Of a DNA stretch of 36,440 nucleotides, positions 1-36,440 are shown piece after piece. A program made the position numbers and the translations under genes. The stretch comes from Methanothrix sp. (GTDB lineage: Archaea; Halobacteriota; Methanosarcinia; Methanotrichales; Methanotrichaceae): contig JAUWQF010000009.1 in assembly GCA_030611205.1 (NCBI GenBank), positions 1-36,440 of the forward strand, in the 5' to 3' direction. The notes below the pieces were generated by a model, which saw nothing but the letters and a program-made list of their open reading frames with translations, searched no databases and had not been told where the DNA came from. Within the stretch, counting starts at the first letter, position 1, and every line of letters starts with the position of its first letter.

Positions 1-789
1 AGATATGCGAACACGAAGCTAGCCTCCACCTTTCTTATGAAGAGCAGCCCGTTTTATCAAGGCAATCTACTCAGACTTTCTGGAAGGAACTCTGACAATG
101 GGTCAAAATTGAACTCAATCCTGAAAGGAGATATCCAAGAAGAGAAGGATGGAAGGTTTGAAGATGTATTCGATCCCAGTTTTATTCTGGCAATGGCCGA
201 AGGTTCAATGCGGGGAAGCCTTCATCGAACCGTGAAAGAGGTATCTGTCCTTCCCGAATTCCAGAAAGCGAGAAAGCTTCTTGATCTTGGCGGTGGGCAC
301 GGGCTCTATGCAATAGCATTTGCTGAGATAAATCCAGACCTTAAGGCCACGGTATTTGACCTGCCACATGTGACAGAGGTTACAAAAGAGTTCATCGAAA
401 TGTATGGTATGAACGGAAGGATCGGGGTTATCGGAGGAGACTTCTTTGAAGATGAAATTGAGAGTGGGTATGACATCATCTTCGCATCTGATGTCTTCTA
501 TCGAAAGCCGGATGAACTTTCGAGTGTTTTGAAAAAGGTATACGATGCGCTAAATAATGGTGGATCAATCACGCTCAAGCACTGGATTTTAAACGATGAT
601 CGAACCGCTCCACCCACATCGGTTCTCTTTGATCTCAAGCTATCCTTGTGGGGAGATCGGCACCATATTTACACTGAAAGTGAGTATATCGAGCTATTAA
701 AGAGCGCAGAATTTTCAAATGTCCGTGTTCTGGATATATCCTCTCAAACAAGTCCGTCTGTGATCATTATAGGGAATAAGGAAGTATGA
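1..789 (+). CDS. SAM-dependent methyltransferase (acetylserotonin/BchU-like family), 5' end cut by the window
   Basis: The reading frame is open from base 1, and residues encoded before the first in-frame ATG (base 37) align with the paralogue at 1583-2605: RYANTKLASTFL here against KYTNTTLARTFL there. The gene therefore starts outside the window and its N-terminal dimerisation domain is missing. The visible part has the SAM-binding motif LLDLGGGHGLYAIAFA, then VFDLP and a GDFF acidic motif. Family members methylate O, or in BchU a ring carbon, of small hydrophobic substrates. In the paralogue the strand before the catalytic region reads FVSHSGFYHTKEP; here it is FASDVFYRKPDEL, with no histidine. 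The stretch between the dimerisation and SAM domains is also divergent. It may have a different substrate or be inactive. The substrate is unknown. Confidence 0.85.
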   Translation, partial: RYANTKLASTFLMKSSPFYQGNLLRLSGRNSDNGSKLNSILKGDIQEEKDGRFEDVFDPSFILAMAEGSMRGSLHRTVKEVSVLPEFQKARKLLDLGGGHGLYAIAFAEINPDLKATVFDLPHVTEVTKEFIEMYGMNGRIGVIGGDFFEDEIESGYDIIFASDVFYRKPDELSSVLKKVYDALNNGGSITLKHWILNDDRTAPPTSVLFDLKLSLWGDRHHIYTESEYIELLKSAEFSNVRVLDISSQTSPSVIIIGNKEV

Positions 790-965
790 AACTCGAAGGT
801 GGGGCGGAGGGCAATATGTGGATGGAAGCGATGGAGAAAGCGACATGGAGAAAGCGACATGAGAAAGCGACATGGAGATATGATGGAATCCTGGGATGGG
901 CGCGAATGCTGAGATCTCAAAGACAAAGGATAAACAGCGTTTTTCAAGCTTGGATGAGGCTATAG
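786..965 (+). other. possible 59-aa ORF with an internal short repeat, overlapping the methyltransferase stop
   Basis: An ATG overlaps the methyltransferase stop codon as ATGA (786-789) and opens a 59-codon frame ending at 965. The frame contains a repeated peptide EKATWR caused by three near-tandem copies of GAGAAAGCGACAT within 831-877. No domain is recognised, and the basic, Trp-rich composition may simply reflect the repeat. From 966 to 1112 no convincing gene is seen; one other frame around 911-1080 reads like protein but is broken by stops. The overlap is typical of translational coupling, but this may equally be a decayed remnant. Confidence 0.2.
831..877 (+). repeat. short tandem repeat, three copies of GAGAAAGCGACAT
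   Basis: Copies begin at 834, 848 and 861, giving spacings of 14 and 13 bases. They lie in the 323-base gap between the first methyltransferase and the flavoprotein gene. The unequal spacing means the array shifts frame within any ORF crossing it. Confidence 0.7.
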
Positions 966-1112
966 ATCAATGAAAAGATAACCTCGATATATCCTCACCA
1001 GATGCAGAAAAAGGTATCACATCATATCTATCAGAAAATCTGGTTAAAGAGGACTGGATACTCTGATCGGTACATGAAACGAGAAGTGCTGTGATATGGT
1101 GGAGGAAGGACA

Positions 1113-1580
1113 ATGAGAGTGAGTGAGGAAATAAAGCAAATGCTGGATGAAAATATCGTTTATTTAGCAACCTCTACAAAAGAGGGAAAGCCAAATGTGG
1201 TCCCCATAGGCCTGGCACATGCGATAAGCGATGAAGAAGTGCTGATTGTGGACGTGCTATTCAAGAAGACGAGAAAGAATCTCGAAGAGAATCCACTGGT
1301 TGCAATATCGTTCACAGACATCAAAAGGCTGAAATCCTACCAGTTGAAGGGTACAGCAAAGATCTTTAAAAGCGGTGAGGTTTACGAGAAGGCTTTTGAT
1401 ATAATGAGGAATAAAGCTGAGAAACGAAGAGCATCCCTTGGAAATATAGAGGATCAGGAAATAAGCGAAAGAGCTCGTAGAATAAGTGAAATGCATAAAC
1501 GATTGAGACCAAAAGCCGCTGTTTTGATCACCATCGAGGAGATATACTCACACATACCAGGATCAAATGAGCGTGGATAA
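1113..1580 (+). CDS. pyridoxamine 5'-phosphate oxidase-like FMN-binding split-barrel protein
   Basis: The 155-residue protein opens with a helix and the segment VYLATSTKEGKPNVVPIGLA, the typical first strands of the PNPOx-like split barrel. The middle has VLFKKTRKNLEENPLVAISF, where family members contact flavin phosphate, and the C-terminus is helical and basic. Family members bind FMN, heme or F420 and often act as small reductases or oxidases. The start is supported by GGAGGA about 10 bases upstream. The next gene begins 2 bases after the stop, so it is probably cotranscribed with the methyltransferase, cupin, exporter and nitrogenase-like genes. In that setting it may be a flavoprotein partner in redox tailoring; this is inference. 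Cofactor and substrate cannot be read from sequence. Confidence 0.8.
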   Translation: MRVSEEIKQMLDENIVYLATSTKEGKPNVVPIGLAHAISDEEVLIVDVLFKKTRKNLEENPLVAISFTDIKRLKSYQLKGTAKIFKSGEVYEKAFDIMRNKAEKRRASLGNIEDQEISERARRISEMHKRLRPKAAVLITIEEIYSHIPGSNERG

Positions 1581-1582
1581 AA

Positions 1583-2605
1583 ATGAATAAGAATATACCT
1601 GAACCCAAAATCGATCCAAGACCGATAGATGATATGGCGAAATGTTATCAAGCATCGCAGGTACTATATACTGCCATAGAGTATGATATATTTTCCTTGC
1701 TTGAAGAGCCGAAGACTGCAAAGGAAGTATCTGAGGAGATTGATACCGACTTCGAGCTCACAAACAAGTTCTTAGATGCTTTAGCTGCGTTACAGCTTCT
1801 TTCAGAAATAGACGGTAAATATACCAATACCACATTAGCAAGAACCTTTCTTGTAAAGGATGGACCGTTTTATCAAGGCAACTTGGTCAATCTTTATGCG
1901 ACGGCTTATGATGCCTGGCCAAAGCTCGGTCAAGCGCTGAGAGATGGTGGCATACCGCAAAAACCTGATGAAAATAAGGGCGCATTTGACAAAGGTTTCA
2001 TTCTATCAATGGCAGAAGCAAGTACGCGTGGTCCTCTCCAGAGAGTAGTTAAAAAAGTCAGGGATATACCCGAATTCAAAAGTGCAAGAAAGCTACTCGA
2101 CCTCGGCGGTGGACATGGTCTATATGCCATCGCCTTTGCTCAACTCAATCCAGAACTTGAGGCGGTTGTATTTGATCTTCCACCGGTGGTTGAGGTAACC
2201 AGTGAGTTCATCTCCCAATATGGATTGGAAGAAAGGGTACGAGTAATGACAGGAGACTTCGATAGCGATGGCTTCGGTGAGGGGTATGATGTTATTTTTG
2301 TCTCACATTCAGGGTTCTATCACACCAAAGAACCTATTCATGAGCTCTTGGAAAGGATATATGAAGCATTAAACGATGGAGGGGTCCTGATATCCAATCA
2401 CTGGATGATTGATGATGGAAAAAGCTCGGTTACCTTTACATTATGGCATCTTTGGTTATCTATTCTTGGATATCCTCATCATGTATATACCAAAGACGAA
2501 TTCGCTGATTTACTGGAAGAAAATAGGTTTTCTGACGTGCAGATGATTGATATCGCGACGCCAGAAGATCCTTCAACGATTGTAATTGCAAAAAAGGAGG
2601 GATAA
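1583..2605 (+). CDS. SAM-dependent methyltransferase, Dimerisation2 plus Methyltransf_2-like domains
   Basis: This is a full-length 340-residue member of the O-methyltransferase family that includes acetylserotonin O-methyltransferase and bacteriochlorophyll C-20 methyltransferase BchU. Residues about 15-100 form the winged-helix dimerisation domain (YQASQVLYTAIEYDIFSLL). SAM motif I is LLDLGGGHGLYAIAFA, followed by VFDLPPVVE and the acidic GDFDSDG. The segment FVSHSGFYHTKEP carries histidines where the catalytic base lies in this family, and ISNHWMIDDG follows. It is paralogous to the gene at 1-789. It lies 2 bases after the flavoprotein gene, and 4 bases before the cupin start. It is probably a tailoring enzyme for the product of the nitrogenase-like operon. 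O-, N- or C-methylation cannot be distinguished. Confidence 0.88.
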   Translation: MNKNIPEPKIDPRPIDDMAKCYQASQVLYTAIEYDIFSLLEEPKTAKEVSEEIDTDFELTNKFLDALAALQLLSEIDGKYTNTTLARTFLVKDGPFYQGNLVNLYATAYDAWPKLGQALRDGGIPQKPDENKGAFDKGFILSMAEASTRGPLQRVVKKVRDIPEFKSARKLLDLGGGHGLYAIAFAQLNPELEAVVFDLPPVVEVTSEFISQYGLEERVRVMTGDFDSDGFGEGYDVIFVSHSGFYHTKEPIHELLERIYEALNDGGVLISNHWMIDDGKSSVTFTLWHLWLSILGYPHHVYTKDEFADLLEENRFSDVQMIDIATPEDPSTIVIAKKEG

Positions 2606-2609
2606 TAAA

Positions 2610-2993
2610 ATGGGAATAGAGATAAAAAATATCGATGAAGTTGAAGGTTTGGAGACTTCGGAGGGTGTGATGAAGCCGCTGATATTTGGCGAGAGGTTGG
2701 CAGTTATCCATCTTGAGATCCCAGCAGGTCTTGAGGTCTCTCCTCATGCCCATTCTATGGAAGGTGTTATCTATTGCTTGAGTGGCGATCTGGAGGTGAA
2801 ATTCGGAAGTGAGACGGTAACTATAGGCGGTGGGACCGCAATGCTGGTGCCGCCCAATACAGAGGTAGGCATCAAGAATCGACAAGATGCAACCGCAAAT
2901 GCAATACTGGTCTCATCTCCACCACCCGTAAGATCGGCCGAGGAGCTTAAAAATCTTCTAAAACATTATAATGGAGGTGATATAAATGCGTAG
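2610..2993 (+). CDS. small single-domain cupin protein
   Basis: The 127-residue protein is one cupin barrel. Motif 1 is PHAHSMEGVIYCLSG, giving the His-x-His and Glu metal ligands. Motif 2 (VPPNTEVGIKN) has Asn where a metal-binding His is usual, so one ligand appears missing. The start at 2610 is chosen because AAGGAGGG sits just upstream; a more upstream in-frame start would overlap the methyltransferase. Small cupins in such clusters act as isomerases, dioxygenases, lyases or binding proteins. Its 3' end overlaps the next small gene by 8 bases. The specific role is unknown. Confidence 0.82.
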   Translation: MGIEIKNIDEVEGLETSEGVMKPLIFGERLAVIHLEIPAGLEVSPHAHSMEGVIYCLSGDLEVKFGSETVTIGGGTAMLVPPNTEVGIKNRQDATANAILVSSPPPVRSAEELKNLLKHYNGGDINA

Positions 2994-3111
2994 GCACGAA
3001 GGATGCTTGAAGAATTATGAACATGATCCAAAGAAGTGCACGCCTGAAGAAATAAGAGCGTGCCACTGTGATGTTGAGGCGCACCCTTGCAAAGATCGCG
3101 AGATAAGATGA
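2986..3111 (+). CDS. 41-residue Cys/His-rich peptide, probable metal- or cluster-binding
   Basis: A short ORF starts inside the cupin's last codons. It has GGAGGTGA (2973-2980) at ideal spacing and stops in an ATGA overlap with the ABC ATPase start (ATG 3108, TGA 3109-3111). The peptide has five Cys (7, 18, 26, 28, 35) and four His (4, 13, 27, 33), including a CHC triplet (ACHCDVEAHPCKD). Such density in 41 residues suggests binding of zinc, nickel, iron or an Fe-S cluster. Ribosome-binding site, coupling on both sides and non-random composition make it a real gene. I do not recognise the family. It could be a metallochaperone, a regulatory peptide, or a precursor peptide for modification and export by the adjacent ABC-2 pair. 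Confidence 0.65.
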   Translation: MRRHEGCLKNYEHDPKKCTPEEIRACHCDVEAHPCKDREIR

Positions 3112-3884
3112 TCGAAGTAGTAAACCTCACAAAGCGATTCAGAGATTTCACAGCAGTGGATCGCATAAGTTTTGAGGTGTCTGCAGGTGAGATATTCGGG
3201 TTTCTCGGTCCGAACGGTGCTGGAAAGACGACTGCGATCATGATGCTCACAACACTCCTGCGCCCAAGTGATGGCAGGGCTACAGTCTGCGGATTTGATA
3301 TCTCAAAGGAACAGGGGAAGATCAGAAGGGAGATCGGCGTGGTCTTTCAGGATCATACGAGCGATGACTGGCTGACTGGCAGGGAGTATCTCCAGCTTCA
3401 TGCCGGGATATATGATGTCAGCACGGACCGGGTCGATAATCTCCTCGAGCTCTTTGACCTGAAGAGGTGGGAAGGGTCTGTCATAAAGGAGTATTCGAGC
3501 GGAATGCGGCGGAGGCTGGAGATTGCACGAGGGCTGATTCACAATCCGAGGGTTCTCTTCCTCGATGAGCCGACACTGGGGCTCGATGTCCAGACACGGC
3601 AGAGGATCTGGGATCACATCGAGTCGCTCAGAAGAGATGAGGGGCTCACGGTTTTTCTAACCACCCATTACATGGACGAGGCCGATAAACTCTGTGACAG
3701 AATCGCAATCATCGATCATGGGCAGATCGTTGCTATCGGCATGCCAGACGAGTTGAAATCGGTCATAGATTGTGTCCGCCCAACGCTGGACGAGGTCTTT
3801 CTCCATTATACTGGCAGAGATACGCGAGACCGGATATCCGCAAACAGAATCAATCATCCGATGGGATTCGGGAGGCTGCGATGA
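3108..3884 (+). CDS. ABC-2 type exporter ATPase (DrrA-like)
   Basis: The 258-residue ATPase starts MIEVVNLTKRF. It has Walker A GPNGAGKT (about 34-41), Q-loop VFQDH, signature YSSGMRRRLEIARGL, Walker B VLFLDEPTLGLD and switch His in LTTHYMDEAD. The order and the C-terminal extension fit the daunorubicin-resistance DrrA subfamily, which powers export of hydrophobic small molecules, lipids or polysaccharides. The start at 3108 is chosen because it overlaps the preceding small gene as ATGA; a longer in-frame start at 3087 has no such support. The stop overlaps the permease start in the same way. The exported compound is unknown; coupling to the methyltransferase and nitrogenase-like genes suggests their product. 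Confidence 0.9.
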   Translation: MIEVVNLTKRFRDFTAVDRISFEVSAGEIFGFLGPNGAGKTTAIMMLTTLLRPSDGRATVCGFDISKEQGKIRREIGVVFQDHTSDDWLTGREYLQLHAGIYDVSTDRVDNLLELFDLKRWEGSVIKEYSSGMRRRLEIARGLIHNPRVLFLDEPTLGLDVQTRQRIWDHIESLRRDEGLTVFLTTHYMDEADKLCDRIAIIDHGQIVAIGMPDELKSVIDCVRPTLDEVFLHYTGRDTRDRISANRINHPMGFGRLR

Positions 3885-4660
3885 GTCCCGGTGTGAGATG
3901 GCGAGCCGATATGAGGGCGGTACGTGCGATCGCCCGGAGAGAGGTTATACGGTTCCTGCGTGCAAAGTCAAGAATCGTGGCATCGGTGGCGATGCCGCTC
4001 ATCTGGTTCTGTGCATTCGGACTTGGACTTGGTTCGGCATTCGGGGTACGGTATGGCGAGATCAGCTATGCAGCATTTCTGGCGCCAGGAATAATTGCGA
4101 TGACGGTATTGTTCGCATCGACCTTCTCTGGTATGTCCATCATCGTGGATAAGGAGTTTGGAATCTTGAAAGAGCTGCTCGTTGCTCCGGTATCAAGGGT
4201 TTCTCTCGTCATGGGAAAGCTTCTTGGTGGCATGGCGACATCCCTGATCAGAGCGATACTGATAACCATCCTTCTCTGTGTGGTGCTGGAGATACGGATA
4301 GGCATCATCGACTACTGCGGTATGCTGGTTATCATAAGCTTGATAGCCATCGGATTCGGAGGACTTGCGATTGCTATTGCAACGAAGATGGAGAGCATGG
4401 AAGGGTTCGGACTGATCGTGGAGCTGATTGTCATGCCCATATTCTTCCTGAGTGGTGCTTTCTTCCCGGTCGAAAAGCTACCTGGATGGCTTTCAACTGT
4501 TGTGGTTCTTAATCCACTCACGTATGGTGTGGATGGGCTCCGGCTACTCATGATCGGCACAGGGAGCTTCAGCTTATGGCATGATCTTGGTGTGCTCATC
4601 TTCTTTGATGTGGTTGTTGTTCTGTTTGCGGCGTATCTTTTCGGCAGGGGTGAGGTGTAG
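3881..4660 (+). CDS. ABC-2 type exporter permease (DrrB-like)
   Basis: The 259-residue integral membrane protein has about six hydrophobic helices after a basic N-terminus (RAIARREVIRFLRAKSR). It carries the hallmark ABC-2 region between helices: VDKEFGILKELLVAPVSR and, near the end, FFLSGAFFPVEKLPGWLSTVVVLNPLTYGVDGLR. The start at 3881 overlaps the ATPase stop (ATGA). With the ATPase it would make a homodimeric-type exporter in the cytoplasmic membrane. The nitrogenase-like D subunit gene follows after 20 bases with its own ribosome-binding site, so the exporter is embedded inside the redox operon and does not merely flank it. Confidence 0.9.
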   Translation: MSPGVRWRADMRAVRAIARREVIRFLRAKSRIVASVAMPLIWFCAFGLGLGSAFGVRYGEISYAAFLAPGIIAMTVLFASTFSGMSIIVDKEFGILKELLVAPVSRVSLVMGKLLGGMATSLIRAILITILLCVVLEIRIGIIDYCGMLVIISLIAIGFGGLAIAIATKMESMEGFGLIVELIVMPIFFLSGAFFPVEKLPGWLSTVVVLNPLTYGVDGLRLLMIGTGSFSLWHDLGVLIFFDVVVVLFAAYLFGRGEV

Positions 4661-4680
4661 ATAAATATGGAGGTAGTATA

Positions 4681-6234
4681 ATGGCAACTGAAGTTCGAGA
4701 GAAGAATGAGATTTCCGAGAACGAATCGTCGTTTTTGGGGACATTTGTGAGTACATATAGCACCATACCCTTGCATGGAATAACAGCAATACCAGGAAAA
4801 ATTGCGGGGTCATTGCTGGTTGCAAGTGCCATCGAGGACGCCGTGCCTTTGATTCATGGTCCGGTTGGATGTGCCTTTCAGAGGAAGATAAACCCATTTA
4901 GACCATATTCCCCTTTCTATACGACTCCGTGCACAAATCTGAACGATGTGGATGTGGTGTATGGTGCAGAAGAGAAGCTGAGCCAGGGAATCGTAGAGAC
5001 CTACAGAAGATACCGTCCAAATCTGATCTTAGTGATTACCACATGTCCGAGTGACCTCATCGGAGATGACTTCGATGCTGCCATAAGAAACGTCGAGGAA
5101 GAAGTGAACTGCAAGGTCGTCTATTCGACAGGAGATTTCGTTGGGAGATCAAGACCGATTGGATATCAGGATGCACTCTATGCGATCACCGATCAGATGC
5201 TCTGTAATGGCAACAAAGAGGTTGAGAAGAATGAGGGTTCCGTGAACATCGTAACCTTTCCGATCCATGGTGCAGGCGTTAAAGTGGCAGAGATGACATC
5301 CGTTCTTGGTGATATGGGAATCAAAGTAAACAAGGTCTGTTTTGATCACACACGAGTAGAAGATCTTTATGAGCTAAACAGAGCAGATCTTAACATAACC
5401 GATTATCCAATGTCCTGGGCCAAACTGATGAAAGAGCGATCTGGAGTCGAACATTACGAGATTCTGGGATGGGACCAATACGATAAAAACAAGGATCCAG
5501 AACTCCTCAGCCCCTACGGAATCGCAGGAAGCTCTCGCGTCTTCATGGATATTGCAAAGCTGATGGGGAAGGAAGGAATGGCCGAAGAAGTGATCAGAAA
5601 CAGGAGAAGAGAGGCCGAAGAGAGGCTTTCTGTGCTTAAAAAAGATCTTGAAGGCATAAAGGTCGCGGCCACAGGTGGCATGCACGGGCTTGGTCTGAGC
5701 CTGCTCAAGGATGTTGGTGTGGAGGTGAGCATCCTGATATACAGGATGCAGGTTCTTGAACACAGGCTGACCGAGGAGGCGATCGAGGAGATTGTGGATC
5801 TGAATATGAACCTCGCAAATAAGTACGAATTTGATCCAGAACCGCTGGTAAATCCAACGATTGAAGAAGAGATCGAGGCCGTTAAACGGAGTGGAACCGA
5901 TCTTGTAATTGCACCGAGTACAACTTCTCATCTCTATAATAGAGAGGGGATAAGAACCTTCGACCCAACCGGTTTTATGCTCAATCACCAGAGAGTGGGG
6001 TTTGAATGTCCGGTAGAACTCTGCATGCTGTTAAAAGAGACACTTGGAACGGCTCAAAAGAGAACACCACTACTGAGCATGCTGGAATATGATCCCCACG
6101 CCTATAATATGACGCCACACTGGGCAAAGCTTTCCCTGGCATTTAACCAGCTTAGATCTGGTGCAATTGATGACGGGCGAGTATGCGAGGATCGCAAACC
6201 GTCGGAGGTCATAATAGATGAGCCTAATATATGA
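4681..6234 (+). CDS. nitrogenase-like component 1, NifD/BchY-type subunit
   Basis: The 517-residue protein belongs to the nitrogenase component 1 superfamily. Conserved cysteines lie at residue 64 (LIHGPVGCAF), 84 (TTPCTNLND) and 122 (TTCPSDLIGDD), matching the three NifD ligands of the cluster shared between D and K subunits. Where NifD carries the FeMo-cofactor cysteine (LVHCYRS) this protein appears to read NITDYPMS, so that ligand is absent. No nifB, nifE or nifN is nearby. It would pair with the next gene's product and be reduced by the NifH-like protein. Superfamily members of this kind reduce tetrapyrroles (DPOR, COR, CfbCD) or C-S bonds (methylthio-alkane reductase). The start follows GGAGGTAGT. 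The substrate is not predictable from sequence alone. Confidence 0.88.
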   Translation: MATEVREKNEISENESSFLGTFVSTYSTIPLHGITAIPGKIAGSLLVASAIEDAVPLIHGPVGCAFQRKINPFRPYSPFYTTPCTNLNDVDVVYGAEEKLSQGIVETYRRYRPNLILVITTCPSDLIGDDFDAAIRNVEEEVNCKVVYSTGDFVGRSRPIGYQDALYAITDQMLCNGNKEVEKNEGSVNIVTFPIHGAGVKVAEMTSVLGDMGIKVNKVCFDHTRVEDLYELNRADLNITDYPMSWAKLMKERSGVEHYEILGWDQYDKNKDPELLSPYGIAGSSRVFMDIAKLMGKEGMAEEVIRNRRREAEERLSVLKKDLEGIKVAATGGMHGLGLSLLKDVGVEVSILIYRMQVLEHRLTEEAIEEIVDLNMNLANKYEFDPEPLVNPTIEEEIEAVKRSGTDLVIAPSTTSHLYNREGIRTFDPTGFMLNHQRVGFECPVELCMLLKETLGTAQKRTPLLSMLEYDPHAYNMTPHWAKLSLAFNQLRSGAIDDGRVCEDRKPSEVIIDEPNI

Positions 6235-7480
6235 TCCCTTGCATGACTGTAAGCTCGTTGGTGCATTGAGAGCGATTCACGGCATAAGAGATTCGATCAC
6301 CATCGTTCACGGGAGAACAGGATGCCACTGTGGGGCACTCCTTCTAAAAACGCTGGGGTCAGACCAGAACAATGTGAGAGTAGTCGGCAGCGGCTTCAGG
6401 TCGAGTGATGAGGTGTACGGTGCCGAAGGACGGCTCGCCTCTGCAATACAGCTTTATTACGAATATTTCAAGCCTCAGCTGATCGCTGCACTCAATTGCA
6501 GTGCACCTGTCATCATGGGCGATGACATCCACGGTGTTGCATCCTTGATGAAGGAGAAGATTCCTGCTGATTTAATCACCATGGACACTGGTGGTTATGA
6601 GGGGCCTGCATGGATCGGTTATGAGGAAACTCTGGCAAAAGTTACAGACTATATGATCCCACATGAAAGACCATCGGGCAAGATAAATCTGATCGGTATC
6701 AAGACCGATGACATCAATGCACATGGTGACGTCATAGAGATCAAGAGGATGTTGAAAGACCAGGGAATAGAGATCAACACAATCTTGAACGATGCAAATT
6801 TCGATGAGATTAAGAATGCGCCAAAGGCATCACTGAACGTTGTACTGGGCGGCGATGGACTTGCATGTGCAAGGATCATGCGTGAGAGGTTTGATATTCC
6901 ATATATCACAGTATCCTTTCCTTTTGGTATAAAAAAGAGCATAGAGTTCCTTGAAAGTGTAGCAAATGGGTTGGACAGGGAGATTGATACAGAATTAGTT
7001 GATAGAGAGGTTGAACTGGTTAAAGATGGTATAGAAAGAGTGTATATGTTCCTGCAAGGAATATACGCTATGCCGGTTGCGGTAATAGGAGAGGCCGGTA
7101 GGGCTTTTGATCTGGCAGAGTTTTTGAGCGATGAATTGGGTCTCAATGTAAAGATCCTGGCCATCTCCTCAAAAAATCACCTTACATCAGATATAATTGA
7201 AGATGGGAATGATCACTTTGGGAGAGTGATGATCGAACCAGATCGGTTTGAGATGAATGATGCCTTAAAAAAAGCTGGGGTGAGCGCAATCTTTGGCTCA
7301 ACCTTTGAGAAAAAGGTGGCATCTGACCTCAAAGCATCTTTGATCAGGATATCCTATCCCGTGCTTGACGAGGTCTCGATCACAGATATGCCATATGCCG
7401 GATTCAAGGGGACGTTGCATCTCTGTGAGACCATCATAAACTCAATCATAACAAGAACTTTGGAGGAGGTAGAAGGATGA
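6218..7480 (+). CDS. nitrogenase-like component 1, NifK/BchZ-type subunit
   Basis: The 420-residue protein is the second component 1 subunit. Cys11 ([12 protein letters not shown]), Cys36 within [11 protein letters not shown] (Cys38 is an extra one) and Cys94 ([12 protein letters not shown]) match the expected cluster ligands of the K side. It is shorter than typical NifK. The start at 6218 follows GGAGGT at 6205-6210 and overlaps the D-like gene's end by 17 bases. Its stop overlaps the NifH-like start as ATGA. Together with the preceding protein it should form an alpha2beta2 catalytic component. Having two distinct subunits excludes CfbD of F430 synthesis, which is a single-subunit type. Confidence 0.87.
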
Positions 7481-8376
7481 AGAAAGCACGACAGATCGCA
7501 TTTTACGGTAAAGGCGGGATAGGAAAATCAACAATAGCCTCCAATCTCGCAGCAGCTTATGCTGAGAAGGGGTTGAGGGTTATGTATGTGGGTTGCGATC
7601 CAAAAGCAGATTGCACGCGGAACCTGAGAGGCGATGTGGATATCCCGACAGTACTGGACGTGCTAAGGGAGAAAGGCGGCGCAAAGATGGAGCTTGCAGA
7701 GATTATTGGCGGTAAAAATATTGATGTTGATGAGATCGTCTACGAAGGATACAAGGGGACTCTGTGCGTCGAAGCTGGTGGACCCGAGCCTGCTGTGGGA
7801 TGTGCAGGCAGGGGCATCATAGTCGCGGTCGACCTTTTGAAGAGACTCGGGGTTTATGATGAAAATCTCGATGTGATAATATACGATGTGCTTGGGGATG
7901 TTGTATGTGGTGGCTTTGGCATGCCACTACGGCAGGGACTCGCAGATGAGGTCTTCATAGTTACCTCTGCAGACTATCTGGCGATATACGCAGCGAATAA
8001 CATCTGCAAAGGTATCGAACGCCATGCAGGCAGAAAGGGATCACCACTTGGTGGGATCATCTACAACGTGAGAGGCGTAATCGATGACTTGGATCTTGTG
8101 GAAGAGTTTGCGAGAAGCGTTGGATCAGGGGTAGTGGGTGCAATCCCCAGCGACCCGTTGATTACCGAGAGCGAACTGTATGGTATGACGATAATCGAGT
8201 ATGCACCGGATTCCGCCATTGCAGATAGTTTCAGGAAGCTTGCCACAGCAATTCTCGATAATGGGATGAGGGTGACCCCAAGACCACTTTCGAAGGAGAT
8301 ATTGGCTGAGCTAGCCCAGAGGATAAGGGTGAAGACGAGAGAGCGTGCCAAAAAGCTTGAGCTTAAGGCGATGTAA
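7477..8376 (+). CDS. nitrogenase iron protein-like reductase (NifH/BchX superfamily)
   Basis: The 299-residue P-loop ATPase has GKGGIGKST at 11-19, [10 protein letters not shown] at 39-48, and the two cysteines that bridge a [4Fe-4S] cluster in the dimer: Cys109 in PAVGCAGRG and Cys144 in [10 protein letters not shown]. The region around [12 protein letters not shown] is very close to true NifH. It delivers electrons with ATP hydrolysis to the adjacent D/K-like component. The ATG overlaps the preceding stop as ATGA. The C-terminal tail from about 265 is basic and helical. This is the last gene of the operon; the next gene lies on the opposite strand. NifH-like, BchX/BchL-like and CfbC-like assignments are hard to separate by eye. 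Confidence 0.9.
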
Positions 8377-8420
8377 ACCTATCGTTGACCTCGGTGAAAT
8401 GACCCTTTCCACATTATACT

Positions 8421-8436
8421 CCTGGTCTGAACCAGG
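8421..8436 (+). terminator. short hairpin between the convergent NifH-like and HicB-like genes
   Basis: CCTGGT-CTGA-ACCAGG forms a 6-bp stem with a 4-base loop, 45 bases after the NifH-like stop and 13 bases before the HicB-like stop. The position between converging genes suits a transcription end, but there is no strong T-run, so the call is tentative. Confidence 0.3.
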
Positions 8437-8448
8437 GTATGGACAATC

Positions 8449-8700
8449 CTAGACACTAACCGGCTCCGTCGATACGTTGATCGTGACGCCGCCTATCGGA
8501 TGGATGGCCCGGCCCATCCTTAGCCTGAGTGCTATCCAGCCTTCAATGCCGCTTTTGAGACTCTTTCGGCACTCTTCCAGAGTCTTGCCTGTAGCCCACA
8601 CGCCCTTAAGCTCCGGCACCTCACTATAGAAAGGCTCTTCGTCATCTATAATCTCATAATGAGCCCGCTCCATGGCTGCCTGGACGTACTCCGCAAACAT
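8449..8700 (-). CDS. HicB-family antitoxin-like protein, orphan
   Basis: The 83-residue protein starting MFAEYVQAAMERAHYEI has the HicB partial RNase H-like pattern: a Tyr-Glu-Ile strand, PFYSEVPELKGVWATGKTLEECRKSL, then EGWIALRLRMG. HicB neutralises the mRNA interferase HicA. ATG 8700 is preferred over GTG 8709 because AGGGTGTG lies just upstream. No HicA gene is visible: only 72 bases separate its stop from the operon end, and upstream lies a decayed ABC fragment. It is either an orphan antitoxin or a regulator. It marks the right-hand border of the AT-rich operon. Confidence 0.7.
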   Translation of the reverse strand: MFAEYVQAAMERAHYEIIDDEEPFYSEVPELKGVWATGKTLEECRKSLKSGIEGWIALRLRMGRAIHPIGGVTINVSTEPVSV

Positions 8701-8736
8701 GACTGGCACACCCTGTTTTTGATGAGATTTATCCTT

Positions 8737-8889
8737 TCCGGCAAAACGACGCTCATCAAGTACATCGACCGGATACTCAAGCCGAAGGAGTCCATCTTCC
8801 TGGACGGAAGGGATGTCGAGGCGATGAGCAGGCAGGATATCGCAAGGTACACATCGGGTACGTCCCTTAGCTTGACATTGTCACAATAA
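8737..8889 (+). pseudogene. remnant of an iron/cobalamin-type ABC transporter ATPase
   Basis: An isolated stretch reads SGKTTLIKYIDRILKPKE, then SIFLDGRDVEAMSRQDIARY, which is Walker A and the following region of FepC/BtuD-type ATPases. The Walker A start is missing, and after DIARY the expected IGYVP continues in another frame (about 8855-8875), so there is a frameshift. The signature and Walker B parts are absent. From 8890 to 9110 I see no gene. Confidence 0.7.
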
Positions 8890-9113
8890 ACATAACTTTT
8901 CATGAATGGGCACCAGTTTCGGAAACGGGATCTGCGTCCCAGAAACCGATCAGCCCCATGCCCCCATATCACACTTAAGACGGTAGTACCGCATTATCTG
9001 TGTCTTCACCCAACGTGCATGATTTAACAACCTATCGGTATTTAGTATGAGCAATTATGTAAAATCAACCCAGTAAAATATTTACAGAATTTAACACTTG
9101 ACCAAGAATCGTG

Positions 9114-9208
9114 TTACAACCAACGATATTGACAGATCATATCGAGCATACTCGCGATGGTGTTGGTTAATACGCATATAAATCTATTTAAATTAGCTAT
9201 ACAACCAA
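9114..9208 (+). promoter_or_regulatory. candidate operator repeats and TATA box upstream of the cobN remnant
   Basis: TACAACCAAC occurs as an exact direct repeat at 9114-9123 and 9199-9208, and its inverse GTTGGTTAAT lies between them at 9161-9170. A TATA-like stretch CATATAAATCTATTTAAATT lies at 9174-9193. The cobN-like frame begins at 9247. The arrangement looks like binding sites for a dimeric regulator at a promoter that may have outlived its gene. Confidence 0.4.
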
Positions 9209-9246
9209 CAGTCAAAGAATAACACCTTATCTAAACGAGGTATGAT

Positions 9247-9833
9247 ATGAGGTTGATATCGATAACCTGGGCGAGCGATGTGGCGCTGCTCGTCGAAGCG
9301 GCCGGAAACCTCGGCGCGGATCTGGTGGCGTGGACCACGGTGGATCTGGAGGTGCCGGAAAAATTGGAGCAGTGCATCGAGTCTCTTGCAGATCCGATCC
9401 TTCTTCATCCCACCCACGAGTTCGAGTGGGGCGAGGTTCTGGGGAGCGCAGACGAGGGCGTGCCTGTGGTGGTATTCGGTCATGATCCCTCTCTTTGGTC
9501 CCTCTCCACCATCCCTCTCCGGGTGGTCTCCAGAGCCAGCGAATATTACGTCCGGGGCGGCTCGGTGTTCTGATCAACCTCCAGTCGATCTTCCACGCCG
9601 GAGACGTGGACAAGTCTCGCCGGGCGTTGGAGGATCTGGGCGTCCCGGTAATCCATCCTCTCATGGTCTACCACTCCCGCGAGGAGGAGTGGCGGGCCGA
9701 TCTTCTCGGCATCAGCAGTGGCGAGGTGGGATGGAGCGTAGCCATGCCCGAGTTCGAGGGGGCGATCGACGCGGTGACCGCAGATGAGGTCCGGGCCTGG
9801 AAGAATAAGATGGCCAAGGTGTTGGACCTGTAG
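9247..9833 (+). pseudogene. cobN: decayed cobN (cobaltochelatase large-subunit family)
   Basis: CobN proteins are normally above 1,200 residues. Here the first frame (9247-9573) matches the CobN N-terminus: MRLISITWASDVALL, ADPILLHPTHEFEW, VPVVVFGHDPSLWSLSTIP. The sequence then jumps to another frame (about 9560-9833) and to a much later part of the family: DKSRRALEDLGVPVIHPLM, EEEWRADLLGISSGEVGWS, VAMPEFEGAID. The ATP and metal insertion core between and after these is missing. An internal deletion plus a frameshift make it non-functional. Archaeal CobN homologues insert metal (Co, Mg or Ni) into tetrapyrroles. With the ABC ATPase remnant upstream, this looks like a ruined tetrapyrrole or cobalamin locus. 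Confidence 0.8.
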
Positions 9834-9855
9834 CCTCGACAGAATATGAAAGGGA

Positions 9856-9914
9856 TGCTTGAGCTTCGTTTATCGAGGTTGGTAGGAGAGAACGATTACC
9901 TCTCTGCTCAAGCA
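9856..9914 (+). other. stem-loop with perfect 9-bp outer arms
   Basis: TGCTTGAGC (9856-9864) pairs perfectly with GCTCAAGCA (9906-9914). An inner stem GAGGT (9875-9879) pairs with ACCTC (9898-9902). It lies between the cobN remnant and the - strand binding-protein gene. It could be a small structured RNA, a terminator or a DNA binding site; no known RNA family is recognised. The remainder of 9834-10062 shows nothing else besides the hairpin at 10021. Confidence 0.35.
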
Positions 9915-10020
9915 CCTTCTTTTGTCGGAAGACTGTGTTCCTCTGTCTTACTGTCCTATGGCGGGCGTGATTCTTTATGAGGTTCCAACAGGCAAAACAC
10001 GCCCTCACGCACCAATACCT

Positions 10021-10036
10021 CTTATTTGGTAATAAG
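10021..10036 (-). terminator. hairpin downstream of the metal-binding protein gene
   Basis: CTTATT-TGGT-AATAAG gives a 6-bp stem, 27 bases past the stop of the - strand binding-protein gene. On the + strand it is followed by CTTTT. It is a weak terminator candidate for either strand. Confidence 0.3.
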
Positions 10037-10062
10037 CTTTTCGATGCAATTACTATCCAGGG

Positions 10063-10854
10063 TCAGATAGCGTTCAGAAGTTGCTCTCCGTTGTATCGCA
10101 TCATATCCTGTAGAGTCTCCGTCTCCTCCACGGCGCCGGGGAAGTTGGTCAGGATCACGTACTCTGCGCCGATCTCCTTTGCCATCTGGACGCCGAGGTC
10201 CACGCCGCTCTGGAGGTTGGCGACCACCAGGGCCACATTCTTCTCTTTGCCGATGTTGATGAGATCGTTCACGTCCTTTACGGAGAGGGTCTCCTCAGAT
10301 CCGTAGGTCTGGGTCAGGTTGAACCCCATCCAGGATACGAAGCCGGACTGCCATTCCATGCATAGGACCTCGATATCGGCCGTGTTCTTTTCCTCGGCCC
10401 TCTGGGCAAGGTCATCTTTTATATATTCTATCTCCTCCACGAACCTTTGGGTTCTCTGGTCGTAGAGATCGGCGTTTACAGGGTCCACCTCCTTCAGCAC
10501 TTCGTCGATCTTCTGGACTTTTTCGACGGCCATCTGTGGGGTGTTCCACGGTCCCGGCAGCTTTACCAACCTCTGGTCATCGCTCACCAGGTTGGCGAGC
10601 CAGGCTTCCATCCCATGCTGGATTATTACGTCTGCCTCCGTTATGTCCTGCAGCTGTGAGGGTTTGAGGTCCCAGTGACCGGGGCAGACGCCCGCGGATA
10701 CTATGGACGTGACCTCGACCTGGTCGCCACCAACCTGACTGGCCAGGTCTCCCAGGACGGTGGTGGTGGCCACGATCTTGAGGGGATCTTCTCCTGCGGC
10801 AGAAGGAGCTAGCAGAACTGCCACAAACATCAATGCCCATATTACTTTATTCAT
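10063..10854 (-). CDS. metal ABC transporter substrate-binding protein (ZnuA/TroA cluster A-I)
   Basis: The 263-residue protein begins with a signal peptide (VIWALMFVAVLLAPSAAG) followed by LKIVATTTVLGDLASQVGGD, the standard opening of cluster A-I zinc/manganese/iron binding proteins. Canonical ligands are changed: the first His motif is GVCPGHWDLKPS (Cys57, His60), the second is HGMEAWL (His80), and where a third His motif is usual it reads CMEWQSGF (Cys165, Glu167). The bound metal may therefore differ from zinc. ATG 10854 has AGGTGA at 10859-10864 on its strand. The ATPase and permease partners lie divergently at 11794-13344. The protein should sit outside the membrane, probably anchored or in the pseudoperiplasm. 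Confidence 0.88.
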   Translation of the reverse strand: MNKVIWALMFVAVLLAPSAAGEDPLKIVATTTVLGDLASQVGGDQVEVTSIVSAGVCPGHWDLKPSQLQDITEADVIIQHGMEAWLANLVSDDQRLVKLPGPWNTPQMAVEKVQKIDEVLKEVDPVNADLYDQRTQRFVEEIEYIKDDLAQRAEEKNTADIEVLCMEWQSGFVSWMGFNLTQTYGSEETLSVKDVNDLINIGKEKNVALVVANLQSGVDLGVQMAKEIGAEYVILTNFPGAVEETETLQDMMRYNGEQLLNAI

Positions 10855-10884
10855 ACTTTCACCTATTTGAAGATCTCAGATTAA

Positions 10885-10894
10885 CATATATAAG
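10885..10894 (-). promoter_or_regulatory. TATA box of the binding-protein gene
   Basis: On the - strand CTTATATATG lies about 31-40 bases before the ATG at 10854, suitable for an archaeal TATA element with a very short leader. The rest of 10895-11286 is AT-rich and without a supported gene; a pyrimidine-rich CTCACT-type tract lies at about 10938-10980. Confidence 0.4.
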
Positions 10895-11286
10895 AATTAT
10901 GGTAACACGGCCGTCGGAGGGAAACCTGTCATATCCATCCTCTTACTCTTACTCTCACTCACTCACACTCTATCTATATCTTGGCAACTATATGGGGATT
11001 CTTGCCACTGGGATTGTAAAAGAAAAACACGACGTCATAATTATGGCCTATATCGTCCTGAAAGAGGTTTCCGGATACTACATCGATCCTGTCAGCATCA
11101 AATTTTTCACATCTTCATAAGTCATAATAATCCTCTAAAATACCATCGTGGTTCGGTAGATAATATTTTGATATTTTTTCACACTAAATGTTAATCACAT
11201 GTTTATAGCTATCCTTGGTCGTGTAGTTGATTTGCACTATCAAGTTCTCGACAAGATCTGATTTTTGAAAAGCTAATAGCGGCAAT

Positions 11287-11297
11287 CTTAAATATTG
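11287..11297 (+). promoter_or_regulatory. candidate TATA box of the FmdE-ABC operon
   Basis: CTTAAATATTG lies about 65 bases upstream of the FmdE-domain start. It would give a transcript starting near 11320 with a short leader containing the GGTGGT ribosome-binding site at 11345-11350. Confidence 0.35.
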
Positions 11298-11360
11298 AGT
11301 ATACTAATTGGTAATTTCATAAGATAATTTACGAATATTTCCCTGGTGGTAAGGTTGCAG

Positions 11361-11786
11361 ATGAATAGCATCGATCCCCATAACGTCTCCCTCGAGGGTA
11401 TAATCGAACGGGGTACCGAGTTCCACGGCCATCTGGGTCCTTTCCTGGTCCTGGGGATCAGGATGGGGTTGCTGGCGCTCAAGGACCTCAACTCTTCGGG
11501 ACATAAGGACATAGAAGTCCGGGTGAAGGCCGGAACGACCCCTCCGCTCTCCTGTCTGGTGGACGGGATCCAGATATCCACAGGGTGCACCATGGGCAAA
11601 GGGAACATCTCTACAGAACCGTTGGGTCTGGCCGAGGCCACTTTTGCCGCCAATGGCGGGAGCGTGACCCTTCGTGTCAGAGATGCTGTCCTGGAAGAGA
11701 TAGAGTCATCCGCCTACACTTCCCTGGAGGAGTTCGCCTGGAATATCTCCGAAAGGCTTGACGAAGATCTCTTCGAACGGCTATGA
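11361..11786 (+). CDS. FmdE-domain protein, first gene of a metal transporter operon
   Basis: The 141-residue protein is an FmdE domain: FHGHLGPFLVLGIRMG near residue 21, and AGTTPPLSCLVDGIQISTGCTMGKGN in the middle, with the Cys/Gly pattern that binds metal in this family. The zinc-ribbon tail found in formylmethanofuran dehydrogenase subunit E is missing, so only the core domain is present. ATG 11361 is preferred over GTG 11346 because GGTGGT lies 10 bases before it. The ATPase gene begins 7 bases after its stop. The linkage suggests metal handling, such as a chaperone or sensor working with the transporter, and not necessarily methanogenesis. That is inference from context. Confidence 0.85.
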   Translation: MNSIDPHNVSLEGIIERGTEFHGHLGPFLVLGIRMGLLALKDLNSSGHKDIEVRVKAGTTPPLSCLVDGIQISTGCTMGKGNISTEPLGLAEATFAANGGSVTLRVRDAVLEEIESSAYTSLEEFAWNISERLDEDLFERL

Positions 11787-11793
11787 GGCGTCC

Positions 11794-12528
11794 ATGAGGC
11801 CCGTTATCGAGATGCTGGGCGTGGACACCGTCTACGAAGGCGAGAAGAACGCCACCCTGAAGGGGGTGGACCTGAGGATATGGCCCGGCGATTTGGTCTG
11901 TGTTCTGGGTCCTAACGGCGCAGGGAAGACCACCCTTCTTGAGACCATAAACGGGATCTTGCCCTATAAGATGGGCCGGGTGACGGTCCTGGACGAAGAC
12001 GTCTGTACCAGGGGTCCGAAGGTGAGGCGCCAGGTGGGATACATGCTCCAGGAGCATACCTTTCCCGAGTCCACGCCGTATCTGGTCAAGGACGTGATCA
12101 TCATGGGTCGGTTCGGGAGGATAGGATTGTTCAGGAGGCCAAACGAGACCGACTGGAACGCTGCCAGGAGGGCGGCGGAGTACATGGAGATCTTTCATCT
12201 CTGGGACCGCCCCATAGGCAAGCTTTCCGGAGGCCAGGTGCAGAAGGTCCTTTTGGCCCGGACCCTGGCCAAGGAGCCGCGAATCCTCTTGATGGACGAG
12301 CCCTACTCCAACCTGGATTACAGGGCTACGGAGGAGATCTCCTCCAAGATCTGCGAGCTTCACCGGACCCGAAACTTGACCACCCTCATGGTGATCCACG
12401 AGCTGAACCATATCCCGCCTGACTGCAACCGGATCGTCTTGCTCAAAGACGGAAAGATCCTGGGAGACGCCCCGCCCCAGAAGATGTTGTCCTCCTCTCT
12501 TTTCAGGCACGCCTTCTCCGAAGGATAA
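11794..12528 (+). CDS. metal ABC transporter ATPase (ZnuC-like)
   Basis: The 244-residue ATPase has Walker A GPNGAGKTT (39-47), Q-loop MLQEH, signature KLSGGQVQKVLLARTLA, Walker B ILLMDEPYSNLD and the switch His in MVIHELN. It matches the ATPases of cluster A-I metal importers. The start MRPVIEMLGV at 11794 lies just after the FmdE-domain stop; a longer frame to 11758 would overlap that gene without a good start codon. The permease gene follows 3 bases after its stop. It should energise uptake of a divalent metal captured by the protein encoded at 10063-10854. Confidence 0.92.
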   Translation: MRPVIEMLGVDTVYEGEKNATLKGVDLRIWPGDLVCVLGPNGAGKTTLLETINGILPYKMGRVTVLDEDVCTRGPKVRRQVGYMLQEHTFPESTPYLVKDVIIMGRFGRIGLFRRPNETDWNAARRAAEYMEIFHLWDRPIGKLSGGQVQKVLLARTLAKEPRILLMDEPYSNLDYRATEEISSKICELHRTRNLTTLMVIHELNHIPPDCNRIVLLKDGKILGDAPPQKMLSSSLFRHAFSEG

Positions 12529-12531
12529 TTC

Positions 12532-13344
12532 ATGATAGAGCTGCCCGCACACATATTTCTGAACACTATCCTGGGCGCGTCTCTGGCTGCCCTGGTCTGC
12601 TCTCTGATAGGCGTCTTCATAGTACGCATGAACCTATCTTCCATGGGGTTCTGCATGTCCCACGCAGCCTTCGCCGGTGTTGCCCTGGGTCTGGCCATAT
12701 CCAGAGACCCTCTTCTCATGGCTCTGGGGATGTCCACCCTGGTGGCACTGATACTGGGACCGGTGGCGGAGCGGGCCAGGTTGCAGGCGGACATAATCCT
12801 GGGAACCATGTTCTCCTTGACCATGGCCCTGGGGCTGTTCTTCTTGAGCATAATCCCCGGGTCGGCCATGAGCAGCACGGCTCTCTCCATACTCTGGGGT
12901 AGCGTTCTGGGCATCACCGACTCCGACCTGATGAGGCTGGGTGGGCTGAGCGTCTTTCTGATCGGAGTGATTGGTCTCTTCTACAAGGAGTTTCTGGCCA
13001 TAATGCTGGACCGGAAGCTGGCCGAAGAGTCTGGAATCAACACCAGGCCCTTCTATTATGCCATCTTGTTTCTATGCGGGATCACGGTCTCGGTCTCCTT
13101 GAAGCTGATAGGAGGCCTCCTCATCTTCGCCCTGATGGTGAACCCGGTCTCTTCAGCCTACCAGTTCTCCCACAACATGAAGAACATAATATTTCTCGCG
13201 CCCCTCTTTGGGCTGGCTTCCAGCGTCACCGGGATCATATTCTCCTTCCAGTGGGACGTGCCTCTGGGCAGCTCTATCGTGATAATGAGCGTGGCCTTGT
13301 TTCTGATATCCATTGTCCTATCGCCCAAGAGGAGGAGGGGGTAA
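12532..13344 (+). CDS. metal ABC transporter permease (ZnuB/TroC-like)
   Basis: The 270-residue membrane protein has about eight hydrophobic helices and the ABC-3 family pattern: LVCSLIGVFIVRMNLSSMG, FCMSHAAFAGVALGL, then late in the protein SVSLKLIGGLLIFALMVNP, the conserved coupling region. It completes the importer with the adjacent ATPase and the divergent binding protein. The start lies 3 bases after the ATPase stop, with AAGGA inside the ATPase end acting as ribosome-binding site. The C-terminus ends in a basic stretch (SPKRRRG) on the cytoplasmic side. Confidence 0.92.
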   Translation: MIELPAHIFLNTILGASLAALVCSLIGVFIVRMNLSSMGFCMSHAAFAGVALGLAISRDPLLMALGMSTLVALILGPVAERARLQADIILGTMFSLTMALGLFFLSIIPGSAMSSTALSILWGSVLGITDSDLMRLGGLSVFLIGVIGLFYKEFLAIMLDRKLAEESGINTRPFYYAILFLCGITVSVSLKLIGGLLIFALMVNPVSSAYQFSHNMKNIIFLAPLFGLASSVTGIIFSFQWDVPLGSSIVIMSVALFLISIVLSPKRRRG

Positions 13345-13441
13345 AGGTGGCGATCTGTTTGGAGACTGGACATTCCGCCTCAACGGCATCAAAGCTCAGC
13401 ATTTTTGTAAAAGAAAACGATAGCAATAGGGTCACTGGATG

Positions 13442-13451
13442 GTTATTTAAA
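13442..13451 (+). promoter_or_regulatory. candidate TATA box for the antiporter operon
   Basis: GTTATTTAAA lies in the 214-base gap between the permease and the KhtT-like gene, about 110 bases before the start at 13559, which has its own GGGGGT ribosome-binding site. No gene is seen in the gap. Confidence 0.35.
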
Positions 13452-13558
13452 CACACAGAATAGGTAGTTTAACTGAGAATCTGGAGAACATGGGCGGTGA
13501 AGGTCCCATATGAAAGGATGCAAATCCTAGTATAAACGTAACAGATGGGGGTAACATC

Positions 13559-14041
13559 ATGCGAATCACTGAGCTTCCCGATATAGGCACGAAGTATGAA
13601 CTAGAAAGTTCAGAAGGGGATAAAGTAGCGGTTATATTTCTGACGACCGGCGAGATAGAGTTATACGTCTTAGAAGCAGGTGCTGAGACGCCTTCAGTTA
13701 CAAGGCTGACCCCGGAAGAAGCACGACGTGTCGGAGGTGTTCTGACCGGAACGGTGCTTACAATAGAGCGTGAAGACGTCGAGGTCACATTACCTGAAAT
13801 TTCGGACCGTAAAATAAACATCCATGTATATCCGGTAACAGAGGGTATGATAGGAAAGAGCATCGCGGATTTGGCGATCAGGAAGAGAACAGGCGTTACG
13901 ATAACCGCAATTTCGAGAAGGGGAGAGAGCATCATCAGCCCGCCAGCGGAAACGGTGTTTGAAGCAGGGGACATGATAGTGGCGATAGGTGAGCATGAGC
14001 AAATGAAAGCATGTGAGCGGGAGGTTTTCGGATCTAAATGA
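13559..14041 (+). CDS. KhtT-like regulatory subunit of a K+/H+ antiporter (TrkA-C domain)
   Basis: The 160-residue protein starts MRITELPDIGTKYELESSEG, the usual opening of KhtT/AmhM proteins. It continues with RLTPEEARRVGGVLTG and a C-terminal TrkA-C (RCK_C) domain from about 78: IGKSIADLAIRKRTGVTITAI, then FEAGDMIVAIGEHEQMKA. In bacteria KhtT gates its partner exchanger in response to pH and ligands such as c-di-AMP. It overlaps the exchanger gene as ATGA, so the two are translated together. The protein is soluble and would bind the cytoplasmic face of the channel-like exchanger. Ligand specificity is not visible from sequence. Confidence 0.85.
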   Translation: MRITELPDIGTKYELESSEGDKVAVIFLTTGEIELYVLEAGAETPSVTRLTPEEARRVGGVLTGTVLTIEREDVEVTLPEISDRKINIHVYPVTEGMIGKSIADLAIRKRTGVTITAISRRGESIISPPAETVFEAGDMIVAIGEHEQMKACEREVFGSK

Positions 14042-15225
14042 CTTTTCTGCTGGATTTGGCTATTGTAACGATCTCTTGCCTAGTTCTCGGACTGGTATCG
14101 AAACATCTGAGGCAAACCGCGATCCCGGTATATATAATCGCAGGAATATTCCTGGGTAAGAGCGGCTTCGATCTAATAACCTCATACGATTTCGTCGAGT
14201 GGCTGGGTAAAATCGGTGTAATCTTTCTATTATTCTACATAGGGCATGAGTTCCACTACAAAGGCTTAAAAGAGCATGGGAGGTTATTGGCAGGTTGCAC
14301 CGACTTCATAGTGAATTTCTTTGCAGGTTTTTCGCTGGGACTATTAATTGGCTTAACCCTGATAGAGGCGTTCATACTCGCATCAGCAGTTTACATCAGC
14401 AGTTCTGCAATAGTCATAACCACATTGATAGAGAACAAAAGGCTGATTCACCCAGAGGCTGAGACTGTTGTCTGGCTGATGGTCTTCGAGGACATTATAT
14501 TGGTGATTCTGCTCGTGGTGCTGACTTCCATTATGGTCGGCAACTCCTCCGCGATTCCCATTTCCTTGGCAACGGCTTTGCTGTTCATTGTACTCCTCCT
14601 GGCTATAATCGGAAGGCTAAGCAACTTCATATCGCCTCTTTTTGAGCGTGATGATGAAATACCTATACTGCTTACTTTTGCACTCATATTTGGATTTTCG
14701 GCAATTGCACATCACCTGGGCGTTTCTGTGGAACTTGTTGCATTTTTCCTCGGCTCAGCACTATCCGGAGTCGAGTCCTTCAAGCGGCCCTTCGGTGCCA
14801 TTATCACATTTAAGGACTTATTCCTCACCATCTTCTTCTTCTCCTTCGGCATGATGTTACCGATCGAACTTTCAGGGTTACCCTCAGCAAATTTTGTCAT
14901 CGCCCTCCTTACCCTCATAACTCTGTCCATATTAGGAAAGTTCGTCAGTGGCGCAATTATTGGGATGCGTGTGCATGACTCGCTTGAAAAAGGGTTGATA
15001 ATTGGAGCATATACAACGCCAAGAGGTGAGTTTTCGATCGTGCTGCTGGCTGTTGCAATCGGAACCGGGGTGGGCGTTTCAGAGTTATTATCTTCGCTCG
15101 TCATTGCTTATGTAATTATTCTTTCGCTCATTGGTTCGAGCATCGCCAGATACGGCGACAAAATTGGCAAAGCAATGGCAGGTGGCATTAATAAATTGAC
15201 AACTCAGGCTCATCGGTATCGGTGA
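14038..15225 (+). CDS. CPA2-type K+/H+ antiporter (KhtU/KefB-like) membrane subunit
   Basis: The 395-residue protein has about 12 hydrophobic segments and CPA2 hallmarks: AGIFLGKSGFDLI near the start, LIEAFILASAVYISSSAIVI around 108-127, and ISLATALLFIVLLLAIIGRL. It ends soon after the last helix without the TrkA-N domain of KefB/KefC, which fits the separate regulatory gene upstream. It should expel potassium in exchange for protons across the cytoplasmic membrane. It begins inside the preceding stop codon (ATGA). A Na+ rather than K+ substrate cannot be excluded. Confidence 0.88.
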   Translation: MTFLLDLAIVTISCLVLGLVSKHLRQTAIPVYIIAGIFLGKSGFDLITSYDFVEWLGKIGVIFLLFYIGHEFHYKGLKEHGRLLAGCTDFIVNFFAGFSLGLLIGLTLIEAFILASAVYISSSAIVITTLIENKRLIHPEAETVVWLMVFEDIILVILLVVLTSIMVGNSSAIPISLATALLFIVLLLAIIGRLSNFISPLFERDDEIPILLTFALIFGFSAIAHHLGVSVELVAFFLGSALSGVESFKRPFGAIITFKDLFLTIFFFSFGMMLPIELSGLPSANFVIALLTLITLSILGKFVSGAIIGMRVHDSLEKGLIIGAYTTPRGEFSIVLLAVAIGTGVGVSELLSSLVIAYVIILSLIGSSIARYGDKIGKAMAGGINKLTTQAHRYR

Positions 15226-15404
15226 CGTGAAATTTGAGTAGCTATGATACGGCACGAATTTAGAGGGGCAAAGAGTAGCTTATGTAAACTTATTCGTAAC
15301 TATTCAGCCGACCATCGTCAACCCGCATAAATGTAACTGATCTGGAATGCTCCAACCAGAACAATACACCAAGAAAATGTTCGCTTATGCTCACATTTAC
15401 TTGA

Positions 15405-15429
15405 GCACATAAAGTTATACTTTATGTAC
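15405..15429 (+). promoter_or_regulatory. 25-bp dyad, copy 1 (upstream of gyrB)
   Basis: The site reads GCACATAAA-GTTATAC-TTTATGTAC, near-perfect 9-bp arms around a 7-base spacer. The 12 bases before it (ACATTTACTTGA) match copy 2 exactly, so 34 of 37 bases agree between 15393-15429 and 20219-20255. It lies 124 bases before the gyrB start and upstream of the likely TATA box, suggesting a regulator-binding site. Confidence 0.6.
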
Positions 15430-15492
15430 TATAAAAATACAATGGTTGTGCACTTCGAGGGTGCCGTTTACCGGTTCTGGTGAGCGAAACTA

Positions 15493-15503
15493 CTATATAT
15501 AAT
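15493..15503 (+). promoter_or_regulatory. gyrB TATA box
   Basis: CTATATATAAT lies about 50 bases before the gyrB TTG start. AGGAGGT at 15537-15543 is the ribosome-binding site that decides the TTG start at 15554. The rest of 15226-15553 holds the dyad element and no gene. Confidence 0.5.
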
Positions 15504-15538
15504 AGGATAATTTGATTAGAAGTTATTTATGTTATTAG

Positions 15539-17455
<1,917 letters not shown>

Positions 17456-17467
17456 GGTAAGAATACG

Positions 17468-19855
17468 ATGACAGAGATCGACGTCGACATCACCGAGGAG
17501 ATGAAGTCATCTTACATCGATTACGCCATGAGCGTCATCGTGGGAAGGGCGCTTCCCGACGTGCGAGACGGACTCAAACCAGTTCACCGGCGGATCCTCT
17601 ACGCCATGCACGAGCAAGGGATGACCTTTGACCAGTCCTACAAGAAGTCGGCCAGGATCGTAGGAGACGTTATGGGTAAGTACCATCCCCACGGCGACGC
17701 CGCTATCTACGAGACCATGGTGCGGATGGCCCAGGACTTCTCCCTGCGTTACCTGCTGGTGGACGGGCAGGGCAACTTCGGATCGATAGATGGCGACCCT
17801 GCGGCGGCCATGAGGTACACCGAGGTCCGCCTCTCGAAGATCGCGGGCGAGATGCTGGAGGATATCGAGAAGGATACCGTGGACTTCGTTCCCAACTACG
17901 ATGACTCCCTGAAGGAGCCCGTGGTCTTGCCCTCGAAGCTTCCCAACCTCCTCCTGAACGGATCCACGGGCATAGCGGTGGGCATGGCCACCAACATACC
18001 TCCTCACAACCTGGGAGAGGTGATCAGGGCCACGATCAAGCTGATAGACGATCCCGACATCACCACCGCAGATCTGATGGATTGCATGCCCGGGCCCGAC
18101 TTCCCCACGGGTGGCTACATCATCGGAAGGTCGGGGATCGGGGCCGCTTATTCTACGGGCAAAGGCATAATCAAGCTTCGGGCCAAGTCCAGGATCGAGA
18201 GCGAAGGACGACCCCGGATCATCGTTACCGAGCTGCCCTACCAGGTCAACAAGGCCAAGGTCCTGGAAGATACGGCTGAGTTGGTGAAGTCGGACAGAAT
18301 CGAAGGGATATCTGACCTGAGAGACGAGTCCGACCGGGAGGGCATACGCATGGTGATCGAGCTGAAGCCGGGGACCACCCCGGAGGTCGTTCTGAACCAG
18401 CTTTACAGGCATACCCGGCTGGAGACCACCTACGGGATAACCAACCTCGTCTTGGTAGATGGCCAGCCCAAGATCCTGCCTCTGAAGGAGATGCTCGTCC
18501 ACTATGTATCCTACCGGTCTGAGGTGATCGAGCGGAGATGCCGGTTCGATCTTGACAGAGCTGAGAAGCGGGCTCACGTTCTGGAAGGGCTGCTGCTGGC
18601 GCTCCAAAATATCGATCGAATAATCGAGATGATCAAGAAGGCGTCCTCGCCAGCCGATGCCAGGATCGCCCTCTCCGAGGGCTTTGATCTGAGCGAGGTT
18701 CAGACCAAGGCCATACTGGAGATGCGTCTGCAGCGTCTGACCGCCCTGGAGCAGGGCAAGATCGAGTCGGAGGCCAAAGACCTGGAGGTCACCATATCCC
18801 GGCTGAGAGAGATCCTGGCCAGTCCTCATGAGGTCCTGGAGATAATCAAGTCTGATCTGATGGAGCTGGACGAGAAGTACGGCGACCCCAGGAGGACACA
18901 GATCGTCGACGCCGAGGACGAGGTACAGATCGAAGATATGATACAGGATGAAGAGGTGGCGGTGACCGTCACCAGCGACGGGTACATCAAGAGGCAGCCG
19001 GTGACCGCCTACCGGCAGCAGAAGAGGGGAGGCAAAGGGGTGATCGGGGCGGATACAAAGAGCGAGGACTTCGTGACCGACCTGTTCATCGCATCTACCC
19101 TCGATTACATACTATTATTCACCGACAAGGGCAAGGCTCACTGGCTGAGGGTCTTCGACGTTCCTTCCATGGGAAGGACAGCCCGTGGCAAGGCGATAGT
19201 GAACCTGCTCCAGCTCGATGCCGACGAGAAGATTACCGAGGCCATAGCGGTCAATAACTTCGATTCCGAGGGGTACATCGTGATGGCTACCAGCGGGGGA
19301 CAGGTGATCAAGACACCCATCCGGGCCTACAGTCACCCCCGAAAAATCGGGATCAAGGCGGTGAACCTCCGGGGTGAGAGCCTGGTTGCCGCACGTCTTA
19401 CCGATGGTCACCAGGAGCTGATCCTGGCCACCAGTCGCGGAAAGGCTATCAGGTTCTCCGAAAAGGATGTCAGGTCCAGTAACCGGGGATCGATGGGGGT
19501 AAGGGGCGTATCTCTGGAGTACGACGACAGGGTGATCAGCATGGACGTGGTCAGTCCCGACTCCGCACTCCTGACAGTGACCCTAGAGGGGTACGGCAAG
19601 CGCACCGACCTGGAGGAGTACTCACCTCACCGGCGGGGGGGTAAAGGGATGAAGAACATAGACTCCAGGAAAGGTGAGGTGGTGACCTCCATGACCGTCT
19701 CCGAGGATGACGAGCTGATGATCACTACCAGAGAGGGTATTATGATAAGGATCCCCGTCAGCGATATCAGGGTCCAGGGTCGGGCCACCCAGGGCGTGAG
19801 GATCATGCGCCTAAAGCCCGGTGACGAGGTGGCGGCGGTGGCGCTGGTGAAGTAG
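17468..19855 (+). CDS. gyrA: DNA gyrase subunit A
   Basis: The 795-residue protein opens with the winged-helix breakage domain: [41 protein letters not shown], and the active Tyr117 in [14 protein letters not shown] tower and coiled coil follow. The C-terminal beta-pinwheel begins with the GyrA box QQKRGGKG (about 516-523), the feature separating gyrase from topoisomerase IV. It begins 12 bases after gyrB with GAGGT as ribosome-binding site. It cuts and rejoins DNA with GyrB to introduce negative supercoils. The gene is complete. It was most likely acquired from bacteria in the euryarchaeal ancestor; that is established for the family, not shown here. Confidence 0.97.
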
Positions 19856-20148
19856 AGCCTCGCCGTCCATACTTTTTGAGCCGTCTCTGTATTCCGATGT
19901 TGGGCCGATATGGTGCGGGGTGGTGCGGTGAGGACGAGGACGAGACGCTGACCAGGGCCCGCCGATCGCCGGAGTGGCGCTGGTCTCGGCGCTTCAGGTC
20001 TGGCTCATATTATTTCGTCTATTCTTTGCTGTTGTGGGGGCTCCAGGCAAGCCTGCGCCCGCCTGCGGCGGGATGTGCGGGTGACGCCACCCACCGTGCT
20101 ACAGACTATTGCTTTCGAGAAAAATCCTTCATTCGGTCGGATTTGCCA

Positions 20149-20190
20149 TGAAAATGACGACCCAGGCTGCTTGTGCCTGCCGATTTTCAT
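20149..20190 (+). other. two-part stem-loop in the gyrA-DUF5611 gap
   Basis: TGAAAAT (20149-20155) pairs with ATTTTCA (20183-20189), and inside it CAGGC pairs with GCCTG around a 7-base loop, followed by a T-run. Upstream, CCCGCC-TGC-GGCGGG near 20054 is another hairpin. Together they may be a terminator region for gyrA. No gene is supported in 19856-20298; a 91-codon frame there has no family features. Confidence 0.3.
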
Positions 20191-20230
20191 TTTTCGGGCA
20201 TGAGACTTGGTATCATGAACATTTACTTGA

Positions 20231-20255
20231 GTACATAAATCTATACTTTATGTAC
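20231..20255 (+). promoter_or_regulatory. 25-bp dyad, copy 2 (upstream of the DUF5611 gene), perfect arms
   Basis: The site reads GTACATAAA-TCTATAC-TTTATGTAC, a perfect 9-bp inverted repeat. ACATTTACTTGA precedes it as in copy 1. It ends 43 bases before the ATG at 20299. A TATA-like ACTATAATTG at 20268-20277 between them would give a nearly leaderless transcript. Confidence 0.65.
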
Positions 20256-20298
20256 AGCTCGAAAGAACTATAATTGAGTAACAACCAAGGGCAAGTGC

Positions 20299-20604
20299 AT
20301 GGAATATAGGCTCAAGAGAGGGTTCAAGCCCGATATTGAACGGGTCAGAGGGGTGCTGGAAGAGGTATTCCTCACAGAGGTCCACGAAGAGGGCGATATG
20401 CTGGTGACCAGCTACGGTGCGTTGAAGAGGGTCGAGGTCAAGATCGTGGAGAAGAAGCTCTCCGTGATCTCCGAAGCAAACCCCGAAGCCAGCGAAGAGA
20501 CGATGCTGGATACCAACCGGCGGTTCAGGGACTTCCTATTGAAAGCCACCGGCTACACCGGCAAGCAGAGGATCAAGCAGGCGAAGAAAGATGCGCAAGA
20601 ATAG
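20299..20604 (+). CDS. DUF5611 family protein
   Basis: The 101-residue protein resembles the short DUF5611 proteins of methanogens: MEYRLKRGFKPDIERV at the start, a central TSYGALKRVEVKI strand, and the strongly conserved LDTNRRFRDFLLKATGYTGKQR near the end, followed by a basic tail. Function is unknown. No catalytic motif or membrane segment is visible; the alpha/beta pattern and basic tail suggest a small soluble, possibly nucleic-acid-associated protein. It shares an upstream dyad element with gyrB, EngB and a surface gene, which is the only clue to regulation. Confidence 0.8.
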   Translation: MEYRLKRGFKPDIERVRGVLEEVFLTEVHEEGDMLVTSYGALKRVEVKIVEKKLSVISEANPEASEETMLDTNRRFRDFLLKATGYTGKQRIKQAKKDAQE

Positions 20605-20621
20605 CTGGTGCTGGCACCAGC
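20604..20621. terminator. palindromic bidirectional terminator between the DUF5611 and MAT genes
   Basis: GCTGGTGC-TG-GCACCAGC is a perfect palindrome filling the 20-base space between two converging stop codons (20604 and 20625). Placement suggests termination for both strands. Confidence 0.5.
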
Positions 20622-20624
20622 CTC

Positions 20625-21724
20625 TTAGTACACCCTGAGCTTCCCTGCCACGAAGTCTTCGACCAGGTCACCGGTCTCCTCCAGCCTGCGGTCGACGATG
20701 GCCTCGATCCTCGTCTCCAGGGGTTCGCAGAGGCGAGGATCTCCCTTCACCTTTACCGCCCTGAGGAGTGGCTCGCTCAAGGGTGCCCCGATCTTGCTGA
20801 CCAGGGTGACATAGGCTTCTTCTGCCCCCTCCAGCTCGGCGATCTCCTCCGCGACCTGCTGGGCGATCACGTTGTAGATCTTCCCGACATGGTTGACGGG
20901 GTTCTTCCCGGCGATGGCTTCGATGGACATGGGGCGCATGGGAGTTATCAGGCCGTTGCCCCGGTTTCCCCTCCCCGTTGCTCCGTCGCCCCCCATCTCC
21001 ACCGAGGATCCGGTCACCGTGAGGAATATGCTCTTCTCGGTATCTGCCGCGTTCACGGCGACCCTCGCCTCCACCCTCTCTTTGACCGCGTCTTGGACCC
21101 GGGCCTTGACCTCTTCGTACTCCTCCAGGGAATGCACGTACCTGGAGACGATCGCCGCGGCGACGACCACGTCGATTTCCTCGCCTATGCGCACCGCCAT
21201 CACCTTGGTATCTTCGCCCACCCCTTCGATCCCCCGGACCACATCCTCCAGCACCAGCACCAGCCGCTCCACGGGATCGAGGGGCGCGAACCCAACGCCT
21301 ATGGAGGTGTCGTTCGCCCCCTTGCCCATGAGGCCTCTCAGCTCAGGAGCGCCTTCTCTCACCCGGGGATCGATCCGGAACTCCAACAGGCTTTCCATCG
21401 CGAACTCCAGATGGGAGGAAACCGCCCTTTGGATCACCGGGTCCAGAGAACGGCCCGGAGGGGCGGTCGCCCGCCCACCTACGATCACCGTGGGCGGCTC
21501 CAGCACCTGGCCGCCGCGCCGAACCGCGGATCGGTCTTCCCAGTGGTTATGAGCACCTTATCCACGTTGTGATGCAGTATCTCTCCGAACTCGTCCAGAT
21601 AAAACCGGGATAGCTCCATGGAGACGACCTCGGAGACGGCATCGGCCAGCGTGTCGGGATGGCCCAGCCCCTTCCGCTCCACAACTTCGAAAGGGGGGCG
21701 GCTGTACTTCTGGAAGGTTATCAT
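20625..21724 (-). CDS. archaeal-type methionine adenosyltransferase, frameshifted by an apparent 2-base insertion
   Basis: The N-terminal part (21724 to about 21518) reads FEVVERKGLGHPDTLADAV, ILHHNVDKVLITTGKTDPRFG. The C-terminal part, in another frame, continues QVLEPPTVIVGGRATAP and later MGKGANDTSIGVGFAPL, GRGNRGNGLITPMRPMS, AGKNPVNHVGKIYN, all hallmarks of the archaeal MAT family that makes S-adenosylmethionine. The join is in GGCGCGGCGGCC. Removing one GC gives FGGGQV, the usual FGGG motif, and a 365-residue protein slightly short of the usual 400. Since MAT is normally essential, a sequencing or assembly error is likelier than loss; a real mutation is possible. It supplies SAM for methyltransferases. 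Confidence 0.85.
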
Positions 21725-21773
21725 CAGAACACCCGAAGATAAGAAGGACCTCTGGATTGATATGAGACTCGGT

Positions 21774-21807
21774 CGGCGGCCGGGACATACAACCTTCCCG
21801 ACCGCCG
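21774..21807. other. GC-rich hairpin between the divergent MAT and PAN genes
   Basis: CGGCGGCCGGG (21774-21784) pairs with CCCGACCGCCG (21797-21807) with one mismatch and a 12-base loop. It lies in the 135-base divergent gap and could be a regulatory structure in the MAT leader or an operator. Confidence 0.35.
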
Positions 21808-21825
21808 ATCATGTCCAAGGGGCAT

Positions 21826-21836
21826 AATTTATATTC
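21826..21836 (+). promoter_or_regulatory. TATA box of the PAN gene
   Basis: AATTTATATTC is centred about 29 bases before the PAN ATG at 21860. That is the spacing expected if transcription starts at or next to the start codon, that is, a leaderless mRNA. Confidence 0.5.
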
Positions 21837-21859
21837 ATGAAGATCCTTTTGCCTGACGC

Positions 21860-23095
21860 ATGAGCGAATCGACGATTACTTCTGATCAAGAGTCAATTCA
21901 CGACCTATATTTAACGAGGATCGGCTTCCTCGAAGACGAGAACAAACATCTAATCGAAGAAATCGAGATCACTAGGATGGAGAAGGAAGATACCAGGGCG
22001 AAGCTGGTCGAGACCCTCATCTCTGGCAAGAAGACCGCGAGGGAGGTGGAGAGGCTCAAGAAGGAGAACTCCCTCCTTCGTAGGATGCCGCTTTTCCTGG
22101 CGACGGTCGTGGAGATAGGTGACGATTACGTACTTCTCAGGCAGCACGGCAACAACCAGGAGTTCATAACCGCCGCCGCTCCTGAGGTCAGGGAGAAGCT
22201 GGAGCCCAACACCCGGGTGGCCGTAAACAACTCCCTGACCATCGTGAGGATCATGGACAAGTCCATAGACGTCAGGGCGAAGGCCATGGAACTGATCGAG
22301 GCTCCTGAGATCACCTACGACGACATCGGCGGGCTCGACGAGCAGATACAGGATGTCAGGGAGACCGTGGAGCTGCCCCTCACCAGGCCGGAGCTCTTCA
22401 CCAATATCGGGGTGGAGCCGCCCAAAGGGATCCTCCTTTACGGTTTGCCGGGAACGGGCAAGACCCTTATCGCCAAGGCCGTGGCAGAGCACTCCATGGC
22501 CACCTTCATCCACATGTCCGGGAGCGAGCTGGTGCACAAGTTCATCGGCGAGGGCGCCCAGCTGGTGCGTGACATATTCGATATGGCCCGGGATAAGGCG
22601 CCTTCCGTGGTCTTCATAGACGAGATCGACGCCGTGGGCGGCATCAGGACCAGCGACGGTACCACCGGCAGCGCCGAGGTGAACAGGACGATGATGCAGC
22701 TCCTGGCCGAGCTGGACGGTTTCCGGTCGAGAGGTGATATCAAGGTCATCGCCGCCACCAACCGCATAGACATCCTGGATCCGGCCCTTCTCCGGTCGGG
22801 CAGGTTCGACCGGATACTCGAGATACCCCTGCCCAATGCAGAGGCCCGGCTCAAGATCCTCCAGATACACACCCGCGGCATGAAGATTGATTCTGACGTC
22901 GACCTCCAGGCCATAGTTGAAGAGAGCGACGGGTACAGCGGTGCCGACCTGAAGGCGATCGCCGTCGAGGCGGGCATGATGGCCATAAGGAGAGAAGGAT
23001 CCTCGGTAACCAGAAAGGACTTCGCGAAGGCCGTGGATAAGGTGCTCGGCGAAGAGTCACATCAAGCGGACGAGGCCATCAGGATGTTCTCCTGA
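21860..23095 (+). CDS. pan: proteasome-activating nucleotidase
   Basis: The 411-residue protein has a coiled coil at about 15-75, an OB-fold region (LATVVEIGDDYVLLRQHGNN) and an AAA ATPase domain. Walker A is GLPGTGKT (about 195), Walker B VVFIDEIDAVGG (about 250), sensor-1 AATNR and arginine fingers in RSGRFDR. YDDIGGLDEQIQDVRE is the typical PAN/Rpt linker. It unfolds proteins and feeds the 20S proteasome. The C-terminus ends in M-F-S where PAN usually has hydrophobic-Tyr-any; Phe replaces Tyr, a conservative form of the gate-opening motif. The start is supported by the TATA spacing. Confidence 0.95.
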   Translation: MSESTITSDQESIHDLYLTRIGFLEDENKHLIEEIEITRMEKEDTRAKLVETLISGKKTAREVERLKKENSLLRRMPLFLATVVEIGDDYVLLRQHGNNQEFITAAAPEVREKLEPNTRVAVNNSLTIVRIMDKSIDVRAKAMELIEAPEITYDDIGGLDEQIQDVRETVELPLTRPELFTNIGVEPPKGILLYGLPGTGKTLIAKAVAEHSMATFIHMSGSELVHKFIGEGAQLVRDIFDMARDKAPSVVFIDEIDAVGGIRTSDGTTGSAEVNRTMMQLLAELDGFRSRGDIKVIAATNRIDILDPALLRSGRFDRILEIPLPNAEARLKILQIHTRGMKIDSDVDLQAIVEESDGYSGADLKAIAVEAGMMAIRREGSSVTRKDFAKAVDKVLGEESHQADEAIRMFS

Positions 23096-23192
23096 CCGGC
23101 CTTGTCCGTCCTGGTTGGAGCGACCGCGCTGACTAAAGGCGTCATGCTGGCGTGTAGCGGAATTATTAAGTATCTATTACAATCATTTTATC

Positions 23193-24491
23193 ATGATGGA
23201 AGGGGATGTCGTCGTCTACAATAACACCTCATCTCCAGAGGTACCTGCGGAAGCGTCATCGAGTAGCTTCTCGGAGAGTTCTTTACATTCGATGGGTGAA
23301 GGAATATGCTCAAAGATATCCACAGTGATCTTTTCGATGACCGAGCAACTAAGATCTATCCTGGACGTGGCTCTCCCGAAAGCCGATCTGCCATCCATCG
23401 CCATCACCCTCGCCATCGTAGCGGCGATCATCGTCGCTACATATGTTGTCGCCAAGGCGGTAGACAGGATGCTTGCCTTCCTCTTGCCCAGGGTGATCCT
23501 GGCAGAGGCGATCGGCGTCGATCCGGAAACGGAGAAAACCTTCCACACCGTCATCCGGAAGCTGTCGGCGGCGGTGATCTACGTCATCGGCATCTTTCTG
23601 GTGATCATTCAGGTAGATGTTGGTCTGTTGCCCGTCGCGGTCAGCCTTGTCACCATAGCGATGATCATTATCGTCACATATGTTGTCGCCAAGGCGGCGG
23701 ACCGGATGCTCTTAGCCTACGAGCCCTCGGAGATCAGCACGGAGGTGACCGGCATCGATATCGCGACGGCAGATACCCTCCGTACCGTCCTCCGGAGGCT
23801 TCTGGTGGCGACGATCTACATCATCGGCCTGCTTCTTGTGGTATTCCAGATAGAACCGCTTAGCAAGGCCGCGACCACCCTGCTGACAGGTGCCGGTGTC
23901 ATCGGTCTGGTCATAGGTTTCGCGGCCAGGAGCTCCCTCTCCAACGTCGTATCGGGCATATTCCTGGCGCTCTTCCACCCCATCCGGGTCGGTGATTACG
24001 TCGACTTCAAAGGCGATTATGGCCAGATAGAGGATATCACCCTGAGGCATACGGTGATTCATACCTGGGACGGTCGCCGGATCATGATCCCCAACAGCGT
24101 CATGGATACCGAGTCCATAATCAACTGGACCATCAGAAAACCGGAGATCACCTGGACGATAAACATAGGCATCGCCTACACCGCAGATATTGACAAGGCC
24201 CGCCAGATAATCCTGGAGACGGCGAAGAGACATCCTCTGGTCCTGAAGAACCGCGACATAACCGTGAGGGTGACCGAGCTCGGGGACTTCGCCGTGAACC
24301 TGCGGCTCTACGCGGACGTGCCCCACAGGGACGTGGCCTACACCACCGGCTGCGAGATCATGGAGGCTGTCAAGAAGAACTTCGACAAAGAAGGTATCGA
24401 GATTCCCTATCCCTACCGGAACCTCATCATCCACAGGCCGGATCAGGAAGACCCCCAGGGTCTGCATATCCGGGAAGATCAGGCCTCTTGA
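23193..24491 (+). CDS. MscS-family mechanosensitive channel with a duplicated membrane unit
   Basis: The 432-residue protein ends in a standard MscS pore and beta domain: LLTGAGVIGLVIGFAARSSL (TM3, about 237-256), VVSGIFLALFHPIRVGDYV and the NWTIRKPEITWTINIGIAY core. Before it lie two copies of one roughly 79-residue unit: TYVVAKAVDRMLAF near residue 83 and TYVVAKAADRMLLA near 162, each followed by a helix and a YVIGIFLVI or YIIGLLLVV segment. At DNA level 22 bases (23439-23460 and 23676-23697) are identical, so the duplication is recent. The channel would release solutes on hypo-osmotic shock. The start at 23193 lacks a clear ribosome-binding site and may be leaderless; ATG 23292 is an alternative. 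From 23096 to 23192 only an AT-rich promoter-like stretch is seen. Confidence 0.9.
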   Translation: MMEGDVVVYNNTSSPEVPAEASSSSFSESSLHSMGEGICSKISTVIFSMTEQLRSILDVALPKADLPSIAITLAIVAAIIVATYVVAKAVDRMLAFLLPRVILAEAIGVDPETEKTFHTVIRKLSAAVIYVIGIFLVIIQVDVGLLPVAVSLVTIAMIIIVTYVVAKAADRMLLAYEPSEISTEVTGIDIATADTLRTVLRRLLVATIYIIGLLLVVFQIEPLSKAATTLLTGAGVIGLVIGFAARSSLSNVVSGIFLALFHPIRVGDYVDFKGDYGQIEDITLRHTVIHTWDGRRIMIPNSVMDTESIINWTIRKPEITWTINIGIAYTADIDKARQIILETAKRHPLVLKNRDITVRVTELGDFAVNLRLYADVPHRDVAYTTGCEIMEAVKKNFDKEGIEIPYPYRNLIIHRPDQEDPQGLHIREDQAS

Positions 24492-24496
24492 GGCCT
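24481..24496. terminator. palindromic bidirectional terminator between the MscS and EngB genes
   Basis: AGGCCTC-TT-GAGGCCT is a perfect 7-bp palindrome at the meeting point of two convergent genes; it includes the MscS stop and ends 1 base before the EngB stop. It mirrors the palindrome between DUF5611 and MAT. Confidence 0.45.
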
Positions 24497-24497
24497 C

Positions 24498-25052
24498 CTA
24501 CAGCCGGGACCGGATGATCTTTCTAAGGGGCTCGATCTCACCTTTCTTGGCGCATACGGGTGCTATCCGGTCGATCCACTGACGCCAGGGTGGCAGCATC
24601 CCCAGCCGTTCGGCGATCTCGTCCAGGGTCTCGTCCGGACGGGAGACCTTGTCCATCTTGTTCGCCGCCAGCACCACGTCTAGATCCAGGTCATGGAGAA
24701 ACTCGAAGAGTTCCACCTCGATGGGCGTCTGGCCGCGTCTCTCCCAGCGTCTCACTATATCCAGAAAGGCGGAGGCATCTGTGACCATTATCACCAGGTG
24801 GAGGTCGTCGGCCTCGTCTTCGAAGTAGCGGACGATATTGTCCTTGGTCTTCTCCCGGACCTTCTTCGGGATCCCGCTCATGAAGCCGTAGCCGGGCATG
24901 TCCACGTAGACCACGTTCCCGACCTTGACCTTGAAGGGCGCGAGGGTGACCCCCGGCCTCCGCCCGGTCCTGACCTTCCTGCCCGTGAGCCGACCGAATA
25001 GGGTGGACTTGCCCACGTTAGATCTTCCTATCACAACTAGCTCTTTCGTCAT
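24498..25052 (-). CDS. engB: EngB-like ribosome-assembly GTPase
   Basis: The 184-residue TRAFAC GTPase has G1 GRSNVGKS at 9-16, a G2 Thr in RRPGVTLAP, G3 DMPGYGF at 51-57, the G4 motif NKMD at 131-134 and a G5-like CAKKG. The pattern G-x-S-N-V-G-K-S with D-x-P-G-Y-G defines the EngB/YihA family, which in bacteria helps assemble the large ribosomal subunit; archaeal members are common and less studied. The product is soluble. The promoter region contains dyad copy 3, only 20 bases before the ATG. The gene converges with the MscS gene over a shared palindrome. Confidence 0.92.
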   Translation of the reverse strand: MTKELVVIGRSNVGKSTLFGRLTGRKVRTGRRPGVTLAPFKVKVGNVVYVDMPGYGFMSGIPKKVREKTKDNIVRYFEDEADDLHLVIMVTDASAFLDIVRRWERRGQTPIEVELFEFLHDLDLDVVLAANKMDKVSRPDETLDEIAERLGMLPPWRQWIDRIAPVCAKKGEIEPLRKIIRSRL

Positions 25053-25072
25053 CGATCTCCAGCTCGCTCGTT

Positions 25073-25097
25073 GTATACAATATATAACATTGTGTAC
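25073..25097 (-). promoter_or_regulatory. 25-bp dyad, copy 3 (upstream of EngB)
   Basis: Read on the - strand: GTACACAAT-GTTATAT-ATTGTATAC, arms matching 8 of 9 around a 7-base spacer. It lies 20 bases before the EngB ATG and contains a TATA-like GTTATATATTG, so a bound protein would overlap the core promoter. The orientation relative to the gene is the same as in the other three copies. Confidence 0.6.
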
Positions 25098-25103
25098 TCG
25101 TTT

Positions 25104-25127
25104 GCTACCCCATCTGCTACCCCATCT
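25104..25127 (-). repeat. 12-bp tandem duplication spanning the stop codon
   Basis: Two exact copies of GCTACCCCATCT (25104-25115 and 25116-25127). On the - strand this duplicates the last three codons and stop of the surface protein gene: Gln-Met-Gly-stop occurs twice. It is functionally silent because the first stop ends translation. Confidence 0.75.
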
Positions 25128-28100
25128 GCTTGTAGTACTCCTCGATCTCCTTGTTGCAGTCCATCTCGTAGACTGTCAGGTTCCATTCGGGCGTATCCCA
25201 GCTCCCGTAAAGGGTGGAGATGTCGAGAGGCTCTTTATCGGGCTGGGCCTCCACAATCTCGCGGCGATCCGGTGGCTCTTCCAACCTGCCGAGTTTGCTG
25301 TAGACGCGGTCGTTCTTCGCGATCTCGACCATCTCCAGCGTCGTTACGAAGGCGGCGTTCTTCGATGTGGCATAGTCTATGAAGTCCACGTACGCATCTC
25401 GATATCCCTCATCCGACCCGAATATGAAGTTGTGGAAGACGACCACCATGGGGTCGTCGTTCTTCGCGCACTCCTCGAACTCGTCGACGAGGAGGTCGTA
25501 CCACTGGGAACCGTCCAGCCCGAGCTCCTCTTTGGCAAGACGGTCGGAGAGGTAGACCTCTTCTCCCGATAAGGTGTGGGTGCTCACCGGTACCGCGTAG
25601 AATGAATACCCTTCTGCCTGGTAGGGCCACGTATCGTCCTCGTGACCCGGGAGGTATACGAGACCTGCCTGGAACCCTGCGTCGTATACGATGTCCATCT
25701 TGTCCAGGATCTTGTACGTGGTCTCGCTCTGGTTGAACCTTTGGGGTCTGAAGCCCTTTGCCTCGATCTTCAGGCCCTCACAGACGTAGGCCGACTCGAC
25801 GAGCCGTTTCGCCTCTCTGAGACACGGATACTGCTTTCCGTAGGGCATGGGACCCAGGAGCTCGTCGGTGGTCATGCCGTGCATGGCCAGCTCATGACGG
25901 GGATCGGACCCGACCTGGGTGACGAAGAGCTTGTACAGGGCGCCTCCGGTACGCTGGGATATGAAGTCACCGGTCGTATAGATGGTGACGTTGAGCTTTT
26001 TGGGGCCGATCACGTTGATCATATCCAGAAGAGAGTTTGCCTCGAGGTCCACCATCTCCTCGGGGGTCGCCTCTGGCGCGTACGGATATAGGTCGGCATC
26101 GATCATCAGGTTGACCAGTACCAGATCCTCTGGCTTATCCTCAGGTGCCGGCAGGGGCAAGACGGCCCCGGCCACCGCCTCATCTACCTCTCCAGCTTCC
26201 TCTTCCTCTTCCTCTTCTTCTTCTTCTTCTTCTTCTTCTCTCGCAGGAATGGGCCCGGCAGAGAACGAGAGCCAGTCGGTGACGACCTCGGACGTGGCTT
26301 CTGCCGTGACGGTCCCTCTCCCGTACTCGGCGGTTACGTTCACGAGGTTGACCAGCGTCCCCGTCCCCGTCCCCTCCAGAACGGTCTGCAGCTCCACCGT
26401 CTGTAAACCGCCGATGGGCAGCGACGGGAAGGTCCAGACGAGCCGCGGTCCCTCAATCTCCGGCCGGAGGCTCGAGTTGATGAAGGTCAAACCCTCTGGC
26501 AGGGTGTCGGTGAGGTAGACCGACCTCAGGGCTTTGTTCCCGTCGTTGGTCACGTTTATGGTGAAGAGCACCCTATCTTCGTCCAGCATCGCGGCCGTCT
26601 TGGTCACGTTGACATGGGGGGTTAGGTACGTCGGTATACCGTAGATACCGATCGATGTGGTGATATTATAGCGGCCGCGTAAGGTCTGGTCCACCCGGAT
26701 CTTCTCATTCTCGGTGCTGCCCGTCTTCTCCACGGCCGTTATCTCGGCCCCGCCCTGGAACTCGCCGACGATGGTCATGGTGGCCGAGTCCATCACAGTC
26801 TCTTTTTCTATGTAGTCGGCCGAGTCGATGCGCTCGCATATTACCGATTCCTTGCCTTTGGTGGTCATCCCCTCGTACCATTTCGAGCTGTAGTTCGTCT
26901 CCATCCCGCCCGCTCTCTGAGCTGTGGGGATGTAGTCCATCAGGGAGTCCTTGTAGACGGTGCCCGTCTGGATCAGCTCCTCGGATTCGTAGTAACCGCT
27001 CCCATGTTCGAAGGATCTCTGGCCATCCCCGATCCTCTTATCCACGGCCACGAAGCCCGTTCCCTTCGCGTACTTCGATAATGCGACGCCGCTCCCGTAG
27101 GAGTCCAGGGACTCTTCCGTCCGGAAGCTGCCGTGGTAGTCCTCGTGGAGTTCCATCAGGGTTTCGCCGCTCTTCGGGTCCCGTTTGAGGTAACCGATCC
27201 GGACCTGCCCGCCGCCGAACTCGGCACAAGAGGCGTAGGTGGTCTGGCTCTCATCGACCAGAAAGGAGCTCTCCTTATCGATGTTGTCCATGTAGAGGTA
27301 GCTCTCCGATAACGACTCGCCACGGGCGTGGTTCTTGGCGCAGGTGCGGTCGGACCACAACGAGTCGTAGTCGATCTCTCTTTTTCCGGGCAGCGAGAAC
27401 GTGGTCTCTCTATGCTGGGCGAAGGTATCTTTATCCAGCCGTACGCTCCGGTTGGCGGTGCTGACCCCGAGGAGCCGGTCCCCTTCGTAGTACCCGCTCC
27501 CATGTTCCACGGTCCTGATCGTCGTGCCCGGCGTCTTGACCGTGATCGTCGCCGAGGCGTTCTTTGTAATATTCGTCGTATTGACGCAACCCGTTATATT
27601 GACGTAGTTCGTCAGCCCGTAAGGCTCTCTGGAGGTCGTTAGCCGGTTGTTGAGAAAGATGAAACCCTCACCGGTGACCGACGAGGTCTCCTCAAACATG
27701 ATGTCTTGTTTCTTTGGGATCTTGACCACCAGCTTGATGGACCCAGATGCACCGATACTGAGATTTCCGATGTTCCAGACCAGAACCTTACCGTCGATAC
27801 GGTTCGGCGGCGGGGTCGCGCTCACGTATTCCACGTCGGGCAGGATGTCCACGATCGTCACGTCTGTGAGATCCTGGGCAGACTCATTGCCGTTGCCATA
27901 ATGTATGATGTAACGGACCTTGTTTCCTGCCGAGTAGACGGACTTATCGGCAGCCTTGTTAATCCAGAGGTCGGTATGCAGGGGAACGCCGACGGTGGTG
28001 TTTATGGTGACTTCGTCTCTCGCCCCCTCGTCGCAGGTGATGGTGGCCGTGTTTTTTATGATCGTCCCGTTCGTCGTGTTGGGAAGTACCTCGACGGCGA

Positions 28101-29184
28101 TGATGATCGTCCCGGTATCGTAGATCGATAGGTTCCCGATGGTCCACCGGTTGTTGGTGCCGTTATCGGGGTCCTGATCCGAGCGATTGAAGATCACGTT
28201 CTTGTCATAGGTCTCGTTGATTACCACCTCATGGGCTTCGCCGTCACCAATGTTCCTGTAGGTGATCGTATAGTTCAGGATCTTTCCCGCAGCCACAGGA
28301 TCCGGCGACCCCGTCTTTGTGATCTCCAGATCGGGACCGACCACGCCGGTGCCGATCACCACGCTGGCGTTTATGTCCTCCTCGCAGGTCATGTTGACCG
28401 TGTTCTTCAGCGTCGATCCTCTCGGGGCGTCGGGACTGACCTCGACGGTGACGTAGATCGTACCGGAACCGCCCGGCATCAGTTCGTCGATGGACCACCG
28501 GTCGTCGGTTCCCATATCTGGCATCGGATTTGAATGCTTGAAGGTCACGTTATCGTCGTAGGTTTCCACGATGACGACACCGTGAGCTACACCCCGCCCC
28601 CGGTTTTCGTAGCTTATGGTGTACGAAATGAGGCCGCCTGCCTTGGCAGGATCCGGGTAGGCGCTCTTCGATACATTGAACTCGGGCTCGGGCATGGCGA
28701 CCTCTAAGGAGTATATATCCCAGTCCGTAACCGTATTATCGTTCGGATCTGCGGCCGTCACCGTGGCGATGTTGCTGAGCCAGAAGATCTCGGGGCGAGG
28801 GAGATAGCCGGGGGTCTTCCGGTACTCCATGCTGACCACCACCCCGCTGACATCGATCACGCTGATCAGGGTATCGCCGGTCCTGTAATCTATGACGGTG
28901 TAATAGGTGCGTTGACCCACAGTTGGCTTTTCGTACTCTATCCTGAGATATTCCATCGTCCGCTTGCAGAGGTAGGTATCGAATACCACCTCGCCCCTTG
29001 GGTCGTACTCGGTGGTCAAGACGGCATCGGTGATGGGATCGTAATATTCGGACCGTATCATGACCCCGTACTCGTCCATCATAAGGTCCAGGGTCTCGTC
29101 GGTGACGATGTCTGTATAATTGTAAAATGTATAGCTCTTCTCGTCGATGATCTCATGAGTCACCACCAGCCGGGCCTTGCTCAC
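25117..29184 (-). CDS. large DUF11-repeat surface protein with C-terminal polysaccharide-deacetylase-like module (3' part of a split gene)
   Basis: The 1,355-residue frame starts GTG at 29184 without a signal peptide; it is best read as the continuation of the gene ending at 29153. DUF11 Ig-like repeats lie at about 165-275, 280-395, 403-545 and 856-975. Two copies of a roughly 140-residue unit beginning EHGSGYYE lie at about 558 and 724. A run of about 15 Glu (981-996) precedes a NodB-like module (about 1020-1295): YTTGDFISQ, ELAMHGMTTDELLG, GFRPQRFNQSETTYKIL, VVVFHNFIFG. A metal-site His of NodB appears replaced by Thr/Asp in MTTDE, so catalysis is uncertain. The product is probably a cell-surface protein. 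The module is repeated at 33047-33964. Confidence 0.85.
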   Translation of the reverse strand: MSKARLVVTHEIIDEKSYTFYNYTDIVTDETLDLMMDEYGVMIRSEYYDPITDAVLTTEYDPRGEVVFDTYLCKRTMEYLRIEYEKPTVGQRTYYTVIDYRTGDTLISVIDVSGVVVSMEYRKTPGYLPRPEIFWLSNIATVTAADPNDNTVTDWDIYSLEVAMPEPEFNVSKSAYPDPAKAGGLISYTISYENRGRGVAHGVVIVETYDDNVTFKHSNPMPDMGTDDRWSIDELMPGGSGTIYVTVEVSPDAPRGSTLKNTVNMTCEEDINASVVIGTGVVGPDLEITKTGSPDPVAAGKILNYTITYRNIGDGEAHEVVINETYDKNVIFNRSDQDPDNGTNNRWTIGNLSIYDTGTIIIAVEVLPNTTNGTIIKNTATITCDEGARDEVTINTTVGVPLHTDLWINKAADKSVYSAGNKVRYIIHYGNGNESAQDLTDVTIVDILPDVEYVSATPPPNRIDGKVLVWNIGNLSIGASGSIKLVVKIPKKQDIMFEETSSVTGEGFIFLNNRLTTSREPYGLTNYVNITGCVNTTNITKNASATITVKTPGTTIRTVEHGSGYYEGDRLLGVSTANRSVRLDKDTFAQHRETTFSLPGKREIDYDSLWSDRTCAKNHARGESLSESYLYMDNIDKESSFLVDESQTTYASCAEFGGGQVRIGYLKRDPKSGETLMELHEDYHGSFRTEESLDSYGSGVALSKYAKGTGFVAVDKRIGDGQRSFEHGSGYYESEELIQTGTVYKDSLMDYIPTAQRAGGMETNYSSKWYEGMTTKGKESVICERIDSADYIEKETVMDSATMTIVGEFQGGAEITAVEKTGSTENEKIRVDQTLRGRYNITTSIGIYGIPTYLTPHVNVTKTAAMLDEDRVLFTINVTNDGNKALRSVYLTDTLPEGLTFINSSLRPEIEGPRLVWTFPSLPIGGLQTVELQTVLEGTGTGTLVNLVNVTAEYGRGTVTAEATSEVVTDWLSFSAGPIPAREEEEEEEEEEEEEEAGEVDEAVAGAVLPLPAPEDKPEDLVLVNLMIDADLYPYAPEATPEEMVDLEANSLLDMINVIGPKKLNVTIYTTGDFISQRTGGALYKLFVTQVGSDPRHELAMHGMTTDELLGPMPYGKQYPCLREAKRLVESAYVCEGLKIEAKGFRPQRFNQSETTYKILDKMDIVYDAGFQAGLVYLPGHEDDTWPYQAEGYSFYAVPVSTHTLSGEEVYLSDRLAKEELGLDGSQWYDLLVDEFEECAKNDDPMVVVFHNFIFGSDEGYRDAYVDFIDYATSKNAAFVTTLEMVEIAKNDRVYSKLGRLEEPPDRREIVEAQPDKEPLDISTLYGSWDTPEWNLTVYEMDCNKEIEEYYKQMG
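26195..26240 (-). repeat. CTT-rich microsatellite encoding a poly-glutamate linker
   Basis: On the + strand CTTCCTCTTCCT-type triplets pass into uninterrupted CTT; on the - strand this encodes about 15 consecutive Glu between the last DUF11 repeat and the deacetylase-like module. It is a multiple of three, so slippage by one unit changes only linker length. Confidence 0.75.
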
Positions 29185-30253
29185 ATTGAAACTCTTCCCT
29201 CAGCTCGATCAGCTTATTCAGCTTGATCCCCAGCCTGGTCTTCATCCGGGAGAGCTTCTGGATCAGCATGACCATGTTGACGGATCCTGACCCGTCCGAC
29301 ATGACGACGAGCGGCCCGTAGTCGACGGGGTTCGGTACTTCGTATACGCACTCGTACATCCACGATTCACCGGGGTCCAGGACGTTGTCTCTTTCGAGGT
29401 CGCCGCTTGCGTATACCGGGTTGCAGCGCGGTCCTATCTCCTGGTCGTCTGAGACGTTGACGTCTGTAAGGGGGAGGTCTCCCGTGTTGGTGATGTTGTA
29501 GGTGTAAGTTACGATGTCTCCTACACGAACAGGCATCTCGTATATGCAGTCTTTTTCTATGCCGATTCTCGGTATCAGTATCTCGACCACGACTGTGACT
29601 ACCGAATAATCGGATACCGTCCCCCCTACCGGATCTTTGGCGATGACGGTCCCTACGTTGCTGACGCTGAAAACAGGCCTGGCCGTGGCCTGGTATATCC
29701 AGACCTCGCCGGGACCGAGAATGCCGTCGTCATCGTTGCCGCCGACGATGACCGGGACGAGACCCTGGTCGTCGGTGACCGTTATATCGGTGAGGTTGAC
29801 GTCACCCGTATTCTCGACCACGTAGGTGTAGGTCACCTCTTGACCGCTGTATACCGGGTTCGGGTTGACGCTCTTGGTTATGTTGATATTCGGGTTGAAG
29901 GGCTCTACGACCAGCACCACGCCGTCTTCACCCTCGCAACCGTCTTCATTCGTGATGGTGAGGTTGACCGTGATCGTCTCCAGGGAGCCTACGTCCGGAG
30001 CAGTCCACTCGAAGATCATCGCCTCGGAGGAGATGGGATAACCTGCAGATGCGCTCCAGTGGTACGTACCGTTCGGGCACGGAAACACGGGTTCGAAGGT
30101 GCAGATCTGTCCTGAACGAACGTGTTGAGGGGTCGCCGATGCTGCGGCCGGGGTCCAGATCAAGGTTAAAAGTATAAGTGCAAGAGCTACACCGGCGCAG
30201 GTTCTCATCCCTCTATAGATCGGATGGCGATCAAATATAGAAATCGCTCTCAT
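29153..30253 (-). CDS. secreted DUF11/PKD-type surface protein (5' part of a split gene)
   Basis: The start MRAISIFDRHPIY at 30253 overlaps the upstream gene's stop as ATGA; longer in-frame starts would lie inside that gene. A signal peptide follows (TCAGVALALILLTLIWTPAAASA). Then comes an Ig/PKD-like domain with CPNGTYHWSASAGYP and LTITNEDGCEGEDG, and two DUF11-type repeats beginning INITKSVNPNPVYSGQEVTY and IGIEKDCIYEMPVRVGDIVT. The frame ends in ELREEFQCEQGPAGG, but the next frame continues FNVSKARLVVTHE. Removing one T from a TTT (29189-29191) joins both into one protein of 1,711 residues. Either the genome has a real frameshift or the assembly carries one extra base. Confidence 0.82.
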   Translation of the reverse strand: MRAISIFDRHPIYRGMRTCAGVALALILLTLIWTPAAASATPQHVRSGQICTFEPVFPCPNGTYHWSASAGYPISSEAMIFEWTAPDVGSLETITVNLTITNEDGCEGEDGVVLVVEPFNPNINITKSVNPNPVYSGQEVTYTYVVENTGDVNLTDITVTDDQGLVPVIVGGNDDDGILGPGEVWIYQATARPVFSVSNVGTVIAKDPVGGTVSDYSVVTVVVEILIPRIGIEKDCIYEMPVRVGDIVTYTYNITNTGDLPLTDVNVSDDQEIGPRCNPVYASGDLERDNVLDPGESWMYECVYEVPNPVDYGPLVVMSDGSGSVNMVMLIQKLSRMKTRLGIKLNKLIELREEFQCEQGPAGGDS

Positions 30254-31761
30254 CGGTCGACCTTCCTGATCGAGGAGTCTGGCGACTCGATATATCTTAC
30301 CGTATGCTCGCACCGGCTGGAGGTTACCGTTCCGTCCGGGTAGGTCTTCATCACCGCCAGTATCAACTGGTGCATGCCGAACCCAAAAGGACTCCAGTCG
30401 ATATCGATGGCCTCACCATCTCCCAGCTCTTCGCCGTCGACCTGCCACCTGAAGCCGAGATCACTGATCTCCATCTCGTCACCTCCGTAGTAGAAGGTTG
30501 CGATTGGACGGTCTTCGCAGACCCCTTCTGGACCACCGATCCCGCATGCCGGTGGCACAGCGACCGTTATCGTCATGTAATCGCTGTTGCTGCATCCGTC
30601 TTCGTTGGTCACCGAGAGCCTGTAGGTGATGGTGCCGACCGGGGTGGCGGTGGGGTTTGGCTTTGCAGGGTCGTCGAGATAATCAACAGGACTCCATATG
30701 TATGTATAGTTCCTGCCGCCAACTGCGGCCAGATCGCCGCCTATCATCACAGAGTCGCCAACGGCGATGGTCTTATCGAAACCGGCATCCGCCGCGGGAC
30801 GGACCCTCGCATCGCTTGTGATAACATAATAGTTATTTGCGGTGACCTTTTCTGCCAGATCGCCGGATATGAACCCGCCGGAGGCGATCTTAGCGCCGCC
30901 GGGTACGTCTTCTTTTATCCTTACCGTGTAGCTTACACGGCCCCTCTCTCCTGCGGCCAACGTTCTGATCTCCCACGCAATCGCGTTCCCGTCGTCCGTG
31001 CCACCACCTGCGTTCGTCACGGCAACGCGCGTCTCATCATAATCTCCCACCAGCACCGTGCCCTTCTGCTCAGTCTCACCGGCATTTCCATAGTTGATCG
31101 AGTAACGGATCTCTCCGCACCTCGCGTCTGCGGTATTGATCACATACAGATCCGGCATTTTTATATTTCTTATCGCTATGGGGACCGTCTGATCTGCCGG
31201 CCGCGGATAGGCGCCGACCTCCCCCTTCCCGGCGCTCACGTAGATGTAGGCCTCGGGCCAGAGTCTCGCCTCCTTGTCCAGCCGGGCGCACCACTTCAGA
31301 ACGTAGCTTGCGCGGCCGGGCACGATCACCGTCCACCTGTAGTACCCGTTCTCATAGCCATCAAAATAGGGGCCGCTGATATATCCGTCAGGCACGTTAA
31401 ACGCCTCAAACCCCCTGATCCCTATAACCCCGCCTCTATTGTGCTCGAACCTCAGCCTCAGATCGAGCAGTTTCGGGTAGGGTCCTGTATTCTCCACCGT
31501 ATAACGGAAGGAAACACATGTCCCGTCAGACCAACCTTCTACAGCACCGGTGGTCCAGCTCTCCTGAGGTTCGAGGGTATATCCTTCCAGCTCGTATCTC
31601 ATAAGAGCAGCTGCGGGTGATACAGCTACAAAGAATAAGAGTAAGATGAGCGCCGAGATGCGAGCAATCTGGAAAGAGCGGCCCTTCTCGGGAGATATCT
31701 CCTGGAGCTCGGATCTCCACGGTCTTCTCAAGGCGTCTCCGACCATCTCAGCTTTGGGCAT
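30250..31761 (-). CDS. secreted PKD/Ig-like repeat surface protein
   Basis: The 503-residue protein has a hydrophobic signal segment at about 35-52 (SALILLLFFVAVSPAAA), then DUF11-like regions (VSFRYTVENTGPYPKLLDL and IRYSINYGNAGETEQKGTVLVGDYDETRV). A PKD domain at about 330-400 follows (DAGFDKTIAVGDSVMIGG, YTYIWSPVDYL, YRLSVTNEDGCSNSDYM). The C-terminal module PPACGIGGPEGVCEDRP resembles the end of the protein at 31905-32588. No cell-wall anchor is seen. It overlaps the next gene by ATGA and so heads a two-gene operon. The long N-terminal extension before the hydrophobic segment leaves the exact start uncertain. Dyad copy 4 lies about 50 bases upstream. Confidence 0.82.
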   Translation of the reverse strand: MPKAEMVGDALRRPWRSELQEISPEKGRSFQIARISALILLLFFVAVSPAAALMRYELEGYTLEPQESWTTGAVEGWSDGTCVSFRYTVENTGPYPKLLDLRLRFEHNRGGVIGIRGFEAFNVPDGYISGPYFDGYENGYYRWTVIVPGRASYVLKWCARLDKEARLWPEAYIYVSAGKGEVGAYPRPADQTVPIAIRNIKMPDLYVINTADARCGEIRYSINYGNAGETEQKGTVLVGDYDETRVAVTNAGGGTDDGNAIAWEIRTLAAGERGRVSYTVRIKEDVPGGAKIASGGFISGDLAEKVTANNYYVITSDARVRPAADAGFDKTIAVGDSVMIGGDLAAVGGRNYTYIWSPVDYLDDPAKPNPTATPVGTITYRLSVTNEDGCSNSDYMTITVAVPPACGIGGPEGVCEDRPIATFYYGGDEMEISDLGFRWQVDGEELGDGEAIDIDWSPFGFGMHQLILAVMKTYPDGTVTSSRCEHTVRYIESPDSSIRKVDR

Positions 31762-31810
31762 ATCTTCTGCATGGGTTCCTCGACCGCCGTCGGAGTTTGT
31801 AGTTTTTATT

Positions 31811-31835
31811 GTATATAATGTATAACTTTATGTAC
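31811..31835 (-). promoter_or_regulatory. 25-bp dyad, copy 4 (upstream of the first surface gene)
   Basis: Read on the - strand: GTACATAAA-GTTATAC-ATTATATAC. The first arm and spacer equal those of copy 1 apart from one base, and CATTTA stands 11 bases before the GTAC as in copies 1 and 2. The second arm is weaker. It ends 49 bases before the ATG at 31761. Confidence 0.55.
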
Positions 31836-31904
31836 CAATATAAATGGTGGCCAGGGCATCGTCGCCCTGGCGTCGTCCATAATTTCTGCAGATCCGCTTA
31901 TCGC

Positions 31905-32588
31905 CTATTCTCCCCCGCCACCAATACTCACACCGATCGTGGCCTTCGGCGATTCGATGTACTTCACCTTCATCTCGCAGGTGTTGGTGGCTGTACCACC
32001 GAACGAGTACGTCTTCTCTACCACCAGCGTCAGGATGTGGTCACCGAATGCGACCTCCAGATTCTTCCAGTCGATCGTGATCGCCTCTGTATTTCCTACC
32101 TCCTTGCCGTCGACGGACCAGAGGAACTTGAACTTGGCAGTGCTCGTGTCCTCACCGACGTAGACGTATTCCGTGACCGGGCTGTCCTCACAGACGCTCT
32201 CCGGACCGCTGATGCCACAGGCCGGCAGTGCGATCACTATGAAGCACGTCTCGCTCTTACCGATACAGCCATACCCATCGGTTACCAGCAGCGAGACGAA
32301 GACGTACATACTGCCTAATTCTGGGGAGACCTCGGGAGCTTCGAACTTGAAGATCCTGTCTGTCCCGGATGCGACCGGGTTGCCAGCCTCATCTACGGCG
32401 GTCCACAAGTAGTAGTAGACAACCTCTTCTACGTACTCAAGCTGAACAGGCTCCGGACCTTCGAGCACGATTGTCTCTCCGGTGATCACCGTCTCGCACT
32501 CGGGTACAGCCGCTGCCTGGGCGCTCGGCACCAGGGCCATCAATGCCAGCAGCATTACTATGGCTGCTATATTTTTACACATAGACAT
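31905..32588 (-). CDS. secreted Ig/PKD-like protein sharing a C-terminal module with its neighbour
   Basis: The 227-residue protein has a clear signal peptide (CKNIAAIVMLLALMALVPSAQA) and GAGGT about 10 bases before ATG 32588. The mature part holds two beta-sandwich domains. The first includes YYYLWTAVDEAGNPV and VSLLVTDGYGCIGKSE, like a PKD fold. The second begins LPACGISGPESVCEDSP and ends CEMKVKYIESPKATIG, closely matching the end of the protein at 30250-31761. Conserved Cys residues suggest disulfides outside the cell. It ends in a Gly-rich tail. No catalytic motif is seen; a role in the surface layer or adhesion is inferred from composition and context. Confidence 0.8.
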   Translation of the reverse strand: MSMCKNIAAIVMLLALMALVPSAQAAAVPECETVITGETIVLEGPEPVQLEYVEEVVYYYLWTAVDEAGNPVASGTDRIFKFEAPEVSPELGSMYVFVSLLVTDGYGCIGKSETCFIVIALPACGISGPESVCEDSPVTEYVYVGEDTSTAKFKFLWSVDGKEVGNTEAITIDWKNLEVAFGDHILTLVVEKTYSFGGTATNTCEMKVKYIESPKATIGVSIGGGGE

Positions 32589-32871
32589 ATTCTTACCTCA
32601 ACTTTTGGGTGTTGTTGTCAGGGCCCGCCGTGGCATAACTCCGAACATTTCTATAAGCACGTCTACAACTTTTTTGTCGTATATCGCTGGGCTACACCGC
32701 ACAACCTCGCTTATGTGGGGCGCGCCGAACACGCTAAGGATGGCATACTCCTGGCACACCTGGTTGTTTGGTGCAAGTACGCCCCACCTATTGGTGATCT
32801 CTATACAAGATCCATTGGCATCGCGGGGCATCCACGAGGTTCTGACGGACTTTAAGTATGTTAGTTACTGA

Positions 32872-32937
32872 TGATATATTTATTTTTCGATAGCCCTATA
32901 ATATATCAGCAAGACTATTTTATAACGTCTGCTGATA
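32872..32937. promoter_or_regulatory. paired inverted repeats in the divergent surface-gene promoter region
   Basis: TGATATATTTAT (32872-32883) is mirrored by TATAATATATCA (32897-32908), and ATCAGCAAGAC (32904-32914) by GTCTGCTGAT (about 32927-32936). The region lies between the - strand gene starting at 32588 and the + strand gene at 33047. The remainder of 32589-33046 has no supported gene; a 77-codon - strand frame (32598-32831) has no ribosome-binding site or recognised family. Confidence 0.4.
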
Positions 32938-33046
32938 AAAACAACTGACCATAAGTGTTATTAAGTGTGTGATGGACTACTTACCTAGGTCTAATCGACA
33001 GTCCTCAGAGGATATCTTCACGATAATCGATGAGGAGGTTATAAAG

Positions 33047-33964
33047 ATGATCTGGAAGAAGTTCTTGTTACTAGGATGCATGATATGTCTTATGGTTCTC
33101 TTCTTCTCGGGCGGGGTGTTGGCATCGGACGAACCTGTAGTCGTCAACATGATGATCGCTGCTGATCTGGCGCCGTCCGCCCTGGATATGCCATCAGAGA
33201 ATAGGACGGACCTGGAGGCGTTTTCTCTCCTGGATATGGTCAACGAGATCGGCCCCAAAAAGCTGAACGTCACCATCTATACGACCGGCGACTTCATATC
33301 TCAGCGTACCGACGACGCCCTGTACAAGCTCTTTGCCACCCAGGTCGGGTCAGATCCCCGCCATGAGCTGGCCATGCACGGCATGACCACCGACGAGCTT
33401 TTGGGTCCCATGCCCTACGGAGAGCAGTATCCCCTCCTCATAAAGGCGAAACAGCTCGTCGAGTCGGCCTACGTCTGCGAAGGCTTGAAGATAGTGGCCA
33501 ACGGCTTCGGACCCCAAAGGTTCAACCAGAGCGAGACCACGTACAAGATCCTGGACAAGATGGACATCGTATACGATGCGGGGTTCCAGGCAGGTCTAGT
33601 CTACCTCCCGGGTCACGAGGACGATACATGGCCCTACCCGGCGGAGGGGTATTCCTTCTATGCGGTACCGGTGAGCACCCACGCCCTATCGGGAGTGCAG
33701 ATCTACCTATCCGACCGTCTTGCCAAAGAGGAGCTTGAGTTGAACGGCACCCAGTGGTACGACCTTCTCGTCGACGAGTTCGAGGAGTGCGCGAAAAACG
33801 ACGACCCCATGGTGGTAGTCTTCCATAACTTCATATTCGGGTCGAATGATGGATATCGAGACGCGTACGCGGACTTCATAGACTATGCCACATCGAAGAA
33901 CGCCACCTTCGTAACGACGCTGGAGCTGGTCGAGATGGCGAAGTTCGGCGGGGAGGCGTCCTGA
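33047..33964 (+). CDS. secreted stand-alone polysaccharide-deacetylase-like protein
   Basis: The 305-residue protein starts MIWKKFLLLGCMICL, a signal peptide, with GAGGAGGT just upstream; longer in-frame starts lack this. From about residue 29 it is nearly the same as residues 1020-1295 of the large surface protein: YTTGDFISQRT, ELAMHGMTTDELLG, FGPQRFNQSETTYKIL, LVYLPGHEDDTWPY and VVVFHNFIFG. These follow the order of NodB motifs, but the second metal His is not evident, so substrate and activity are uncertain. A Cys in the hydrophobic segment might be lipidated, but this is weak. It probably acts outside the cell on surface glycans. It heads a + strand group of three secreted proteins. Confidence 0.82.
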   Translation: MIWKKFLLLGCMICLMVLFFSGGVLASDEPVVVNMMIAADLAPSALDMPSENRTDLEAFSLLDMVNEIGPKKLNVTIYTTGDFISQRTDDALYKLFATQVGSDPRHELAMHGMTTDELLGPMPYGEQYPLLIKAKQLVESAYVCEGLKIVANGFGPQRFNQSETTYKILDKMDIVYDAGFQAGLVYLPGHEDDTWPYPAEGYSFYAVPVSTHALSGVQIYLSDRLAKEELELNGTQWYDLLVDEFEECAKNDDPMVVVFHNFIFGSNDGYRDAYADFIDYATSKNATFVTTLELVEMAKFGGEAS

Positions 33965-34096
33965 GCCGGATGAGACCGCCTCTCTCCTGCCCGGTATCGC
34001 CGCAGGAGTCGGTCATCTTATCACCTGCCACAGAAGTGCTGAGGTGCAGGGTTCGATCGTTCTTGGACACAGAGGAAGGAGCTGGCCGGGTATACG

Positions 34097-34777
34097 ATGG
34101 TATCTCTTAAGCTGAAGTTCATACTGGTACTGCTGGTATTCTATCTGGTGATATCCCCGAATACCGCACAGGGTGGCGAGGAGAACGATCTCTGGCTTCT
34201 CATATCCAGCTACGAGGACATTGGTATCACGGTACAGGACCTGGCCTTCTTTCTGGCGACCCACGGCTATGACGCAAAACCGAATAAGTCTTATGTAATA
34301 GTAGAGCTTTCGAGTGGAACAAAAATGTACCTGACCCCCAACGGTGCCGCGACCAGGCTGGCCGATCTATGGGATTCGCCACCAAAACCCTCCGGCCCGA
34401 TCATGGTGATCCCCGCAGATGTCATACAAAAGAACGTGACTTACGTCAAGACGGTTAACAAGGCGCTCCTCAGGGACATCCGCCAGTATGCTATGTTCCC
34501 GGTGACCCCCCTCGGGATGTGCTACGACGGATCGGAAGCGCTGGCTGAGATCTACGAAAGTTTCGGTTACGATGTGAAATATATGTACGACCCCAGCGAA
34601 TGGGACTGGCAGGGTCATCTTTGGGTCGTGGTCGAGGATCCCGATGATCAGGATACCTGGCTGGCGGTCGATAGCTACTACGGTATCATGAGCGAGAATG
34701 AATATTACTCGGCACCATATAGCTTTACGGATATGATGTATCTGGACTCTATAAACCCGAAGTGGAGATTGATGTGA
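34097..34777 (+). CDS. secreted protein with a transglutaminase-like Cys/His/Asp arrangement
   Basis: The 226-residue protein has a signal peptide (KFILVLLVFYLVISPNTAQG). Cys142 in PLGMCYDGSEALAEIYESFGY starts a helix, His174 lies in the strand WQGHLWVVVED, and Asp192 in TWLAVDSYYG. This order and spacing match the catalytic triad of the transglutaminase-like/papain fold, which crosslinks or hydrolyses proteins or acts on cell walls. The N-terminal 100 residues are not recognised. A purine-rich AGGAAGGA lies 16 bases before the ATG, rather far for a ribosome-binding site. Catalysis is inferred from motif order only. Confidence 0.7.
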   Translation: MVSLKLKFILVLLVFYLVISPNTAQGGEENDLWLLISSYEDIGITVQDLAFFLATHGYDAKPNKSYVIVELSSGTKMYLTPNGAATRLADLWDSPPKPSGPIMVIPADVIQKNVTYVKTVNKALLRDIRQYAMFPVTPLGMCYDGSEALAEIYESFGYDVKYMYDPSEWDWQGHLWVVVEDPDDQDTWLAVDSYYGIMSENEYYSAPYSFTDMMYLDSINPKWRLM

Positions 34778-34827
34778 CCAAATTCATGCCATATAATTTG
34801 AAGATGTTATGTATGAGGGGAGGAATC

Positions 34828-36012
34828 ATGAAACTCAGACGACTGATCCCGCTTTTGGTATGTGTGCTCATCGTCGTGAGCTCCATCGGGAGCGGAGACG
34901 ACTCGGAGGGTCTGGACGGCGAGATCACCGACCGGATGGATTTGAGAAATGCGAACCTGTCCAGCATGGACCTCAGCGGGGCACACCTGAACCAGTCCGA
35001 CCTCTGTGGCGCAAACCTCCATAACGCCACCCTGGCCGGCTCGTTCTTGATATCGGCCTGGCTGAAAGACGCAGATCTGACGAACGCCCAGCTGAGGGGA
35101 GCAGATCTTACGGGGGCGGATCTGGCTGGCGCAGACCTTACCAGGGCGGACCTCAGCGAGGCCACCCTGTGGGGAGCACAGATGTCGGAGGTTGTACTGA
35201 AGGAGGCCGACCTGACCAAGGCTGATCTCACCAGAGCGGATCTATCGTACGCCGATCTGACCGAGGCGGTGATGACCGACGCGAGGCTCTTTCGAACCGA
35301 CCTGAGCGGGGCCACGATGACCGATATATACATGATCGGCGGGAACTTCGTGGGGGCCCATCTGAGCTGGGCTGATATGAGCGGCGGTTATCTTTCCCGG
35401 GCCCGGTTCTCAAGAGCCGAGTTCTACGGCGCAAACCTGACCAATGCCGACCTGAGCGACGCGGACTTCACCAGGGCCTATCTGATGCGGGCAGACCTCG
35501 CCGGTGCCAGTCTAAACTGGGCCGACATGGCCTATGCCGACCTGACCGAGGCCGACCTGACCGGCGCTAACCTGCACGGTACAAAACTGCCCTATGCCGA
35601 TCTTACGGGGGCGGATCTGTCGGGGGCGGACCTGACCGACGCCAACTTGGCCTCCGTCCGCCTGCTCGGGGCAAACTTGAGCAACGCCAGGCTGGGGCGG
35701 GTCGATCTATCCAGGCTTGACCTCCGGGATGTGGATATGAGCGGGGCGTATCTTAAAAACGCCAACCTGAACCAGGTCTACCTGACCAACGCGAACCTGG
35801 TCGGCGCCGATCTTCGAGAGGCCACCCTTACGACGGTGGAGATGACGGGCGCAAACCTCACCGGAGCCAACCTGATGCGGATAACCTACGACCAGTTCAC
35901 GCTATACTCTCTTCTGAGAGCGAAGCTGAACGGTACCATCATGTCCGACGATCTGAGAAAGGATATCGAGGCCCTCTCCGGAGGCGCCTCTAACTCCATC
36001 CCGCCGTATTAG
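34828..36012 (+). CDS. secreted pentapeptide-repeat protein
   Basis: The 394-residue protein has a signal peptide (RLIPLLVCVLIVVSSIGSG) after ATG 34828, which is preceded by GGGGAGGA; an earlier in-frame ATG at 34762 would overlap the upstream gene. From about 35 to 360 it is an almost unbroken A(D/N)LxX pentapeptide array, for example ADLTGADLAGADLTRADLSE. Such arrays fold into a right-handed quadrilateral beta-helix. The final 35 residues leave the repeat. DNA-mimic pentapeptide proteins (Qnr/MfpA) protect gyrase inside the cell, but the signal peptide argues for a surface structural role. The repeat-rich DNA is prone to duplication, as seen downstream. Confidence 0.88.
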   Translation: MKLRRLIPLLVCVLIVVSSIGSGDDSEGLDGEITDRMDLRNANLSSMDLSGAHLNQSDLCGANLHNATLAGSFLISAWLKDADLTNAQLRGADLTGADLAGADLTRADLSEATLWGAQMSEVVLKEADLTKADLTRADLSYADLTEAVMTDARLFRTDLSGATMTDIYMIGGNFVGAHLSWADMSGGYLSRARFSRAEFYGANLTNADLSDADFTRAYLMRADLAGASLNWADMAYADLTEADLTGANLHGTKLPYADLTGADLSGADLTDANLASVRLLGANLSNARLGRVDLSRLDLRDVDMSGAYLKNANLNQVYLTNANLVGADLREATLTTVEMTGANLTGANLMRITYDQFTLYSLLRAKLNGTIMSDDLRKDIEALSGGASNSIPPY

Positions 36013-36078
36013 GTATCGCTGGATCGGGTATGTACCGTCTCACCAACGGGTTCGAGACCCCTCTGGGGCTCATGGGGA

Positions 36079-36290
36079 GATGCGTCTGAGCTGGGCTGAT
36101 GTGGGGGTACTATCCCTCCCGGCCCGGCTCATGAGCGAGGCCTTACGGCGCAGACCCGACCGACGCCGCCCGCAGGGACGCGGGCCCTAGCTGGCGCAAA
36201 GGGTTCACGCTATACCCTCTCCTGAGAGCGAAGCTGGATGATGCCCTAATGTCCGACGATCCGAAAAAAGTATCTTGAGGCCCTCTTCAT
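36079..36290 (+). pseudogene. decayed duplicate of the 3' part of the pentapeptide-repeat gene
   Basis: CTGAGCTGGGCTGAT near 36086 repeats a stretch at about 35362, and TTCACGCTATACcCTCTcCTGAGAG-type sequence at 36204-36290 repeats the gene's end at 35896-35980, including ATGTCCGACGAT and GAGGCCCTCT. Frames are broken and long parts are missing, so it is non-functional. From 36291 to the window end I see no gene. Confidence 0.75.
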
Positions 36291-36440
36291 GAGGGACCTC
36301 AGTTCACACCCTGCGCCGTCATCAACTTCCCATTCCGGACCCCCCTCCAAAATCGCCAATAATTATGGGATCCAAACTTTCCTTGGAGTGAAGGACCACT
36401 ACATGTATAACAAAGAACACATTGCAGCGACCAACCACCT

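Follow-up and report, generated by a model that had tools for sequence, protein, structure and literature searches.

Doubling of the membrane paddle in an MscS-family channel gene of Methanothrix

A gene for an MscS-family channel in Methanothrix sp. raises the question of how a three-helix mechanosensitive channel may become a five-helix one, when this took place, and what it may do to tension sensing. The gene lies in a stretch of 36,440 nucleotides (positions 1 to 36,440 of contig JAUWQF010000009.1, assembly GCA_030611205.1), hereafter the window. An initial annotation had described it as an MscS channel with a recent internal duplication of about 79 residues, marked by 22 identical bases offset by 237 bp, such that the pore helix follows a doubled membrane paddle, and had proposed that tension sensing could be changed as a result.

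The channel gene and its internal repeat

The product matches the Pfam profiles for the second domain (MS_channel_2nd, PF00924; 1.7e-19, 70.1 bits against a cut-off of 20.2) and the third domain (MS_channel_3rd, PF21082; 2.2e-14, 54.1 bits against a cut-off of 21) of MscS channels. It thus has the beta and C-terminal domains of the superfamily, together with a Gly/Ala-rich TM3 pore helix at residues 223-251 leading into the beta domain, and its family assignment holds. The NCBIfam model of MscS itself (PRK10334.1) also matches the 432-residue protein, at 5.9e-36, which is under that model's own cut-off. Hydropathy peaks begin at residues 69, 124, 143, 203 and 226, in the order hairpin, hairpin, pore helix. 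On the basis of hydropathy and the internal repeat, the protein has the layout of YnaI, with five TM helices and two hairpins before TM3, and not that of three-helix MscS proper, in which a single TM1-TM2 paddle precedes the pore helix. The coordinates are collected in Table 1.

Table 1. Positions in the window of the channel gene, its parts and the adjoining genes
Feature	Position	Strand	Basis
MscS-family channel gene, 432 aa, five predicted TM helices	23193..24491	+	Pfam, NCBIfam profiles
Paddle unit 1, residues 65-143, extra TM1a-TM2a hairpin	23385..23621	+	
Paddle unit 2, residues 144-222, hairpin at E. coli MscS TM1-TM2 position	23622..23858	+	
22-bp identical tract, first copy	23439..23460	+	
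22-bp identical tract, second copy	23676..23697	+	
Pore helix TM3, residues 223-251	23859..23945	+	hydrophobic peak 226-244 and alignment to MscS
MscS beta domain, residues 248-313	23934..24131	+	PF00924
MscS C-terminal domain (vestibule), residues 322-404	24156..24404	+	PF21082
EngB GTPase	24498..25052	-	NCBIfam PRK04213.1, 8.5e-78
Proteasome-activating nucleotidase (PAN), upstream neighbour	21860..23095	+	NCBIfam PRK03992.1, 1.5e-164

The doubled hairpin is real. The two 22-base tracts are exact copies 237 bp, or 79 codons, apart, and they belong to two tandem TM1-TM2 hairpins of 79 residues each, with TM3 coming after the second, as had been claimed. The span first reported, 23439-23697, does contain the repeat, but its full extent is larger and takes in two units of 237 nt. 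A repeat search returned a 79-nt pair (23395-23473 and 23632-23710, 78%), and at an offset of 237 the sequence matches itself at 262 of 560 bases, against 109-185 at 21 other offsets (228-249). Local alignment of hairpin with hairpin at the protein level scores 177, against 79 for the best of 300 block-shuffled controls, in which hydrophobic blocks were kept in place and the maximum over cut points was taken. The units share 36 of their 79 residues and are 67% identical in DNA. Their synonymous difference (pS) is 0.323, compared with 0.67 +/- 0.06 when codons are redrawn from the gene, and none of 200 draws was as low.

In a phmmer search, residues 143-415 align to residues 22-279 of E. coli MscS (8e-34); the second hairpin therefore corresponds in position to MscS TM1-TM2, which makes the first the additional hairpin. 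Lys and Arg residues number six and five in the two TM1-TM2 loops, and zero and one in the short connectors, counts consistent with the loops being inside, with both hairpins alike in orientation and with the pore keeping its own. AlphaFold models of the full-length protein and of residues 58-262 (four sequences each) gave mean pLDDT values of 45 and 46, too low for conclusions on the fold; two scans of viral contigs for relatives to add to the folding alignment found none.

Distribution and age of the doubling

Methanosaeta sp. UBA204 (G001), the sole genome of the same genus encountered, encodes a protein 91% identical to that of the window with both hairpins in place. A class-wide search with the double unit found matches in 68 of 237 genomes, and both units in one gene only in the window genome (G000), UBA204 and G006, a single draft genome (85% complete) from another genus of the same family. 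A phylum scan with the same query (392 genomes, 42 matching) found no doubling other than that of the window; the matching genomes listed do not include G001 or G006, and doublings unrelated in sequence would be missed by such a scan. The trees were built from 44 genes. A single hairpin is present in 41 of them: 39 have three hydrophobic peaks, and the remaining two have an additional peak downstream of TM3. Outside the set of 44 stand the distant paralogues L002 and L035-L043, two genes with doubtful starts (L020, L064), L062, and L033 and L034, which stand for G034 and G027 after duplicate removal.

The gene for EngB adjoins the double-paddle genes of the window, UBA204 and G006. It also adjoins the single-hairpin genes L006, L007, L010, L013, L014, L015, L019, L021, L022, L023, L025, L033, L058 and L059. 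Thus, the locus is orthologous and is also occupied by single-hairpin genes.

The surroundings differ on the PAN side. Upstream of PAN, the window (17468-21506) has a split methionine adenosyltransferase gene and a gene which we take to be gyrase-A-like, while UBA204 (L032 1134-2384) has instead what is presumably an enolase-like gene; the region appears to be rearranged between the two species. The split gene, at 20625-21718 (-), is a second, paralogous methionine adenosyltransferase in two frames (profile positions 9-76 and 75-395), and is probably a decaying paralogue. The main copy is intact on contig C107 of the window genome and is the only one found in UBA204, and G006 and G009 have both copies in open frames. 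Beyond EngB, at 25117-29184 (-), lies a gene for a protein of 1355 residues with DUF11 repeats; its long glutamate run is much reduced in the homologue from UBA204.

Synonymous divergence places the doubling in time. Between the two copies dS is 0.42 in the window and 0.46 in UBA204, values that lie between the whole-gene dS separating the window from UBA204 (0.117) and that separating the window units from the single units of L006, L010, L048 and L049 (0.62-1.09). The doubling is therefore dated between those splits: most likely, to judge from these distances, it followed the departure of the genus from its nearest single-paddle relatives and preceded the split of its two sampled species. In UBA204 the longest run common to both copies is 13, so that the 22-bp run is broken there and is specific to the window; this run is a remnant of an older duplication and does not point to a very recent event. 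Gene conversion between the copies could have lowered the apparent age of the duplication. The interpretation offered in the initial annotation is thus largely right and partly supported, with the word ‘recent’ in need of qualifying: the doubling is most likely younger than the split from single-paddle relatives, and older than that from UBA204.

Probable origin of the extra hairpin, and constraint on the two copies

The best account, which we consider likely, is that a tandem duplication on the stem of the genus gave rise to a double-paddle, tension-gated MscS channel with a larger paddle. An in-frame duplication of about 237 bp in a standard three-helix archaeal MscS gene would have doubled TM1-TM2, the hairpin that faces the lipid and serves as tension paddle, yielding a five-helix channel. 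The pore-adjacent copy would retain the role of MscS TM1-TM2, and the extra hairpin would lie outside it, enlarging the paddle in the manner of TM-2/TM-1 in YnaI. As the gain was of two helices, the pore would keep its orientation. The protein would be expected to pack in the membrane as a heptamer that opens in response to membrane tension and lets solutes out, at a changed threshold set by the larger paddle.

An assembly or binning artefact might be suspected, as the window sits in a 181-contig draft genome, and reads or relatives showing only one unit had been named as the sign by which it would be recognized. The more distant relatives are indeed single, but UBA204, a different MAG within the genus whose gene is 94% identical in DNA, has the two copies, their differences following another pattern, which refutes an artefact in the window genus; moreover, copies only 67% identical are too unlike for misassembly. 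We regard this explanation as highly improbable. A more substantial alternative is that the hairpin was duplicated once, in an ancestor of the family, and was kept in the window genus and G006 and lost elsewhere. In the unit tree, grouping the three first units is marginal and not firmly rejected (p-AU 0.059), and the G006 pair does not come out as a clade, although a tree holding them together is not rejected either (p-AU 0.19). Against a single origin, the four units of the window and UBA204 group together as a clade (95/85), with the single units of genus g9 as their neighbours, and clades of the three second units (p-AU 0.014) and of all six units (0.0145) are rejected. The tree of the pore and C-terminal region likewise rejects a clade of the three double-paddle genes (p-AU 0.0075), requiring two changes, and the units are unequal in length, that of G006 having 85 residues, not 79, and taking in the segment preceding TM1. 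The trees place the G006 doubling apart, a single ancient event is unlikely, and the best reading of these phylogenies, though not a certain one, is that the window genus and G006 represent two independent doublings.

It could also be that the duplication was neutral, with unit 1 a passive, tolerated extra hairpin that leaves gating unaffected. Between the copies dN reaches the level of dS (omega about 1.0), which would suit such a history; it also indicates fast early divergence, such that the copies may not be equivalent. Between the window and UBA204, however, omega is 0.24 for unit 1, as well as 0.36 for unit 2, 0.28 for the beta and C-terminal domains and 0.64 for the N-terminal stretch, estimates with few changes behind them (6.5-10.5 synonymous changes per unit). 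The value of 2.2 for the TM3 segment comes from one synonymous change and is meaningless as a ratio. Both units look to be under constraint by this measure. Frame and helices are also intact in both genomes, and the doubling apparently arose and persisted twice; a passive hairpin is accordingly a rather improbable account.

Tension sensing and comparison with known channels

The extended-paddle layout is already known from YnaI of E. coli, which like the window protein has five TM helices and a two-hairpin paddle followed by an MscS-type pore and vestibule. According to Hu et al. (PMC8137935), TM-2/-1 of YnaI ‘seems a duplicate’ of TM1-2. In YnaI the duplicate nature of the hairpins is recognised from structure, whereas the window repeat is still plain in both protein and DNA. 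In sequence the window gene is closer to MscS (8e-34) than to wild-type YnaI chains (about 1e-16), its nearest relatives are single-paddle genes, and it does not belong to a YnaI-like clade in the sense of being closer to YnaI. The double paddle was therefore gained separately from that of YnaI, within an MscS-like lineage. E. coli MscS has one hairpin, and the window protein has two, as well as an N-terminal stretch of about 60 residues that is rich in Ser/Thr. MscK of E. coli likewise has further TM helices around a core like that of MscS, but differs in having eleven helices and a periplasmic domain (PMC9653487).

Older five-helix homologues tell a similar story with less clarity. From the phylum, 46 long-frame MscS homologues were fetched, in 14 of which the N-terminal part was too short for the repeat test. 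As the repeat z-scores of the fetched homologues were inflated, a maximum over cuts being set against a single-cut control, nine were rechecked with a corrected control. These score 63-82 (e.g. L118, L117, L080); the three young doublings reach 157-206. Seven of the nine (68-82) lie above all 300 shuffles, and the other two are equalled by one and two of 300. Weak but significant hairpin repeats are seen in the older five-helix homologues L117, L118, L080, L099, L082, L103 and L109, and alignments of L118 and L080 show a KT...DD-like motif common to both loops. These comparisons suggest that hairpin duplication is an old, repeated route to five-helix MscS channels. A five-helix paralogue in the window's own genome (L002) was considered as another older case and set aside, its repeat not being significant (105 of 300 shuffles as high). 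A literature search, with subscription journals mostly outside its reach, found the ‘duplicate’ remark on YnaI, but no sequence-level paddle duplication in an archaeal MscS.

The opening pressure of YnaI is higher than that of MscS, by a factor of about 1.5, according to Hu et al. (PMC8137935), and a YnaI-MscS chimera has the threshold of YnaI, that is, of the paddle donor, according to Flegler et al. (PMC12375004). Altered tension sensing in the window channel is thus plausible by the YnaI parallel. MscK has an estimated opening tension much lower than that of MscL (PMC9653487). Known larger channels thus go both ways, and helix number alone cannot predict the direction of a change in threshold. 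The channel most likely serves as a solute valve gated by tension, with a larger paddle and with a threshold shifted in one direction or the other.

A bolder proposal holds that paddle duplication is a recurrent threshold switch, thrown at least twice at the same locus in one family, and that the channel of the window genus has taken over as the high-tension valve of last resort in the apparent absence of MscL. MscL (PF01741) was found in neither G000 nor G001, and is above the cut-off in 35 of 50 family genomes. However, the double-paddle G006 has MscL, and the single-paddle G010, G012, G017, G020 and G029 are without it; in G008, also without MscL, no close homologue of the window channel was found. 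Replacement of MscL by the double paddle was rejected, there being no clean association across the family genomes, and the proposal as a whole is doubtful.

The origin of many-helix MscS channels from three-helix ones, and the effect of an extra paddle on tension sensing, have so far been studied by means of engineered chimeras. The window gene provides a young natural case, for which orthologues with one paddle, at the corresponding locus of sister genera, form a before-and-after series, and the apparent second, independent doubling in the same family adds to it. Its interest lies chiefly in being a datable, and apparently repeated, natural experiment.
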